Shown one piece after another: positions 1 to 64,000 of a DNA stretch of 64,000 nt; positions within the stretch are counted from its first letter, which is position 1, and each line of letters begins with the position of its first letter. The notes under the pieces are model-generated. The model was not told the DNA's origin and searched no databases. It saw only the letters and a list, made by a program, of their open reading frames with translations. The stretch lies in the NCBI RefSeq assembly GCF_014191875.1, contig NZ_JACHXD010000001.1, forward strand, positions 248,001 through 312,000. The letters are read 5' to 3'. Origin of the DNA: Pseudoduganella violacea (GTDB taxonomy: Bacteria; Pseudomonadota; Gammaproteobacteria; Burkholderiales; Burkholderiaceae_D). A program made the position numbers and the translations under genes.

Positions 1-2
1 CC

Positions 3-188
3 GCCTCAGTTGGAGAAGGCGTAATGGAGCTGCGCATTCATCTTGGCGCCGGGTATCGGGTCTATTTTGCTCAACATGGAAAAACCATCGTCATCCTTCT
101 GTGCGGCGGCGATAAAAGTAGTCAAAGCACAGATATACGGCGCGCCAAAGAATACTGGCTCGATTGGAAAGGTCGGGAACATGGATAA
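3..188 (+). CDS. RelE/HigB-like addiction-module toxin, C-terminal part (cut by window edge)
   Basis: The frame enters the window already open and ends at TAA 186-188. The visible 61 residues contain the block [15 protein letters not shown] followed by [13 protein letters not shown] and a DIRRAKEYW tail. This is the conserved C-terminal half of the phage Gp49/HigB-like 'putative addiction module killer' family of RelE-fold proteins, whose members usually act as ribosome-dependent mRNA interferases. The N-terminal part lies outside the window. The stop overlaps the ATG of the next gene by 8 bases, the usual toxin-first layout of HigBA-type modules. Recognition rests on motif memory. Whether the toxin is intact cannot be judged here. 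Confidence 0.8.
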
Positions 189-540
189 AGGAAGCAGTGC
201 CGTTTCGCATACCGAACGGGAAATCGAGGAATTGCGCGCCGACCGGGAGCTGGCAACCGAATACCTGAAAGCCGCCATGGAGTCATTGGACGATCCCAAT
301 GAGAGGGCGGCGGGCCTGCTGGCACTGCGTACCGTCGCCGAAGCCTACGGCGGGCTGGGCGCAGTGGCGGCAGAAGCTGGCATCAGCCGCGAAGCACTGT
401 ATCGTGCCTTGTCCCCCAGGGGGAATCCAACATTACGCATCCTGCTGGCCGTGCTGAAGGCGGTCGGGATGCGTCTCTCTGTCGAATCCAGCGAGACTTG
501 GGTAGAACAAGATAAGCGGGCAGCGCAAAGCGCGGGCTGA
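181..540 (+). CDS. HigA-like antitoxin / transcriptional regulator
   Basis: This 119-residue protein starts at the ATG that overlaps the toxin stop (ATGGATAA). Residues about 25-50 fit the AddA/HigA-type 'putative addiction module antidote' family, with [11 protein letters not shown] near the N-terminus and then [21 protein letters not shown] helix-turn-helix follows ([20 protein letters not shown]), the DNA-binding part used for autorepression of the module. A longer open frame exists upstream, but it would run through the toxin in another frame and is rejected. The antitoxin is expected to bind and silence the upstream toxin and to repress their promoter, which lies outside the window. Confidence 0.85.
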
Positions 541-1227
541 TTAAGCCTCGAAGCGGCGCAGGCCGTCGAGGTCGAGGATGCGGATGCCGCCATAGTCGAC
601 CCGGAGCAGGCCTTGTCTTTCGAGCAGCTGCAAGGCCTGGTTGGCACGCTGGCGCGAGGCGCCAGACAGCAGGCCGACTTCTTCCTGCGAGATCTGCAAC
701 AGCGGTTCGCTGCCGGGATATAAATGCGAATGGAACAGCGAGGCGAGGCAGCGCGCCACGCGGGTGTCGGGGTCGAGCAGGCGTTCGCTTTCGACCAGGC
801 CGATGAACTGGCCCAGGCGCTCGTTCAGTTGCATCAGCAGGAAGCGCGTGAACGGCAGGCTGGTTTCCAGCAGCCAGAGGAAAGTCTCGGCCGGCATGCG
901 CGCGATGCGGCTGTCGCGCAGGGCCATGGCGTCGTATTTGCGGCGCTCATCTTTCAGCAGCGAGCCTTCGCCGAACCAGCCGCCGGGCGGCACGCCGGTG
1001 AAGGTCACGCTTTTGCCGGACGGCGAAAAATTATTCATCTTGACCATGCCGCTCAGGATGCCCACCCAATTGTCCACCACCTCGCCCTTGTGGCACACAT
1101 AGCCGCCTTTCGGCACGAACACTTCGAAGGTGGTCGCTTCCACGCGCGCCATCTGCTCGGGCGTCAGGGTCTTGGCCCAGATTGCCGCGTGCAGCGCTTC
1201 CTTCAGGGTCGGTTGTTTAGTTTCCAT
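541..1227 (-). CDS. Crp/Fnr-family transcriptional regulator
   Basis: The 228-residue protein has an N-terminal cyclic-nucleotide-binding-type beta barrel (about residues 20-140, with GGYVCHKGEVVDNWVGILSG and PPGGWFGEGSLL) and a C-terminal winged helix. The recognition helix is in EEVGLLSGASRQRANQALQLLERQGLL. It has no Cys cluster of the FNR [4Fe-4S] type, so it is not a classical oxygen-sensing FNR. The conserved arginine used by CRP to bind cAMP phosphate is not obvious, so the effector is unknown. The gene is divergent from the acyl-CoA synthetase/ABC operon starting at 1370. It is a plausible regulator of that operon and of itself through the palindrome at 1258-1275; this link is inferred from position only. 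Confidence 0.9.
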   Translation of the reverse strand: METKQPTLKEALHAAIWAKTLTPEQMARVEATTFEVFVPKGGYVCHKGEVVDNWVGILSGMVKMNNFSPSGKSVTFTGVPPGGWFGEGSLLKDERRKYDAMALRDSRIARMPAETFLWLLETSLPFTRFLLMQLNERLGQFIGLVESERLLDPDTRVARCLASLFHSHLYPGSEPLLQISQEEVGLLSGASRQRANQALQLLERQGLLRVDYGGIRILDLDGLRRFEA

Positions 1228-1257
1228 TGTTGCGACGCACCATCAAAAGTCCGCGAA

Positions 1258-1275
1258 TTGTCTCCGAAAAGACAA
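1258..1275. promoter_or_regulatory. Palindrome TTGTCT-N6-AGACAA, candidate Crp/Fnr-type operator
   Basis: The intergenic region holds a perfect 6-6-6 inverted repeat (TTGTCT, six bases, AGACAA). It lies 31 bases upstream of the regulator start and about 95 bases upstream of the synthetase start. Crp/Fnr proteins bind symmetric sites of about this size and spacing. The half-site resembles but does not equal the FNR TTGAT motif. Function is inferred from position. Confidence 0.45.
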
Positions 1276-1369
1276 CATGTCCCAAAAACGCACGTTAATA
1301 TCATCACACAAGAAAAGTGCTGATCAGAACCATTATAAGCGCCCCCAAGAGAGGGCTAAGGAGACACTG

Positions 1370-3316
1370 GTGCAGACTGAATTACACACTTTCCCGCGCC
1401 GCCTGCTTCAGCACGGGAAGGACCGCCCGCTCAAGCCGGCGTTCCGCGAGAAGTACCTCGGCATCTGGCAGACCTGGAACTGGGCGCAGGTGAACGAGGA
1501 AGTGCGCGCCCTGGCCTGCGGGCTGGCCGCGCAGGGCTTCCAGCGCGGCATGAACCTGGCGATCATCGGCGACAACCGTCCGCGCCTGTACTGGGCCATG
1601 CTGGCGGCACAGTGCCTGGGCGGCGTGCCGGTTCCGCTGTATCAGGACGCGCCGGCCGCCGATATGGCTTTCGTGCTGGAGAACGCGGAAATCCGCTACG
1701 CCGTGGTGGAAGACCAGGAGCAGGTGGACAAGCTGCTGGAGCTGAAAGCGAGCTGCCCGGACATCGCTCACATCGCATACGAAGACGAACGCGGCATGCG
1801 CAACTACATGCAGCCGGAGCTGACCTCCTTCGCCAAGCTTCAGGAACTGGGCCGCGCTTACGACAAGGCCAATCCCGGCTTCTACGAAGCGGCCATCGCC
1901 GCCGGCCAGGAATTCGACAACGCCATCATCCTCTACACCTCGGGCACCACCGGCAAGCCGAAAGGCGTGTGCCAGACCCATTCCGCGCTGATCGCGGCCG
2001 CCACCGGCGGCATCGGCTTCGACAACCTGAAAGACAGCGAAGACATCCTGTCCTACCTGCCCATGGCCTGGGTCGGCGACTGCCTGTTTTCACTGGCGCA
2101 GGCCATGGTGGCCGGCTTCACCGTCAACTGCCCGGAATCGAGCGACACGGTGATGACCGATATGCGTGAAATCGGCCCCACCTACTATTTCGCGCCGCCG
2201 CGCATCTTCGAAAACATGCTGACCCAGGTGATGATACGCATGGAAGACGCCGGCACGCTGAAGCGCAAGATGTTCCAGCACTATATGGACGTGGCGCGCC
2301 GCTGCGGCGCCGACATCCTGGACGGCAAGGACGTGCCCCTGTCCGACCGCATTGCCTACGCCCTGGGCGACCTGCTGGTGTATGGCCCGCTGAAAAACGT
2401 GCTGGGCCTGTCGCGCGTGCGCGTGGCCTACACGGCGGGCGCCGCCATCGGCCCCGACCTGTTCCGCTTCTACCGCTCGATCGGCATCAACCTGAAACAG
2501 TTCTACGGCTCGACCGAGACCTGCGCCTATATCTGCCTGCAACCGGACGGCAAGATCAAGTTCGACAGCGTGGGCCTGCCCGCGCCCGGCGTGGAAGTGA
2601 AGCTGGCCGCCAACGGCGAGGTTCTGGTGAAATCGCCGACGCTGATGGACTGCTACTACAAGCGTCCCGACGCCACCAGCGAAGCCATCGACGAGCAAGG
2701 CTATTTCCACACCGGCGATGCGGGCCTGTTCGACAGCGAAGGCCATCTGAAAATCATCGACCGCGCGGCCGACGTGGGCAAGCTGAATGGCGGCGCCATG
2801 TTCGCGCCCAACTATATCGAGAACAAGCTGAAGTTCTTCCCCTTCATCAAGGAGGCTGTGGCTTTCGGCAACCAGCGCGACCAAGTCACGGCCTTCATCA
2901 ATATCGATATGGAGGCGGTGGGCAACTGGGCTGAGCGGCGCAATATCGCCTACTCGGGCTACACCGACCTGGCGGCCCATGCGCAAACCTATGAGCTGAT
3001 CAAGGAGTGCATCGAAAAGGTCAACGCCGACCTGGCCAGCGAGGCGCTGATGGGCGACACCCAGGTGCACCGCTTCCTCGTGCTGCACAAGGAACTGGAT
3101 CCGGACGACGATGAGCTGACCCGTACCCGCAAAGTGCGCCGCAAATTCGTCGCCGAAAAATACGCGGTGCTGATCGACGCGCTCTACAGCGGCAAGGCCG
3201 TGCAACATATCGAAACCCAGGTGAAATTCGAGGATGGCCGCAGCGGCATGATCGCCGCCGACCTGCAAATCCAGGACAGCAAAACCTTTCCCGTCATCGG
3301 GAAGGCCGCAGCATGA
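1370..3316 (+). CDS. Long-chain acyl-CoA synthetase-like AMP-forming ligase
   Basis: This 648-residue ANL-superfamily ligase starts at GTG 1370, six bases after a near-perfect AAGGAG at 1358-1363. A longer open frame upstream has no support. The ATP-binding loop YTSGTTGKPKG is at residues 189-199. Later core motifs include FYGSTETCAY and GYFHTGDAGLFDSEGHLKIIDR. The protein should activate a carboxylic acid to the acyl-adenylate and then the CoA thioester. The family members closest in length are long-chain fatty-acid:CoA ligases. It is the first gene of an operon with a Liv-type ABC importer (the stop overlaps the next ATG as ATGA). This suggests the importer carries an acid that is activated on entry. 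The substrate cannot be read from the sequence. Confidence 0.9.
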   Translation: MQTELHTFPRRLLQHGKDRPLKPAFREKYLGIWQTWNWAQVNEEVRALACGLAAQGFQRGMNLAIIGDNRPRLYWAMLAAQCLGGVPVPLYQDAPAADMAFVLENAEIRYAVVEDQEQVDKLLELKASCPDIAHIAYEDERGMRNYMQPELTSFAKLQELGRAYDKANPGFYEAAIAAGQEFDNAIILYTSGTTGKPKGVCQTHSALIAAATGGIGFDNLKDSEDILSYLPMAWVGDCLFSLAQAMVAGFTVNCPESSDTVMTDMREIGPTYYFAPPRIFENMLTQVMIRMEDAGTLKRKMFQHYMDVARRCGADILDGKDVPLSDRIAYALGDLLVYGPLKNVLGLSRVRVAYTAGAAIGPDLFRFYRSIGINLKQFYGSTETCAYICLQPDGKIKFDSVGLPAPGVEVKLAANGEVLVKSPTLMDCYYKRPDATSEAIDEQGYFHTGDAGLFDSEGHLKIIDRAADVGKLNGGAMFAPNYIENKLKFFPFIKEAVAFGNQRDQVTAFINIDMEAVGNWAERRNIAYSGYTDLAAHAQTYELIKECIEKVNADLASEALMGDTQVHRFLVLHKELDPDDDELTRTRKVRRKFVAEKYAVLIDALYSGKAVQHIETQVKFEDGRSGMIAADLQIQDSKTFPVIGKAAA

Positions 3317-4143
3317 TCGAGGAACCCACCATGATAATGAATGAACCCGACATGCACTTCGGCTCAGCGCGCAAGACCGGCCCGGTGATACTCGATCTGC
3401 AGAATATCTCGCTGTCCTTCGGTGGCGTGAAAGCGCTGACCAATATCTCCTTCGACGTGCGCCAGCATGAAATCCGCGCCATCATCGGCCCCAATGGCGC
3501 GGGCAAAAGCTCGATGCTGAATGTGATCAATGGTGTGTACCGCCCGCAGCAGGGCGAGATCATCTATCGCGGCCAGCACCGCAAAAATATGGATTGCTAC
3601 CAGGCCGCCAAATCCGGCATCGCGCGCACCTTCCAGAACATCGCCCTGTTCAAGGGCATGACGGTGCTGGACAACATCATGACCGGCCGTAACCTGAAGA
3701 TGAAATCCAACTTCCTGCTGCAAGCCCTGTACTGGGGACCGGCGCGGCGCGAGGAGATCGAACACCGTAAAAAGGCCGAAGCCATCATCGACTTCCTGGA
3801 AATCCAGCATATCCGCAAAACGCCGGTCGGCCGCCTGCCCTACGGCCTGCAAAAGCGCGTGGAGCTGGGCCGCGCCCTGGCGGCCGAACCGGAAATCCTG
3901 CTGCTGGACGAACCGATGGCCGGCATGAACGTGGAAGAAAAACAGGATATGTGCCGCTTCATCCTCGACGTGAACGACCAGTTCGGCACCACCATCGTGC
4001 TGATCGAGCACGATATGGGCGTGGTGATGGATATCTCGGACCGCGTGGTGGTGCTTGACTACGGCAAGAAGATTGGCGACGGCACGCCCGACGAGGTGCG
4101 CGGCAATCAGGATGTGATCAACGCCTATCTCGGCAGCCACTAG
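3313..4143 (+). CDS. Branched-chain amino-acid-type ABC transporter ATP-binding protein (LivG type)
   Basis: The 276-residue cytoplasmic ATPase has Walker A GPNGAGKSS (about residues 60-68), signature-like LPYGLQKRVELGRAL, Walker B EILLLDEPMAG and switch His in VLIEHDMG. It belongs to the HAAT family, in which two different ATPases energise two different permeases. The first ATG overlaps the synthetase stop. Alternative starts at 3331 and 3337 cannot be excluded, because the N-terminal tail before VILDLQNISLSFGG is variable. It sits in the operon with both permeases, the binding protein and the second ATPase, so the importer is complete. The substrate is probably not an amino acid, given the flanking acyl-CoA ligases (inference). 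Confidence 0.9.
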   Translation: MIEEPTMIMNEPDMHFGSARKTGPVILDLQNISLSFGGVKALTNISFDVRQHEIRAIIGPNGAGKSSMLNVINGVYRPQQGEIIYRGQHRKNMDCYQAAKSGIARTFQNIALFKGMTVLDNIMTGRNLKMKSNFLLQALYWGPARREEIEHRKKAEAIIDFLEIQHIRKTPVGRLPYGLQKRVELGRALAAEPEILLLDEPMAGMNVEEKQDMCRFILDVNDQFGTTIVLIEHDMGVVMDISDRVVVLDYGKKIGDGTPDEVRGNQDVINAYLGSH

Positions 4144-4152
4144 GAGCAAGTA

Positions 4153-5055
4153 ATGAATATCAGTTTCTTCTTCGAGGTGCTGATCGGCGGCCTGCTGTCC
4201 GGCGTGATGTACGCGCTGGTGGCGATCGGCTTTGTGCTGATCTACAAGGCATCCGGCGTCTTCAATTTCGCCCAGGGCGCCATGGTCTTCTTCGCCGCGC
4301 TGACCTGCGTCGGCATCATGGATAAATTCGGCCTCTCGCTATGGCTGGCGATTCCGGCCACCATGGTCGCCATGATTATTCTGGGGCTGGCCATCGAGCG
4401 CGTGGTGCTGCGGCCCCTGGTGAACCAGCCCGAGATCGCGCTGTTCATGGCCACCATCGGCCTGGCTTTCTTCATCGAAGGCCTGGCCCAGCTGCTGTGG
4501 GGTTCTCAAGTGCACAAGCTGGAACTGCCGATCGAGGACGTGCCGCTGCAATACCTGCTGGATAACTTCAACATCATCGTGTCCCAGTTCGACGTGATCG
4601 CCGCCGCCATCTGCGGCGTGATGGTGATCGTGCTGGCCCTGCTGTTCGCCAAAACCAAGGTGGGACGCGCCCTGCGCGCCGTGGCCGACGACCACCAGGC
4701 CGCGCTGGCCGTGGGCATTCCGCTGCAGCGCATCTGGGCCGTGCTGTGGGCCGTGGCCGGGCTGGTGGCGATGGTGGCGGGCCTGCTGTGGGGCGCGCGC
4801 AATGGCGTGCAGTTCGCGCTGACCTTCATCGCGCTGAAGGCGCTGCCGGTGCTGATCCTGGGCGGCTTCACCTCGGTGCCGGGCGCCATCGTGGGCGGCC
4901 TGATTATCGGCGCTTCGGAAAAACTGGCCGAGGTGTATATCGGCCCGCTGGTGGGCGGCGGCATCGAAGGCTGGTTCCCGTATGTGCTGGCCCTGCTGTT
5001 CCTGCTGGTCCGGCCCGAAGGCCTGTTCGGCGAAAAAATCATCCGCAGGATTTGA
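4153..5055 (+). CDS. Branched-chain amino-acid-type ABC transporter permease (LivH type)
   Basis: This 300-residue inner-membrane protein has about eight hydrophobic segments. The LivH-family N-terminal pattern GLLSGVMYALVAIGFVLIYK and NFAQGAM is followed by the cytoplasmic coupling region KVGRALRAVADD and the C-terminal GAIVGGLIIGASEKLAE. The start follows an AGGAGC-like ribosome binding site at 4143-4148. It pairs with the LivM-type permease immediately downstream to form the translocation pore. Length and motifs are normal for the family. Confidence 0.9.
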   Translation: MNISFFFEVLIGGLLSGVMYALVAIGFVLIYKASGVFNFAQGAMVFFAALTCVGIMDKFGLSLWLAIPATMVAMIILGLAIERVVLRPLVNQPEIALFMATIGLAFFIEGLAQLLWGSQVHKLELPIEDVPLQYLLDNFNIIVSQFDVIAAAICGVMVIVLALLFAKTKVGRALRAVADDHQAALAVGIPLQRIWAVLWAVAGLVAMVAGLLWGARNGVQFALTFIALKALPVLILGGFTSVPGAIVGGLIIGASEKLAEVYIGPLVGGGIEGWFPYVLALLFLLVRPEGLFGEKIIRRI

Positions 5056-5067
5056 GAGGATCGCACC

Positions 5068-6126
5068 ATGTTCTACCGTGAAGCAGGACAATTCAAGACC
5101 AGCTACGAAACGGACGGCCAGATCCTGCCCATCCGCCAGGACCGCATCGCCCTGTTCGCGACGCTGGCCGTGGCGCTGCTGGCGCTGCCGCTGATTTCCT
5201 CGCCCTATATGCTGTCGGCGATCCTCATCCCCTTCCTGATCTTTGCGCTGGCCGCGCTGGGGCTGAACATCCTGACCGGCTATGCCGGACAGCTCTCGCT
5301 CGGCACGGCCGCCTTCATGGCGGTGGGCGCCTTCGCCTCGTACAACTTCATGGCGCGCCTGCCCGGCATTCCGGTGCTGCTGGCCTTCGCGCTGGGTGGC
5401 CTGTGCGCGGCCATGGTGGGCATCGCCTTCGGCCTGCCTTCGCTGCGCATCCGCGGCTTCTACCTGGCCGCGTCCACGCTGGCGACCCAGTTCTTCGTGG
5501 TCTGGTGCCTGACCAAGATTCCCTGGCTGACCGGCCACAGCTCGTCCGGCGTGATCACCGCGCAGAAAATGGAAATCCTCGGCTATGCCTTCGATACGCC
5601 GGCACGCAAATATGTGCTGGTGCTGGGCGTGGTCGCCTTCATGGCCCTGCTGGCGAAGAACATGCTGCGCTCGAACGTGGGCCGCTCCTGGATGGCGGTG
5701 CGCGATATGGATGTGGCGGCCGAAGTGATCGGTTTCCGCCTGATGCGCACCAAATTGCTGGCCTTCGCTGTCAGCTCCTTCTACTGCGGCGTAGCGGGCG
5801 CGCTGTATGCGTTCGCCTATCTGGGCACGGTGGAACCGGAAGCGTACAACCTCGACCTTTCCTTCCGCATCCTGTTCATGATCATCATCGGCGGCGTCGG
5901 TTCGATTCTCGGCTCCTTCCTCGGCGCGGCCTTCATCGTGCTGTTGCCGGTGTTCCTGAACATCCTGGCGCATGGCCTGGCCCTGCCCACCAGCGTGGCA
6001 TCGAATCTGGAGCTGATGACCTTCGGCGCCCTGATCATTTTCTTCCTGATCGTGGAACCCCACGGTCTGGCGCGTTTATGGCAAATCGGTAAAGAAAAAC
6101 TGCGCCTGTGGCCTTTCCCCCACTGA
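5068..6126 (+). CDS. Branched-chain amino-acid-type ABC transporter permease (LivM type)
   Basis: The 352-residue inner-membrane protein has a hydrophilic N-terminal tail of about 30 residues, then roughly ten hydrophobic segments. Family motifs include LNILTGYAGQLSLGTAAFMAVGA, PSLRIRGFYLAASTLATQF and the coupling helix NVGRSWMAVRDMDVAAEVIGF. It starts 12 bases after the LivH-type stop with GAGAGGA in front. The extended polar N-terminus is typical of LivM proteins in acyl-CoA-ligase-linked clusters as I remember them, but I cannot verify this. It is the second half of the permease heterodimer. Confidence 0.9.
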   Translation: MFYREAGQFKTSYETDGQILPIRQDRIALFATLAVALLALPLISSPYMLSAILIPFLIFALAALGLNILTGYAGQLSLGTAAFMAVGAFASYNFMARLPGIPVLLAFALGGLCAAMVGIAFGLPSLRIRGFYLAASTLATQFFVVWCLTKIPWLTGHSSSGVITAQKMEILGYAFDTPARKYVLVLGVVAFMALLAKNMLRSNVGRSWMAVRDMDVAAEVIGFRLMRTKLLAFAVSSFYCGVAGALYAFAYLGTVEPEAYNLDLSFRILFMIIIGGVGSILGSFLGAAFIVLLPVFLNILAHGLALPTSVASNLELMTFGALIIFFLIVEPHGLARLWQIGKEKLRLWPFPH

Positions 6127-6157
6127 GCAGCGGATAAAAACCATTGAGGAGACACAA

Positions 6158-7468
6158 ATGAAAAAAGCCCTGAAAACCCTGGCCCTGAGCGTCGCCCTGA
6201 TCGGCAGCTTCGCCTCCGCACAAGCCCAGGTCACGGAGCAGTTCGTGGCCCTGCCGTCCTACCGCGTCGGCCCTTATGCGGCGGGCGGTTCCGGCTTCTA
6301 TGGCGGCATCATCGATTACTTCAACCTGGTCAACGCCAACGGCGGCATCAATGGCGTGAAGGTCAGCTGGGAAGAATGCGAAACCGAATACAACCCTTCG
6401 CGCGGCGTGGAATGCTATGAGCGCCTGAAAACCAAGAACGGCGGCGCCACCATGGTCGAGCCGCTGTCCACCGGCATCGCCTACGGCATCCTGGACCGCA
6501 TCCCGCAGGACAAGGTACCGATGACGACCCTGGGCTATGGCCGCTCCGACGCGGCCAACGGCAAGGTCTTCCCCTACGTCTTCCCGCTGATCTCCGACTA
6601 TTGGAGCCAGGCGGCCGCCATGATCAAGTATCTGGGCGATAAGGACGGCGGCGTGGCCAAGCTCAAAGGCAAGAAGATCGTGCACCTGTACCACGACTCG
6701 GCCTTCGGCAAGGAACCCTTGCCGGTGCTGGAGGCGTTGGCCGCCCAGCATGGCTTTGAGCTGATCAAGATTCCCGTCGCGCCGCCGGGCAGCGAACAGC
6801 AGTCGCAGTGGCTGCAGATCCGCCAGGCGAAACCGGACCATGTGATCCTGTGGGGCTGGGGCGTGATGAATTCCGTTGCCATCAAGACCGCGCAGCGCAA
6901 CGGCTTCCCGCGCGAGAAAATCCTCGGCGTGTGGTGGGCCGGTTCGGAAGAGGACACCGTGCCGTCGGGCGACGCCGCCAAGGGCTATACCGCGATGTCC
7001 TTCAACACGCCGGGCAACTACCCGGTGCTGGACGAGATCCGCAAGAAAATCTACAGCGGCGGCAAGGGCAATCTGGCCGACCAGTCGCGCATCGGCTCCG
7101 TGTACCACATGCGCGGCGTGACGGCCGGCATTCTGTTCGTGGAAGCCATGCGCACCGCGCAGGATAAATTCGGCAAGGGCAAGCCAGTGACTGGCGAGCA
7201 GCTGCGCTGGGGTCTGGAGAACCTGAACATCGACGAGGCGCGCCAGAAAGCCATCGGCGCGCTGAATATGTTCCCACCGGTGAAAACCTCCTGCGACGAC
7301 CACGAAGGTTCGGGCGCGGTCAAAGTGCAGCAGTGGGATGGCAAGAAGTGGAACGCCATCACGCCGAACTGGATCGTGGGCGACAAGGCGCTGGTGCGCA
7401 AGCTGGTGGAGGAATCCTCCAACAAGTACGCGGCGGAAAAGAAAATCACGCCAGCCTGCATGAAATAA
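6158..7468 (+). CDS. ABC transporter periplasmic substrate-binding protein (LivK/HAAT family)
   Basis: This 436-residue protein has a clear Sec signal peptide (MKKALKTLALSVALIGSFASAQA, cleavage after AQA near residue 24). The mature part is a type I periplasmic binding fold with VGPYAAGGSGFYGGIIDYFNLVNANGGINGVKVS and YNPSRGVECYERLK. An AGGAGACAC ribosome binding site precedes the ATG. It has four Cys in the mature region, including a CDDH segment near the C-terminus and a Cys three residues from the end. These could form disulfides. It delivers substrate to the permeases encoded just upstream. The ligand is unknown. Confidence 0.9.
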   Translation: MKKALKTLALSVALIGSFASAQAQVTEQFVALPSYRVGPYAAGGSGFYGGIIDYFNLVNANGGINGVKVSWEECETEYNPSRGVECYERLKTKNGGATMVEPLSTGIAYGILDRIPQDKVPMTTLGYGRSDAANGKVFPYVFPLISDYWSQAAAMIKYLGDKDGGVAKLKGKKIVHLYHDSAFGKEPLPVLEALAAQHGFELIKIPVAPPGSEQQSQWLQIRQAKPDHVILWGWGVMNSVAIKTAQRNGFPREKILGVWWAGSEEDTVPSGDAAKGYTAMSFNTPGNYPVLDEIRKKIYSGGKGNLADQSRIGSVYHMRGVTAGILFVEAMRTAQDKFGKGKPVTGEQLRWGLENLNIDEARQKAIGALNMFPPVKTSCDDHEGSGAVKVQQWDGKKWNAITPNWIVGDKALVRKLVEESSNKYAAEKKITPACMK

Positions 7469-7481
7469 AGCGGAGCGGGCT

Positions 7482-8324
7482 ATGACTACCTTACATGCCG
7501 TGCCGTCAATCCAGCCAGCACCCCAGCCTTATCTGTCGGTGAACAATATCGAGGTGATCTACGACCATGTGATCCTCGTGCTGAAAGGCGTGTCCCTTCA
7601 AGTCCCGCAGGGCAAGATTGTGGCCCTGCTGGGCGCCAACGGCGCCGGCAAATCGACCACGCTGAAAACCATCTCGACCCTGCTGCGCGGCGAACGCGGC
7701 GACGTGACCAAGGGCGAGGTGCAGTTCAAGGGAGAACGCATCGACCAGCTCACGCCGAACGAGCTGGTGAAGCGCGGCCTGTCGCAGGTGATGGAAGGGC
7801 GCCATTGCTTCGGCCACCTGACCATCGAGGAAAACCTGCTGACCGGCGCGTATACCCGTTCGCTCTCGCGCGCCGAGCTGCGCGAAGCGCTGGACAAGGT
7901 GTACCACTACTTCCCGCGCCTGAAGGAGCGCCGCGCCAGCCAGGCCGGCTACACCTCGGGCGGCGAGCAGCAGATGTGCGCCATCGGCCGCGCGCTGATG
8001 GCCAAGCCTTCCATGATCCTGCTGGACGAACCGTCGATGGGCATCGCGCCGCAGATCGTCGATGAAATCTTCGGCATCGTGAAGGATTTGAACACCAAGG
8101 AAAACGTCTCCTTCCTGCTGGCCGAGCAGAACACCATGGTGGCGCTGCGCTATGCGGACTTCGGCTACATCCTCGAAAACGGCCGCGTGGTGATGGAGGG
8201 CGCGGCCGACGAGCTGGCGAACAACGAGGACGTGAAGGAGTTTTATCTCGGCATGTCCGGCGCGGGCCGCAAGAGCTTCCGCGACATGAAATTCTACCGC
8301 CGGCGCAAACGCTGGCTGGCTTAA
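7482..8324 (+). CDS. Branched-chain amino-acid-type ABC transporter ATP-binding protein (LivF type)
   Basis: The 280-residue ATPase has Walker A GANGAGKSTTLK, signature SGGEQQMCAIGRAL, Walker B MILLDEPSMG and a LAEQNT switch region typical of LivF. It is about 40 residues longer than most LivF proteins because of an N-terminal tail and a basic C-terminal end (KSFRDMKFYRRRKRWLA). It completes the five-component importer begun at 3313 and is separated from the next gene by only 7 bases. Confidence 0.9.
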   Translation: MTTLHAVPSIQPAPQPYLSVNNIEVIYDHVILVLKGVSLQVPQGKIVALLGANGAGKSTTLKTISTLLRGERGDVTKGEVQFKGERIDQLTPNELVKRGLSQVMEGRHCFGHLTIEENLLTGAYTRSLSRAELREALDKVYHYFPRLKERRASQAGYTSGGEQQMCAIGRALMAKPSMILLDEPSMGIAPQIVDEIFGIVKDLNTKENVSFLLAEQNTMVALRYADFGYILENGRVVMEGAADELANNEDVKEFYLGMSGAGRKSFRDMKFYRRRKRWLA

Positions 8325-8331
8325 GGACGGT

Positions 8332-8685
8332 ATGAATCTGAACAAGGCAAAAACTTTCTGCCGCAGCCTGCCCGGCACGATAGAAAGCGTGAAATGGGGC
8401 GAGGTGCTGGTGTTCACGGTGGGCGAAAAAATGTTCGCCTGCACCGATGCCGACGGCGAGTCGAACCGCATCAGCTTCAAGGTGGAAGACGAACGCTTTC
8501 TGGAGCTGTCCGACCGTCCCGGCTTCGTGCCCGCGCCGTATCTGGCGCGCGCCAAGTGGGTGATGATCGATGACGTGAAAACCGTGGCCGAGGACGAGGC
8601 GAAGGCCTTGCTGCGGCGTTCCTATGAATTGGTGTTCGCCAAATTGAGCAAGAAAATGCAGCGCGAAATCGGAGAGCAGGTATGA
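8332..8685 (+). CDS. MmcQ/YjbR-family protein
   Basis: This 117-residue protein matches the YjbR/CyaY-fold family, with LNKAKTFCRSLPGTIESVKWGEVLVFTVGEKMFA at the N-terminus and LARAKWVMIDD plus LLRRSYELVFAKL near the end. Members have a double-wing DNA-binding-like fold but no agreed biochemical function. It lies between the LivF-type ATPase and the PaaK-like ligase, and its stop overlaps the ligase ATG by 4 bases (ATGA). It is therefore almost certainly co-translated and part of this operon. I would not assign a function. Confidence 0.85.
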   Translation: MNLNKAKTFCRSLPGTIESVKWGEVLVFTVGEKMFACTDADGESNRISFKVEDERFLELSDRPGFVPAPYLARAKWVMIDDVKTVAEDEAKALLRRSYELVFAKLSKKMQREIGEQV

Positions 8686-9941
8686 GTGGCGATACGCTGG
8701 ACGAACTGGAAACGAGGAAGCCGCAAGAGCGCGAACGCGAGCTGATGGCGCGCTTGCCGGGCCTGATCGCGCAGGCGCAGGGCGCGCCGGGCTGGGCGCG
8801 CATCCTGCAGGGCGTGGATGCCGCCGCTATCGACAGCCGCGCCGCGCTGGCGCGCCTGCCGGTCACGCGCAAGGCCGACCTGAAAGGCCTGCAGCACGAT
8901 CTGATGCCTTTCGGCGGCTTGAACAGCACGCCGCAAAGCCAGCTGGCGCGGGTGTATATGTCGCCCGGCCCCATCTTCGATCCCGAGGGACGCTCGCCCG
9001 ACTGGTGGCGCTTTTCGCGGCCCATGTACGCGGCCGGCGTGCGCGCCGGCGGCCTGCTGCAAAACTGCTTCTCCTACCACTTTACGCCGGCCGCCTTCAT
9101 GGTGGAGGCGGGAGCCGCGCGCATCGGCTGCACCGTGATCCCGGCCGGCAGCGGCCAGACCGAGATGCAGGTGCAGGCCATGGCCGAGCTGAAGCCCGAT
9201 ACCTATATCGGCACGCCCTCCTTCCTCAAGATCATCATCGAGAAGGCGCGCGAGATGGGCGCCGATATCAGCAGCGTGAAGCAAGCCATGATGGGAGCGG
9301 AGGCGCTGCCCGAATCGCTGCGCCGCTGGTTCGCCGAGAACGGCGTGCCGCATGTGTACCAGACCTATGCCTCGGCCGATATCGGCAGCATCGCCTATGA
9401 GACGCGCAGCAACGGCGTGCTCAATCCCGGCATGGTGCTGGACGAGGATGTGATCCTGGAGATCGTGCGTCCCGGCAGCGGCGATCCGGTGGCGCCGGGC
9501 GAGGTGGGCGAGGTGGTGGTCACGCTGTTCAACCCGGACTATCCGCTGATCCGCTTCGCCACCGGCGACCTGTCGGCGATTCTGACCGACGCGCCGCCCT
9601 CGGCCTGCGGCCGCACCAATACCCGCATCAAAGGCTGGATGGGGCGGGCCGACCAGACCACCAAGGTGCGCGCCATGTTCGTCCACCCCTCGCAGGTTAA
9701 CGAAATCGCCAAGCGCCATCCCGAAATCCGCAAGGCGCGCCTTGTCATTTCAGGCAAGGTTGCCAGCGACGTCATGACCCTGCACTGCGAAGTGGACGAC
9801 CCCATGGACCTGCGCAACGCCGCCGCCATCGTCAACTCGATCCGCGAACTGACCAAATTGCGCGGCGACGTACGCTTTGCCGAATGCGGAAGCCTGCCAA
9901 ATGACGGCAAGATCATCGACGATGTGCGCGATTACAGCTAG
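8682..9941 (+). CDS. Phenylacetate-CoA-ligase-like (PaaK-like) AMP-binding protein with a non-canonical P-loop
   Basis: The 419-residue protein aligns by eye with PaaK over LARLPVTRKADL, the adenine-proximal QTYASADIGSIAYE and the hinge region IRFATGDLS with a downstream GRADQTTKVRAMFVHPSQV. At the position where PaaK has the ATP phosphate loop SSGTTGKP, this protein has YMSPGPIFDPEGR. The Thr/Gly-rich loop is therefore missing. Either ATP binding differs or the activity has changed. It ends the operon that began at 1370, so the operon contains two ANL-type enzymes around one importer. Its length is slightly short of PaaK (about 430-440). Confidence 0.8.
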   Translation: MSGDTLDELETRKPQERERELMARLPGLIAQAQGAPGWARILQGVDAAAIDSRAALARLPVTRKADLKGLQHDLMPFGGLNSTPQSQLARVYMSPGPIFDPEGRSPDWWRFSRPMYAAGVRAGGLLQNCFSYHFTPAAFMVEAGAARIGCTVIPAGSGQTEMQVQAMAELKPDTYIGTPSFLKIIIEKAREMGADISSVKQAMMGAEALPESLRRWFAENGVPHVYQTYASADIGSIAYETRSNGVLNPGMVLDEDVILEIVRPGSGDPVAPGEVGEVVVTLFNPDYPLIRFATGDLSAILTDAPPSACGRTNTRIKGWMGRADQTTKVRAMFVHPSQVNEIAKRHPEIRKARLVISGKVASDVMTLHCEVDDPMDLRNAAAIVNSIRELTKLRGDVRFAECGSLPNDGKIIDDVRDYS

Positions 9942-10034
9942 CTGTGGCGCGAATCCAACTGCCAAAGCGAGGGCCGGATTTATGGCGGATAATGAAGTCA
10001 TTCTTGAGCCATTTACCACCGCCACAGAATTATT

Positions 10035-10616
10035 ATGCAAGACTTTCACCATAACCGCGCCCGCGCCCTGCTGAAAAACGCAGAAGAAATCTTCGATAAA
10101 CAAGCCGTTCTCGACTCCGTCGCCCGCATCGCCGACCAGCTGAACACCCGCTTCGACCATAACGACAACCAGGAATTTCCGCTGGTGCTGGGCGTGATGG
10201 GCGGGGCCGTGGTGTTCACCGGCCACCTGCTGCCGCAGCTGACCTTCCCGCTCGAATTCGACTATATCCACGTCAGCCGCTACGGCGACGACGACCAGGG
10301 CGGCAAGGTGGTGTGGAAGGTGATTCCGCGTCCGACCGTGGCCGGCCGCACCATCATCGTGGTGGACGATATTCTGGACGAGGGCGAGACGCTGGCCCAC
10401 GTCAAGGAACGGCTGCTGGAAATGGGCGCCAAGGAAGTGATCCTGGCCGTGTTCGCGGACAAGGCGATCGGCAAGCCGAAGCCGGTGAAGGCCGACCTGG
10501 TGGGGCTGACCATCCCCAACCGCTTCGTGGTCGGTTTCGGCATGGATGCGTATGGCTACTGGCGCAATCTGCCGGGGCTGTGGGCCATTCGCAATGAGGA
10601 TCTGAACCAGCGCTAG
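10035..10616 (+). CDS. Hypoxanthine-guanine phosphoribosyltransferase-like protein
   Basis: This 193-residue type I PRTase carries the PRPP-binding signature TIIVVDDILDEGETL (about residues 103-117), a flexible-loop region HVSRYGDDDQGG and the C-terminal FVVGFGMDAYGYWRNLP. The last is typical of bacterial hypoxanthine/xanthine-guanine salvage enzymes. The reaction would be purine base plus PRPP to nucleotide plus pyrophosphate, in the cytoplasm. It stands alone between the ligase operon and a convergent gene. Base specificity is not certain from sequence alone. Confidence 0.88.
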   Translation: MQDFHHNRARALLKNAEEIFDKQAVLDSVARIADQLNTRFDHNDNQEFPLVLGVMGGAVVFTGHLLPQLTFPLEFDYIHVSRYGDDDQGGKVVWKVIPRPTVAGRTIIVVDDILDEGETLAHVKERLLEMGAKEVILAVFADKAIGKPKPVKADLVGLTIPNRFVVGFGMDAYGYWRNLPGLWAIRNEDLNQR

Positions 10617-10622
10617 GCTGGT

Positions 10623-10644
10623 GCCGGGCCTTGCGCGGCCCGGC
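10623..10644. terminator. GC-rich hairpin between convergent genes, possible bidirectional terminator
   Basis: A perfect 8-bp stem (GCCGGGCC / GGCCCGGC) with a 6-base loop sits 6 bases after the HPRT-like stop. It also lies just downstream of the convergent nitronate monooxygenase gene. No U-tract follows on either strand, so intrinsic termination would be weak. Confidence 0.45.
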
Positions 10645-10655
10645 GATTTACGCGC

Positions 10656-11609
10656 TTACAGCGCCAGGCGCGCGCGCGCCGCCTGGTATTCGGCCGTCAG
10701 GCGCTCCACCATTTCGGCCACGGTCGGCACGTCGTTCATCAGGCCCACGCCCTGGCCGGCGCCCCAGATGTCGCGCCACGCTTTCGCGCTGCCTGAGCCG
10801 AAGCTCATCTTGCTCTTATCCGATTCAGGCAGGTTTTCTGGATCGAGGCCGGCGGCCACGATGGATTTTTTCAGGTAGTTGCCGTGCACGCCGGTGAACA
10901 GATTGGTGTACACGATATCGGCTGCCGCCGATTCCACGATGGCGTCGCGGTAGTCCTGGCTCACATTCGATTCCTGGGTCGCCAGCCAGCGCGAGCCGAT
11001 GTAGGCGAAGTCCGCGCCCATGGCTTGCGCCGCCAGAATGGCGTCGCCGGTGGCGATGGAACCGGACAGCGCGATCGGGCCGCTGAAGAACTTGCGCACC
11101 TCGCCCACCAGGGCGAACGGCGAGAGCGTGCCGGCATGGCCGCCGGCGCCGCTGGCCACCAAGATCAGGCCATCCACACCCGCTTCCAGCGCCTTTTCCG
11201 CGTGGCGGATCGACACCACATCGTGCAGCACGATGCCGCCGTAGCTGTGGATCGCGTCCAGCATCTCCTTGGGCGGCGCGCGCAGCGAGGAAATGATGAC
11301 CGGCACCTGGTGCTTGACGCAGACTTCCACATCATGCGCCAGGCGGTCGTTCGACTGGTGCACGATCTGGTTCACCGCGATCGGGCCGACGCGCTTGTCG
11401 GGATGGGCGCGCTGATAGTCGGCCAGCTCCGCCTGCAAGTCGGTGAGCCAGGTATCCAGCAACTCCGCCGGACGCGCATTGAGCGCCGGGAAAGAACCGA
11501 CGATGCCGGCCTTGCACTGCGCCGCCACCAGGGCCGGGCCGCTGGCGATAAACATCGGCGAAGCGATGACGGGAAGAGACAGATTTTGCAGCACTGGAGG
11601 CAAGGCCAT
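10656..11609 (-). CDS. Nitronate monooxygenase (2-nitropropane dioxygenase-like, FMN-dependent)
   Basis: The 317-residue TIM-barrel flavoprotein has PVIASPMFIASGPALVAAQCKAGIVGSFPALNAR at the N-terminus. It also has a substrate/flavin loop VDGLILVASGAGGHAGTLSPFALVGEV and the phosphate-binding end GADFAYIGSRWLATQES. These are hallmarks of the NMO family, which oxidises alkyl nitronates such as propionate-3-nitronate. The catalytic His is plausibly in GAGGHAG. A 57-bp perfect palindrome lies between its start and the metallo-beta-lactamase gene upstream on the same strand. Confidence 0.88.
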   Translation of the reverse strand: MALPPVLQNLSLPVIASPMFIASGPALVAAQCKAGIVGSFPALNARPAELLDTWLTDLQAELADYQRAHPDKRVGPIAVNQIVHQSNDRLAHDVEVCVKHQVPVIISSLRAPPKEMLDAIHSYGGIVLHDVVSIRHAEKALEAGVDGLILVASGAGGHAGTLSPFALVGEVRKFFSGPIALSGSIATGDAILAAQAMGADFAYIGSRWLATQESNVSQDYRDAIVESAAADIVYTNLFTGVHGNYLKKSIVAAGLDPENLPESDKSKMSFGSGSAKAWRDIWGAGQGVGLMNDVPTVAEMVERLTAEYQAARARLAL

Positions 11610-11704
11610 GGCACGCTCGCTAAAAAAAGGTTAATCGGACCCAGCCGATTATAGCCCCGAAATAGTACGATCGTGCTGAATCTAGACCAAAGCCTCTACC
11701 GCCA

Positions 11705-11761
11705 CAGCCGAGTCCGTGTCCACCCTGGTGCCTGGCACCAGGGTGGACACGGACTCGGCTG
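11705..11761. repeat. Perfect 28-bp-arm inverted repeat with 1-base loop (palindromic repeat family, copy 1)
   Basis: The left arm at 11705-11732 and right arm at 11734-11761 are exact reverse complements around a single T. The core contains ACCCTGGTGCC / GGCACCAGGGT flanked by TGTCC/GGACA. The same core occurs twice at 55150-55243. It abuts the stop of the metallo-beta-lactamase gene by 2 bases. There is no U-tract, so it is better read as a dispersed palindromic (REP-like) element than as a standard terminator. Confidence 0.9.
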
Positions 11762-11763
11762 CT

Positions 11764-12675
11764 TCAGCCGTCGTTGAGGAGGTAGTCGCCGTCGAGGCGG
11801 GCGGCGCAGGCGCGGGTGAGCTGTTTGATGGCCCAGGCGGCCAACTCGTCGTCGCTGCGGTGCAGGTAGCGCGCGTTGGCGGTGGCGAGGGCGGACATGC
11901 CGGCCAGGATGCCGGCGACGTCGCCCAGCGGGATGCGCTGGCGTTCGAGCAGCACGAATTTGAGCATGACCTTGACCGCGTATTCGGCATTGCGCACCGG
12001 ATCGGCGGAGAGGAAGGCCAGGCGCTTGCGGGCGCGCCCCAGCGCGCCTTTGATGTCTTCGAACATGGCGCCGTGGCCGGGGATCACGACCCGCACGTCG
12101 AGGGTGTCGATCAGGTCGAGCGTGGCGCCGGCTTCCTCGAAGCCGTCCTCGCCTTCGAGCTCGGGGAAGATGACGCCAAAGCCGTTCCACCACAGGGCGT
12201 CGGCCGAAATCAGCACCTTCTCCTGCGGGCAGTAGTAGATCAGCGAGTGGGTGTGGTGGCCGGGTGCGCCGAGCGCCTGCCATTCCATATCGCCCAGGGT
12301 CAGCACTTCGCCCGCTTGCACCACGCCGTCGATGCGGAAACGCTCGCATTGCTGGCCGGTGGCTTTGAAAGTGAGCGCTTCCTCGTCCCAGTGGCGGACT
12401 TTTTCCGCCTCCTCGGCGGGCACGAAGGTGTCGCAACCGTAGTGGGCCTGCAGGATGGCGTTGCCGCCGCAATGGTCGGAGTGCAGGTGGGTGTTGTACA
12501 GGCGGTCCAGGCGGCGGCCCGGCAGCGCGTGGCGCACCAGCGCCAGGGTTTGCTCGGCGTGGCTGATGTAGCCGCTGTCGATCAGGGCCGCGTCATGGCG
12601 GCCAAGCAGCAGCACATTATTCGAGGAGAGCCAGCCACGTTCGAAAACGTGGATGGAGGAAGGCAAAGTAATCAT
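11764..12675 (-). CDS. MBL-fold metallo-hydrolase
   Basis: This is a 303-residue metallo-beta-lactamase-fold protein. The zinc motif NTHLHSDHCGG (HxHxDH) comes about 60 residues in. Later ligands lie in GAPGHHTHSLIYY, LISADALWWNGFG and VIPGHGAMF, so both metal sites appear complete. I chose the ATG at 12675 because MITLPSSIHVFERGWLSSNN begins the fold and because this ATG overlaps the upstream gene's TGA as ATGA. The open frame continues upstream without a family match. Hydrolytic substrate unknown. The long C-terminal helical extension (about residues 235-303) resembles that of MBL proteins grouped with glyoxalase II-like enzymes. Confidence 0.88.
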   Translation of the reverse strand: MITLPSSIHVFERGWLSSNNVLLLGRHDAALIDSGYISHAEQTLALVRHALPGRRLDRLYNTHLHSDHCGGNAILQAHYGCDTFVPAEEAEKVRHWDEEALTFKATGQQCERFRIDGVVQAGEVLTLGDMEWQALGAPGHHTHSLIYYCPQEKVLISADALWWNGFGVIFPELEGEDGFEEAGATLDLIDTLDVRVVIPGHGAMFEDIKGALGRARKRLAFLSADPVRNAEYAVKVMLKFVLLERQRIPLGDVAGILAGMSALATANARYLHRSDDELAAWAIKQLTRACAARLDGDYLLNDG

Positions 12676-13115
12676 TTTTTCATCTGGAAGGCCAGGGAGA
12701 TCCTGGCAAATTCCACCAGCACGTCCTGCGAGCCGCCGTTGAAGGTGACGAAGGCGTTCCCGGTGCGCACCACCATGCGCGGCGGGAAGAGCCAGGACAG
12801 ATACGGAATACCAATCAGTTTCGCGCCGCGCACATCGCGCCATTCGACCTTTTTGTCGTACAGCCAGGTCTGGCGGATGCCGCTGCCATCGATGGTGGTG
12901 GTGGCGCGCAAAAACCAGTAATAGCTGACGGTCAGCATCAGGCCCGCGCCGATCAGCAGGGCTTTCACGCCCAGGCCGAAGTGCAGCAGCGGGAAGCGCA
13001 GCGCCACGTTCATCGTGTAGCCGGCCAGCACGATGGTGATGAAGGTGGCGAACAGCTTGAAGCCCTTGCCATAGGCGGGGCCGGTGACCGCGCGCTCGGG
13101 TTGGTAGGTCTGCAT
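12672..13115 (-). CDS. Hypothetical two-segment membrane protein, possibly PH-like
   Basis: The 147-residue protein has two hydrophobic segments near residues 20-45 and 48-70 (LFATFITIVLAGYTMNVAL and VKALLIGAGLMLTVSYYWFL). A beta-rich cytoplasmic-type tail follows, with TTTIDGSGIRQTWLYDKKVEWRDV and RMVVRTGNAFVTFNGG. The two-helix plus strand-rich layout resembles small bacterial PH-domain membrane proteins, but I do not recognise the family firmly. Its stop overlaps the MBL gene start, so the two are probably translationally coupled. The start at 13115 lies 3 bases after the stop of the DUF1289 gene. Confidence 0.7.
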   Translation of the reverse strand: MQTYQPERAVTGPAYGKGFKLFATFITIVLAGYTMNVALRFPLLHFGLGVKALLIGAGLMLTVSYYWFLRATTTIDGSGIRQTWLYDKKVEWRDVRGAKLIGIPYLSWLFPPRMVVRTGNAFVTFNGGSQDVLVEFARISLAFQMKK

Positions 13116-13118
13116 GAA

Positions 13119-13334
13119 TTATTCGAAATCGATCAGTTGCTCGCGGCGGCGAATTGCGGCCCATACGCCGCGTTTGAAGGCGTCGTCGGCCTGCGACCAG
13201 GCGACGATTTCGTCGATGGTGCGCAGGCAGCCTTCGCAAAAACCGCTGTCGCGGTTCATTTTGCACAGGCTGATGCAGGGCGATGGCACCGGCGTCGCCA
13301 ATTCTGGGGCGCCGGGTGGCAGATCATGACTCAT
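13119..13334 (-). CDS. DUF1289-family small cysteine protein
   Basis: This is a 71-residue protein with the DUF1289 signature PSPCISLCKMNRDSGFCEGC followed by LRTIDEIVAWSQADDAFKRGVWAAI. Four cysteines (CxxxC, then CxxC) suggest binding of a metal or Fe-S centre, but the family has no established role. Start chosen at 13334 (MSHDLPPG), which gives the usual family length; an upstream start at 13382 or 13412 is possible. It heads a three-gene minus-strand run with the hypothetical membrane protein and the MBL hydrolase. Confidence 0.8.
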   Translation of the reverse strand: MSHDLPPGAPELATPVPSPCISLCKMNRDSGFCEGCLRTIDEIVAWSQADDAFKRGVWAAIRRREQLIDFE

Positions 13335-13518
13335 TGGTGCGGTGGTTGGGAAAATTAGGCGTATTTTATCCTGCGCCTGCATTTTTAGCGTGCGGCCGGA
13401 ATTCGCTTGCATTGCTTCGTGCTTCTTTTACAATATTCCAAACAGATGGCGGGCCATGCCACGGACACGGAGGGGACTCGCGCCGATTCTCGTATTCACC
13501 AAGTATCCGAGGTATAGC

Positions 13519-14556
13519 ATGAAGCTGAATTTCTCCTGGCTCGCCGGCCTGCGCAAGGCTGTGCGGCGATTATGGATGCGCCGCAGCGGCCTTCCCCCCA
13601 CCGTGCCACCGGATGAGGACGCGCCCGGCCAAAGCCTGCCGCGCCACCAGCCCGGCCCGCGCTTCATCGCCGGCCTGTATCGCAATGAGTTCGGCGCGCG
13701 CCACTACAAACTCTATGTTCCGGCCAGTTTTCGCGGCCAGCCCATGCCCCTGCTGGTGATGCTGCACGGCTGCACGCAGGACCCCGACGATTTCGCCGCC
13801 GGCACGCGCATGAACCAGGTGGCGGAGGAAGAGGAATGCTTCGTGGTCTATCCCGCCCAGTCGCCCGAGGCCAACGGCTCGCGCTGCTGGAACTGGTTCA
13901 GCGCCCTCGATCAGCAGCGCGGCCAGGGCGAACCTTCCATCATCGCCGGCATCGCGCGCCTGGTGATGGAAGCTTACCCGGTGATGCCGGAGCGCGTGTA
14001 CGTGGCCGGACTGTCGGCCGGCGGCGCGATGGCGGCCATCGTCGGCACCTTGTATCCCGATATCTTTGCCGCCGTCGGCGTGCATTCCGGCCTGCCCTTT
14101 GCTTCGGCCCAGGACCTGCCCTCGGCCCTGGGCGCGATGCGGCGCGGCGCGGCCAGCGCGCGCGACAGCAACCATGGCCCGCAGCCGGTGATCGTCTTCC
14201 ACGGCGACCGCGACGACGTGGTGCATCCGGTGAATGGAGAGGATGTGATCGCCCAAGGCCTGCGCAGCCATCCGCTGGGACGCAGCGCGCGCTATTCCAC
14301 GCTGTCGGGCCAGACGCCGGGCGGCCATGGGTACACGCATACGCGGCACTGGCTGAAAGGCGGCACGCCGCTCGGCGAGCATTGGGTGATCCATGGCGCG
14401 GGCCACGCCTGGTCGGGCGGCAGCGCCGACGGCAGCTATACCGACGCCAAAGGGCCGGACGCCAGCCGCGAGATGATGCGCTTTTTCAGCACCGTGGGCG
14501 CGCGCGCCCACAATCCCATTTCATCGCCGGCGCATCCGGCTCCGGTCGCAGCTTAA
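13519..14556 (+). CDS. PHB depolymerase-family esterase (Esterase_phd)
   Basis: This 345-residue alpha/beta hydrolase has the oxyanion segment LVMLHGCTQDPDDFAAGTRMN first, then the lipase box GLSAGGAM (nucleophile Ser), Asp in FHGDRDDVVHP and His in HGAGHAWSGGS. This is the motif order of type I PHB depolymerase catalytic domains and LpqC-like esterases. The start at 13519 gives MKLNFSWLAGLRKAVRRLWMRR, a short basic amphipathic N-terminus and not a good signal peptide, so the enzyme may be cytoplasmic or granule-associated (inference). The longer open frame upstream is unsupported. The preferred substrate (PHB, phthalate or feruloyl esters) cannot be fixed from sequence. Confidence 0.85.
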   Translation: MKLNFSWLAGLRKAVRRLWMRRSGLPPTVPPDEDAPGQSLPRHQPGPRFIAGLYRNEFGARHYKLYVPASFRGQPMPLLVMLHGCTQDPDDFAAGTRMNQVAEEEECFVVYPAQSPEANGSRCWNWFSALDQQRGQGEPSIIAGIARLVMEAYPVMPERVYVAGLSAGGAMAAIVGTLYPDIFAAVGVHSGLPFASAQDLPSALGAMRRGAASARDSNHGPQPVIVFHGDRDDVVHPVNGEDVIAQGLRSHPLGRSARYSTLSGQTPGGHGYTHTRHWLKGGTPLGEHWVIHGAGHAWSGGSADGSYTDAKGPDASREMMRFFSTVGARAHNPISSPAHPAPVAA

Positions 14557-14560
14557 GAGA

Positions 14561-15724
14561 TCAAGCGCCTTCGCCATTGCCCATGGGGTCGGCGAACATG
14601 GCGAGGCGCTTGCGCTTTTCGCCGATATCGTCTTCGCTGTCGGCGTAGTGCTGGGCGATGGCGCGCATCTCGTCCTGGATGGCGAGGAAGGCGTCCACCA
14701 TGTCCGGATCGAAGTGGCTGCCGCGCCCCTTGGCGATGGTGGCCACCGCTTCGGAATGCGGGATGGGTTCCTTGTACACGCGGCGGCTGATCAGGGCGTC
14801 GTAGACGTCGGCCACCGCCATCAGGCGCGCCGAAATGGGAATGGCTTCGCCGGCCAAACCTTCGGGATAGCCGCTGCCGTCCCATTTCTCCTGGTGGCTG
14901 TAGGCGATCTCCTTGGCGAAGTGCAGGAAGTCCACGCTCAGTCCCAGCTCGCGTTCAGCGGCGATGATGGCGTCGCGCCCCAGCGTGGTGTGGGTCTTCA
15001 TGATTTCCATCTCGTGCGGCTCGAAGCGGCCCGGCTTGAGCAGGATGCGGTCGGGGATGCCGACCTTGCCGATATCGTGCAGCGGCGCCGATTTGTACAG
15101 CAGCTGGATGGTCTTCTCCGTCAGGAAGGCGGAAAAGCGCGGATGGTGGCGCAGCTTGTGCGCCAGCGCTTTCACGTACAGCGAGGTGCGGCGGATATGG
15201 TTGCCGGTTTCGCTGTCGCGCGTTTCGGCCAGCGAAGCCATGGCGTGGATGGTCACGTCCTGCAGGGCCGTGACTTCGCGCGTGCGCTCTTCCACTTCAT
15301 GTTCCAGGAATTTGTTCTGGTCGCGCAGGAAGTCGTGCATGCGCTTCATCGAGAGCTGGGTCTTGATGCGGGCCAGCACGATGGGCGCGGACAGGGGCTT
15401 GGTCAGGTAGTCGGCCGCGCCCATGGAGAAGCCGAGCTGCTCGTCCAGTTCCTCGCTCATGGCGGTGACGAAGATGACCGGGATGTCGCGCGTGGCGGGA
15501 TTTTCCTTGAGCGCCTTGCACACATCGTAGCCGCTCATGCCCGGCATCATGATGTCGAGCAGGATCAGGTCGGGCTTGGCCTCGCCGTTGGCGATCTTCA
15601 AGGCACGTTCGCCGTTGACGGCGATCTTGGTGCGGTAATCGTCTTCCAGCAACGCGCACAGCACATCGATATTGTCGGGCGTATCGTCCACGACCAGAAT
15701 AGTGGGTTTGCCCTGCGTATTCAT
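14561..15724 (-). CDS. Response regulator with HD-GYP domain (predicted c-di-GMP phosphodiesterase)
   Basis: The 387-residue protein has an N-terminal receiver domain (acidic pocket VVDDTPDN at residues 11-18, phosphoacceptor Asp57 in LLDIMMPG, Lys109 in YLTKP). A short coiled linker leads to an HD-GYP domain with [10 protein letters not shown] at 216-225 and [11 protein letters not shown] at 276-286. The active-site elements needed for cyclic-di-GMP hydrolysis look present. Its ATG overlaps the stop of the hybrid kinase gene as ATGA, so it is very likely the kinase's cognate output. Confidence 0.92.
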
Positions 15725-18700
15725 GCCGTTCTTTCGTTGATCTTCAGGTGCAGCGCGGAGGCCGCCTCGTTCAGTTGCGCCAGCGCGCCATCAAAATCGT
15801 ATTGGCCGATCTGACGCTGCAGCTGGCGCGCGTGCTCGCCCTGCCCTGCCGCCGCCAGCTGCGGACAGAGTTTTTCGGCCAGCTTGAGGGCCGCCGAATC
15901 GTCCTGCTCCAGCAGCGATGCCAGTTCCTGCAGGCCGGCGGCCAGGGCCACCAGATCCTGCTGGCCCTCGGCGGCGGGAGCGCCGGCCTCGCTGGCCTGC
16001 GCCTTGGCGCGCGCCGCGCCGCCTTGCAGCGCCGCCGGGTCGATGACGCTGCCCGCGCCCAAGCGCAGCGTCATGGTGATGCTGACCACCACGTCGCGCA
16101 ATTCCGCTTGCATAGCTGCAGTCACTTCGTCGCGCCCTTCTTCCACGCCATGACTGAGCATGGATTCGAGCTGCGCCGCGCTGTCGGCCACACCGGCCGC
16201 GCCGATATTGCCGGCCAGGCCTTTGACGGTATGCGCTTCGCGCGTGGCGGACGCCAGGTCGTTATTGTCGACGGCGGCGGCGATGCGATTCATCACGTCA
16301 GCCTGGGTTTCCGCAAAGCGTATCAGCAGCTTGCGCATCAGCTTAGCATTTCCGCCGACGCGCTGCAGGGCCGCTTCCATTTGCAGGCCAGGAATTTGCG
16401 GCAGGTTTTCCGCTTCCTCCTCGCGCGCCGCCGCCATGCTGGCGGCCGGACGGCGCGGCTTGATCCAGCGCGCCAGGGTGGCGAACAGCTGGCTCACGTC
16501 GACCGGCTTGGCGATGAAATCGTTCATGCCGGCGGTCAGGCACTTCTCCTTGTCGCCCACCATGGCGTTGGCCGTCATGGCGATCACGGGCAGCTCGGCA
16601 TAGCGCGGGTTTTCACGCAGCTTGCGGGTGGCGTCGTAGCCGTCCATGATCGGCATCTGGCAGTCCATCAGCACGCCGTCGTAATGCGTGACGGCGATCT
16701 TGGCCAGGGCCATGGCGCCGTTAGTGGCCACGTCGACGCGCACGCCGGCGTCGCCGAGCAGCTGCTGCGCCACTTCGCGGTTGACCTCATTGTCCTCCAC
16801 CAGCAGCAGGTGGGCGCCGCGCATGGACTGGGCCGCAGACTGGTAATCGGCTTCGCGGCGGCGCGTGCGGCAGCGGTTCAGATCCTTGCCATAGGCGGTG
16901 GAGATGGAATCCATCAGGGTCGAGGCGCTGACCGGTTTATTGAGCACGCTGTCGACATGGACTTCGCGCGCCTCGTCCATCAGCACATCGCGGTTATAGG
17001 CGGTGACGACGATGAAGCGCGGCAGCGCGTCCGGCGCAAAGCCGGCATCGGCGCGGATGGCCTGGATCGCTTCGATGCCGTTCATGTCCGGCATCTGCCA
17101 GTCCATCAGCACCACGCCGAAGGGCTGGCCGGCCTGGCGCGCCTGGGACACGGCCAGCACGGCTTCGGGACCGCTGCCCACGCCCACCGCGTCGAACTGC
17201 AGGGAAGTGAGCATGGCGACGAAGATTTCGCGCGCGGCGGCATTGTCGTCCACCACCAGCACGCGTTCGCCGGCGATGTCGGAATCGGGCGCCACGTCGG
17301 GCGTGTGCGTGCTGGGCAGGCCGAAGCGGGCGCTGAAGAAGAAGTTGCTGCCCACGCCGGCTTCGCTTTCCAGGCCGATCTCGCCTTCCATCATTTCCAC
17401 CAGGCGCTTGCTGATGGTCAGGCCCAGGCCCGTGCCGCCGTGGTGGCGGGTGGTCGAGGTGTCGCCCTGGGTGAAGGCCTGGAACAGCTTGGTGCGCTGG
17501 GCCGGGGTCAGGCCGATGCCGGTGTCGCGCACGTCGACGCGCAGGCTGACCTGGTCGTCGCTCTTGTCCAGCACGCGGATGGTGACGACGATCTCGCCCT
17601 GCTCGGTGAACTTGATGGCGTTATTGGTCAGGTTGATCAGCACCTGGCCGAAGCGCAGCGGGTCGCCCACCAGGGCCACCGGCACGTCGGGCGCGATGTC
17701 GAACAGCAGCTCCAGGCCCTTGTCCTGGGCGCGCATCACCGACAGGTCGGCGATATGGGCCATCACGTCTTCCAGATAGAAGTCGACGTTCTCGAAGGCC
17801 AGCTTGCCCGCCTCGATCTTGGAGAAGTCCAGGATATCGTTGACGATGCCGAGCAGATTGCGCGCCGCCGACTCCACCTTCTCCAGGTAGTTGCGCTGTT
17901 TCGGCGTCAGTTCGGTCTGCAGGGCCAGATGCGTCATGCCGATGATGCCGTTCATCGGCGTGCGGATCTCGTGCGACATATTGGCCAGGAAGTCGGACTT
18001 CATCTTGGTGGCGTCTTCCGCCACTTCGACCGCGTGGCGCAACTGCTGTTCGGCCGCCAGCGCCGCCGTCATGTCCTTCAGCGCCAGCAGCAGTTCACCC
18101 GTTTCATCCTTCGACGTGACTTCAATAACGGAACTCAAGTCGCCCTTGGCGACGCGGGTGGCGATGGCCACGGCTTCGGCCAGCGGCCGCGTGATCGAAC
18201 GCGCCGAAATGGCGAAGGCCACGCCCACCAGCACGGCGGCCAGGCCGATGGCGCTCATCCACACCAGCGAGGCGTTGATGTCGGCGCGCGCCTCGGCGCC
18301 GGCCGCCAGCACGGTGCGCTTTTGCAGCGCGCTCAGTTCGCGGATGGCGCCTTGCAGGCGGTTCAGCGCGGGCGTGGCCAGGTTATCGAGACGGTCTTCG
18401 GCGCTGGCGCGTTCGCCCGCTTCCACCATATCGGCCACGGCGGCGAAGCTGTCGAAGTATTCGCTGCGCGCCGACTTGATGCGCTCGATCAGGTGCTGGG
18501 CTTCCGGCGCTTTCTGCAATTCAGCCAGTTGCTCCAGTTCGCGCTCGATGCCGCGCTTGATTTCCTCGATGCGGGCGTAACTGTGGGCGCGCTGCGCCAG
18601 ATTGCTCTGCATGATGAGCGTCACCATGCGGGTGGACGCGTCGCGCGAATGGATGTCGATATTGTTGATGGCGGTGTAGGCGGCCCAATCCTGGCTCAGG

Positions 18701-18831
18701 ATGCGGTCGCCCTCGGCGCGGATGGCGTAGATGCGGCAGACGCCGACCAGGATCACGCTCATCATCAGAAAGATCAGGATCGCATAACCCGCGTTGATGC
18801 GAACACTGATCCGTATGTCCCTAAAACGCAT
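15721..18831 (-). CDS. Hybrid sensor histidine kinase with two receivers and HPt domain
   Basis: This is a 1036-residue membrane kinase. A transmembrane segment at about 13-35 is followed by a helical periplasmic sensor of the 4HB/MCP type to about 188, a second segment at 188-210 and HAMP to about 262. HisKA follows with His287 in [10 protein letters not shown], then HATPase_c with N-box NLTNNAIKF near 399-407 and G-boxes DTGIGL and [13 protein letters not shown]. Receiver 1 has Asp576 ([10 protein letters not shown]), receiver 2 has Asp722 ([10 protein letters not shown]) and the HPt has His866 ([13 protein letters not shown]). After the HPt there is a further Ala-rich region of about 130 residues with no recognised domain. 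The phosphorelay probably ends on the HD-GYP protein encoded downstream with a 4-base overlap. Confidence 0.93.
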
Positions 18832-18840
18832 AAAACTTCC

Positions 18841-19119
18841 TTAAAACTCTGTCTGGCCGGCGCGGGTCGCCTCGGCTCCACCCTCCATGTTAACCTGCTT
18901 TTGGGCAATATGGTCTTTCAGGCAGGCCGCGCACCAGCAGCCCACGGCCGCATCGGCGGCGCCGGCGGCAGCGTCCAGCGCCGCCGCCGGCAACTCCGGC
19001 ACCGGCACGGCGGGCGGAAAATAGGTGCACCAGCAGGGTTCCGTGGGCAGCTTGCCGTCCGGTCCCGCGTCGACCATGGCGCAGGAAAAGCTGGCGCCGC
19101 AGCGTGTGCATGTGCTCAT
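18841..19119 (-). CDS. Cysteine-rich CWC-family protein
   Basis: This 92-residue protein has CTRCGASFSC at the N-terminus, CWCTYFPP in the middle and CWCAACLKDHI near the C-terminus. It matches the Cys_rich_CWC family, whose members are small presumed zinc binders of unknown role. Its ATG overlaps the anti-sigma gene's stop as ATGA. Its own stop is 9 bases before the hybrid kinase start, so it connects the sigma module to the kinase module in one transcription unit. Confidence 0.85.
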   Translation of the reverse strand: MSTCTRCGASFSCAMVDAGPDGKLPTEPCWCTYFPPAVPVPELPAAALDAAAGAADAAVGCWCAACLKDHIAQKQVNMEGGAEATRAGQTEF

Positions 19120-19322
19120 CGCTTCTCCTCGTCGTCAAAGGGAAAACGCCGCATGGCCTGGCGCAGCAGGGACATCTGCCCGCTGAAGCGGGTGCAGGCG
19201 TCGCATACGCTCAGGTGCAGGCGCAGGCGGATGCGCTCGACCAGCGAGAGCTGGCGGTCCATGCCTTCGGAGACAAGGCGGTGTACTTCGCGGCAGGTGG
19301 GCTTGAGGCCGGGCTTTTCCAT
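19116..19322 (-). CDS. Zinc-finger (zf-HC2) anti-sigma factor, short form
   Basis: The 68-residue protein has the ZAS motif pattern: C-x3-H (CREVHRLVSEGMDR), then a distal H-x3-C-x2-C (LHLSVCDACTRF). This is the zinc-binding anti-sigma domain that occludes ECF sigma factors. It has no transmembrane segment, so it would act in the cytoplasm as a soluble, possibly redox-sensitive anti-sigma (inference from family). I chose ATG 19322, which lies 5 bases after the sigma gene's stop. An upstream in-frame ATG would overlap the sigma gene. Confidence 0.85.
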   Translation of the reverse strand: MEKPGLKPTCREVHRLVSEGMDRQLSLVERIRLRLHLSVCDACTRFSGQMSLLRQAMRRFPFDDEEKR

Positions 19323-19327
19323 AGGGT

Positions 19328-19900
19328 CTAATGAGCGTGGTGGCCGAACCAGTTCAGATCGAGGCATTCGCGCAGGCGCATGCGGGCACGATACAGCAGC
19401 ACCCAGGCATTAGACGCGCTAATGGCCAATTCCTTACAAATTTCCTCGGTTTCCAGTTCCAGCCATTCGCGCATCATGAAAATGCGCGCGGTCTTGGCCG
19501 GCAACTGGTCGAGGCAGACTTCGAGCACGCGGAAGAAGTCCTTCTGTTCCAGGCTGCGGTCAGGATCGCCCCACTGGCGCGGCAGCTCGCGCGCATGGCC
19601 GTCACGCGCGAACAGGGCGTCGATGGCCTCGTCCTCGCTCTGGCCCTCGTCCGGTTCGATCTGGCGTTCGCGCGTGGCACTGCGCAGGGCGTCGATGATC
19701 TTGTATTTAAGGATGCCGGTCACATAGGTGCGCAAGGAGGACTGGCCGGCATAGCGCCCGGGCTGTTCCAGCACGGCGATCAGGGCATCCTGTACGGCGT
19801 CTTCGGCCAAGGCTTGGTTTCGTATTTGCAACTGTGCAAAACGGACAAGCAGGGGCCGCATGGCTTCAAGCTGGCTATGGAGTTCTTCGTTGGCAGGCAT
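19328..19900 (-). CDS. ECF-type sigma-70 family RNA polymerase sigma factor
   Basis: This 190-residue sigma factor has region 2 around [23 protein letters not shown] and [20 protein letters not shown]. Region 4 is [45 protein letters not shown]. The linker is acidic ([16 protein letters not shown]). The ATG at 19900 gives the normal length; the open frame runs about 14 codons further upstream. It is followed directly by its zf-HC2 anti-sigma, as in many ECF groups, and heads a five-gene run ending with the HD-GYP regulator. Target promoter not identifiable here. Confidence 0.9.
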
Positions 19901-20013
19901 ATGCGGCCAGCCTAGCGGAAGCGTGCCGGATTGACAATCCAATTGGACCGAAAATTCACACTTGCAAGCGGCGATTGGCTGTAAAATCGCACAAATTTCT
20001 AACCGGACCCGCC

Positions 20014-20940
20014 ATGACCTCTTTGCCTAATCTGAGCCTGGACATGAATCAAAACGACCTGACTGCGGTCTCGCCGCAGATCAAGGCTCAGATTCTGGCC
20101 GAAGCGCTGCCCTACATCCGTAATTTCCACGGCAAGACCATCGTCATCAAATACGGTGGCAATGCCATGACCGACGAGCGCCTGAAGCACGGCTTCGCGC
20201 GCGATGTGATCCTGCTGAAACTGGTAGGCATGAATCCGGTCGTGGTGCACGGTGGCGGTCCGCAGATCGACAACGCGCTGAAAAAAATCGGCAAGCAAGG
20301 CACCTTCGTGCAGGGCATGCGCATCACCGACGAAGAAACCATGGAAGTGGTGGAGTGGGTGCTGGGCGGCGAAGTGCAGCAGGATATCGTGATGCTGATT
20401 AACCACTACGGCGGCCAAGCCGTGGGCCTGACCGGCAAGGACGGCGGCTTGATCCGCGCCCGCAAGATGGCCATGCCGGACCGCGAAAACCCAGGCCAAT
20501 TCCTCGACATCGGCTTCGTCGGCGAGATCGACGCGATCAATCCGGCCGTGGTCAAGGCGCTGCAGGACGACGCCTTCATCCCCATCATTTCGCCGATCGG
20601 TTTCGGCCAGGACGGCCAGGCCTACAACATCAATGCCGACGTCGTCGCAGGCAAGATCGCGGAAATCCTGAAGGCCGAAAAGCTGATCATGATGACCAAT
20701 ATCGCCGGCGTTCAGGACAAGAACGGCAATCTGGTGACCGACCTGTCGGCGCGCGAGATCGACGAGATGTTCGCCGACGGCACGATTTCGGGCGGCATGC
20801 TGCCTAAAATTTCATCGGCACTGGACGCGGCCAAGTCCGGCGTGAACACCGTGCACATCATCGATGGGCGAATTGAGCACAGTTTATTGCTTGAGGTGTT
20901 GACCGAACAGGCATTTGGCACTATGATCCGGTCTCACTAA
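20014..20940 (+). CDS. argB: Acetylglutamate kinase
   Basis: This 308-residue amino-acid-kinase-fold enzyme phosphorylates N-acetyl-L-glutamate in arginine biosynthesis. Motifs: VIKYGGNAM near residue 45, [23 protein letters not shown], a substrate segment [30 protein letters not shown] and the C-terminal [25 protein letters not shown] 20014 is chosen. The Shine-Dalgarno is weak there, and ATG 20044 is an alternative 10 codons in. The upstream part of the open frame overlaps the sigma gene and is not used. The gene is divergent from the sigma operon, with 113 bases between them. Confidence 0.95.
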
Positions 20941-20947
20941 ATTTTTT

Positions 20948-20975
20948 AGCGGCGCAAGAACACCACAGCGCCGCT
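20948..20975. other. Strong hairpin between argB and tRNA-Thr
   Basis: A perfect 8-bp stem AGCGGCGC / GCGCCGCT with a 12-base loop begins 7 bases after the argB stop. The T-run lies before the stem on the plus strand rather than after it, so it is not a canonical terminator for argB. It may protect the argB mRNA end or mark the boundary of the tRNA transcript (inference). Confidence 0.6.
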
Positions 20976-20986
20976 GAAATGTGAAT

Positions 20987-21061
<75 letters not shown>

Positions 21062-21068
21062 TTCCTCT

Positions 21069-21992
21069 TCAGTAGATCCGCTCCACCGCAATACCCCGCC
21101 GACGCAGCAAGTCCGGCACATTCTCCCAACCGATCAGATGCAACGCCCCGATCGCGGCCACGCTGAGTTTTTCGCGCGCCAGCAGTTTGGCAATGCCGTC
21201 GGCCAGTTGCGGATTGCGCTCTTCCAGCAATACCTTTTTCATAAATTTGCCGGAAAAAGTAGCATCATTGGACAGCTTGCGCGCCACCGCGTCCAAGGCA
21301 GCCGGATTGGCGCTGCTCCAGGCATCCATCAGTTCGCGCGCCTCGCCCGCGTATTTCTCGTCTTCGATCGATTGCAGGTCTTCTTCCAGCATGCGCAGCT
21401 GCTCGGCGTCGCTCAGGCGGCCGAACAGGGACATCTGGCCTTCCACCGATTCCAGCTCCTCCACCTTGAGACGGCGCGCGCGCGCCTGCTTGGACAGCCA
21501 GGCGTCGACCGCCAGGATGGGTTGATAACCCTGGGAGCCGAATTCCGCGATGGTCAGGGCGCTGGTCAGCATCCATGGCTTCAGCGGCGCGGCCGCTTCG
21601 GGCGGAATGCCGTATTTGCGCAATGCGCGTTCCAGGCGCGCGCGCGCGGCCGGCGAGAGCTGGGCCGAAGCCGGGCCGCTGCCGGGCGCGTAGACGCCGT
21701 ATTTGCGCACGGCGTTGAGCATGCGCTTCTGGTCCGCCAGCGGATCGATTTCCAGCGCCAGCACGCTGGCCTGGGTCAGCGCTTCGGTGATGCGCGGCTC
21801 CAGCGGATAGAAATCGGGCGAGCCGACGTGGATGGTGCCGAACAGGTAAAGCGTATTGCCGCCCTGCTCCGCCTTGAATAAGACGCCGCGGTTCGGGATG
21901 GCCGGGGCGGTAGCCTGCGCCTGCTGCGCCCAGGCGGGCTGCAAGGTCAGGCAGAACAGACTGTAAAAGATCACTATAATCAGGCGTCGCAT
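21069..21992 (-). CDS. TraB/GumN-family protein, probably secreted
   Basis: This 307-residue protein has a signal peptide (MRRLIIVIFYSLFCLTLQPAWAQ, cleavage after AWA). The mature part has LYLFGTIHVGSPDFYPL, with the GTIH(V)G motif of the TraB family, ALEIDPL and a terminal GAIGALHLIGWENVPDLLRRRG carrying the second conserved GxxH element. TraB/Tiki-related proteins are proposed metalloproteases; GumN-like bacterial members are mostly uncharacterised. The conserved Glu and His residues of the family are visible, so catalysis is possible. It converges with the tRNA gene. Confidence 0.88.
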   Translation of the reverse strand: MRRLIIVIFYSLFCLTLQPAWAQQAQATAPAIPNRGVLFKAEQGGNTLYLFGTIHVGSPDFYPLEPRITEALTQASVLALEIDPLADQKRMLNAVRKYGVYAPGSGPASAQLSPAARARLERALRKYGIPPEAAAPLKPWMLTSALTIAEFGSQGYQPILAVDAWLSKQARARRLKVEELESVEGQMSLFGRLSDAEQLRMLEEDLQSIEDEKYAGEARELMDAWSSANPAALDAVARKLSNDATFSGKFMKKVLLEERNPQLADGIAKLLAREKLSVAAIGALHLIGWENVPDLLRRRGIAVERIY

Positions 21993-22028
21993 GTTTTCCT
22001 TTGCTGCTTACTCTCTGGTTAATCTCCC

Positions 22029-22754
22029 GTGAATATTAAACGCTCCGATCCGGTCTGGCTATTCGACCTGGATAACACCCTGCACAACGCTTCGCACGCC
22101 ATCTTCCCGGCTATCAAGACGAATATGAACGCCTATATGGCGCGCGTGCTGGGCGACGGCGACACGCCGGCGGATATGGAGACGGTGAACGCTGCGCGCA
22201 CCCTGTATTGGCAGCGCTATGGCGCAACGCTACTGGGACTGGTGCGCCACCATGGCGTAAACGCCAGCCATTTTCTGGACGAGACGCACACGATGGAAGA
22301 CCTGCGCGCCATGATGCGCCATGAAAAAGGCCTGGGCCGCCTGCTCAAGCGTCTGCCCGGCCGCAAAATCCTGCTGACCAACGCGCCGCACCGCTATTCG
22401 ACGGCGGTGCTGCGGCATATGGGCTTGCAGCGCCAGTTCTCCCACCATATCTCGATCGAATCGATGCGGGTGCACCGCGAGCTGCGGCCCAAGCCCTCGA
22501 AACTGATGCTGCGCTCCCTGATGCGCAAGCAGGGCGTGACGGCGCGCCGCTGCATCCTGGTGGAGGACACCTTGGCCAATCTGCGCACGGCGCATATGCT
22601 GGGCATGCGCACCGTCTGGGTCACGCAATACCTGATCGTGGGCGATCCGATCGGCTCGGCGCATCCGCCGAAAAGGCTGAACCGGCCCGCTTGGGTCGAT
22701 GTCAAAGTAAAATCTGTCAAACATTTGCCGGCGCGGCTGTCGCGCCTGCGCTGA
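22029..22754 (+). CDS. HAD-superfamily pyrimidine 5'-nucleotidase
   Basis: The 241-residue HAD phosphatase has motif I WLFDLDNTLHNASHAIFP at residues 10-27, a helical cap, motif II ILLTNAPHRY, a lysine region HRELRPKPSKLML and motif III/IV CILVEDTLANLRTAHMLGM. This is the SDT1/YjjG-like group that dephosphorylates pyrimidine nucleoside monophosphates. The start is GTG 22029. It is transcribed with slmA and pabBC; in this group of bacteria it usually lies between argB and slmA (from memory). Confidence 0.88.
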   Translation: MNIKRSDPVWLFDLDNTLHNASHAIFPAIKTNMNAYMARVLGDGDTPADMETVNAARTLYWQRYGATLLGLVRHHGVNASHFLDETHTMEDLRAMMRHEKGLGRLLKRLPGRKILLTNAPHRYSTAVLRHMGLQRQFSHHISIESMRVHRELRPKPSKLMLRSLMRKQGVTARRCILVEDTLANLRTAHMLGMRTVWVTQYLIVGDPIGSAHPPKRLNRPAWVDVKVKSVKHLPARLSRLR

Positions 22755-22785
22755 TCCCCTCTTTTCAATCTTAGGTCGAACTCAC

Positions 22786-23361
22786 ATGGCTAGTACACCG
22801 CCAGGCCAACGCCGGCTGCAAATCCTCCAGGCCTTGGCCGAGATGCTGGAGCACCCGAAAGGCGAGAAAATCACCACCGCCGCGCTGGCGCGCAAGCTGG
22901 AATTCTCGGAAGCGGCCCTGTACCGCCATTTCGCCAGCAAGGCGCAGATGTTCGAGGGGCTGATCGAGTTCATCGAGTCCTCGGTCTTCGGCCTGATCAA
23001 CCAGATCGCCGAAAAACAGCAGGACGGCCTGGCCCAGGCGCGCGACATTCTGGCCATGCTGCTGCATTTCGCCAGCAGCAATCCGGGCATGACCCGGGTG
23101 CTGATCGGCGACGCGCTGGTGAACGAGGATGAGCGACTGCAAGCGCGCATGAACCAGTTTTACGACCGCGTGGAACTCTCGCTGAAACAGGCGCTACGCC
23201 TGGCCGCCAGCGAAGGCCTGGCGCACGAAGCCGACGTGCCGGCGCGCGCCGCCATGCTGGTCAACTATGTTTTGGGCTGCTGGCAGCGTTACGCCAAGAG
23301 CGGCTTCAAGCAAAACCCCTCACAAGATGCCCCGATCCAGATCGCACTACTGCTGCAATGA
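22786..23361 (+). CDS. slmA: Nucleoid occlusion factor SlmA
   Basis: This 191-residue TetR-type protein has an N-terminal helix-turn-helix (KITTAALARKLEFSEAALYRHFASKAQMFEGLIEFIE) and the SlmA-specific C-terminal domain ending NYVLGCWQRYAKSGFKQNPSQ. SlmA binds specific chromosomal sites and blocks FtsZ assembly over the nucleoid, coordinating division with segregation. Length is normal. Its stop overlaps the pabBC start as ATGA. Confidence 0.92.
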   Translation: MASTPPGQRRLQILQALAEMLEHPKGEKITTAALARKLEFSEAALYRHFASKAQMFEGLIEFIESSVFGLINQIAEKQQDGLAQARDILAMLLHFASSNPGMTRVLIGDALVNEDERLQARMNQFYDRVELSLKQALRLAASEGLAHEADVPARAAMLVNYVLGCWQRYAKSGFKQNPSQDAPIQIALLLQ

Positions 23362-25238
23362 ACGACACTAGCTTCACCGGTTTTCCCTGCTTTGCCCTGC
23401 TGGATGACGCCAGCCCTGGCGATATCCAGGCGCCGCGCTCGCGCCTGTACACCGGCCACGCCGCCACCCTGAGCTGCAGCGACAGCGCGCACTGGCCGCA
23501 ATTGCTGGACCAGATGCAGGCGGCGCTGGCGCGCGGCCAGTACGCCGTGAGCCTGTGCAGCTATGAACTGGGCGGCCACCTGCATGGCCTGCCGCCGCGC
23601 GCGGCGCAAGCCGGCCAGCCGCCGCTGGCGCAGATCCTGCTGTTCGAACGCTGCGAGCTGCTCGAACAGGGCCAGGTCGCGGCCTGGCTGGCAGAACGCT
23701 CCGGCGAGGAAGCCGCTGATGCCGCCGGACTGGCCGATATCCGCGCCAATGTGACGGAAGCGGAGTTCAGCGATGCGATCGAACGCATCCGCGCCTATAT
23801 TGCGGCGGGCGACACCTATCAGGTGAACTATACCTACCGCCTGCGCTTCGACGCCTTCGGTTCGATTTACGCCCTGTACGAGCGTCTGCGCGCGCGCCAG
23901 CCGGTGCCATACGGCGCCCTGATCGGGCTGGAAGACGGCACGGCGGTGGTCTCGCTATCACCCGAGCTGTTCGTCCAGCATCAGGACGGCGTGTTGACGG
24001 CGCGCCCGATGAAAGGCACGGCGCCGGCCGCCCTGCCCTCGCCTGCCATGCAGGATGCGGAGGCCCTGGCCGAAGAAAACCGGCGCCGCGCCCAGGTGCT
24101 GGCCAGCGACAGCAAGAATCGTGCTGAAAACCTGATGATCGTGGATTTGCTGCGCAACGATATCGGCCGCGTGGCCGTCACCGGTAGCGTGCAGGCGCCC
24201 GATCTGTTTGAAGTGCGACGCTACAGCAGCGTGCTGCAAATGACCTCCACCGTGCGCGCCGAACTGCGCGCCGACGCCAGCCTGGTCGAAATTTTTGAGG
24301 CGCTGTATCCCTGCGGTTCGATCACGGGCGCGCCCAAGCGTCGCACCATGGAAATCATCGCCGAGCTGGAAGCGGCGCCGCGCGGCATCTACACCGGCGC
24401 GATCGGCTGGTTCGATCCGCCCGCGCAAGCGCAAGGCGCCCGCCGCTTCGGCAATTTCTGCCTGTCGGTGCCGATCCGCACCCTGTATCTGCAAGCACCT
24501 GAAAACGGCGTGCGGCGCGGCGAGATGGGCGTGGGCGCGGGCATCGTCTACGACAGCAATCCGCAGGACGAATTCGCCGAGTGCAAATTGAAGGCACGCT
24601 TCCTCACCGGCCTGTCCAACGATTTCGAACTATTCGAAACCATGTACGCCACGCGCGAAAGCGGCGCGCGCCATCTCGAGCGCCATTTGCAGCGGCTGCA
24701 AGCCTCGGCGCGCTATTTCGGCTTTGCCTGGGACGAGGCGGCGGCGCACGCCTATATCCAGATGGCCTGCAATGCGCTGCCGCCCGCCACGCCACACCGC
24801 CTGCGCCTGGCGATGAACCAGGCCGGCGCCTTCGCCGTGCAGACCGGCGCGCTGACGCCGCTGGCGGAACCGGTGCGCGTGCTGCTGGCGCCCGAGGCCA
24901 CCAGCGCCAGCGAGCTTTTCCTGCGCCACAAATCGACGCTGCGCACGCGCTACGACGCGGCCTGGAAGGCGGCCGAAGCGCAAGGCGCTTTCGACCAGCT
25001 CTTCTTCAACGAGCGTGGAGAATTGACCGAGGGCGGGCGGTCCAGCGTCTTCCTGCGCCTGAACGGCCGCTGGGTCACGCCGCCGCTGGCTTGCGGGCTG
25101 CTGCCCGGCGTGATGCGCGCGGTGATCCTCGACGCCTGGCAGGCCGAGGAAGCGGTGGTCACGCGCGACATGCTGGCGCAGGCGGAGGAAGTCGTCGTCT
25201 GCAACGCCCTGCGCGGAGCGCTGCGGGCGACGCTGTAG
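23358..25238 (+). CDS. pabBC: Aminodeoxychorismate synthase component I fused to 4-amino-4-deoxychorismate lyase
   Basis: This 626-residue bifunctional enzyme belongs to folate (p-aminobenzoate) synthesis. Residues about 1-430 are the chorismate-binding domain, with YTYRLRFDAFGSIYALYE, RPMKGTAPA, LMIVDLLRNDIGRVA, YPCGSITGAPKRRTME and GEMGVGAGIVYDS. The KGT and GSITGAPK signatures support PabB over TrpE. Residues about 440-626 are a class IV PLP aminotransferase-fold domain, starting at FELFETMYATRESG and containing NERGELTEGGRSSVFL. Such PabB-PabC fusions are common in betaproteobacteria. The glutamine amidotransferase subunit PabA is not encoded next to it. Confidence 0.92.
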   Translation: MNDTSFTGFPCFALLDDASPGDIQAPRSRLYTGHAATLSCSDSAHWPQLLDQMQAALARGQYAVSLCSYELGGHLHGLPPRAAQAGQPPLAQILLFERCELLEQGQVAAWLAERSGEEAADAAGLADIRANVTEAEFSDAIERIRAYIAAGDTYQVNYTYRLRFDAFGSIYALYERLRARQPVPYGALIGLEDGTAVVSLSPELFVQHQDGVLTARPMKGTAPAALPSPAMQDAEALAEENRRRAQVLASDSKNRAENLMIVDLLRNDIGRVAVTGSVQAPDLFEVRRYSSVLQMTSTVRAELRADASLVEIFEALYPCGSITGAPKRRTMEIIAELEAAPRGIYTGAIGWFDPPAQAQGARRFGNFCLSVPIRTLYLQAPENGVRRGEMGVGAGIVYDSNPQDEFAECKLKARFLTGLSNDFELFETMYATRESGARHLERHLQRLQASARYFGFAWDEAAAHAYIQMACNALPPATPHRLRLAMNQAGAFAVQTGALTPLAEPVRVLLAPEATSASELFLRHKSTLRTRYDAAWKAAEAQGAFDQLFFNERGELTEGGRSSVFLRLNGRWVTPPLACGLLPGVMRAVILDAWQAEEAVVTRDMLAQAEEVVVCNALRGALRATL

Positions 25239-25241
25239 GCA

Positions 25242-25601
25242 TTACAAGTCCACGATCATCTTGAAGCCGCCGAAGATCATGCGCTTGCCGTCGAAGGGGA
25301 AAGTGGCGGGGTCCATCATCTCCTTCATGCGCGGGTCGTTCATCACTTTCTCGTTGATGATGTCGCGCTCCTCGCGCGATTCGTAGACGATCCACGAGAA
25401 CATCACCAACTCGCCCTCTTCCTGCTTCACCGCCTGCGGGAAGGAGGTGTGCACGCCCGGCTTCACGTCGTCGGCCATGCATTCGCGGAACTGCAGCGCG
25501 CCATGCTCGCGCCAGATGGCGCCCGCCTTTTGCGCCATTTCGCGGTAGGCATCGATATTTTTCTGTGGAACGGGAATCAGAAAGCCGTCAACATAAGGCA
25601 T
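25242..25601 (-). CDS. DUF1428-family protein (YbaA-like)
   Basis: This 119-residue protein starts at MPYVDGFLIPVP, preceded by AAGGAGAATGCG; the few codons upstream in the open frame are not needed. Conserved family parts include EHGALQFRECMADDV, ELVMFSWIVYESREERDIIN and the end PFDGKRMIFGGFKMIVDL. The family has a ferredoxin-like dimeric alpha/beta-barrel fold and no proven enzyme activity. It converges with pabBC (3-base gap) and is on the same strand as the GlxA-type regulator. Confidence 0.85.
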   Translation of the reverse strand: MPYVDGFLIPVPQKNIDAYREMAQKAGAIWREHGALQFRECMADDVKPGVHTSFPQAVKQEEGELVMFSWIVYESREERDIINEKVMNDPRMKEMMDPATFPFDGKRMIFGGFKMIVDL

Positions 25602-25683
25602 CGCATTCTCCTTGCTCAAGCAGGCGCAGCCGGGGTGCCGCGCACCGTGGCATCAGCTTAGTCACGTTCGATTGAAATTACAA

Positions 25684-26670
25684 TCATTGCAATTCGGCTA
25701 CAAGGCAGGGGGGGGCGAAGCGGCGCCGGTAAGCGCCCGGCGTGGTCGCGGCCAAACGGCGGAAGTGGTGGCGCAACGATTCTTCGGAGCCGAAGCCGGC
25801 GCGCTCGGCCACCTGGGCCAGCGGCAGCTCAGGCGTTTCCAGCAGATCCTTGGCGATGGCAACGCGCTCGCGGGTCAGCCATTCCATCGCGCCCATGCCG
25901 GTCGCTTCCTGGAACTGGCGCTGCAAGGTGCGCGCGCTCATGGCCGCGCGTTCGGCCATGCTGGCCACCGTGTGGCGGCGCGCCGGATATTCGCGCAGCC
26001 AGTCCATCAGGCGCGACAAGCGACCCTGCTCGTCATGCGCCATGGGGCGCGGCAGGAACTGCGCCTGGCCGCCCTCGCGGTGCGGCGCCACCACCAGGCG
26101 CTGGGCCACCAGATTGCCGACGCGGGCGCCGTAATCGCGCCGCACCAGATGCAGCAGCATGTCCAGCCCTGCGGCGGAACCGGCCGAGGTGATGATCTGC
26201 CCTGCATCCACATACAGATCGTCTTCCCTGACCTCGATGCGCGGATAGCGGCGCGCCAGCCGCTCGGTATAGCGCCAGTGCGTGGTGGCGCGGCGGCCAT
26301 CGAGCACGCCGGCTGCCGCCAGCACGAAGACGCCGGAACAGATGCTGCACAGGCGCGCGCCCCGCGCATGCGCGGCGCGGATCTGTTCCAGCAGCGCGGC
26401 GGGCGGCTCTTCATCGGCATTGCGCCAGCCGGGAATCACGATGGTGTCGGCGCGCGCCAGCAGCTCGGGCGCATACGGCGCCTGCAGCGTGATGCCGCCG
26501 GCGGCGCGAATCGGCCCCGGCTCGGCGGCGCAGACGGCAAAGTCATACCAGTCCACGCCCAGTTCGGGGCGGTCGAGCGCAAACAGCTCGACGGTGCAAC
26601 CGAATTCAAAGGTGCACAAGCCGTCATAGGCCAGAGCCACGACCAGATGCTTTTTCGCCTGGGAGTCCAT
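25684..26670 (-). CDS. GlxA-family transcriptional regulator (DJ-1/PfpI domain plus AraC HTH), FtrA-like
   Basis: This 328-residue regulator has an N-terminal DJ-1/PfpI domain of about 190 residues, with the nucleophile-elbow region ARLCSICSGVFVLAAAGVLDGRRATTHW. The C-terminal AraC/XylS double helix-turn-helix is in MSARTLQRQFQEATGMGAMEWLTRERVAIAKDLLE and LAQVAERAGFGSEESLRHHFRR. The Cys in SICSG is at the DJ-1 cysteine position. It is divergent from a rhodanese gene with 120 bases between starts. That FtrA-rhodanese arrangement recurs in proteobacteria, so it probably controls the rhodanese and itself. Confidence 0.9.
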   Translation of the reverse strand: MDSQAKKHLVVALAYDGLCTFEFGCTVELFALDRPELGVDWYDFAVCAAEPGPIRAAGGITLQAPYAPELLARADTIVIPGWRNADEEPPAALLEQIRAAHARGARLCSICSGVFVLAAAGVLDGRRATTHWRYTERLARRYPRIEVREDDLYVDAGQIITSAGSAAGLDMLLHLVRRDYGARVGNLVAQRLVVAPHREGGQAQFLPRPMAHDEQGRLSRLMDWLREYPARRHTVASMAERAAMSARTLQRQFQEATGMGAMEWLTRERVAIAKDLLETPELPLAQVAERAGFGSEESLRHHFRRLAATTPGAYRRRFAPPCLVAELQ

Positions 26671-26790
26671 GGCGCAATCTTAACGCAGAATGGCATTTGC
26701 GCCACTGCCGGCTTAAGCCAGCCGCTTCGATAATGGAGGCCATCTACAGAGCGCCCGCCATCCCGGCGGGACCAAACACGGAGAATGTCC

Positions 26791-27198
26791 ATGTCCATCG
26801 TTACCGAAGCCACCGCCCCCAGCACCCTTGCGCTAGCCCATTTCGAAGCCTCGCTGCAATTCGAAACCGACTGCTGGGATGTGCAGAGCGTGATGGGAAC
26901 GCCGCAACAGGACTTCGTGCTGCTCGACGTGCGCGGCACGGAAAAATACGCGGCCGGCCACGTGCCAGGCGCCATCGACCTGGCCCAGCGCAAGATCATC
27001 GGCTCGCGCCTGGCGGCCTACCCGGCCGATACCGTCTTCATCACCTACTGCGCCGGCCCCCACTGCAACGGCGCCGCCCGCGCCGCCATCCGCCTGGCGC
27101 AGCTGGGCCGTCCGGTCAAGATCATGACCGGCGGCATCACCGGCTGGCTCGACGAAGGCTTCGCCCTCGCCACCACCTCCGCCAGCGAAGCCGCTTAA
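26791..27198 (+). CDS. Rhodanese-like domain protein
   Basis: This is a 135-residue single-domain rhodanese with the fold elements FVLLDVRGTEKYAAGHVPGAIDLA and IMTGGITGWLDEGFAL. The active-site loop is YCAGPHCNGAARAA, where the first Cys occupies the sulfurtransferase position. The loop lacks the usual CRxGxR pattern, so the persulfide donor or phosphatase-like role is open. The ATG at 26791 is preferred to the ATG at 26785 because the GGAGA Shine-Dalgarno directly abuts the latter. A hairpin (CCCGCC/GGCGGG at 26754-26770) lies in the 5' leader. Confidence 0.85.
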   Translation: MSIVTEATAPSTLALAHFEASLQFETDCWDVQSVMGTPQQDFVLLDVRGTEKYAAGHVPGAIDLAQRKIIGSRLAAYPADTVFITYCAGPHCNGAARAAIRLAQLGRPVKIMTGGITGWLDEGFALATTSASEAA

Positions 27199-27203
27199 GC
27201 TCA

Positions 27204-27554
27204 CTACTCTGGCGCAACCACATTCAGCCAGCGCAGGATAAGTTGAGGAGGATTCGGCCTGCGCCGGATATCGAACGCGACTTCCGGCCCTTTACGGATG
27301 TGCGCAATAGTGAACGCATCTCGCTGAACAGTGCTGTCATCGCACAGGATAGCCGCATCTGCCACATGGAGCGCGGAACGAATCGCTTGCTGCGTGCGCG
27401 TAAAGCGTTCGCGCAGGCGCTTTGCGGGAACAGAATGACCTCCTTGCGCGATGCGAGAGTACACGCGACCGATCGACAGGTTGACACTTGCCAGCCCAAC
27501 AAAAATCAGCAGAACATAGTACCCGGCCTCCTGCAAGCTACGTATTGAAACTCG
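27204..27554 (-). pseudogene. N-terminally truncated zeta-toxin/UDP-GlcNAc-kinase-like ATPase (COG4185 type)
   Basis: The open region encodes about 116 residues. They align by memory with the C-terminal half of zeta-toxin-like P-loop kinases: LQEAGYYVLLIFVGLASV, then the lid motif RIAQGGHSVPAKRLRERFTRT. The Walker A loop (GPNGAGKST type) and the first roughly 100 residues are absent. An in-frame TGA at 27555-27557 closes the frame upstream, and the only available starts are weak (TTG 27536). The reading runs out of the end of the upstream small gene in another frame, which looks like a deletion junction. I call it a pseudogene. A functional short protein is unlikely because the nucleotide-binding loop is missing. 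Confidence 0.7.
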
Positions 27555-27829
27555 TCATCCACAAACCGACCGCGCGCCTCGCGGCCACGCCATTGCTGAA
27601 TCACGAGTTCTGGATGCTCCGGATCGCCAAAATACACAGGCGTGTCCTGATCAAACTCCAAGTCGATACCGGGTTTGCCTAAGGCGGCAAGCAGTCCTTG
27701 CTTCGCCTGCTCGCTAGCTTGCAAAGCTGCCTGTACCTCATCCTTTTCCGCTTGCCCTGATCGTACGGATACCAAACCGATCGTAAGTTCTACCGTTGGA
27801 TGATTTCTCTTTTCGCCGTTGCGTGCCAT
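27506..27829 (-). CDS. Small hypothetical protein, possible former antitoxin/partner of the zeta-like kinase
   Basis: The 107-residue protein starts at ATG 27829 with an excellent AGGAGGAAATC ribosome binding site. The sequence has a helical segment rich in Ala/Gln (AEKDEVQAALQASEQAKQGLLAALGKPG) and a strand-rich end with TPVYFGDPEHPELVIQQWRG. The last residues (CRRPGTMFC) read into the kinase remnant out of frame, so the natural C-terminus may have been lost. I do not recognise the family. Its position directly upstream of a zeta-type remnant suggests the two once formed an operon. Confidence 0.6.
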   Translation of the reverse strand: MARNGEKRNHPTVELTIGLVSVRSGQAEKDEVQAALQASEQAKQGLLAALGKPGIDLEFDQDTPVYFGDPEHPELVIQQWRGREARGRFVDDEFQYVACRRPGTMFC

Positions 27830-27895
27830 GATTTCCTCCTGCGCCATTCGATCTCTCTTCACATTCTTTCGACAAACGGCGCGGCAGGAAGTTCC

Positions 27896-28504
27896 TTACA
27901 TGGCCAGCGCTTTTTCGACCGCGCCGACCAGTTGCTTGTCACCCGGCGTGATCTTGCTGGGGAAGCTTTCGATCACATTGCCATTGCGGTCGATCAGGTA
28001 TTTGTGGAAGTTCCAGGCGGGGGCTTTGCCGGTGGCTTTGATCAGGCTGGCGTAGAAGGGATTCGGCGCGCTGCCCGACACCACCGATTTGGCGAACATG
28101 GGGAATTTCACGCCGTAGGTGTTGTAACAGAAGTCGGCGATCTCCTTGCTCGATCCCGGTTCCTGCTTGCCGAAGTCGTTGGACGGGAAGCCCAGCACCA
28201 CCAGCCCCTTGGACGCGTATTTGGCGTGCAGCGCTTCCAGGCCTTCGTATTGGTTGGTGTAGCCGCAGTAGCTGGCGGTGTTCACCACCAGCAGCACCTT
28301 GCCGGCGTACTGGCACAGATCCTGCGGCGCATCGTCCTGCAGGCGCTTGAAGTTCTGCTTGAGGATGGCCGGGCAGCTGGCGGCTGGGGCGGCGGTGGAA
28401 GCGGCCGGCGCGGCGGGCGCGGATTGCGGCTGGGCGAGGACGCTGGCGGCGCTCATCAGGCCCAGCGCGGACAGCACGGAAAATTTGATCAAGGTAGGGG
28501 ACAT
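27896..28504 (-). CDS. Glutathione peroxidase-family protein, secreted
   Basis: This is a 202-residue thiol peroxidase with a signal peptide (cleavage probably after VLA, residue 24) and an Ala/Pro-rich spacer. The GPx domain then has the catalytic Cys in NTASYCGYTNQYEGL, the Gln in GFPSNDFGKQEPG and the Trp in PAWNFHKYLID. The full catalytic tetrad appears present. It is a Cys and not a Sec enzyme, so it may use thioredoxin-like or other reductants in the periplasm. It stands alone and divergent from the PHB depolymerase gene. Confidence 0.9.
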   Translation of the reverse strand: MSPTLIKFSVLSALGLMSAASVLAQPQSAPAAPAASTAAPAASCPAILKQNFKRLQDDAPQDLCQYAGKVLLVVNTASYCGYTNQYEGLEALHAKYASKGLVVLGFPSNDFGKQEPGSSKEIADFCYNTYGVKFPMFAKSVVSGSAPNPFYASLIKATGKAPAWNFHKYLIDRNGNVIESFPSKITPGDKQLVGAVEKALAM

Positions 28505-28680
28505 GGCTATTCCTGCACAAGTAAGAAAAGTGGGAAAAAACCATTCTATGTCAAAGCCATCCGCACCGCTGAACGACCCCGCAGCACGGTAAGCGTTCCT
28601 GCTGTACGATTGAGCGGCTTTAAATACCGCTCCAGAAGTTCTCGCAGAATTGCAGCTCCATTATCAACCGGGAGATTGCC

Positions 28681-29946
28681 ATGCCACGCTGCCGTCCCTT
28701 CTTTGCACGCCGTATCGCAAGCCGCTTTATAGCCAGCCTGGTTTTGCTGGCCACCGCCCTGTCCCTGTCCGTATCACAGGTGCAGGCCGCTCCACTGCCC
28801 GCCATGAAGGCGAAGCAGGTTTCCGTTTCCGGACTCAGCTCCGGCGCGTATATGGCGGTGCAGTTCGGCGTCGCTTACTCGGCTATTGTGGATGGCGCGG
28901 GCGTGATCGCGGGCGGCCCCTACTACTGCGCGCGCGGCAACCTGAGCACCGCCACTACCGTATGCAGCTGCACCACCTTGCCCGCCATGTGCCATGTGAG
29001 CGCTGGCGGCACCAATGTGCCGGGCCTGTTCGACATCACCAACCAGAACGCCAGCAATGGCAGCATCGATCCCGTGGCGGGCATGAACCGCCAGCGCATC
29101 TGGCTGTTCTCGGGCAGCGCCGATACGCTGGTGCCGACGCCGGTGATGGACGACCTGGCCAGCTACTACCAGAACTATGTGCCGGCCGCGAATATCCGCT
29201 ACAAAAAGGACCTGGCGGCCCAGCATGCGGTGCCGACCGACTTCTTCGGCAATGGCTGCTCGACATTGGCTTCGCCCTATATCAGCAACTGCGGCTACGA
29301 TGCGGCGGGCGAACTGCTGCAATGGATTTACGGCCCGCTGGTTCAGAAGTCCAGCAACAACCCGGCCGGACGCTTTATCGGTTTCGATCAGGCCGAGTTT
29401 CTGAGCGATCCGCAGTCGCACGGCATGGCCGCCACCGGTGTGCTGTATGTGCCGCCGGGCTGCGACGCCAATAACGCCCAATCCTGCAAGCTGCACGTGG
29501 CATTCCACGGCTGCAAGCAGAATCAGGCCAACGTCAGCGACGCCTTTGTCCGCAACGCCGGCTATAACGGCTGGGCCGACGCCAACAATATCCTGGTGCT
29601 GTATCCGCAGGCTGCGGCGGTGACGATGGCAAATCCGAATGCGTGCTGGGACTGGTTCAGCTACGACGATCCCAACTACGCCAAACAGTCGGGCCGCCAG
29701 ATGAAAGCCGTGAAGCGCATGGTCGACCGTCTGACCGGCGCCAGCGATCCCGGCCCGGGTCCAGGTCCGGCCACCTGCTTCAACGCCAGCAATTATGCCC
29801 ATGTGCAGGAAGGGCGCGCCCATACGAACGGCTTCTACGTCTATGCCAACGGTTCGGATCAGCTGATGGGGCTGAACAATATCTTCGCCCGCACCACGCT
29901 CAAACGCACCGCGCCGGACTACTACGAAATCGGCACCTGCCCCTAA
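28681..29946 (+). CDS. Secreted PHB depolymerase (type II-like catalytic domain with C-terminal domain)
   Basis: This is a 421-residue protein. A signal peptide (about residues 1-36, ending VQA) precedes a catalytic domain whose lipase box GLSSGAYMAVQF lies close to the N-terminus. It then has Asp in FSGSADTLVP, a His in DPQSHGMAATG and the oxyanion element AFHGCKQNQA. That order, nucleophile before oxyanion His, is the type II arrangement of PHB depolymerases. After a Gly-Pro linker (DPGPGPGP) comes a domain of about 60 residues with CFNASNYAHVQEGRA and NNIFARTTLK. It may bind polymer or support export. It acts outside the cytoplasm on polyhydroxybutyrate; cleavage products could feed the oligomer hydrolase at 55267. 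Confidence 0.88.
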   Translation: MPRCRPFFARRIASRFIASLVLLATALSLSVSQVQAAPLPAMKAKQVSVSGLSSGAYMAVQFGVAYSAIVDGAGVIAGGPYYCARGNLSTATTVCSCTTLPAMCHVSAGGTNVPGLFDITNQNASNGSIDPVAGMNRQRIWLFSGSADTLVPTPVMDDLASYYQNYVPAANIRYKKDLAAQHAVPTDFFGNGCSTLASPYISNCGYDAAGELLQWIYGPLVQKSSNNPAGRFIGFDQAEFLSDPQSHGMAATGVLYVPPGCDANNAQSCKLHVAFHGCKQNQANVSDAFVRNAGYNGWADANNILVLYPQAAAVTMANPNACWDWFSYDDPNYAKQSGRQMKAVKRMVDRLTGASDPGPGPGPATCFNASNYAHVQEGRAHTNGFYVYANGSDQLMGLNNIFARTTLKRTAPDYYEIGTCP

Positions 29947-29964
29947 ACTCTCAGCGAGGTATGC

Positions 29965-30381
29965 ATGTATCCATGGCTCTGGTTCTGGAATCCGCAACTC
30001 AATCTTCCCCTCAGCGGCCATGTGGCCCAGCAGTTCGATTTAAGGCAGTTGCTGCGCACCCTGCCCAGCAATGCGGGCGATGGCGTGGTGGAAGGCGATG
30101 TGGTCCACGAGGTCGCCTCCTACGGCAAGCAGATCGGCTGGCTGACCGATGTGCTGCTGGACGAAGTGCAGGAAATACGGGAGAAGACGGCCGCGAAAAA
30201 CAGTGCACTGGAGAGCTTGCGCATCACCCGGGAGAAAATCGAAGAGATCAAAAAGCGCTACAACCCGACGGCGGCCAGCATCTACAAGGATGTGCAAGAC
30301 CTGCAGCGCCGCGACGGCGAGGAATTCCAGCAATTGCGCAAGCAATTGCTGGAGATTCTGCAACAGCCTCCGGCTGGCTAA
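29965..30381 (+). CDS. Hypothetical protein with C-terminal coiled coil
   Basis: This 138-residue protein starts at ATG 29965 with GCGAGGTATGC in front, 18 bases after the PHB depolymerase stop, so it may be co-transcribed. Its N-terminus is MYPWLWFWNPQLNLPLSG, aromatic but without a signal peptide. Residues about 60-130 are highly helical and charged (LLDEVQEIREKTAAKN, REKIEEIKKRYN, LRKQLLEILQQ), fitting a coiled coil. No family recognised and no function offered. Confidence 0.7.
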   Translation: MYPWLWFWNPQLNLPLSGHVAQQFDLRQLLRTLPSNAGDGVVEGDVVHEVASYGKQIGWLTDVLLDEVQEIREKTAAKNSALESLRITREKIEEIKKRYNPTAASIYKDVQDLQRRDGEEFQQLRKQLLEILQQPPAG

Positions 30382-30387
30382 GCCGAA

Positions 30388-31839
30388 TCAGATCCCGCCC
30401 AGGCAGATGTATTTGACGACCAGGTAATCGTCCATGCCATAGCTGGAACCTTCACGCCCCAGGCCCGACTGCTTGACGCCGCCGAAGGGCGCGACCTCGT
30501 TGGAAATCAGCCCGGTGTTCACACCCACCATGCCGCTCTCCAGCCCTTCCGCCACGCGCCAGATGCGGCCGATATCGCGCGAATAGAAATAGCTGGCCAG
30601 GCCGAATTCGGTATTGTTGGCCAGCGCCAGCGCTTCCTCGTCGGTCTTGAAGCGGAACAGCGGCGCCAGCGGGCCGAAGGTCTCTTCGCCGGCCACCTGC
30701 ATCTGATCGTTGGCGTCCGCAATCACGGTCGGTTCGAAGAAGCTATGGCCCAGCGCGTGGCGCTTGCCGCCCAAGAGCAGGCGGCCGCCTTTGGACAAGG
30801 CGTCGGCCACATGCTGCTCGACCTTCTGCACGGCTTTCTCGTCGATCAGCGGCCCCTGGGTCACGCCCTGCTCCACGCCATTGCCGACTTTCAGCTTGCC
30901 GACGGCAGCCGCGAATTTTTCGGCGAAGGCTTCGTATACGCCATCCTGCACATACAGGCGGTTGGCGCAGACGCAGGTCTGTCCGGCGTTGCGGTACTTG
31001 GAGGCGATGGCCCCTTCCACCGCCGCATCCAGGTCCGCGTCGTCGAACACGATGAAGGGCGCGTTGCCGCCCAGTTCCAGCGACAGCTTCTTGATCGTCG
31101 GCGCGCACTGCTGCATCAGGATGCGGCCCACGCCGGTGGAACCGGTGAAGGTCAGCTTGCGCACGATGGGGTTGCGGCACATCTCCTCGCCGATCTCGCG
31201 CGGCGAGCCGGTGATCACGCTGAACACGCCAGGCGGAATGCCAGCGCGCTCGGCCAGCGCGGCCAGCGCCAGCGCGGAGAACGGCGTGGCTTCGGCCGGT
31301 TTCAGCACCATGGGGCAGCCGGCGGCCAGCGCGGGGCCGGCTTTGCGCGTAATCATCGCAATCGGGAAGTTCCATGGCGTGATCGCGGCGCAGACGCCGA
31401 TCGGTTCCTTGGTCACGACCAGGCGGCGGTCTGGCCAGGGCGACGCCAGGGTTTCGCCGGCAACGCGCTTGCCCTCTTCCGCGAACCATTCGATGAAGGA
31501 AGCGCCGTACTGGACTTCGCCTTTCGATTCGGCCAGCGGCTTGCCCTGCTCCGTGGTCATCAGCAGGGCCAGATCATCGGCGTTTTCCAGGATCAGCTCA
31601 TACCATTTGCGCAGCACGACGGCGCGCTCCTTGGCGGATTTCTTGCGCCACGCGGGCCAGGCGGCATTCGCGGCTTCGATGGCGCGGCGGGTTTCGGCCG
31701 TGCCCATATTCGGAATGGTGCCGATCTGCTCGCCCGTGGCGGGATTGGTGACGGCATGGGTTTCGCCATTATCGGCATCGCTCCACGCGCCGTTGAGATA
31801 CGCTTGCTGACGCAGCAGGCTTGGGTCCTTGAGTTGCAT
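30388..31839 (-). CDS. gabD: Succinate-semialdehyde dehydrogenase (NADP+ type)
   Basis: This 483-residue aldehyde dehydrogenase has PWNFPIAMITRKAGPALAAGCPMVLKPAE, FTGSTGVGRILM, the catalytic Glu in LELGGNAPFIV and the catalytic Cys in NAGQTCVCANR. The C-terminal FGGVKQSGLGREGS is GabD-like. It converts succinate semialdehyde to succinate, the last step of GABA degradation. The ATG at 31839 with GGAGG upstream is preferred over a start 23 codons further out. No GABA transaminase gene is adjacent. Confidence 0.92.
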   Translation of the reverse strand: MQLKDPSLLRQQAYLNGAWSDADNGETHAVTNPATGEQIGTIPNMGTAETRRAIEAANAAWPAWRKKSAKERAVVLRKWYELILENADDLALLMTTEQGKPLAESKGEVQYGASFIEWFAEEGKRVAGETLASPWPDRRLVVTKEPIGVCAAITPWNFPIAMITRKAGPALAAGCPMVLKPAEATPFSALALAALAERAGIPPGVFSVITGSPREIGEEMCRNPIVRKLTFTGSTGVGRILMQQCAPTIKKLSLELGGNAPFIVFDDADLDAAVEGAIASKYRNAGQTCVCANRLYVQDGVYEAFAEKFAAAVGKLKVGNGVEQGVTQGPLIDEKAVQKVEQHVADALSKGGRLLLGGKRHALGHSFFEPTVIADANDQMQVAGEETFGPLAPLFRFKTDEEALALANNTEFGLASYFYSRDIGRIWRVAEGLESGMVGVNTGLISNEVAPFGGVKQSGLGREGSSYGMDDYLVVKYICLGGI

Positions 31840-31921
31840 GATGGCCTCCAGCTGTGTTGATCCCGCCACTATGCCATATGGCGCCAGGGCTTGCAGCGCG
31901 CCTGCCACCTTGCCCCTTTTT

Positions 31922-32725
31922 TCAGCGCACTTGCAATTTCAGCAGCTCCGGCGCGGGCTCCGGCCATTTCAACTTCATGCTCTCCAGCGTTTCCAGCAGC
32001 AGCGAGGCGACGGCGACATTGCGGTGCGGCTTGGAATTGGCGGGCACCACATACCAGGGCGCATGGTCGGCGTCAGTGGCGGCGATGGCATCCTCATAGG
32101 CTTTCTGGTACTGGTTCCACAGCTCGCGCTCCTTTAAATCCTGGGGATCGAACTTCCAGCGTTTTTCCGGCTCATCGAGGCGCGCCTGCAAACGTTCGCG
32201 CTGCTCGTCGCGCGAAATGTGCAGGAAGATTTTGACGATGACGGTGCCGGTTTCCGCCAGCAGGCGTTCGAAATCGCGGATCTGGGCATAGCGGCGCTTG
32301 CATTCGGCCGGCTTGATCGTGCCATGCACCAGCGGCACCAGCACTTCCTCATAGTGGCTGCGGTTAAAGATGGCGATTTCACCCGCCTTCGGCACCTCGC
32401 GGTGCACGCGCCACAGATAGTCGCGCTCCAGCTCAGCCTCGGTCGGCGCCTTGAAGGCGACAGGACGCAGGCCGATGGGATTGATGCCTTTGAACAGGGC
32501 GCGCATGGCACCATCCTTGCCCGCCGTGTCTATGCCCTGCAGCACCACCAGCACCTTGCGCTTGCGCTCCGCCAGCAGCATGGTCTGCAGCGTGGCGATG
32601 CGTTCGCTGAGCGCCTCCATGCGCGCCTTTTCCTCATCCTTGCCCGGCTCCAGCGGGGCGCGGTCGGCATCCTTGTCGCGCAGCTTGAGTTTAGCGGGTG
32701 CCCGGAAATGGTCGCGTGCTTTCAT
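31922..32725 (-). CDS. Polyphosphate kinase 2-family protein
   Basis: This 267-residue PPK2 protein has Walker A GIDTAGKDGAM near residue 64, the lid/base region RDYLWRVHREVPKAGEIAIFNRSHYEEVLVPLVHG and KIFLHISRDEQRERLQAR followed by WKFDPQDLKERELW. PPK2 enzymes transfer phosphate between polyphosphate and nucleotides. The subclass (GDP/ADP or AMP preferring) cannot be fixed by eye, though the single-domain length fits class I or III. Monocistronic by spacing. Confidence 0.92.
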   Translation of the reverse strand: MKARDHFRAPAKLKLRDKDADRAPLEPGKDEEKARMEALSERIATLQTMLLAERKRKVLVVLQGIDTAGKDGAMRALFKGINPIGLRPVAFKAPTEAELERDYLWRVHREVPKAGEIAIFNRSHYEEVLVPLVHGTIKPAECKRRYAQIRDFERLLAETGTVIVKIFLHISRDEQRERLQARLDEPEKRWKFDPQDLKERELWNQYQKAYEDAIAATDADHAPWYVVPANSKPHRNVAVASLLLETLESMKLKWPEPAPELLKLQVR

Positions 32726-32853
32726 GATGGTTCCTGTTTGCTTGCGGTAATGTCCTTGCAGACTAACAGAAATTCCGGCTGCAGCTTTTTAACGCCAAGT
32801 GGGTGCGTTACAATATTTGGGAGATGGTTGATCTATTGCGCAGGAGAGTTGGA

Positions 32854-33015
32854 ATGTTAACAACTGAAATGAAGCGCCAGATTTTCCTGCGACTGCGCGA
32901 CGAAAATTATCAAGCCAGTCTGCGGCTTGAAGGACTGGTGCCCGATAAGACCGACGCGAATCAGTCCACCGTCAAGCCGACCGTGGCTACGCCCAAAACC
33001 ACGTATGTCCGATAA
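32854..33015 (+). CDS. YhfG-family Fic antitoxin
   Basis: This 53-residue protein starts at ATG 32854 with AGGAG at 32842-32846; the open frame extends upstream without support. The block FLRLRDENYQASLRLEGL matches the YhfG family, the small partners of Fic proteins. Residues 22-27 read S-L-R-L-E-G. This fits the (S/T)xxxE(G/N) inhibitory motif, whose Glu obstructs ATP binding in class I Fic antitoxins such as VbhA. Its last 11 bases overlap the Fic gene. The region is visibly lower in GC than its neighbours, suggesting acquisition. Confidence 0.85.
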   Translation: MLTTEMKRQIFLRLRDENYQASLRLEGLVPDKTDANQSTVKPTVATPKTTYVR

Positions 33016-33598
33016 GTATGGCAGGAGCCAAGATGCGCTCTATTGCTATCCACACTCCAATGTCCTAATCAATAAACTCGGTCTAACCGAAGCGGATGCC
33101 CTCCAAGCGGCGGAAATTGAGCTCACGCAGACACGCATCAGTCAATATGAGCCCGACTTTAACAATATTTCCTTCTCGGCCTTACGCGCCATCCATTTCC
33201 ACCTCTTTCAAGATCTCTATAACTGGGCCGGCGAGTTACGGACAATAGACATTAGCAAAGGCAGCACACGGTTTGCGAACGTCAATCGGATCGAACCAGA
33301 AGCGAACAATCTCTTTCGTCAACTTAAACAGGAAGCTTATCTCATCGGTTTACCGCGCGAGCAATTTGTCGCGCGCCTAGCCCATTATTACGGCGAACTG
33401 AACGTGATCCATCCATTCCGTGACGGCAATGGGCGCGCCCAGCGTTTGTTATTTGAAGTGCTCAGCATCAATGCCGGGTATGCACTTCGCTGGGAACCGA
33501 TTCGCCGCGAAGAATGGGTAGGCGCCAACATTGCCGCCTACAACTGCCAGCTTGCGGCACTGACCGCTCTTCTCGACCGCGCATTCATGCCCATTTAA
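33005..33598 (+). CDS. fic: Fic-domain protein adenylyltransferase (toxin)
   Basis: The 197-residue protein carries the intact Fic active-site motif HPFRDGNGR at residues 136-144 and the flap region TRFANVNRI near 89-95. The N-terminus, YCYPHSNVLINKLGL, matches the E. coli Fic type. Fic enzymes transfer AMP from ATP to target hydroxyls; bacterial toxin types modify topoisomerases or other hosts of the family. There is no internal inhibitory helix at the ends, consistent with inhibition in trans by the upstream YhfG-like protein. Start ATG 33005 overlaps the antitoxin end; the longer frame upstream is rejected. GC is low compared with flanks. Confidence 0.9.
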   Translation: MSDKYGRSQDALYCYPHSNVLINKLGLTEADALQAAEIELTQTRISQYEPDFNNISFSALRAIHFHLFQDLYNWAGELRTIDISKGSTRFANVNRIEPEANNLFRQLKQEAYLIGLPREQFVARLAHYYGELNVIHPFRDGNGRAQRLLFEVLSINAGYALRWEPIRREEWVGANIAAYNCQLAALTALLDRAFMPI

Positions 33599-33635
33599 CA
33601 GCTCGGGTTTATGCTATTCGAATTCGATAGTGCGT

Positions 33636-35246
33636 TTAGTTCAACGCCAGCCGCGCGGCGCGGTAGCCCCACCACGAGGCTTCCTCAAACACGGAGAAGC
33701 CACTGAGGTCGGAGTGGGCGAAAAGGATGGGACCATCCAGCTCGCGCAGGGCGCGCAGGCCGGCGTCGCTGCGGAAGCCCGGGGACGGGGAAGCCATGGC
33801 ATGGCCGCGCAGTGTGATGTCGACGCGCTCGACGCAGGAGGCGAAGTTGGCGCCGTAAGCGGCTTTGAGGTCGGCGCCGGCCAGCGCCAGCAGCTCTTGC
33901 GGGCTGGCCGAGATCATCCAGCGCCGCGCGCCGGAAGGGGTGCGATCGGATAGCGCCACGTAGGAACTGAATACGGTCTTTTCCGGCGGACGCACGCGAA
34001 TGTCCTGGTGGGTGGAGACAACATAGCCCAGCCCTGGTTCGCCGTACACCACATTGTCCCAGGAGAGCGGCGTCTGCCCCCTCTCTTCGGGGAAGCGCTT
34101 GAGCAGAAAGTTCGCCACCATCCACGGCGCGTACACGGGAATATGCTGGGCGGGGTTGAAGCCGTAGCTGGCGATGTTCTCCACCACGCGCGCCGCCACG
34201 TACAGCGGCATGGCGCAGATGGCTTTGCGCGCGCGCACCAGGAAGCTGCGCGGCTGGCCGCCTTCGAGCGCGAAGCAGAGCGCTTCCACGCCCTTGTCCG
34301 CACGCTTCAGTGATACGGCTGTGCCCTTCAGGCGCTGCGCGCCGGCGCGCCGTTCCAGGCCGGAAGCCAGGGTCTGCAAGCCGCCCGGCCAGGTGAGCCA
34401 GGCGCCCTGCCCGGCATTGGCTGCTTCGCCGCCACGGCCGCAGAAGTAGTGCAGGCCGGCCCAGGCGGATACCTTGTCGTAGCGCGCGCCGTAGTCGTCG
34501 CGGCAGCAGTAATTCAAGTACCAATGCAGGCTGGGCGAGCGGTAGCCTTTCTGTTCTATCCATTGCTTGAAGCTGATGGCGTCGAGCTTGAGCCAAGCCG
34601 CATCGTCCGAGGAATTCACGGTGGGGAAGGCGAAGACGCGCTTGCCGTCGCTGCCGCGCACCTGGCGCAGTTGCTCGACTTCGGCGAAGAAGCGTTTGTG
34701 CTCTTCCAGCTCCTGCGCTGGAACGCCTTCGTGCGGTACCAGCCCTTCCTGCCATTGGCCATTGAACAGCAGGCGCTCTTCCGGCGCGTGCAGCACGGCG
34801 CGTTCGTCGTAATACGGTCTTTGCGCCATGGCGTCGCGCTGGATCACGCCCAGATCGGTCAGAATCTCGCGCACGTGGAAGCATTCCTGCGTCGGCAGCG
34901 GCAGATAGTGGGCACCGGTCGGAAAAGCCAGCTCGCCGAAGCTGCCGCCCGCCGCGTTGCCATAGGGCTGGGGGCCGTCGAGCATGAGGAAATCTCGCTT
35001 GCCTTCCTTCGCCATCTTCCACGCCGCCGTCAGTCCGGCGATACCGGAACCAAGAATCATCACATCGGTTTCCAGCGTTTGCGATGGCGGCGGCAGGGCT
35101 TTGCGGTCGCGCAGGAGGTGACCTTCGTCGCGGCCCGGCATATTGACGTTGGGCGTGATTTCCTGCCAGCGTAGAAAGCCCGCCACGCCGGCGGCGGCGG
35201 TCGCGCCGCTGGCGCCGGCCCACAGCAGAAAGGAGCGGCGCAGCAT
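33636..35246 (-). CDS. FAD-dependent oxidoreductase (amine-oxidase-like) with Tat-type signal
   Basis: The 536-residue flavoprotein begins MLRRSFLLWAGASGATAAAGVAGFLRW, a twin-arginine RRxFL motif plus hydrophobic stretch, so export in folded form is likely. The dinucleotide fold follows at VMILGSGIAGLTAAWKMAKEGK (about residues 62-83). The C-terminal part GPILFAHSDLSGFSVFEEASWWGYRAA is like the FAD-capping end of amine oxidases. Its start shares one base with the stop of the membrane aminopropyltransferase upstream (TGATG), so the two are coupled. Given that partner and SpeD nearby, polyamine oxidation is a reasonable hypothesis, but the substrate is not visible in the sequence. Confidence 0.8.
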   Translation of the reverse strand: MLRRSFLLWAGASGATAAAGVAGFLRWQEITPNVNMPGRDEGHLLRDRKALPPPSQTLETDVMILGSGIAGLTAAWKMAKEGKRDFLMLDGPQPYGNAAGGSFGELAFPTGAHYLPLPTQECFHVREILTDLGVIQRDAMAQRPYYDERAVLHAPEERLLFNGQWQEGLVPHEGVPAQELEEHKRFFAEVEQLRQVRGSDGKRVFAFPTVNSSDDAAWLKLDAISFKQWIEQKGYRSPSLHWYLNYCCRDDYGARYDKVSAWAGLHYFCGRGGEAANAGQGAWLTWPGGLQTLASGLERRAGAQRLKGTAVSLKRADKGVEALCFALEGGQPRSFLVRARKAICAMPLYVAARVVENIASYGFNPAQHIPVYAPWMVANFLLKRFPEERGQTPLSWDNVVYGEPGLGYVVSTHQDIRVRPPEKTVFSSYVALSDRTPSGARRWMISASPQELLALAGADLKAAYGANFASCVERVDITLRGHAMASPSPGFRSDAGLRALRELDGPILFAHSDLSGFSVFEEASWWGYRAARLALN

Positions 35247-36757
35247 CAGCGTATGCTCCGCCGCCAGTCGCGCTCGAATTCATTCACGAGGGACTGGGTG
35301 TTGAGGCGGTTGGGTTCCATCGGCAGCGGCTTCATATCGGGCGGGAAGCTGAACATGGCGCGCGTGGTTTCCGCATTCAGGTAGCGCATCGGCAGGCGAT
35401 ACGACTCGGGCGGCTTGTACTCCTGCTGCGGCGAGGCGAGGATAAAGCCCCATTCGCCGAACGAAGGAACGTAAGCGTGGTAAGGACTGGTGCGCAGGCC
35501 CACTTCGCGCAGCGTGGCGTCGATGGTCCAGAAAGCATGGGGCGCGAAGAAGGGCGAGGTCGATTGCACCACCAGCAGGCCGTTCGCCGCCATATGCTGC
35601 TTCACCATGCCGTAGAAAGGCACGGAGTACAGCTTGCCCAGCGCGAAGCTGGAGGGATCGGGGAAGTCGATGATGACGGCGTCGAACATCTCTTCCGTGT
35701 TTTGCAGCCAGATTGCCGCGTCGGCATTGATGACGCGCACGCGCTTGTCGGCAAAGGCGCCGTGGTTCAGTTTCACCAATTCTTCGCGCCGGGCGAAAGC
35801 CTGGGTCATGGCCGGATCGAGATCGACCAATGTGACCTGCTCCACCTGTGGATAACGCAGCACTTCGCGCAGGGCCAGACCATCGCCGCCGCCCAGCACC
35901 AGCACGCGGCGCGCCCAAGGCAGCGCTTCCATGGCCGGATGCACCAGCGCTTCGTGGTAGCGGTATTCGTCGCGCGAGGAGAACTGCAGATTGCCGTTGA
36001 TGTAGAGCCGCAGGTCGTCCTTCCAGCGCGTGATGACCAGGCGCTGATACGGCGTGGTGGTGGAGTACACGATCTCGTCGCCGAACAGGCCATGCTCGCC
36101 GAACTGCGTCATGCGGTCGGCGCCGATGAAGCCGAACACCAGCGCCACCAGCACGGCGCTGGCGCGCAGCAGGCGTCCCGTCAGATTTTCCAATTCGCGG
36201 CGGAAGACGTAGATGGTCCACAACGCCACGCCCACGTTCAGCATGCCGAACATGAAGCCGGTGCGCACCAGGCCCAGATGCGGCGCCAGCACCAACGGGA
36301 ACAGCAGGGACACGGCCAGGGCGCCCAGATAGTCGAAGGTCAGCACCCGGCTTACCAGTTCGCTAAAGCCGGTCTGGCGCACGTTCAGGGCGCGCATCAC
36401 CAGCGGCACTTCCATGCCGACCATGGCGCCGACCATGAACACCATCGCATACAGCATGGTGCGGAAGGGCGCCCCCATCCACGAGAAGGTCAGGAACAGC
36501 AGGGCCGCCGAGACGCCGCCGATCAGGCCCACGGCCAGTTCGATGTCGACGAAGCGGGCCAGCACGTCCTCGTCCTTCACGTATTTGGACAGGTGGGCGC
36601 CGACGCCCATGGCGAACAGGTAGCAGCCGATGATGGTGGAGAACTGGAGGATGGAATCGCCCAGCAGATAGCTGGCGAGCGCCCCGGCGATCAATTCGTA
36701 GGCCAGCCCGCAGGATGCGACCACGAAGACGGACAGGATCAGAATCTTTTTGGTCAT
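35246..36757 (-). CDS. Membrane-embedded spermidine synthase-like aminopropyltransferase
   Basis: The 503-residue protein has about seven transmembrane segments in residues 1-215 (first MTKKILILSVFVVASCGLAYELIAG). A soluble spermidine-synthase fold follows, with TTPYQRLVITRW, LYINGNLQFSSRDEYRYHEALVHP, the decarboxylated-SAM site VLVLGGGDGLALREVLR and LVDLDP. The catalytic-region DAVIIDFPDPSSFALGKLYS follows. Residues for aminopropyl transfer look present. Acceptor amine unknown. It precedes the Tat-exported oxidoreductase and is divergent (69-base spacer) from the operon that ends with speD, which would supply its aminopropyl donor. Confidence 0.88.
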   Translation of the reverse strand: MTKKILILSVFVVASCGLAYELIAGALASYLLGDSILQFSTIIGCYLFAMGVGAHLSKYVKDEDVLARFVDIELAVGLIGGVSAALLFLTFSWMGAPFRTMLYAMVFMVGAMVGMEVPLVMRALNVRQTGFSELVSRVLTFDYLGALAVSLLFPLVLAPHLGLVRTGFMFGMLNVGVALWTIYVFRRELENLTGRLLRASAVLVALVFGFIGADRMTQFGEHGLFGDEIVYSTTTPYQRLVITRWKDDLRLYINGNLQFSSRDEYRYHEALVHPAMEALPWARRVLVLGGGDGLALREVLRYPQVEQVTLVDLDPAMTQAFARREELVKLNHGAFADKRVRVINADAAIWLQNTEEMFDAVIIDFPDPSSFALGKLYSVPFYGMVKQHMAANGLLVVQSTSPFFAPHAFWTIDATLREVGLRTSPYHAYVPSFGEWGFILASPQQEYKPPESYRLPMRYLNAETTRAMFSFPPDMKPLPMEPNRLNTQSLVNEFERDWRRSIR

Positions 36758-36826
36758 TTACGTGCTTTTGCTCTAATATGTTTCTATGCAAGCAAGTTTG
36801 ACACATACTCAGCCACGGGGAAAGAC

Positions 36827-37213
36827 GTGTACGCCATCCTGAATTATCTGATCCACCTGTTTCTGGCTGCCTTTTTATTGGGCGTGTTCTTCAAAGCGTA
36901 CACCTGGATGACGCCCTACGATGAAGTTCTGCTGATCCGCCAAGGCAATCACGCCGCGGCCCTGTCGCTGGGCGGCGCCCTGATCGGCTTCTCGCTGACG
37001 ATCGCTTCCAGCCTGCTGCACACCGCGAATTACCAGCAGTTCTTTGCCTGGGCCGGCGGCGCCATGGTGGTGCAGGCCTTGGCCTATGCCGTGACCACGC
37101 GCCTGCTGCGCATGGCCAAGGACCAGATCGAGGCCGACAACAGCGCCTTCGGCGGCCTGCTGGGCGCGATTTCGCTCTCCATCGGTGGCATCAACGCCGC
37201 CTGCATTTCCTGA
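36827..37213 (+). CDS. DUF350-family membrane protein
   Basis: This 128-residue protein starts at GTG 36827 after GGGGAAAG; the open frame further upstream runs antisense through the aminopropyltransferase and is rejected. Four hydrophobic segments are visible (about 4-22, 42-62, 68-88, 104-122). The DUF350 repeat-like patterns are ALSLGGALIGFSLTIASS and FGGLLGAISLSIGGINAA. DUF350 proteins are small inner-membrane proteins of unknown mechanism. E. coli YjfL, in the yjf cluster with a PspA-like protein and a glutathionylspermidine-synthase-like protein, is a member. First gene of the plus-strand operon. Confidence 0.85.
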   Translation: MYAILNYLIHLFLAAFLLGVFFKAYTWMTPYDEVLLIRQGNHAAALSLGGALIGFSLTIASSLLHTANYQQFFAWAGGAMVVQALAYAVTTRLLRMAKDQIEADNSAFGGLLGAISLSIGGINAACIS

Positions 37214-37241
37214 CACAGAGTATTCAAGCGAGGACCACATC

Positions 37242-38276
37242 ATGGGTATCGGCAGCTTTATCAAGAAGCAGTTTATCGACGTCCTGCAATGGAACGAGGA
37301 GACGGAAGGCGTGCTGGCCTGGCGCTATCCGATGCAGGACGCGGAAATCCAGAACGGCGGCGTGCTCGTGGTGCGCGAATCGCAGGTGGCGGTCTTCGTC
37401 AACGAAGGCCAGATCGCCGACGTCTTCGGCCCCGGCACCCACAAGCTGAGCACCCAGACCTTGCCCGTGCTGACCAACCTGAAAAACTGGGACAAGCTGT
37501 TCGACTCCCCGTTCAAGTCGGACGTGTACTTCTTCAGCACCCGCGTGCAGACCGGCCGCAAATGGGGCACGCAGCAGCCGATCACCATCCGCGACAAGGA
37601 TTTCGACATGATCCGCGTGCGAGCCTTCGGCATGTATTCCTACCGCGTGACGGATGCGCGCAAGTTTTTCACGGAAGTGAGCGGCACACGCGAAGCCTAT
37701 ACCCGCGACGAGGTGGAAGACCAGCTGCGCGGCATCCTGATGGCGACCATGGCCGGTTCGCTGGGCGGCTCGAATATCGCCTTCCTCGACATGGCGGCCA
37801 ACCAGGCCTTGATGGCGCAGGAAGTCAAAGGCGACCTGGCCGATGCCTTCGCCCGTTACGGCATCGGCCTCGATGAATTCAATGTGGCCAGCGTCAGCCT
37901 GCCGGAAGAGCTGCAGGCGGCGCTGGACGAGCGCATCTCGGCCGGCATGAAGGGCGGCCTCTCGGCCGATAAGCTGGGAGGCTTCACCAAATACCAGGTG
38001 GCCAGCGCCATTCCGCTGGCGGCGCAGAACGAAGGCGGCATCGCCGGCATCGGCGCGGGACTGGGCGCGGGCGTGACCATCGGCCAGGCCATGGGCCAGG
38101 CGGTGGGCGCCAGCATGACCCAGGTGGGGGCGCCTACCGCAGCGGCGCCTGCGGTGGCGGACGACTCGATCGAAGCCCGTCTGGGCAAGTTGAAAGCCCT
38201 GCTCGACAAAGGCCTGATCTCGGCGGCCGACTACGACAGCACCAAGGCCGAGCTGCTGAAAAAACTGATAGGTTAA
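37242..38276 (+). CDS. SPFH-domain protein with C-terminal SHOCT domain (YdjI/'virion core protein'-like)
   Basis: This is a 344-residue protein. ATG 37242 has GAGG in front and begins MGIGSFIKKQFIDVLQW, typical of this family. Residues about 30-230 form the SPFH/band-7-like part, with GGVLVVRESQVAVFVNEGQIADVFGPGTHKL, RDKDFDMIRVRAFGMYSYRVTD and a long helix LPEELQAALDERIS. A Gly/Ala-rich linker (GIGAGLGAGVTIGQAMGQAVGA) leads to a SHOCT motif at the end (IEARLGKLKALLDKGLISAADYD). It probably oligomerises on membranes as a scaffold. Located between DUF350 and DUF4178 genes with short gaps. Confidence 0.88.
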   Translation: MGIGSFIKKQFIDVLQWNEETEGVLAWRYPMQDAEIQNGGVLVVRESQVAVFVNEGQIADVFGPGTHKLSTQTLPVLTNLKNWDKLFDSPFKSDVYFFSTRVQTGRKWGTQQPITIRDKDFDMIRVRAFGMYSYRVTDARKFFTEVSGTREAYTRDEVEDQLRGILMATMAGSLGGSNIAFLDMAANQALMAQEVKGDLADAFARYGIGLDEFNVASVSLPEELQAALDERISAGMKGGLSADKLGGFTKYQVASAIPLAAQNEGGIAGIGAGLGAGVTIGQAMGQAVGASMTQVGAPTAAAPAVADDSIEARLGKLKALLDKGLISAADYDSTKAELLKKLIG

Positions 38277-38285
38277 GCGCGTCTG

Positions 38286-39752
38286 ATGCAAGTAGTTTCC
38301 TGCCCCAGCTGCGGCGCCGAAGTCAGCTTCCGCTCGCACGCCTCGGTCATGGCCGTGTGCGAGTACTGCAATACCCGTGTGCTCAAGGATGCCGACGCGG
38401 TCCAGAACCTGGGCAAGATCGGGTCCGTGCTGGAGGATTATTCCCCGCTCTGCCTGAACGCCAGCGGCGTGCTGGGTGGCCGCGCCTTCACCGTGATCGG
38501 CCGCATCCAGCTGCGTTATGCGGCGGGCATGTGGAACGAGTGGTATCTGCAATTCGCCGATGGCGGCAACGGCTGGCTGGGCGACGCCTCCGGCCAGTAC
38601 ACCGTGACCACGCTGCGCAAGCCGGAGGGCGAGCTGCCGGCGTTCGAGCAGCTGGCGCCGGGCCAGCAATACACCGTCGGCAAGGAGCGCTATACGGCGG
38701 CCGACATCCGCAGCGCCGAGTGCAGCGGCGGCCAAGGCGAGCTGCCGTTCAAGGTGGGCGACGGCTGGCAGGCGCGCGTGGCCGACCTGCGCCTGGGCGA
38801 GAGCTTTGTCACACTCGATTATTCGGACGGCGCGCAGCCGCAGCTTTATCACGGCATCGCCGTCACGCTGGGCAGCATGCAAATGCAGCTGCTGCGCGAC
38901 GACGAGCAAATCCGCCGCACGGCGGGTCGCTATCGCGGCAAGCTCGATACGCTGAACTGCCCGTCCTGCGGCAGCGCCATCCAATACCTGCCCGGCCTGA
39001 CCGCGAATCTGGTTTGCCAATCCTGCCGGACCAGCATCGATGCGGCCAGCCCGCAAGCGCAGGTACTGGCTGCCGGCGCAAAGCTGGAGCAGGTGAGCAC
39101 TTCGCTGGCACTGGGCGCCAGCGGCAAGCTGGGAAACCAGGACTACACGGTGCTCGGCATCCTGCGCCGCCAGGACTATGAAGGCAGCAGCTGGACCGAG
39201 TATCTGCTGTACAGCGGCCGCAAAGGCTTTACCTGGCTGGTGGAGACGGACGAGGGCTGGTTCCGCTCCAACGTGATGGACAAGTGGCCCAGCTGGGACG
39301 GCCCGGCCTCCAGCGCCTGCACTTTCGACAAGATCCGATACGCCAAGCTATACGACTACGAAGCCAAGGTCACGTTCGCGGCGGGCGCCTTCAACTGGCG
39401 CGTCAGCGTGGGCGACGAGGCCAAGGTCTACGAATTCAAACAGGGCGTGGTGCAGCTGGCGGCCGAGCTGACGGGCGAGGAATTGAGCTGGTCGCGCGCC
39501 ACGCCGATGTCGCGCGACCAGGTGAAGGCCTGGTTCGGCAAAGCCTATCGCGGCCCGGAACCGGGCGCACCGCTGCTCGACTCGGCGGCGGGCAAGCGCT
39601 ATACCTCGGTCGCCAAGGGCATGATCATGATGCTGCTCGCGATCAATGCGATACCGCTGCTGGCGTCTTTCACCAGCACCTTCATGTACAGCGTGATCGC
39701 CGCGCTGGCGATCTATATTCCCGCCAAAATTCTGGATGCGATGGATAAGTAA
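38286..39752 (+). CDS. DUF4178 protein with two zinc ribbons and C-terminal membrane segments
   Basis: This is a 488-residue protein. Zinc ribbon 1 has Cys6, Cys9, Cys25 and Cys28 (CPSCG and CEYC), and the first DUF4178 unit contains LGGRAFTVIGRIQLRYAAGMWNEWYLQFADGG. A second ribbon (CPSCGSAIQY then CQSC, around residues 220-245) precedes a second DUF4178 unit with LGNQDYTVLGILRRQDYEGSSWTEYLLY. The protein is therefore an internal duplication of ribbon plus DUF4178. Two hydrophobic segments end the chain (MIMMLLAINAIPLLASF and MYSVIAALAIYIPA). DUF4178 function is unknown; the layout suggests a membrane-tethered sensor or adaptor. Confidence 0.85.
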   Translation: MQVVSCPSCGAEVSFRSHASVMAVCEYCNTRVLKDADAVQNLGKIGSVLEDYSPLCLNASGVLGGRAFTVIGRIQLRYAAGMWNEWYLQFADGGNGWLGDASGQYTVTTLRKPEGELPAFEQLAPGQQYTVGKERYTAADIRSAECSGGQGELPFKVGDGWQARVADLRLGESFVTLDYSDGAQPQLYHGIAVTLGSMQMQLLRDDEQIRRTAGRYRGKLDTLNCPSCGSAIQYLPGLTANLVCQSCRTSIDAASPQAQVLAAGAKLEQVSTSLALGASGKLGNQDYTVLGILRRQDYEGSSWTEYLLYSGRKGFTWLVETDEGWFRSNVMDKWPSWDGPASSACTFDKIRYAKLYDYEAKVTFAAGAFNWRVSVGDEAKVYEFKQGVVQLAAELTGEELSWSRATPMSRDQVKAWFGKAYRGPEPGAPLLDSAAGKRYTSVAKGMIMMLLAINAIPLLASFTSTFMYSVIAALAIYIPAKILDAMDK

Positions 39753-39753
39753 G

Positions 39754-39924
39754 ATGGGTAAATTCCTGGTGTATGCGATGGTTGTGACCATCTTCAGCAT
39801 GTCGGCAAGCTGGATCCGCATGTTTTCCGGCGACGAAGGCACGCACGGCGGCAGCGGCAGCAGCTGGTCTTCGCGCACCGGCGGCGGCAGCTGGGGCGGC
39901 GGTGGCGGCGGAGGTCACAAGTGA
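39754..39924 (+). CDS. Tiny membrane protein with Gly/Ser-rich tail
   Basis: This 56-residue protein starts at ATG 39754, one base after the DUF4178 stop. One transmembrane segment (KFLVYAMVVTIFSMSASWI) is followed by a tail of almost only Gly and Ser (GSGSSWSSRTGGGSWGGGGGGGHK). Its TGA overlaps the GTG start of speD as GTGA, so the coding reading is well supported by gene packing. No family recognised. The C-terminal His-Lys could bind metal, which is speculative. Confidence 0.75.
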   Translation: MGKFLVYAMVVTIFSMSASWIRMFSGDEGTHGGSGSSWSSRTGGGSWGGGGGGGHK

Positions 39925-40319
39925 GCGCATACTCACGCACGGACGACCGCCATCTGCCCAGCGGTACGCATTTGCTGGCCGATATGTCGGGCATCGCCGC
40001 GCAGCGCCTGGGCGACTGCAGCGCCATCGAAAAGCTGCTGCGCACCGCCGCCGAGGCGGCCGGCGCCTGCGTGCTGCACAGCCATTTCCACGGCTTCGGC
40101 CCCGGCCAGGGCGTGACCGGCGTGGTGCTGCTGGCCGAATCGCATATCTCCATCCACACCTGGCCGGAGGATGGCTTTGCCGCCGCCGACATCTTCATGT
40201 GCGGCGCGGCCCAGCCTCAGCTGGCCCTGGACCTGCTGCGCGCCGCCCTGCAGCCGGCCCATTGCGAGCTGCACACGGTGCGCCGCGCGCCGCCCCAGCT
40301 GCTGGCGCGCGCCGGTTGA
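39921..40319 (+). CDS. speD: S-adenosylmethionine decarboxylase proenzyme (short prokaryotic class)
   Basis: This 132-residue protein starts at GTG 39921, overlapping the previous stop. The processing site lies in LAESHISIHTWPE. Cleavage between Glu73 and Ser74 would give the pyruvoyl group, and His79 and the HSHFHGFGPGQGVTG segment with its Cys-free active region fit the class 1B enzymes. The product, decarboxylated SAM, is the aminopropyl donor for spermidine synthases such as the divergent gene at 35246-36757. The length (about 130) is normal for this class. Confidence 0.9.
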   Translation: MSAYSRTDDRHLPSGTHLLADMSGIAAQRLGDCSAIEKLLRTAAEAAGACVLHSHFHGFGPGQGVTGVVLLAESHISIHTWPEDGFAAADIFMCGAAQPQLALDLLRAALQPAHCELHTVRRAPPQLLARAG

Positions 40320-40381
40320 CTTCCTGGCAAGGCGGTGCCACACTGGCGCCTCCATCAACGACCACCACAGGAGACGACAAA

Positions 40382-40420
40382 ATGCGTAAATTGGACATTG
40401 CCCTCCTGTCGGCAGCCTGA
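40382..40420 (+). other. 12-codon open frame with strong ribosome binding site (leader peptide or gene remnant)
   Basis: ATG 40382 is preceded by AGGAG at 40371-40375 with good spacing. A TTGACT -35-like hexamer lies at 40316-40321. The frame codes MRKLDIALLSAA and then stops. The peptide looks like the first part of a signal peptide, so it may be the stump of a lost secreted-protein gene or a true leader peptide. The remaining 165 bases up to rsgA show no other gene. Confidence 0.4.
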
Positions 40421-40585
40421 TCCCCCGCGTTTCGCAAGCTCTCGCAACACCATCTGTTTGAGCCGGTAACGAGCCGCGCCTGATCGCGCGCCGACCTTCC
40501 CATTGCACTTCGTGCCTCCGCCTTGCGCGGATGCGTATGCTCGCGCGCGTCGCGAGCGAACTGAATCCGGGAACACCGCTCAATC

Positions 40586-41650
40586 ATGATCGAATTCGAT
40601 TTCGCAGTACTGCGCCGTATCGGCCTGAACAACTCCATCCTCGCCCAACTCTCCATGGCCGAGGCCGCCCCCGGCGCCCAACTGATGCGCCTGACCGAAG
40701 TCCAGCGCGACTGGCAAACCGTGCATGACGGCCAGGCCGAACACCGTGCGCGCGCCCTGCCCCGCCTGCTCAGCAGCTTGCAGGAACAAGGCAGCGGCCT
40801 GGCCGTGGGCGACTGGGTCGTGGTGGAAAGCCATGCCCATGGCGAGCTGTGGATAAGCCGGCGCTTATCCCCATTCACCCATATCGCGCGCCGCGCCAAT
40901 GACGGCCGCCGCCAGCCCTTGGCCAGCAATATCGACACCGCCCTCTTAGTCATGGGATTGGATAATGATTTCAATCCACGCCGGGTGGAACGTTATATTG
41001 CCCTGGTCCAGGCCGCGGAAGTGGCGCCGGTCGTGGTACTCAGCAAAACCGATCTCGGCATCGATGTCGATAATCGCATCGCCGAATTACGCCAGCGCCT
41101 GCCTTCTTATATTCCAATCGTGGCAATTAATAGTCTCAGTATGATGGCCAATACGGAATTAAAACCCTGGCTGGGCAATGGGCAAACCATCTGCCTATTA
41201 GGCGCATCCGGCACCGGTAAATCCACGCTGACCAATACCCTGACTTCGGCGCATCAGGAAACCGGCGGCAACCGCAAAAGCGATGGCCGCGGCCGGCATA
41301 CGACAACGGCACGTTCGCTGCATATCTGTCCGGATGGCGGCTGCATTATCGACACGCCCGGGCTGCGCACCTGGCGTCCCGATGCTGATGGGGAAACCCT
41401 GGCTGCCACCTTCGACGATATCGAAAGCTTGGCCGCCCATTGCCAATTCCACGATTGCCGCCACGAGGCAGAACCCGGTTGCGCGGTGCGCGAACAAATC
41501 GATCCGGATCGCCTATTGAATTACCACAAGCTATTGCGCGATGTGCAGCGCAGCCAGCAAACGCCGCTGGACAAAATCTCCGCGCGCGCCAAGTGGAAAG
41601 TCATCATCAAGGCCGCCCGCACGCGTGGCCGCGACAAGCGCAGTGTGTAG
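40586..41650 (+). CDS. rsgA: Ribosome small-subunit-dependent GTPase A
   Basis: This is a 354-residue circularly permuted GTPase of 30S subunit maturation. The N-terminal OB-type domain (about residues 45-100) is followed by the permuted motifs: G4 VVLSKTDL, then G1 LLGASGTGKSTLTN, a switch segment GRGRHTTTARSLH and G3 IIDTPGLR. The C-terminal zinc knuckle is C-x4-C-x-H-x5-C (in HCQFHDCRHEAEPGC). All signature elements are present. The start at 40586 has weak Shine-Dalgarno but gives the family N-terminus. Confidence 0.92.
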   Translation: MIEFDFAVLRRIGLNNSILAQLSMAEAAPGAQLMRLTEVQRDWQTVHDGQAEHRARALPRLLSSLQEQGSGLAVGDWVVVESHAHGELWISRRLSPFTHIARRANDGRRQPLASNIDTALLVMGLDNDFNPRRVERYIALVQAAEVAPVVVLSKTDLGIDVDNRIAELRQRLPSYIPIVAINSLSMMANTELKPWLGNGQTICLLGASGTGKSTLTNTLTSAHQETGGNRKSDGRGRHTTTARSLHICPDGGCIIDTPGLRTWRPDADGETLAATFDDIESLAAHCQFHDCRHEAEPGCAVREQIDPDRLLNYHKLLRDVQRSQQTPLDKISARAKWKVIIKAARTRGRDKRSV

Positions 41651-41845
41651 GCACTAACACGCATACACAGGTGCACGAGCTGGCGGCTGTTTCAGCAGCT
41701 TGTTTTTGCACCAATATTTAGCTTATACAAGCTGCAATCTTGCACAAAACTCTAATCCAGTTCCTCCCAGCCCGGACTTTGGCCCGTGCTGGGAGTACAC
41801 TATGGTTTCCGGCTACTCCAGCCTCACTCAGACTGCATACCTATC

Positions 41846-42397
41846 ATGCGCCGCTTTGCGCCCCTCGCTTTCGTTTTCCTCGTCGCCGGCTGCAGCGACA
41901 ATTACACCGCCCCCAGCCTGTATATGGCGACCACGCCCGAGTGCAAGACCTGGGCCGAAGGTTCGACTTTCCAGCTGCCGCGCGGCATTACCGTCTCCGC
42001 CACGGCGCCCACCACCCTGCCCGAGGGCGGCGTGGAATTCAGCATGATTTATATGGTCCCGCGCGGCAATGAAGTCCAATTCACCAGCCGCGCTTTTAAA
42101 ATCAGCCAGCCCAAAGGCGAAGTCATTGCGCCGGCCGAAGTCGTCAGCATTTACCAGCGCGGCACCAATCAGCGCGCCGATCTGGTGGAAGTGATTAAAG
42201 AAGTGCCATTAATGATGATTTCCGTCGGTACTTCCGACGAAACCCAATTCCGCTATTCCTTCCGCTATACGGGCAAATTGCCGGAACGTTTTGATGTCAC
42301 CCCGCCCACGACGATTATTCGCGGCAATCGTTACCCGGTGCGGACTTTCACTTACCGCTATTTCGCCGACCGCAAAGCCTACGGTTTATGCACCTAA
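41846..42397 (+). CDS. Putative lipoprotein
   Basis: This 183-residue protein starts MRRFAPLAFVFLVAGCSDN, a lipoprotein signal with lipobox LVAGC and Cys16 as the lipidated residue. The mature part is strand-rich with no motif I recognise (FQLPRGITVSATAPTTLPEGGVEF, YSFRYTGKLPERFDV). Ser/Asp at +2/+3 after the Cys gives no strong inner-membrane retention beyond the Asp at +3, so sorting is unclear. The open frame extends 20 codons upstream without support. Confidence 0.75.
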   Translation: MRRFAPLAFVFLVAGCSDNYTAPSLYMATTPECKTWAEGSTFQLPRGITVSATAPTTLPEGGVEFSMIYMVPRGNEVQFTSRAFKISQPKGEVIAPAEVVSIYQRGTNQRADLVEVIKEVPLMMISVGTSDETQFRYSFRYTGKLPERFDVTPPTTIIRGNRYPVRTFTYRYFADRKAYGLCT

Positions 42398-42419
42398 TCA
42401 GAACCACGGAGATTTGTGC

Positions 42420-42509
42420 ATGGAGCTCGATGTTATTCACTGTGCCCCGCAAATTCTCGGAGGCATTGACGACTTCCCATCGGTAAGCCGCGCCAGTGCC
42501 TTAGCCTAA
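42420..42509 (+). CDS. Possible 29-residue small protein
   Basis: ATG 42420 follows GGAG by 8 bases and opens a 29-codon frame (MELDVIHCAPQILGGIDDFP at the start). It ends just before the terminator shared with the atp operon. No homology recognised. It could be a chance frame in the 3' region of the lipoprotein transcript. Confidence 0.25.
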   Translation: MELDVIHCAPQILGGIDDFPSVSRASALA

Positions 42510-42525
42510 AAAGCTTAAGACAAAG

Positions 42526-42552
42526 AAAAAGGCAGCCGAGGCTGCCTTTTTT
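42526..42552. terminator. Bidirectional intrinsic terminator between lipoprotein gene and atpC
   Basis: The stem GGCAGC/GCTGCC with tetraloop CGAG is flanked by A5 on the left and T6 on the right. It therefore forms a hairpin plus U-tract on both strands. On the minus strand it ends the atp operon 20 bases after the atpC stop. On the plus strand it ends the lipoprotein transcript. Confidence 0.9.
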
Positions 42553-42571
42553 GCTGTGCTGCGCGGACCGA

Positions 42572-42997
42572 TCAGTGCTTGGTCTGGCGCAGTTTGGCGA
42601 TCGCTGCCAGCTGGCCGATGGCGGCTGCCAGTTCAGCTTGCGCTTTCGCGTAGTCGATGCCGGTCTTGTTGTTGGCCAGGGATTCTTCCGCCAGTTTCTT
42701 GGCGGCCTGGGCCTTGGCTTCGTCCAGATCGTGACCACGGATCGCGGTGTCGGCCAGTACCGTCACGGCGTTCGGCTGCACTTCCAGCAGGCCGCCGGCG
42801 ACGAAGACGAACTCTTCTTCAGCCTTGCCTGGGATCTGGATGCGCACCGCGCCCGGACGGATACGGGTAATCAGCGGCGTGTGCTTCGGGTAGATACCCA
42901 GCTCGCCCTGTTCGCCCGGCAACGCGATGAAGGTGGCTTCGCCGGAGAAGATTTCTTCTTCGGCCGAAACCACGTCAACGTGAATAGTGTTTGCCAT
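42572..42997 (-). CDS. atpC: ATP synthase F1 subunit epsilon
   Basis: The 141-residue epsilon subunit begins [21 protein letters not shown]. The beta-sandwich domain contains [24 protein letters not shown] and [28 protein letters not shown]-terminal helical hairpin ([13 protein letters not shown]...) acts as the regulatory inhibitor element in the family. It is the last gene of the operon, with the terminator immediately downstream. Confidence 0.96.
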
Positions 42998-43058
42998 GTG
43001 TGTCCTATCGGGTGTAAGCGGCGCCGCCCACGGGGCCGCGCCGCGCCAAACTCAACGA

Positions 43059-44489
<1,431 letters not shown>

Positions 44490-45365
44490 TTAAACCGCTG
44501 CCGCACCGGCGACGATTTCAGACAGTTCTTTGGTAATTGCAGCCTGGCGGGTCTTGTTGTAGACCAGCTTCAGTTCACCGATGACGTTACCGGCGTTGTC
44601 GCTGGCGGCTTTCATCGCCACCATACGGGCCGATTGCTCGGACGCCAGGTTTTCCGCCACCGACTGGTACACCAGCGCTTCTACATAGCGCTCCAGCAGT
44701 TCGTCGATCACGGTCGCAGCGTCCGGCTCATAGATGTAATCCCAGTTGTGATTACCCTTGTCAGCCTGCACTTTGTCTGCCGTCAGCGGCAGCAATTGCT
44801 CGACCATCGGTTCCTGCTTCATCGTGTTGATGAACTTGGTGTAGCACAGGTAAACAGCGTCCAGCTTGCCTTCCTGGAATTTCTCCAGCATGACTTTGAC
44901 CGGGCCGATCAGCTTTTCCAGGTGCGGCGTATCGCCGATCTGGGTAGCTTGGGCGACCACGGGCACGCCAACGCGGTTCAGGAAGCCCAAACCTTTATTA
45001 CCAATTGCGACTGCCTCAATCTTGTTACCAGCGCCTTCCAGCTCGCGGGTCTTGGCCGTCACCATACGCAGCACGTTGGTGTTCAGGCCGCCGCACAGAC
45101 CTTTATCGGTCGTGACGACGATGAAACCCACTGCCTTCGCTTCCGTGCCCTTGGCGTCCGCCAGGAACGGGTGCGTATATTCCGGGTTGGCATTTGCCAG
45201 GTTCGCAGCGATGTTCCGAATCTTGTCACTGTAGGGACGGGCGGCGCGCATGCGATCCTGCGCCTTGCGCATTTTCGATGCGGCGACCATTTCCATCGCC
45301 TTGGTGATCTTCTTCGTATTCTCTACGCTCTTGATCTTGCCACGTATCTCTTTGCCTACTGCCAT
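44490..45365 (-). CDS. atpG: ATP synthase F1 subunit gamma
   Basis: The 291-residue central-stalk subunit has the conserved N-terminal helix [36 protein letters not shown] and [14 protein letters not shown]. The C-terminal helix is [42 protein letters not shown]. Both ends form the rotating coiled coil inside the alpha3beta3 ring. Normal length and position. Confidence 0.97.
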
Positions 45366-45419
45366 GAGTCCTTACTCCTTTGCGCGTGAAGGCGGCCTGT
45401 CGCCAGGCCGCCGTGCATC

Positions 45420-46961
45420 TTAGAATGCGCCGGATTTCTTGAAATCAGCAATGGCGGCCGACAGCGCAGCTTCGGCGTCTTTGTCCAGTTGCTTGGTTTC
45501 TTCGATCTTGGTCAGCAGAGCAGCGTGCTTGGCTTTCAGGAACGAATGCAGACCAGCTTCAAAGGCCAGCACTTGCTTCACAGCGATATCGTCCAGGAAG
45601 CCCTTGTTCACGGCGAACAGCGATGCACCCATCAGGGAGATCGACAGCGGCGAGTACTGGGACTGCTTCAGCAGTTCGGTCACGCGGGCACCGCGGTCCA
45701 GCTGCTTACGGGTCGATTCGTCCAGGTCGGAAGCGAACTGCGCGAACGCAGCCAGTTCACGGTACTGTGCCAAGTCGGTACGGATACCGCCGGACAGGCC
45801 CTTGATGACCTTGGTCTGGGCAGCACCACCCACGCGCGACACCGAGATACCGGCGTTAATCGCAGGACGGATACCGGAGTTGAACAGCGAGGTTTCCAGG
45901 AAGATCTGGCCGTCGGTAATCGAAATCACGTTGGTCGGCACGAAGGCGGACACGTCGCCAGCCTGGGTTTCGATGATCGGCAGCGCGGTCAGGGAACCGG
46001 TCTTGCCTTTGACTTCACCCTTGGTGAAGGCTTCGACGTAGTCGGCGTTCACGCGGGCTGCGCGTTCCAGCAGACGCGAGTGCAGGTAGAACACGTCGCC
46101 TGGGTAAGCTTCGCGGCCTGGTGGGCGGCGCAGCAGCAGGGAGATCTGACGGTAGGCAACAGCTTGCTTGGACAGGTCATCGTACACGATCAGGGCGTCT
46201 TCGCCGCGGTCGCGGAAGTATTCGCCCATGGTGCAGCCGGAGTAGGCCGAGATGTACTGCATGGCAGCGGACTCGGATGCCGAAGCGGCCACCACGATGG
46301 TGTATTCCAGCGCGCCGTGCTGTTCCAGCGAACGCACGATGTTCTTGATGGTCGAGGCTTTTTGGCCGATCGCCACGTAGATACAGGTCATGCCCTGACC
46401 TTTTTGGTTGATGATGGCATCAACCGCAACGGCGGACTTACCGGTCTGGCGGTCGCCAATGATCAGCTCACGCTGGCCACGGCCGATCGGCACCATGGCG
46501 TCGATCGATTTCAGGCCGGTCTGCATTGGCTGCGACACCGACTCACGGGCGATCACGCCGGGGGCGATTTTTTCGATAGGGGAGGTCAGCTTGGCGTCGA
46601 CCGGACCTTTGCCGTCGATCGGCTGGCCCAGGGCGTTGACCACGCGGCCGCGCAGTTCAGGACCGACTGGCACTTCCAGAATACGGCCGGTGCACTTGAC
46701 GGTGTCGCCTTCCGAGATGTGCTCGTAAGCACCCAGAATCACGGCGCCGACGGAGTCGCGCTCCAGATTCATGGCCAGACCAAAGGTGTTGCCTGGGAAT
46801 TCCAGCATCTCGCCTTGCATCACTTCGGACAGACCGTGGATGCGGCAGATACCGTCGGCAACGGAAATTACGGTGCCTTGGTTGCGCACTTCAGCGCCGC
46901 CATCAATGCCTTGAATCCGGCTCTTGATCAGCTCGCTGATTTCAGATGGGTTGAGTTGCAT
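45420..46961 (-). CDS. atpA: ATP synthase F1 subunit alpha
   Basis: The 513-residue subunit begins [18 protein letters not shown]. It has P-loop [20 protein letters not shown], the arginine-finger region [24 protein letters not shown] and the conserved [19 protein letters not shown]. It forms non-catalytic sites alternating with beta. Its start is 66 bases downstream of the atpH stop. No anomalies. Confidence 0.97.
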
Positions 46962-47027
46962 ACTAACTCCTAAATGTTTTCTCTCAGCTTGCGCGAGGGT
47001 ATATGGGTCTGCCGAAGCGGGTGCGAA

Positions 47028-47561
47028 TTACGCTACCAGCGCAACACGCATCTGTTGCAGCTTGGCGCGCACCGAAGTGTCCAGCACTTCATCACCTACC
47101 ACCACGCGCACGCCACCGATCAGCGATGGGTCGACCGTGACGCTTGGGTTGAGCTTGCGGCTGAATTTCTTTTCCAGCGTGTTGACCAGCTCAGCCGTTT
47201 GGGCTGCGCTCATATCGAATGCGCTCGTGATCTCGGCATCGGCCGCGCCTTCCGCGCTGTTTTTCAACAGCTGGAATTGGGCGCCGATTTCCGGCAGCAA
47301 TTCAATACGGCCATTTTCGATCAGCATCGACAGGAAGTTCTGCGCTTCCGCGTTCAGCGGAGCCTTCACCAATGCTTGAATGGTCGCGGCAACATCGCTA
47401 TCCGACACTTTCGGATTGCGTGCATACGACAGCACCTCGGGGTGGCTGCCGACCTGGGCCAGTTCGGACACCAGATCGGACCACACCGCGAGGTTGCCGG
47501 CTTGGGCTACGCGGAAGAGGGCTTCCGCGTATGGACGAGCGACGGTTGCGAGCTCTGCCAT
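47028..47561 (-). CDS. atpH: ATP synthase F1 subunit delta
   Basis: The 177-residue stator subunit begins [22 protein letters not shown]. The C-terminal signature region [53 protein letters not shown] is diagnostic for the delta/OSCP family. It links the F1 head to the b-subunit stalk. It starts 2 bases after the atpF stop. Confidence 0.95.
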
Positions 47562-47563
47562 AA

Positions 47564-48034
47564 TTACAGCTCGGTCGCAAGGCGCGACAGCAGGTCGGCG
47601 TGGGCCGACGCGGTCACTTCGCGCTTCAGGATTTGCTCGGCGCCCTTGACGGCCAGATCGGCGACCTGGGCGCGCAGTGCTTCGCGGGCCTGGGTGATTT
47701 GCTGGTCGGCTTCGGCCTTGGCTTGCGCAATGATGCGGGCCGCTTCGGCTTGAGCGTTGGCTTTGATTTCTTCAGCGATCAGCTGAGCGCGTTTTTCAGC
47801 GTCCGCAACGCGCTGCGAAGCTTCGTCGCGGGCCGAAGCCAGGGCTTCATTGGCGCGCTTTTCAGCGAGCACCATGGAAGCCTGGCCCTGGTCGGCAGCT
47901 GCCAGACCGTCGGCAATACGCTTGGCACGCTCATCCAGCGCATTGTTCAGCGCTGGGAATACGAATTTCATCGAGAACCATACGAGCACCGCGAAGGTGA
48001 TCATCTGGCCGATGAGAGACATATTGATGTTCAT
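47564..48034 (-). CDS. atpF: ATP synthase F0 subunit b
   Basis: The 156-residue subunit has one N-terminal transmembrane segment ([25 protein letters not shown]), then a long charged, Ala-rich coiled coil ([32 protein letters not shown]...). This forms the peripheral stalk. Family-typical length. A single b gene indicates a b2 homodimer. Confidence 0.95.
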
Positions 48035-48074
48035 ACCTTGCTCCTAAAAAGAGTTTCCCCGGTTGGAGCGTGGA

Positions 48075-48371
<297 letters not shown>

Positions 48372-48416
48372 TTAAAAAACGAAAGATACTAAAAAAACAA
48401 AATATAAAGTTGCTGA

Positions 48417-49226
<810 letters not shown>

Positions 49227-49235
49227 TTAAGATGA

Positions 49236-49604
49236 TTAAACCGCGAGTAATGACAACCAATACGCCATGGTCGCCACCACAAAACCCAAGATCAGCCATA
49301 ACCAGGCGGCCGACTGAAACAGCACCAGTGCCAAAATAAACAGCACTGCTGTGATAAAAATTTTTATCAATTCGGCACGAAAATGCGTCCGAAAAGCTTG
49401 CTTGGCGTCAGGGTTCCCCTTGGCCACCATCAGCGCGTACACCAGACTCCCGGCGACTGCGATTGCGCCGCCCATGGCGGCGGACCACCCTTTGCTTTCG
49501 CTCGCAAAATACGCGGTGGCGGCGGCAAACAGGACGGCGATGGCGAATTGCAGGGCAACTACTCGGTACACTGGTTTGGCAATGCTTTGCGAAGAATCAC
49601 TCAC
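49236..49604 (-). CDS. atpI: ATP synthase subunit I
   Basis: This is a 122-residue membrane protein with four hydrophobic segments (VVALQFAIAVLFAAATAYFA, AMGGAIAVAGSLVYALMVA, IKIFITAVLFILALVLF, WLWLILGFVVATMAYWLSL). It is the assembly factor gene that normally heads the atp operon and helps c-ring formation. It is the first gene after the promoter at 49648-49677. Confidence 0.88.
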   Translation of the reverse strand: MSDSSQSIAKPVYRVVALQFAIAVLFAAATAYFASESKGWSAAMGGAIAVAGSLVYALMVAKGNPDAKQAFRTHFRAELIKIFITAVLFILALVLFQSAAWLWLILGFVVATMAYWLSLLAV

Positions 49605-49647
49605 TTGCCACGTTCCCAGAGATAGCCTATTGACCCAAAGACACGGG

Positions 49648-49677
49648 ATTATAGGTTGGTTTCGGGAGCTGCGTCAA
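49648..49677 (-). promoter_or_regulatory. Sigma-70 promoter of the atp operon
   Basis: Reading the minus strand, -35 TTGACG (49677-49672) is separated by 18 bases from a perfect -10 TATAAT (49653-49648). The -10 lies 43 bases upstream of the atpI start. Both hexamers are close to consensus and correctly oriented. Confidence 0.8.
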
Positions 49678-49678
49678 A

Positions 49679-49766
49679 CATGCTGCGGCGCAGCATGGCA
49701 CCGCAAGCAACATTGCTCGCTTTTGGGGGATGCGAAGGCTGGGACATGCACCAGTTTGGTGCATGT
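49679..49766. repeat. Two perfect small inverted repeats between parB and the atp promoter
   Basis: The first is CATGCTGC-GGC-GCAGCATG at 49679-49697. The second is ACATGCACCA-GTT-TGGTGCATGT at 49744-49766. Both lie between the parB stop and the atp -35 box. No U-tract follows either, so they could be operators, mRNA-end stabilisers for parAB or weak terminators. The first touches the -35 element almost directly, making an operator role plausible (inference). Confidence 0.6.
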
Positions 49767-49787
49767 GACCTTGCTTAAATTGTAGGC

Positions 49788-50669
49788 TCAGCCGCGCAGG
49801 CGGGCGAGCACGCCGTCCAGAATTTCCAGATCGGCGAAATCGATAATCATTTGACCACGGCCCTTATTCCCCATCTTGAACACGACCGGGGTGGCCAGGG
49901 CGTCGGACAACTCTTCCTCCAGGCGCAGGATGTCGCCCGATTTCTCGCGCGGCTTGGCCTGCTCCTTGGCCGACTGCTCTTCCTGGCTGCGCTGGACCAG
50001 TTTTTCGGTCTCGCGCACCGACAGCCGTTTCGCCACCACCAGATTGGCCAGCGTGATCTGGGTGGCGGCATCGACCGCCAGCAGCGCGCGCGCATGGCCC
50101 ATATCGATGTCGCCCGCCATCAGCATGGTTTGGACCGGCGCGGCCAAGTTCATCAGCCGCAGCAGATTCGACACCGCGCTGCGCGAACGGCCCACCGCAT
50201 GGGCGGCCTGTTCATGGGTGAAGCTGAAGTCCGTGATCAGACGATGGATACCTTGGGCTTCTTCCAGGGGATTCAAGTCCTCGCGCTGGATATTTTCGAT
50301 CAGGGCCATGGCGGCGGCCGTGGTGTCGTCCACATCGCGCACCAGCACCGGCACGTTTTCCAGGCCGGCCAGTTGCGCGGCGCGGAAGCGGCGCTCGCCG
50401 GCGATGATCTCGTACTTGGTCTTGCCGTTGGCCTGACCCACCGGGCGCACCAGGATAGGCTGCATGATGCCCTGGGTTTTGATGGAGGCGGCCAGCTCGG
50501 TCAGGCTGCCCTCGTCCATGCGGGTGCGCGGCTGGTATTTACCGGCCTGCAGCTGCTCGATCGCCAGTTCGTGCGGCTTCGCATCGGAAGCCGGGTTGGA
50601 TGGATCGCCGTCGCCGCCAAGCAGCGCATCGAGGCCGCGTCCGAGGCCTTTGAGTTTTTTCGTTGCCAT
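49788..50669 (-). CDS. parB: Chromosome partitioning protein ParB
   Basis: This is a 293-residue CTP-dependent DNA clamp. The N-terminal MATKKLKGLGRGLDALLG is the ParA-interacting segment. The ParB/Srx domain has EIIAGERRFRAAQLAGLENVPVLVRD (with the GERR CTP-binding motif) and NIQREDLNPLEEAQGIHRL. The parS-reading helix-turn-helix is in FTHEQAAHAVGRSRSAVSNLLRLM, and a C-terminal dimer domain ends the chain. ATG 50669 is chosen; the frame upstream overlaps parA. Cognate parS sites lie at 54220 and 54291. Confidence 0.95.
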   Translation of the reverse strand: MATKKLKGLGRGLDALLGGDGDPSNPASDAKPHELAIEQLQAGKYQPRTRMDEGSLTELAASIKTQGIMQPILVRPVGQANGKTKYEIIAGERRFRAAQLAGLENVPVLVRDVDDTTAAAMALIENIQREDLNPLEEAQGIHRLITDFSFTHEQAAHAVGRSRSAVSNLLRLMNLAAPVQTMLMAGDIDMGHARALLAVDAATQITLANLVVAKRLSVRETEKLVQRSQEEQSAKEQAKPREKSGDILRLEEELSDALATPVVFKMGNKGRGQMIIDFADLEILDGVLARLRG

Positions 50670-50686
50670 TGAGGGGAATTCCGTAA

Positions 50687-51457
50687 TTACATTTTCTTGA
50701 TGCGTTTGACCATCTCGGCGCCGAAGGCGATATACGCCTGGGCGCCCTTCGAAGCCGGATCGAAGGTCACGCCCGGCATGCCGTAGGACGGCGCTTCGGC
50801 CAGGCGCACATTGCGCGGGATGATGGTCTTGAAGACCTTGTCGCCGAAGTGCTGCTCCAGCTGGGCCGAAACCTGCTGCGACAGCGTCATGCGCGGATCG
50901 AACATCACGCGCAGCAGACCGATGATCTTCAGATCCTGGTTCAGGTTGGCGTGCACCTTCTTGATGGTGTTGACCAGATCGGACAGGCCTTCCAGCGCAT
51001 AGTACTCGCACTGCATCGGGATGATCACGCCATGGGCGGCGCACAGGCCGTTCAGCGTCAGCATGGACAAAGCGGGCGGGCAGTCGATCAGGACGAAGTC
51101 GTACTCCTTGTCCACCGCGGCCAGCGCATCCTTCAGGCGGCGCTCGCGGTTATCCAGCTGCACCATCTCCACCTCGGCGCCGGCCAGCTCGCGGTTGGCG
51201 GGCAGCACATCGAAGCGCCCCGCCTCCGAACGCTGGCGCGCCGTGACCACATCGGAGTTGCCCAGCATGACTTCATAAGTGGAAGCCTGCAGGCCGGCCT
51301 TGTTGATGCCGGCGCCCATGGTGGCATTGCCTTGCGGGTCCAGGTCGACCAGCAGTACGCGCTGGTTCAGTTTGGCCAGGCCGGCGGCCAGGTTCACCGT
51401 GGTGGTGGTTTTGCCCACGCCGCCTTTTTGATTCGCTACGCAGAATATTTTCGCCAT
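50687..51457 (-). CDS. parA: Chromosome partitioning ATPase ParA
   Basis: This 256-residue Soj-type ATPase starts MAKIFCVANQKGGVGKTTTTVNLAAGL with the deviant Walker A KGGVGKTT. Walker A' and B are in VLLVDLDPQGNATMG and FVLIDCPPALSMLTLNGL. It lacks an N-terminal helix-turn-helix, as is usual for chromosomal ParA. It drives ParB-parS segregation. Its upstream region is entirely occupied by the 9-bp repeat array at 51472-51552. Confidence 0.95.
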   Translation of the reverse strand: MAKIFCVANQKGGVGKTTTTVNLAAGLAKLNQRVLLVDLDPQGNATMGAGINKAGLQASTYEVMLGNSDVVTARQRSEAGRFDVLPANRELAGAEVEMVQLDNRERRLKDALAAVDKEYDFVLIDCPPALSMLTLNGLCAAHGVIIPMQCEYYALEGLSDLVNTIKKVHANLNQDLKIIGLLRVMFDPRMTLSQQVSAQLEQHFGDKVFKTIIPRNVRLAEAPSYGMPGVTFDPASKGAQAYIAFGAEMVKRIKKM

Positions 51458-51471
51458 GTATCTTCTTGTTC

Positions 51472-51552
51472 TGTTTATACCGTTTATACGATATAAATCA
51501 TTTATACAGTTTATTCAATTTATACCGTATAAACGATTTATACTGTTTATAT
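51472..51552. repeat. Nine tandem 9-bp AT-rich iterons filling the rsmG-parA spacer
   Basis: Nine consecutive 9-base units run from 51472 to 51552 without insertion or deletion. Units 1, 2, 4, 6 and 8 end in TTTATAC. Unit 5 has TTTATTC and unit 9 TTTATAT. Units 3 (GATATAAAT) and 7 (CGTATAAAC) carry the motif inverted. The array covers nearly all of the 97-base gap between the rsmG stop and the parA start, in otherwise GC-rich DNA. It looks like an iteron-type protein-binding array or an easily melted element that controls parAB; the protein is unknown. Confidence 0.9.
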
Positions 51553-51554
51553 AG

Positions 51555-52199
51555 TTAAGCCTTGCCAATGAAAACCAGGTGGCGTTCCGCGTCCAGTCCC
51601 GGCACCTGCAAAGCCCGCAATTCCCGCACCTGCCACGGCTCCGGCAAGCGTTCCCTTTCCTCCGCTGGCGCCGTGCCTTTCAAGGCGATAAAGCGTCCGC
51701 CCTCGCCCAGCAGGTGGCCGGACCAGTTGACGAAGTCCGACAAGTCGGCAAAGGCGCGCGAGGTGATCACGTCGAAGGCTTGCTTGACCTCCAGCTCCTG
51801 CACTTTCTTGGTGTACACCGTGACATTGGCCAGCTTCAGCTCCGCCTTGACCTGGGTCAGGAAGGCGGTTTTCTTGTGCACCGTATCGATCATCGACACC
51901 TTCATATCCGGGCGGGCGATGGCCAGCACGATGCCCGGCAAGCCGCCTCCCGCTCCCACGTCCAGCACGTTCTGCGCGCCCTCGAAGGCGGCCACGGCCG
52001 CCAGGGAATCGAGCAGATGCAGGGTCAGCATCTGCATCGGATCGCGCACGGAAGTCAGGTTATAGACTGCATTCCACTTGTTCAGCAGAGCCAGGTAATC
52101 CAGCAATTGCTCCTGCTGGGCCTGGTTTAAATCGAGTTGCAGGCCGTCCAGGCCATTCTTCAGCATCTGCGCCAGCGCGGCGCGGTCGAACAACCTCAT
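51555..52199 (-). CDS. rsmG: 16S rRNA (guanine527-N7)-methyltransferase
   Basis: This 214-residue class I methyltransferase has [29 protein letters not shown], the SAM-binding loop [20 protein letters not shown] and [15 protein letters not shown]. It ends with [14 protein letters not shown]. The ATG at 52199 overlaps the mnmG stop as ATGA; the longer frame upstream is antisense-like and rejected. The mnmG-rsmG-parA-parB order is the widespread bacterial arrangement. Confidence 0.95.
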
Positions 52200-54127
52200 T
52201 GGACCGCCTCGTCTTTCAGCGTGACGAAGCCGCCATAGCCGGCTTTCTTCAGGTGCACCAGCAGCAGCGAGATCGCCGCCGGGGTCACGCCCGAGATGCG
52301 CGAAGCCTGGCCCAGGGTTTCCGGACGGTGTTTCGCCAGCTTTTGCCGCACTTCGATCGACAGCGCGGCGATGTCCAGATAGTTGAAACCTTCGGGCAAT
52401 TTCAGGTTTTCGTAGTGCTCGTGGCGCTCCACTTCCTTGATCTGGCGCTCGATATAACCGGCATATTTGAGCTGGATTTCCACCTGTTCCTGCACCGCCG
52501 CGTCCTCCACGCCGGGGCCGCCGAGGTTCTGGCCTTCGGCGCCGGTCAGCGTCACCAGGGTATCGTAATCCACGTTCGGACGGCGCAGCAGGTCGGCCAG
52601 CGAGTATTCGCGCTCGATGGCCTGGCCGATCACGCGCTCGGATTCGGCCGCCGCCACGATGCGCGGATTGACCCAGGTGGAACGCAGACGCTCCAGTTCG
52701 CGCGCCACGGCCTCGCGTTTGCGCTCGAACGCTTCCCATTGCGCATCGCCGACGCAGCCCAGCTGGCGGCCGATTTCGGTCAGGCGCATATCGGCATTGT
52801 CCTCGCGCAGGCTGAGGCGGTACTCGGCGCGGCTGGTGAACATGCGGTACGGCTCCTGCACGCCCTGGGTGACGAGATCGTCCACGAGCACGCCCAGATA
52901 GGCTTCCGAACGGGCCGGGGTCCAGGCGTCCTTGCCCTGGGTTTGCAGCGCGGCATTAATGCCCGCCAGCATGCCCTGCGCCGCCGCCTCTTCGTAGCCG
53001 GTGGTGCCGTTGATTTGGCCGGCGAAATACAGGCCGGAAATGGCCTTGGTTTCCAGCGATGCTTTCAAGCCGCGCGGGTCGAAATAATCGTATTCGATGG
53101 CGTAGCCGGGGCGCAGGATATGGGCGTTTTCCAGGCCTTTCATCGAGCGTACCAGGGCGATTTGCACATCGAACGGCAGGCTGGTGGAGATGCCGTTTGG
53201 ATAGAATTCGTGCGTGGTCAAGCCCTCGGGTTCGAGGAAAATCTGGTGCGATTCCTTGGCCGAAAAGCGGTGGATCTTGTCCTCGATCGAAGGGCAATAA
53301 CGGGGGCCGACACCCTCGATCACGCCGGTATACATGGGGCTGCGATCCAGGCCGCCACGGATGATATCGTGGGTTTGCTGGTTGGTATGCGTGACCCAGC
53401 ACGGCAGCTGCTGCGGGTGCATGGCGGCATTGCCCATGACCGAAAACACCGGCACCGGATCGAGGTCGCCAGGCTGTTCCGTCATCTGCGCGAAGTCGAT
53501 GCTGCGGCCGTCGATGCGCGGCGGCGTGCCGGTTTTCAAGCGGCCCTGCGGCAGTTTCAGCTCTTTCAGGCGGGCCGACAGCGACAGCGCGGGCGGATCG
53601 CCGGCACGGCCGGCCGAATAGTTTTGCAGGCCGACGTGGATCTTCCCGTCGAGGAAAGTACCGGCCGTCAGCACCACGGCGCGGCCCAGGAACTTCAGGC
53701 CGATCTGGGTGACGGCGCCGACCACGCGGTCGCCCTCCACCATCAGATCGTCCACGGCCTGCTGGAACAGCCACAGGTTCGGCTGGTTTTCCAGGCGGGA
53801 ACGGATGGCCTGCTTGTACAGGATGCGGTCGGCCTGGGCGCGCGTGGCGCGGACTGCCGGGCCTTTCGAGGAATTCAGGATACGGAACTGAATGCCGGCT
53901 TCGTCGGTGGCAATCGCCATCGCACCGCCCATGGCATCGACTTCTTTGACCAGATGGCCCTTGCCGATGCCGCCGATGGAGGGATTGCACGACATCTGGC
54001 CCAGGGTCTCAATATTATGCGTCAGCAAGAGCGTCTTCTGCCCCATACGGGCCGAAGCAAGGGCCGCTTCGGTGCCGGCATGGCCGCCGCCGACAACGAT
54101 AACGTCGAATTCAGTAGGAAATAACAT
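52196..54127 (-). CDS. mnmG: tRNA uridine-5-carboxymethylaminomethyl modification enzyme MnmG (GidA)
   Basis: The 643-residue FAD protein begins [30 protein letters not shown] with the GxGxxG FAD site. The conserved [19 protein letters not shown] contains the folate/FAD-site Cys, followed by [10 protein letters not shown] and [14 protein letters not shown]. The C-terminal domain includes [17 protein letters not shown]. With MnmE it modifies wobble U34 of certain tRNAs. Normal length. The parS sites lie just upstream of its start. Confidence 0.96.
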
Positions 54128-54219
54128 GGTGGAAAAATTGGGTAAATCGGGGAGTTAAGACCAGATTATAGAGTCTTTTTGCGGCTGCGAATTTTTTAGG
54201 CAGAAATTTTCCTCGCGAT

Positions 54220-54235
54220 TGTTCCACGTGAAACA
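54220..54235. promoter_or_regulatory. parS centromere site 1
   Basis: TGTTCCACGTGAAACA exactly matches the 16-bp chromosomal parS palindrome bound by ParB (usual writing TGTTTCACGTGGAACA on the other strand). It lies 93 bases upstream of the mnmG start. Confidence 0.97.
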
Positions 54236-54263
54236 TAAAAAAAGCGCCGGCGAAGCGGCGCTT
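54236..54263 (-). terminator. Intrinsic terminator between TSUP transporter gene and mnmG
   Basis: The stem AAGCGCCG/CGGCGCTT (54242-54249 and 54256-54263) has a 6-base loop and is followed on the minus strand by a run of seven T. It ends transcription of the minus-strand transporter gene between the two parS sites, so mnmG needs its own promoter. Confidence 0.88.
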
Positions 54264-54290
54264 GCTTGGTCGCCGAGTCCCCTACTCGGC

Positions 54291-54306
54291 TGTTCCACGT
54301 GAAACA
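54291..54306. promoter_or_regulatory. parS centromere site 2
   Basis: A second exact TGTTCCACGTGAAACA in the same orientation, 71 bases from the first. It ends one base before the stop codon of the TSUP transporter gene. Confidence 0.97.
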
Positions 54307-54307
54307 A

Positions 54308-55084
54308 TCACCAACGTTGCCAGGCATCGAAGCCCGTCTTCACGATCAGGATGGTCACCACCACCAGGAAGATACGGCGCACGAAACCGCTGCCATGCTT
54401 GAGTGCAAGCTTGGTCCCCAGCAAAGAACCGAGGACCTGGCACACCGCCATCATCAGACCCAACTGCCACAGCAGATGGCCGCTATAGCCGAACCACATC
54501 AGCGCCGCCAGATTGCAGGCCACGTTGACCACCTTGGCCGCCGCCGACGCGCCGAGGAAATCGAAGCCGAAGCAGCGCACAAACAGGAAGACCAGGAAGC
54601 TGCCCGTGCCCGGGCCAAAAAACCCGTCATAAAAACCGATCAGCGCGCCAACACCGATAGCCATCACCCGCTCCTTGGTGCCGGTATGCAGCGGCGCGTG
54701 CACGCTGCCCAAGTCTTTCTTGCGGAAGGTATAGATCGCCACCGCGATCAGCACGAAGGGCAAGAGGATGCGCATGAAATCGGCCGGAATCTTGGTCACC
54801 GTCACCGCACCGAGGAAGGCAAAGATAAACGCCGTAACCGCCGCCGGCGCCGCGGCCGACCATGCCACCCTGACCCGGCGCGAATAATTCACGGCTGCAG
54901 CGGCTGTGCCAAAAATCCCCGCCAGCTTACTGGTCCCGAACAGCGTCGCCGGCGCCGTCGAACTGAACGCCGAAAACAGCACCGGAATCTGGATCAATCC
55001 CCCGCCCCCGACCACCGCATCCACCAAACCCGCAGCAAACGCCGCCACCGCCAACATCGCAAACTCAAGCATGACACCCCGCAC
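54308..55084 (-). CDS. TSUP-family transporter (sulfite exporter TauE/SafE-like)
   Basis: This 258-residue inner-membrane protein has about eight hydrophobic segments. The family pattern VDAVVGGGGLIQIPVLFSAF is near the N-terminus, and the second repeat has GFYDGFFGPGTGSFLVFLFVRCFGFDFLGASAAAKVVN. TSUP proteins move sulfite, sulfonates or other small organic anions, usually outward, coupled to protons. The substrate is not predictable here. Its 3' end abuts parS site 2. Confidence 0.9.
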   Translation of the reverse strand: MRGVMLEFAMLAVAAFAAGLVDAVVGGGGLIQIPVLFSAFSSTAPATLFGTSKLAGIFGTAAAAVNYSRRVRVAWSAAAPAAVTAFIFAFLGAVTVTKIPADFMRILLPFVLIAVAIYTFRKKDLGSVHAPLHTGTKERVMAIGVGALIGFYDGFFGPGTGSFLVFLFVRCFGFDFLGASAAAKVVNVACNLAALMWFGYSGHLLWQLGLMMAVCQVLGSLLGTKLALKHGSGFVRRIFLVVVTILIVKTGFDAWQRW

Positions 55085-55130
55085 AACATCGTTATAAGAG
55101 GTCTCACATTGTACGGAATAAACGAAATCC

Positions 55131-55244
55131 GTTTGCGCTAGATCAAAGAATGTCCCACCCTGGTGTCAGGCACCAGAGGCGGACATTGTTTGCGCCAAAT
55201 CAAAGAATGTCCGACCTTGGTGCCTGACACCAGGGTTGGACATT
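55131..55244. repeat. Two tandem 57-bp repeats, each with a TGTCC...GGACA palindrome (palindromic repeat family, copies 2 and 3)
   Basis: Unit 1 (55131-55187) and unit 2 (55188-55244) both start GTTTGCGC, continue with ATCAAAGAATGTCC and end GGACATT. Each carries an imperfect hairpin (55150-55186 and 55207-55243) around TGGTGTCAGGCACCA or TGGTGCCTGACACCA. The core is the same as in the perfect palindrome at 11705-11761. The array lies between the TSUP gene start and the oligomer hydrolase stop. Confidence 0.88.
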
Positions 55245-55266
55245 TGTTGAGGAAGATCAATGCGCC

Positions 55267-57303
55267 TTAGTCGGGGATGTCGATGCGGGTACCGGTGGTG
55301 GTGATGGCGTTGGCGCCGGGGGCGCTGCTGAAAGCCGGCAGGTTCGCGCTGGTGATGGGGACGCTGGCGTCCGCCCGCGTTGTGGTGCGGATCAGCTGGG
55401 ACGGCGGTAGTGCGCTGCTGTTCTTGAGGTTGGCGTACACCGCGTCCAGCGCCCGGGCCAGGTAGACGTGCAGCGGGACGATGTTCTTCGGATAGACGGA
55501 GCTGAAGGAGTCGAAGTGGTTGGCGTTGGTGACTTCGATGTAGCGCAGCTTGCTGCCGCTGCCTTCGGTGGCGGCGTTCAATCCGACATAAGCGCGGGCG
55601 GCGTGATTGACGGGGATCAGGGCGTCGCTGCGGCCGGAGACGATGATGGCCGGTTTGCCTTTCAGATTGCCGCTGGCCTGCACTTCGCCAATGCCGTTGC
55701 GGACCTTGGTACTGAGCGCGGCCATCTCGGGCGACAGTGCCAAGCCGCTGATGGCGTCAACGCCCAGGACCAGGGAGCGCATGCAGAGGAAGGCGTCCAG
55801 CGACAGGTCGGCTTCTCCCGTCGAGGGCGATGTGCCGAAGGCATAGGACTTCGCGCCGCCCACCGAGTTCTCATACACGGGCGTGCCGATGATGCCGTTC
55901 TGCCCCGCGAAGCTGGCCGCCCTTTGCGCCGCCGTGAAAGGGATCAGGGCGCCGCCAGCGTCCACGGACGAGAAACTGATGCCGCATACCTTGTCGATCA
56001 CGGAGAAGCGTCCGTAGGCGTTCAAATAGGTGGTGGCGACGAGGATATTGGTCAGCGCATGCGCGCCTTGTATGACGTCGGTATCGGCCTGCCAGCCATA
56101 GGCTTTCAGCCGCGCCATGGCGTCGGCCTGCTGGCTGGTCAGGTCGACGCCGTTCAGCAGCCCCCTCTTCACCAGCGCCGAGCAGCGCGCCGCACTGCCG
56201 GCGATGCAGTGCTGGTATAGCGCCGCGTAGGTGGTGTAGTCGAACAGCGGCTTGCCTTGCGCCGACACCGCCGCCCCACCCTGCCGTATCGTGTAGCTGC
56301 CGGACTTGGGTTGGATCTGCGGCTCGGTCACGGCCACGGCGTCGATCAGGCCTTTGCTGTCCTGCTCCGCCGCCAGCAAGGCTGAGCCGCCGCCATTCGA
56401 AATGCTGGAGGCGATGGTCGCCGTATTCTCCGGCTTCAGGCGCACCTCGTGGCTCTTGCCGTCATCGGACAGGGCGCCGTATTTCTCGTTCAGGACATAG
56501 AAGGCAAACTCGATGGCCTGCAGCGTGACCTTGCCCCAATCCTTCTCCGGATTCTGCTGCGAGTGCGCATGCTTGAAGGCGACGCGGTTGGGATAGTCGC
56601 GCAGGAAAGCGGCGCGTTCCGCATCGCTCAGCGCCGGCGCGAAGTGGGCATCCTTGCCTGCCGCCGTGCGCGTGGCGCGCACGCCGTTCTGCAGGTTCAC
56701 GCTATCGTCGTCGAAGGTGTACATGCCATTGCCGCTGCCCTTGTCGGCATAGGCCACGGCGCAGTTGTTCTTCAGCCCCCATTCGCCCGAGCTGCCGATG
56801 GCGCCATAGATCCCGCGCGAACCGCTCGACGTGCCGGTGACGATGCAGGGATTGACCGGATCGAAGCTGGCCGGCACCTGCACCAGTAAAGTCACATTCT
56901 GCTTGCCGCTGCCATCGTCGGTGTACGCCATGTACTCGGCGCCGGCGATCTTGCCCTCGCCCGGCGTCACCACGCCGGCGGCATTCACGTTCGGCCCGTA
57001 CATGGTGCCGTAGCCGCTGTTGGCGGCGATATCGAGCACGGCGCGGTAATTGGCCCAGATCGCGTTGCGGCGCAATTCAGCGGCGGTGGGATTGGTCGGA
57101 TCAGCGTAGGCCGGCTGGGCGCCGGCCAATCCGGTCTTGCCCAGGCCTGCGGTCAGCAGGTCGTCGCTATTGCCGTCGTAGTTCTTGACGGTGACCGCGC
57201 CGAGAAAGGATGGCTTGGTGTTGACGCTATCGGAAAAAGTGCTGCTGCAGGATGTCAGCGCCAGCATGGCGGCGCTGGCCATGGCCAGTTTTTGGATTTG
57301 CAT
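55267..57303 (-). CDS. D-(-)-3-hydroxybutyrate oligomer hydrolase, lipoprotein-type
   Basis: The 678-residue protein begins MQIQKLAMASAAMLALTSCSS, with lipobox-like LTSC suggesting lipid anchoring. The nucleophile is in the family motif CIVTGTSSGSRGIYGAIGSSGEWGLKN near residue 165. Other conserved parts are VAYADKGSGNGMYTFDDDSV, HSQQNPEKDWGKVTL, SNGGGSALLAAEQD and the late His region VTNANHFDSFSS. This family cleaves 3-hydroxybutyrate dimers and oligomers released from PHB. Normal length for the family. It complements the depolymerases at 13519 and 28681. Confidence 0.9.
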   Translation of the reverse strand: MQIQKLAMASAAMLALTSCSSTFSDSVNTKPSFLGAVTVKNYDGNSDDLLTAGLGKTGLAGAQPAYADPTNPTAAELRRNAIWANYRAVLDIAANSGYGTMYGPNVNAAGVVTPGEGKIAGAEYMAYTDDGSGKQNVTLLVQVPASFDPVNPCIVTGTSSGSRGIYGAIGSSGEWGLKNNCAVAYADKGSGNGMYTFDDDSVNLQNGVRATRTAAGKDAHFAPALSDAERAAFLRDYPNRVAFKHAHSQQNPEKDWGKVTLQAIEFAFYVLNEKYGALSDDGKSHEVRLKPENTATIASSISNGGGSALLAAEQDSKGLIDAVAVTEPQIQPKSGSYTIRQGGAAVSAQGKPLFDYTTYAALYQHCIAGSAARCSALVKRGLLNGVDLTSQQADAMARLKAYGWQADTDVIQGAHALTNILVATTYLNAYGRFSVIDKVCGISFSSVDAGGALIPFTAAQRAASFAGQNGIIGTPVYENSVGGAKSYAFGTSPSTGEADLSLDAFLCMRSLVLGVDAISGLALSPEMAALSTKVRNGIGEVQASGNLKGKPAIIVSGRSDALIPVNHAARAYVGLNAATEGSGSKLRYIEVTNANHFDSFSSVYPKNIVPLHVYLARALDAVYANLKNSSALPPSQLIRTTTRADASVPITSANLPAFSSAPGANAITTTGTRIDIPD

Positions 57304-57370
57304 ATCGTGTCCTCATTCTTCGGTCATGAAAAAGTGGAACCAGCAACTTGCTTGCTACAAGTACCTCTGA

Positions 57371-57398
57371 AAAGAAAAACGCCGGACATCGTCCGGCG
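57371..57398 (-). terminator. Intrinsic terminator of the second Liv-type operon
   Basis: The stem CGCCGGAC/GTCCGGCG (57380-57387 and 57391-57398) with loop ATC is followed on the minus strand by TTTTTCTTTTC. It is located 16 bases after the livM-type stop. Confidence 0.9.
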
Positions 57399-57413
57399 CT
57401 TTCGGGTCTTGCT

Positions 57414-58388
57414 TCAGGCAGATCTTCTTCTGCCTGTGAGGGCGACAATTTCGCCCACGATGCCTTTCCTGAACAGCAGCACGCAGGTGACGAAGATCAG
57501 ACCCGTCACCATATTCACCGCCTCGCCCAGGGTATTGAACCATTCCACGCCGGTGTGCGATGCGACGAAGGTGCCGAAGTCACCCAGCTTGTTTTCCAGC
57601 GCGATGATGATGATGGCGCCGATAATCGGGCCGACCAGGGTGCCCATGCCGCCCACGAGCGTCATCAGGATCACCAGGCCGGACATGGCCCAGTGCACAT
57701 CGGTCAAGGTCTCAAATCCCAGCACCACGGTCTTGGTGGCGCCGGCCAACGCGGCCAGTGAAGCCGACAGCACGAAGGCCATCAGCTTGTACTTGTCCAC
57801 GTCGTAGCCGAGCGAGATGGCGCGCGGCTCGTTTTCCTTGATCGCCTTCAGGGTTTGGCCGAAAGGCGAATGCACGGTGCGCATGATGAGGGCAAAGCCG
57901 GCCACCGCGATCGCCAGCACCACGTAGTACATGGTCAGATCGTCGTGCAGATCGATCATGCCGAGCAGCTTGCCGCGCGGGACGCCTTGCAAGCCATCTT
58001 CGCCGCCCGTGAAATCGGTGAAGCGCAGGCCGGCGAAATACACCATCTGCGCCAGCGCCAGCGTGATCATGGAGAAGTAAATGCCTTGGCGGCGGATCGC
58101 CAGCGATCCCATGACAAAGCCGATCAGCGCGCCCGCCGCCACGCCGGCCAGCAGCGCCATCTCGAACGGCAAGCCCCAGTTGCGCAGCGCATTGCCGGTG
58201 GCATAGCCGGCCGCGCCGAAGAAGGCCGCGTGGCCGAAGGACAGCAGGCCGGTAAAGCCAATCAGCAGATTGAAGGCGCAGGCAAACAGCGCGAAGCACA
58301 GAAGCTTCATCAGGAAGACCGGATAGCCGACAAAGGGCGCGGCCAGGGTCAAGGCAAAGGCAATCGCATAGCCGATTTTCTTGTTCAT
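57414..58388 (-). CDS. livM: Branched-chain amino-acid ABC transporter permease (LivM type), second system
   Basis: The 324-residue permease begins MNKKIGYAIAFALTLAAPFVGYPVFLMKLLCFALFACAFNLL. It has GFTGLLSFGHAAFFGAAGYATG, RRQGIYFSMITLALAQMVYF and the coupling helix TLKAIKENEPRAISLGYDVDKYKL. These match true LivM/urea-type branched-chain permeases more closely than the first cluster does. A much longer open frame upstream overlaps the LivH gene and is rejected. Last gene of the operon. Confidence 0.9.
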   Translation of the reverse strand: MNKKIGYAIAFALTLAAPFVGYPVFLMKLLCFALFACAFNLLIGFTGLLSFGHAAFFGAAGYATGNALRNWGLPFEMALLAGVAAGALIGFVMGSLAIRRQGIYFSMITLALAQMVYFAGLRFTDFTGGEDGLQGVPRGKLLGMIDLHDDLTMYYVVLAIAVAGFALIMRTVHSPFGQTLKAIKENEPRAISLGYDVDKYKLMAFVLSASLAALAGATKTVVLGFETLTDVHWAMSGLVILMTLVGGMGTLVGPIIGAIIIIALENKLGDFGTFVASHTGVEWFNTLGEAVNMVTGLIFVTCVLLFRKGIVGEIVALTGRRRSA

Positions 58389-58399
58389 TCCAGACTCCC

Positions 58400-59284
58400 T
58401 TATTTCTCTTTGCCGAACAGGCCGGCGGGACGCAGCAGCAGCACGATCACCATCACCACGAAGACCACGGTGGACGAACCTTCGGGATAAAAGACCTTGG
58501 TCAAACCTTCGATCACACCCAGTCCGAGGCCGGTCAGGATCGATCCCATGATGGAGCCCATGCCGCCGATCACCACCACGGCGAACACCACGATTATCAG
58601 GTTGGAGCCCATCAGCGGCGTCACCTGGATGATGGGCGCCGCCAGCACGCCGGCGAAGCCCGCCAGCGCCACGCCGAAGCCATAGGTCAGCGTCACCATC
58701 AGCGGCACATTGATGCCGAAAGCCTCCACCATCTTGGGATTCTCGGTGCCGGCGCGCAGATAAGAACCGAGCTTGGTTTTCTCGATCACATACCAGGTGC
58801 TGATGCAGACGACGAGGGACGCCACCACCACCCAGGCGCGGTAATTCGGCATCACCATAAAGCCCAAGTCCGTCGCGCCCTGCAGCTGGGACGGCGTTTC
58901 GAACGGCTGACCGGAAACGCCGTAGAAGGAACGGAATAGGCCTTCGATCAGCAGCGTGATGCCGAAGGTCAGCAGCAGCCCATACAGATGATCGAGCTTG
59001 TACAGCCAGCGCAGCATGGTCTTCTCGATGACCACACCGAGCACACCGACGATCAGCGGCGCGGCCACCAGCATCACCCAGTAGCTCAGGCCGAAATAGC
59101 TCATGCCCATCCACGCCAGGAAAGCACCCATCATATACAGGGCGCCATGGGAAAAATTAATCACGTTCAGCAGGCCGAAGATGACCGCCAAGCCAAGGGA
59201 TAACATCGCATAGAAGGAGCCGTTGACGAGACCCAGCAACAACTGGCTCATCAAGGCTGGCAGGGGGACACCGAAAATATCCAT
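58400..59284 (-). CDS. livH: Branched-chain amino-acid ABC transporter permease (LivH type), second system
   Basis: This 294-residue permease starts at MDIFGVPLPALMSQLLLGLVNGSFYAMLSLGLAVIFG (ATG 59284, AGGAG just upstream). NFSHGALYMMGAF and the coupling region TKLGSYLRAGTENPKMVEAFGIN follow. The 3' end VIVLLLRPAGLFGKEK is typical. Starts further upstream would add a non-membrane tail without support. It pairs with the LivM-type protein 11 bases downstream. Confidence 0.9.
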   Translation of the reverse strand: MDIFGVPLPALMSQLLLGLVNGSFYAMLSLGLAVIFGLLNVINFSHGALYMMGAFLAWMGMSYFGLSYWVMLVAAPLIVGVLGVVIEKTMLRWLYKLDHLYGLLLTFGITLLIEGLFRSFYGVSGQPFETPSQLQGATDLGFMVMPNYRAWVVVASLVVCISTWYVIEKTKLGSYLRAGTENPKMVEAFGINVPLMVTLTYGFGVALAGFAGVLAAPIIQVTPLMGSNLIIVVFAVVVIGGMGSIMGSILTGLGLGVIEGLTKVFYPEGSSTVVFVVMVIVLLLRPAGLFGKEK

Positions 59285-59400
59285 GGCTGCACACAGGAGA
59301 GGGAGTGAAAAAAACGGCGCAGCAAAACCGGGACGAGGGCGCTGCGCCGGGGCTAAACGACAGGCGCCGCGCACTATCGCGGCGCCCTCTTCCGACTACA

Positions 59401-60609
59401 TCATTTCCAGAGCGGGCACTTGGTTTCGGCCTTGGTCAGATAGGCCTGGTCGCCCGGCACGGTGGCCACGACCTTGTAGTAATCCCAGGGATATTTCGAT
59501 TCCGCGGGCTTCTTCACTTCCATCAGGTACATATCGTGCACCATGCGGCCGTCGGGACGGATCACGCCGTTCTTGGTGAACATATCGTTGATCGGCGTTT
59601 TCTTCAGATGGGCCATGACCTTCTCCGAATCGTCGCTGCCGACCGCCTTCACCGCTTTCAGATAGTTGGCCGCCGCCGAGTAATCGGCCGCCTGCAGCAT
59701 GGACGGCTCTTTCTTCATCTTGGCGAAATAGCGTTTGGACCAGGCGCGCGTGTCGTCGTTCATATCCCAGTACCAGCCGTCGGTCAGGTACATGCCCTGA
59801 GTGGTGTTCAGGCCCAGCGAGTGAATGTCGTTGATGAAGATCAGCAGGCCCGCCATCTTCATCTTCTTGCTGATGCCGAATTCATTGGCGGCCTTGATCG
59901 AGTTAATGGCGTCGCCGCCGGCATTCGCCAGGCCCAGGATCTGCGCATTCGAGGATTGCGCCTGCAGCAGGAAGGAAGAGAAGTCCGATGCCGACAGCGG
60001 ATGCTTGACGCCGCCCAGCACCTTGCCGCCCGCCGTTTTCACCACGTCCGCCGTATCTTTTTCCAGCGAGTGGCCGAAGGCATAGTCGGCGGTCAGGAAG
60101 TACCAGTTCTTGCCGCCCTGCTTGACGATGGCGCCGCCGGTGCCGCGCGCCAAGGCCACGGTGTCGTAAGCGTAGTGCACGGTGAAGGGCGTGCATTCCT
60201 CATTGGTCAGGCGCGAGGAACCGGCGCCGATGGAGATGAACACGCGCTTCTTTTCGGACGCGATCTTGGCCATGGCCAGGTTGGCACCGGAATTGGTGCC
60301 TCCGATCAGCATGTCCACGCCCTGCTGGTCGAACCATTCGCGCGCCTTGGAGGCGGCGATATCGGCCTTGTTCTGGTGGTCGGCCGAAATGAATTCGACT
60401 TTCTTGCCGGCGATGACCACGCCCGCATCGGCAATCGCCATCTTGATCGCTTCCGCCCCGCCTAAGCCGTCGATGTCGGAATAGAGGCCTGACATATCGG
60501 TGATGAAACCGATCTTGATGGTGTCACCCGACACCTGCGCCTGGGCGGCGCCGGAAATGCCAAATGCACAGGCGGCAGCGGCCACAGTGGCGAGAGCTTT
60601 GCGTTTCAT
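59401..60609 (-). CDS. ABC transporter substrate-binding protein (LivK/HAAT family), second system
   Basis: This 402-residue periplasmic protein has a signal peptide (MKRKALATVAAAACAFGISGAAQA, cleavage after AQA). The mature part begins with IKIGFITDMSGLYSDIDGLGGAEAIKMAIADAG. Binding-cleft segments include GGTNSGANLAMAKIASEKK and FLTADYAFGHSLEKDT. The ATG follows CGGAGACAAA. It lies between livF and livH, and the 74-base gap to livF is the widest in the operon. Ligand unresolved; the binding-protein group includes branched-chain amino acid and aromatic acid binders. Confidence 0.9.
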   Translation of the reverse strand: MKRKALATVAAAACAFGISGAAQAQVSGDTIKIGFITDMSGLYSDIDGLGGAEAIKMAIADAGVVIAGKKVEFISADHQNKADIAASKAREWFDQQGVDMLIGGTNSGANLAMAKIASEKKRVFISIGAGSSRLTNEECTPFTVHYAYDTVALARGTGGAIVKQGGKNWYFLTADYAFGHSLEKDTADVVKTAGGKVLGGVKHPLSASDFSSFLLQAQSSNAQILGLANAGGDAINSIKAANEFGISKKMKMAGLLIFINDIHSLGLNTTQGMYLTDGWYWDMNDDTRAWSKRYFAKMKKEPSMLQAADYSAAANYLKAVKAVGSDDSEKVMAHLKKTPINDMFTKNGVIRPDGRMVHDMYLMEVKKPAESKYPWDYYKVVATVPGDQAYLTKAETKCPLWK

Positions 60610-60683
60610 TTTGTCTCCGTTTTAGGATTGTAGTAATCGATTTTGTACAGCTATGTACTACTTACACATACTTAGACTTGGTA

Positions 60684-61391
60684 TTACACGCCCAACAACT
60701 CAGTCAACACCGGCATCTTGGCGTCCAACTGGGATGCAGCAAAAGTCTCGACAATCTGACCGTGCTCCATCACATAGAACCGGTCCGCCAGCGGCGCGGC
60801 GAAACGGAAATTCTGCTCCACCATGACGATGGTGTAGCCCTTGGCTTTGAGGGTGGTGATCATGCGCGCCAGCCCCTGCACGATGACGGGCGCCAGGCCT
60901 TCGGAGATCTCGTCCAGCAGCAGCAGCTTGGCGCCGGTGCGCAGGATGCGCGCCACGGCCAGCATCTGCTGCTCGCCGCCGGAAAGCCGCGTGCCCTGGC
61001 TGTTGCGGCGCTCTTTCAGATTCGGGAACATGGAGTAGATCTCATCCACCTCCATGCCCTTGCCGTTGGTCTTCAGCGTGGGCGGCAGCATCAGGTTTTC
61101 TTCGGTGGAGAGCGAAGAAAAAATCGCGCGCTCTTCCGGGCAGTAGCCGACGCCGAGGTGGGCCACCTTATGCGTCGGCATGCCGACCGCTTCCGTGCCA
61201 TTGATCTTGATCGAGCCTTTGCGCGCGCCGGTCAGGCCCATGATGGCGCGCAGCGTGGTGGTGCGGCCGGCGCCGTTGCGGCCCAGCAGGGTCACGACTT
61301 CACCCGGTTTTACCGTGATGTTCACGTCATGCAGGATGTGGGATTCGCCATACCAGGCTTGCAGATTGCTGATTTCGAGTGCGCTCGTCAT
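60684..61391 (-). CDS. livF: Branched-chain amino-acid ABC transporter ATP-binding protein (LivF type) with Walker A Lys-to-Arg change
   Basis: This 235-residue ATPase has Walker A GRNGAGRTTTL with Arg43 (CGC, 61265-61263) where Lys is nearly invariant in P-loop ATPases. The signature LSGGEQQMLAVARIL, Walker B LLLLDEISEG and the EQNF switch are otherwise normal. I recall similar GAGRTT loops in other betaproteobacterial LivF-like proteins, which would mean the change is tolerated, but I cannot check this here. It starts 1 base after the LivG stop. Confidence 0.9.
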   Translation of the reverse strand: MTSALEISNLQAWYGESHILHDVNITVKPGEVVTLLGRNGAGRTTTLRAIMGLTGARKGSIKINGTEAVGMPTHKVAHLGVGYCPEERAIFSSLSTEENLMLPPTLKTNGKGMEVDEIYSMFPNLKERRNSQGTRLSGGEQQMLAVARILRTGAKLLLLDEISEGLAPVIVQGLARMITTLKAKGYTIVMVEQNFRFAAPLADRFYVMEHGQIVETFAASQLDAKMPVLTELLGV

Positions 61392-61392
61392 C

Positions 61393-62163
61393 TCAATGGG
61401 CTCCCGCCAGCTCGGTGGCTTCGGTGCCCATATACGCTTCCATCACCTGGGCGTTCTTCGATACTTCGGCGTAGCTGCCTTCGGCCAGCATGGCGCCGCG
61501 CTGCAGCACCGAGATCTTGTTGCAGATACCGGACACCACATTCATATTGTGTTCGACCATGAGGATGGTGCGTCCCGCCGAAACCTTCTTGATCAGCTCC
61601 GTCACGCGGTGCACGTCTTCGTGGCCCATGCCCTGGGTCGGTTCGTCGAGCAGCATCAGCTCCGGTTCCATCGCCAGGGTGGTGGCGATTTCCAGCGCGC
61701 GCTTACGGCCGTAGGGCATATCGACGGTGATGGTGTCGGCGAAGCTGCCCAGGTCCACCTCTTCCAGCAGTTCCATGGCGCGGCCATTCAGCTGGTCCAG
61801 ACTGCGCTCGCTCTGCCAGAAATGAAAGGTCGTACCGAGCTTGCGCTGCAAGCCGATGCGGACATTTTGCAACACTGTGAGGTGGGGGAAGACGGCGGAA
61901 ATCTGAAAAGAGCGGATCACGCCCATGCGCGCGATCTGCGCCGGCCTGGCGGCGGTGATGTCTTTTCCATTGAATAGAATCTGTCCCGAGGTGGGAACCA
62001 GGAACTTGGTCAGCAGGTTGAAGCAGGTGGTTTTGCCGGCCCCGTTAGGGCCGATCAGTGCGTGGATATGGCCGCGCTGCACCTTCAGGTTCACTCCGTT
62101 TACAGCAGTGAATCCCCTGAACTCCTTGGTCAAATCTCTTGTTTCCAAGATAAAGTTTGACAT
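61393..62163 (-). CDS. livG: Branched-chain amino-acid ABC transporter ATP-binding protein (LivG type), second system
   Basis: This 256-residue ATPase has Walker A GPNGAGKTTCFNLLTKF, the LivG-typical MGVIRSFQISAVFPHLTVLQNVRIGLQRK, Walker B LMLLDEPTQGM and MVEHNMNVV. The region before Walker B reads MPYGRKRALEIATTLA in place of a canonical LSGG signature, as is usual for LivG. First gene of the operon, with AGGAGACACA before the ATG and a promoter at 62207-62235. Confidence 0.92.
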   Translation of the reverse strand: MSNFILETRDLTKEFRGFTAVNGVNLKVQRGHIHALIGPNGAGKTTCFNLLTKFLVPTSGQILFNGKDITAARPAQIARMGVIRSFQISAVFPHLTVLQNVRIGLQRKLGTTFHFWQSERSLDQLNGRAMELLEEVDLGSFADTITVDMPYGRKRALEIATTLAMEPELMLLDEPTQGMGHEDVHRVTELIKKVSAGRTILMVEHNMNVVSGICNKISVLQRGAMLAEGSYAEVSKNAQVMEAYMGTEATELAGAH

Positions 62164-62206
62164 TGTGTCTCCTGGTTATTCTTTGCATAAAGCTAAAGTT
62201 TTTTAG

Positions 62207-62235
62207 ATCATACACAGAATAAATTTTCGTCACAA
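62207..62235 (-). promoter_or_regulatory. Sigma-70 promoter of the second Liv-type operon
   Basis: On the minus strand, -35 TTGTGA (62235-62230) and -10 TATGAT (62212-62207) are separated by 17 bases. The -10 lies 43 bases upstream of the livG start. The leader is AT-rich, unlike the surrounding DNA. Confidence 0.65.
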
Positions 62236-62318
62236 TACGGTATAACTACCATGATCTTCAGCAGTTTACGCCTGGCTTCCTCTTGTGCTGCTTGAGATTC
62301 CGTAAAGCGCCTGTCGCT

Positions 62319-63959
62319 TCATTCCCACATCGAATGAATCAGTTGCGCGGCTTTTTCCGCGATCATGATCACCGGCGAATTCGTATTGCCGGAGGTGATG
62401 GTGGGCATGATGGAAGCGTCGACCACGCGCAAGCCGGCCACGCCGCGCACGCGCAACTGGCTGTCCACCACGGCCGATGCATCACCGTCCCGCCCCATCT
62501 TGCAGGTGCCGACCGGATGGAAGATCGTGGTGCCGATCGCGCCCGCCGCCTGCGCCAATTCCTCGTCGCTGCGGTAATGGATGCCCGGCTTGTATTCTTC
62601 CGGCGCATAGCGCGCCAGCGCCGGCGCCGCCACGATGCGGCGCGTCAGATTCAGCGCCGCGGCGGCCACGCGCCGATCCTCTTCCGTACTCAAATACATG
62701 GGCAGGATTTTCGGCGGCGCATACGAATCGGCCGAAGCGATGCGCACATGACCGCGCGAGGTGGGACGCAGATTGCACACGCTGGCCGTAAAGGCTGGGA
62801 AAGCGTGCAGCGGATCGCCGAATTTTTCCAGCGACAGCGGCTGCACATGGTATTGCAGATTCGGCGTCGCTTCCGCCGCATGCGATTTGGCGAAAGCGCC
62901 CAGCTGCGAAGGCGCCATCGACATCGGCCCGCTCTGCAGCAAGGCATATTCGAGGCCGATGCGCAGCTTGCCCAGCCAGTTGCTGGTCATGACGTTCAGC
63001 GTCTTCGCGCCCTGCACCTTGAACACCATGCGCAGCTGCAGATGGTCCTGCAGATTGCCGCCCACGCCGGCCAGATCGGCCAGCGGCTGCACGCCAGCTT
63101 CCTGCAGCACGGCGGCCGGGCCGATGCCCGACAACTGAAGTATCTGCGGCGAACCGATGGAACCGGCCGCCAGCAGGGTTTCGCGGCGCGCATCGGCGCG
63201 GTAGAGCGTGCCGCCGCCGCTGAACACCACGCCCTTGCACACCAGCCCCTGCTCGCCTTTTTCAATCAGCAGCTTTTCCACGTGACAGCCAGTCATGATG
63301 GTCAGGTTCGGCCTGTGCGCCGCCGGCTTGAGAAACGCCTTGGCCGTATTCCAGCGTATGCCGCGCCGCTGGTTCACCTCGAAGTAGGAACAGCCCTCGT
63401 TGTCGCCGCGGTTGAAGTCCTCCACTTTCGGAATGCCGCTTTGCGCCGCCGCCTCGCGGAAAGCATCGAGGATCTGCCACGACAGGCGCTGCTTCTCGAC
63501 CCGCCACTCGCCGCCCGCGCCGTGAAAATCGGAAGCGCCGGCATGATGATCTTCGCTGCGCATGAACAGCGGCAAAACCGCCTTCCAGCGCCAGCTGTCG
63601 TCGCCGCACAAATCGGCCCACTGCTCATAATCGCGCGCTTGGCCGCGCATATAAATCATGCCGTTGATCGAGGAGCTGCCGCCCAGCACCTTGCCGCGCG
63701 GGTACAGCAGGCTGCGTCCGCCCAGGCCTTCATCGGGTTCGGTGCGGAACAGCCAATCGGTGCGCGGATTATCGATGCAATGCAAATAGCCGACCGGGAT
63801 GTGGATCCACACATAATCATCCTTCCCTCCTGCCTCGATCAGCAGCACTTCCGCCTTCGCATTGCGCGTCAGACGGTTGGCGAGCACGCAGCCGGCCGTG
63901 CCGGCGCCGATGATGATGTAGTCGAACTGTCCAGCTGATTCCAAAGACCGCTCCTTCAT
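62319..63959 (-). CDS. GMC-family FAD oxidoreductase (choline/alcohol dehydrogenase-like)
   Basis: This 546-residue flavoprotein has the N-terminal FAD site DYIIIGAGTAGCVLANRLTR and the GMC signature 1 region YPRGKVLGGSSSINGMIYMRG. Signature 2 is in LLAAGSIGSPQILQLSGIGP, and the C-terminal catalytic HPVGTCKMGRDGDASAVVD is followed by PTITSGNTNSPVIMIAEKAA. The active-site His and Asn pair is present. It oxidises a primary alcohol; the substrate (choline or another alcohol) is unclear, and no betaine aldehyde dehydrogenase is adjacent in the window. Confidence 0.9.
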   Translation of the reverse strand: MKERSLESAGQFDYIIIGAGTAGCVLANRLTRNAKAEVLLIEAGGKDDYVWIHIPVGYLHCIDNPRTDWLFRTEPDEGLGGRSLLYPRGKVLGGSSSINGMIYMRGQARDYEQWADLCGDDSWRWKAVLPLFMRSEDHHAGASDFHGAGGEWRVEKQRLSWQILDAFREAAAQSGIPKVEDFNRGDNEGCSYFEVNQRRGIRWNTAKAFLKPAAHRPNLTIMTGCHVEKLLIEKGEQGLVCKGVVFSGGGTLYRADARRETLLAAGSIGSPQILQLSGIGPAAVLQEAGVQPLADLAGVGGNLQDHLQLRMVFKVQGAKTLNVMTSNWLGKLRIGLEYALLQSGPMSMAPSQLGAFAKSHAAEATPNLQYHVQPLSLEKFGDPLHAFPAFTASVCNLRPTSRGHVRIASADSYAPPKILPMYLSTEEDRRVAAAALNLTRRIVAAPALARYAPEEYKPGIHYRSDEELAQAAGAIGTTIFHPVGTCKMGRDGDASAVVDSQLRVRGVAGLRVVDASIMPTITSGNTNSPVIMIAEKAAQLIHSMWE

Positions 63960-63966
63960 GTGAGTG

Positions 63967-64000
63967 TTATGCGGCCTGCATTTCCGCCACCAGGGTTTCG
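63967..64000 (-). CDS. C-terminal end of another minus-strand gene (cut by window edge)
   Basis: On the minus strand the last 34 bases read ETLVAEMQAA and then TAA (63969-63967), 7 bases before the GMC oxidoreductase ATG. The close spacing suggests the two are in one operon. Too short to name. Confidence 0.5.
   Translation of the reverse strand, partial: ETLVAEMQAA

Follow-up and report, generated by a model that had tools for sequence, protein, structure and literature searches.

Fused "spermidine synthases" are widespread proteins that carry polyamine-enzyme annotations, and the question is which acceptor they use. This question is raised by a 64,000-nucleotide stretch of the Pseudoduganella violacea genome (the window), in which a gene for such an aminopropyltransferase (APT) stands in a packed cluster. 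We tentatively propose that the cluster is an envelope operon, in which an APT fused to seven transmembrane (TM) helices aminopropylates the C-terminal lysine of a co-encoded small membrane protein.

Organization of the gene cluster

An ORF check on the window recovered seven ORFs at 33636–40319 (Table 1). The FAD oxidoreductase and APT genes share one base (TGATG), the gaps leading from the DUF350 gene through the SPFH and DUF4178 genes to the peptide gene are 28, 9, and 1 bases, and the peptide and SpeD genes overlap by 4 bases. An earlier note on this DNA had described seven packed genes forming a divergon, with such overlaps, gaps of 1–28 bases, and a 69-base spacer, all of which were recovered. 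No sigma-70-like promoter was found within 36700–36900, and for this reason expression driven from the spacer can only be predicted.

Table 1. Features of the cluster, in window coordinates
Feature	Position	Strand	Remarks
Tat-type FAD oxidoreductase, monoamine-oxidase fold	33636..35246	-	536 aa; start MLRRSFLLWAG
Membrane aminopropyltransferase (APT)	35246..36757	-	503 aa; 7 TM helices at ~2-211; spermidine-synthase-like domain at ~219-499
Spacer separating the divergent arms	36758..36826		69 bases, between the APT and DUF350 genes
DUF350 membrane protein	36827..37213	+	128 aa; GTG start; PF03994 105.8 bits
SPFH/band-7 protein, SHOCT-like C-terminal end	37242..38276	+	PF13421 253 bits; SHOCT 25.1 bits (cut-off 27)
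DUF4178 protein, hydrophobic C-terminus	38286..39752	+	PF13785 87 bits, two stretches
Gly/Ser single-TM peptide (tail protein, proposed acceptor)	39754..39924	+	56 aa; tail end GGGHK
AAG codon of the invariant C-terminal lysine of the peptide	39919..39921	+	From the sequence and the lysine rule
SpeD, class 1b AdoMet decarboxylase	39921..40319	+	132 aa; GTG start; TIGR03330 127.1 bits

The cluster proteins were searched with Pfam and NCBIfam profiles using curated cut-offs. SpeD matched PF02675 with 119.4 bits and scored over the TIGR03330 cut-off of 75.65 bits, which assigns it to the class 1b AdoMet decarboxylases. The APT matched NF002956 (PRK03612, polyamine aminopropyltransferase) across residues 3–500 with 696 bits (cut-off, 472), and it fell below the cut-offs of NF037959 (fused MFS/spermidine synthase; 25.3 bits against 40) and TIGR00417 (canonical SpeE; 137.3 bits against 249.55). 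The naming of two plus-strand products as SPFH-SHOCT and double zinc-ribbon DUF4178 proteins held for the SPFH and DUF4178 portions, whereas the SHOCT and zinc ribbon (24.1 versus 29 bits) matches were slightly sub-threshold. The DUF4178 protein has two CxxC...CxxC zinc-ribbon-like stretches and hydropathy peaks at residues 454–478. The only profile matches of the flavoenzyme were to FAD/NAD-binding models; it has the monoamine-oxidase fold and may act on a polyamine.

In the whole genome, the SpeD gene was the only AdoMet decarboxylase gene found (one PF02675 match). Three further PF01564 matches of 26.5–35.1 bits (Pfam cut-off, 22.9) were rejected as a second ordinary SpeE, their scores being far below the TIGR00417 cut-off. 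Two PF02784 matches were likewise rejected as an alanine-racemase-fold ornithine decarboxylase, since by our reading they look like LysA and an exosortase-linked decarboxylase.

Conservation of the gene set

Of 80 relatives, 43 had all five main partners near the APT gene; among the 56 whose flanks were long enough, the number was 37. This clustering exceeds chance, and the cluster can be regarded as one conserved unit, as had been supposed. Loss of the gene arrangement in related genomes, which would have spoken against such a unit, was not encountered: the content is kept; at 32 loci the SPFH gene is divergent from the APT gene, and 25 loci show the two collinear. In four sister loci (L120, L122, L124, and L125) PspA was present (129–145 bits) and no flavoenzyme was found near the APT gene. 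The short DUF4178-like protein of L120 had no Pfam match at 0.001, and its label follows Ravi et al. and our own reading. Two weak fused relatives (L126 and L127) had no DUF350 or DUF4178 matches, and L123 and L051, which represent one and the same stretch of a contig, were counted once.

The operon type is already in print and the cluster is thus less new than the earlier note supposed. In the sections covered here, Ravi et al. (2024, mSystems, PMC11237479) described it as a PSP-like polyamine operon. Their operons likewise contain DUF350, DUF4178, and a 7TM-spermidine-synthase fusion, and in one variant a band-7+2TM+SHOCT protein replaces PspA-CesT and an AdoMet decarboxylase and a polyamine oxidase are present. 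The P. violacea cluster has the composition of this variant: a band-7/SHOCT protein (the SHOCT part sub-threshold), DUF350, AdoMet decarboxylase, and a flavin oxidase are clustered, and the PspA dyad is absent. The lack of PspA noted for the cluster extends to the whole genome, where PF04012 had no match, and the system is therefore not a PSP system proper. According to the same paper, as far as covered, the Bacillus subtilis PspA-Ydj operon also has a band-7 protein and a double zinc-ribbon membrane protein; it differs in its TPM-domain partner and PspA, and no polyamine gene is named there. In contrast to the findings below, the covered sections of PMC11237479 give no C-terminal lysine rule, and the word "periplasm" is absent from its main text.

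Invariant C-terminal lysine of the tail protein

The 56-residue peptide, overlooked in the earlier note, is the most telling member of the cluster because its C-terminal lysine is invariant. Its counterpart ended in lysine in all 65 relatives with DUF4178, a count that leaves out seven loci without DUF4178 (L024, L034, L038, L039, L040, L043, and L046). A TM-bearing, lysine-ended ORF lay just downstream of DUF4178 in 60 of the 65 (49 ending in HK and 11 in GK), and in four the lysine-ended tail formed the end of the DUF4178 protein itself; L070 was the remaining one. When DUF4178 was located away from the APT gene, the lysine-ended peptide was found beside DUF4178 (8/8 genomes with split clusters). 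Fresh genomes gave a lysine-ended tail in 30 of 30 cases, 26 in the first stretch and four at DUF350/DUF4178 elsewhere. No such tail was seen in the weak fused relatives L126 and L127. A look for the actinobacterial DUF4247 variant met no actinobacterial entry among the 44 plasmid records listed. The sequence and class of the tail protein vary, from a single-TM peptide to the tail of a DUF4178 protein or a lipoprotein, and the terminal lysine is kept. In PspA-type relatives, 14 of 15 lysine-ended long proteins had a lipobox-like site, which points to lipoproteins.

The ORFs were searched for by their lysine end, and this bias was guarded against by controls only. Among exported-like ORFs with tails of at least 70% G/S/R/H/N/Y, lysine was the last residue in 17 of 21 at the 30 fresh loci and in 34 of 40 at the 80 loci, whereas with the filter loosened to 50% it was last in only 22/145 and 57/424, respectively. 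In 136 kb of control loci, the sole such ORF was the window's own peptide. The lysine rule of the small Gly/Ser gene was not found in the literature searched, which covered few subscription journals, and neither was any paper in this mostly subscription-free literature that treats aminopropylation together with a C-terminal lysine. The side chain of lysine is an aminobutyl group, resembling half of putrescine. Judging from sequence, the terminal lysine may thus be the aminopropyl acceptor, and the rule makes the acceptor question directly testable.

Active site and possible acceptor of the aminopropyltransferase

Residues Y267, D292, D364, and D367 were invariant in 60 of 60 APTs and are common to 30 of 30 SpeE proteins. 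We take these to be the donor and catalytic residues (GGGD, DxxDP, and the Y of YHE), with which the protein appears equipped as an active aminopropyltransferase. On the other hand, positions 366, 400, 405, and 433 on the acceptor side differ from those of SpeE. The best fold and sequence matches were the Thermus enzymes 1uir and 3anx and the Medicago thermospermine synthase 6bq2, the structural matches centring on residues 217–481.

These three best matches are free-polyamine enzymes, and the APT could accordingly make a free polyamine of the spermidine, thermospermine, or aminopropylagmatine type that is exported and then oxidised, the lysine-ended protein being an unmodified structural or regulatory subunit. 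Putrescine or a different amine could come from a PF01276 decarboxylase present in the genome, and because no SpeE over the TIGR00417 cut-off was found in the genome, the fusion could be the sole spermidine synthase. Ordinary spermidine synthesis, which would count against the earlier note's interpretation, keeps some probability. However, we consider a free product unlikely, since it leaves unexplained the constancy of the last residue in an otherwise variable protein and is at odds with the acceptor-side positions. In addition, a 2019 study by Li and colleagues reportedly dealt with MFS-SpdSyn fusions which, like the APT here, occur with AdoMet decarboxylase and DUF350. These fusions are said to fail to replace SpeE in E. 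coli and to occur in hosts without spermidine; an acceptor other than putrescine was reportedly proposed, which was left unnamed, and the tail protein was not described.

Comparison with peptide-spermidine ligase systems

The E. coli systems ygiB-ygiC and yjfIJKLM-yjfC include enzymes that RefSeq product names, and reportedly Pederick et al. (2023), class as peptide-spermidine ligases. As in the P. violacea cluster, a low-complexity-tailed lipoprotein adjoins a polyamine-attaching enzyme, and yjf shares DUF350 with the cluster and a PspA-family gene with the sister operons. The kinship with yjf drawn previously was right. The E. coli systems differ in that an ATP-grasp ligase replaces the APT and the tail ends in GG, not lysine. 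The DUF1190 lipoproteins (E. coli YgiB/YjfM type) ended in GG in 4/4 cases, and the enzymes beside them were annotated as peptide--spermidine ligase or gave a GSP_synth match of 486.5 bits. No DUF1190 lipoprotein was found in the P. violacea genome (PF06693, no match); the cluster resembles YgiB/YgiC in its plan and does not belong to that system.

The lysine might also be a recognition or docking mark for the DUF350/SPFH/DUF4178 assembly, with the polyamine enzymes acting on another target. The lysine-ended tail indeed accompanies DUF4178/DUF350 even when the APT gene is elsewhere (L169, L170, L171, L173, and L176–L183), and in several lineages it forms part of the DUF4178 protein. Nevertheless, a docking role is improbable, since DUF350 systems with a ligase and without an APT have a GG-ended tail protein (4/4), which indicates that the tail terminus tracks the enzyme chemistry and not DUF350.

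Predicted sidedness of the reaction

The structure model of the APT contained seven TM helices, with a pTM of only 0.64. A positive-inside (K+R) loop bias was observed in 60 of 60 APTs, and the cysteine content of the APT domain was 0.19% (29 in 14,982 residues) compared with 1.81% (120 in 6,638) in 30 ordinary SpeE proteins, in which four alignment columns hold 82 of the 120 cysteines. Based on these three features, the APT domain probably faces outside the cytoplasm. For the tails of 60 small peptides, the predicted sidedness was undecided in 14 and the reverse in two. The only report on a periplasmic spermidine synthase in the literature searched concerned free spermine.

The same lysine chemistry could take place in the cytoplasm if helix 7 does not cross the membrane or if the tail is modified before export. 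When a simple hydropathy count was applied to nine other fusions, three (L119, L120, and L123) showed six helices, not seven. In the parallel E. coli systems, the peptide-spermidine ligases act inside the cell, since they require ATP. The production of decarboxylated AdoMet by the SpeD family is also cytoplasmic, and to our knowledge there is no precedent for its export, which a periplasmic APT would require. A cytoplasmic reaction has little probability, however, in view of the loop bias, the low cysteine content, the seven modelled helices, and the Tat-exported partner. Aminopropylation of an envelope lipid or glycan for a more cationic surface, in the manner of MprF with its membrane domain plus transferase and with the lysine-ended protein as anchor or sensor, would suit a transferase joined to a multi-helix domain and partners of the membrane-stress type, but it is very unlikely, given that by our reading no lipid-handling gene recurred among the top 40 neighbour groups and that the terminal lysine would be unexplained.

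Proposed modification of the terminal lysine

In the lysine modification that we propose, decarboxylated AdoMet made by SpeD in the cytoplasm would reach the periplasm-facing APT domain, perhaps via the enzyme's own 7-TM domain, in which the acidic residues E21, E73, E116, and D142 are invariant. The terminal lysine on its flexible tether would enter the active site and be converted to aminopropyl-lysine, after which the polyamine side chain would be oxidised or trimmed by the enzyme with the monoamine-oxidase fold. Export of this flavoenzyme by Tat, suggested previously, agrees with the finding that 49 of 54 relatives carry a Tat motif. DUF350, SPFH-SHOCT, and zinc-ribbon DUF4178 would serve to retain the complex at the membrane, taking the place of PspA and its partner in the sister operons, and the physiological role may be envelope protection. 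Polyamine-type chemistry sited at the membrane, which the earlier note foresaw, thus appears right as a prediction. A fuller version is possible but doubtful: a periplasmic APT, its donor exported via its own seven-helix domain, would extend the C-terminal lysine of a dedicated exported tail protein into a polyamine arm, the Tat oxidase would trim it, and the last residue, K or G, would be a tail code for the modifying enzyme.

Polyamine parts are also added to protein lysines in hypusine and silaffin; those are internal lysines of eukaryotic, archaeal, or diatom proteins and are modified by other enzymes, whereas a C-terminal lysine is proposed here. If true, this would represent a novel type of protein modification, in a location outside the cytoplasm that is new for polyamine chemistry, and polyamine tagging of envelope proteins would constitute a family of bacterial modifications. 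It would also account for the polyamine genes in PSP-like membrane-stress modules and put right how a large family of enzymes is annotated. A sample of 299 genomes from the phylum yielded 31 with a fused APT at E ≤ 1e-60, one of them being the genome of the window itself.

Gene organization and conservation of the cluster

Re-examination of the sequence bore out the gene calls and coordinates of the earlier note, which had proposed a divergent polyamine/SPFH/DUF350/DUF4178 membrane system. Two genes on the minus strand encode a Tat-type FAD oxidoreductase and the membrane aminopropyltransferase (APT), and five on the plus strand encode DUF350, SPFH-SHOCT and DUF4178 proteins, a 56-residue Gly/Ser peptide and SpeD; a 69-base spacer is common to both arms. 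In the passages of Ravi et al. 2024 (PMC11237479) on this operon type, the PspA-CesT dyad shares its operons with DUF350, DUF4178, a lipoprotein and a 7TM-spermidine-synthase fusion. A variant described there has a band-7+2TM+SHOCT protein instead of the dyad and includes AdoMet decarboxylase and polyamine oxidase. Monitoring of polyamines, or of aminopropylation on other substrates, is the function suggested there for such systems, and no experiment on the operon was found in these passages. The interpretation in the earlier note was supported in part, and the operon as such is already known, by genome context, from those passages.

A genome scan with APT yielded at least 592 stretches, of which at least 587 were confirmed; the best 80 were kept as relatives, a set biased toward close relatives. 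The closest among the matches listed was that of Massilia sp. BJB1822 (locus L001), whose APT is 99% identical. Using profiles built from the window proteins, we found DUF4178 within 8 kb of APT in 65 of the best 80 loci, DUF350 in 61, the flavoenzyme in 59, SPFH in 57, SpeD in 54, and all five partners in 43. Among the 56 of these loci with complete flanks (at least 5.5 kb upstream and at least 2 kb downstream), 37 had five partners, 43 had at least four, and 5 had none. APT is solitary in the flank-complete loci L032, L037, L045, L048 and L052, and the remaining cluster genes lie elsewhere in the genome. SPFH was divergent from APT in 32 of the best 80 loci and collinear in 25. With script-chosen gene starts, a one-base overlap with APT was seen for 28 of 54 adjacent flavoenzyme genes, and a four-base overlap for 5.

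Conservation of a C-terminal lysine

The counterparts of the 56-residue peptide in the relatives' loci diverge strongly in sequence between phyla, yet stop on lysine. A small TM-bearing ORF ending in lysine lies directly downstream of DUF4178 in 60 of the 65 loci with DUF4178 from the best 80, with HK (49) or GK (11) as its last two residues; the ORF of L070, which is additional to these 60, ends RYFGGK. In L041, L044, L076 and L077, a comparable tail (AHK or GHK) ends the DUF4178 protein itself. DUF4178 was absent beside APT in 15 of the best 80 loci; in all 8 of these genomes that were searched, it was present elsewhere and followed by a K-ended peptide. The DUF4178 proteins of L076, L077, L131-L135 and L173 carry a fused Gly/Ser-HK tail at their C-terminus.

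In a sample of 299 genomes from the phylum, APT was detected at E <= 1e-60 in 31, namely the window's own and 30 others. All 30 other loci formed a fresh set, none being more than 90% identical across 800 bases to any of the 80. A K-ended tail was present within the first stretch in 26 of the 30 (22 initially and 4 on closer reading, two of the latter with an RIK terminus), and in the remaining four it was located via DUF350 or DUF4178 at another site in the same genome (Table). Controls matter here, because lysine was what the tail search looked for. Among exported-like ORFs with a tail of at least 70% G/S/R/H/N/Y, lysine was the final residue in 17 of 21 from the fresh set and in 34 of 40 from the best 80 loci. 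The proportions were 20/33 and 40/76, respectively, at a cut-off of 60%, and fell to 22/145 and 57/424 at 50%. In 136 kb of control loci, the 70% filter let through a single ORF, the window's own peptide in L088, with HK at its end.

Membrane sidedness of APT and its partners

In the AlphaFold model of APT (pLDDT 88.0), seven long helices precede the catalytic domain; at a pTM of 0.64, how the domains pack against each other is uncertain. A simple hydropathy count gave seven helices in six of nine further fusions and six in three. In 60/60 homologues, the N-terminus together with loops 2, 4 and 6 had more K+R than loops 1, 3 and 5 and the stretch after helix 7 (means, 10.1 over 64 residues vs 3.1 over 43 residues). 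By the positive-inside rule, this bias would place the N-terminus inside and the catalytic domain outside. The APT catalytic domains contain 29 Cys among 14,982 residues, and a single column accounts for 28 of these; the SpeE controls (n=30) contain 120 in 6,638 residues, 82 of them in four columns; with recurrent columns omitted, the counts are 1 in 14,982 vs 38 in 6,638. The catalytic domains of the PspA-type fusions (L120, L122, L124 and L125) have no Cys.

Among the small tail peptides (n=60), charge balance indicated N-in/C-out in 44, was tied in 14 and pointed the other way in 2. The DUF4178 proteins of L076, L077 and L173 have one hydrophobic peak ahead of the K tail, so that, with the zinc ribbons assumed cytoplasmic, the fused tail would be outside; Psychrobacter versions have more hydrophobic peaks than these. 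In 49 of 54 cases the flavoenzyme has RRx[FLIMV] with a hydrophobic residue directly after it, and 17 of the 54 have a lipobox-like site. If confirmed, the tail rule and an outside-facing APT would make the operon a new protein-modification system.

In the TM domain of APT, over residues 16-174, E21, D34, E73, E116, D142 and N174 are invariant in 60/60, a pattern suggestive of a cation path or binding site. Conservation of this domain is as strict as that of the enzyme part. A Cys-rich stretch, CDPQRENC, lies between the membrane helix and the tail in L076, L077 and L173.

Lipoprotein tails in PspA-type relatives

PspA scored 129-145 bits in L120, L122, L124 and L125. In such relatives the K-ended protein is a lipoprotein whose tail is rich in Ser, Gly and Arg (FRGK in L120, KSGK in L122, GGGK in L124), and L119, matched by the APT profile only, likewise has one (SRGK). 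A lipobox-like site is near the N-terminus in 14 of 15 such long K-ended proteins, L149 being without one. In L125, the tail was missing at the first locus and was found via DUF350/DUF4178 elsewhere in the genome (L171). Neither L126 nor L127, both only weakly related (87 bits) and lacking DUF350/DUF4178 matches, showed such a tail. Their distant fused spermidine-synthase-like membrane proteins have different neighbours, 1 and 0 Cys in the catalytic domain, respectively, and no usual GGGDG motif.

Polyamine enzymes and adjoining genes

The window's genome contains one AdoMet decarboxylase, so the operon's SpeD is its only recognised supplier of decarboxylated AdoMet. It also has one PF01276 decarboxylase; neither SpeE above the TIGR00417 cut-off nor PspA was found in it. 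Three weak spermidine-synthase-like proteins of this genome (L082, L083 and L084) gave 26.5-35.1 bits with PF01564.

The DUF1190 lipoproteins examined have a GG terminus in 4/4 cases, and their visible neighbours are peptide-spermidine ligase or GSP_synth genes. Adjoining the cluster, a gene for a YhfG-like small protein overlaps a Fic/AMP-transferase gene (PF10832, 41.8 bits; PF02661, 67.9 bits; NF007672 above cut-off).

Table. Positions of features and of tails located elsewhere in fresh-set genomes
Feature	Locus	Coordinates	Strand	Remark
APT	window	35246-36757	-
YhfG-like/Fic pair	window	32803-33598	+
Fused spermidine-synthase-like membrane protein	L126	4375-5931		87 bits
Fused spermidine-synthase-like membrane protein	L127	5189-6745		87 bits
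DUF1190 lipoprotein	L159	2745-3416		ends GG
DUF1190 lipoprotein	L160	488-1126		ends GG
DUF1190 lipoprotein	L174	255-809		ends GG
DUF1190 lipoprotein	L175	1414-1971		ends GG
Tail of fresh genome G160	L169
Tail of fresh genome G165	L170
Tail of fresh genome G271	L194
Tail of fresh genome G314	L173
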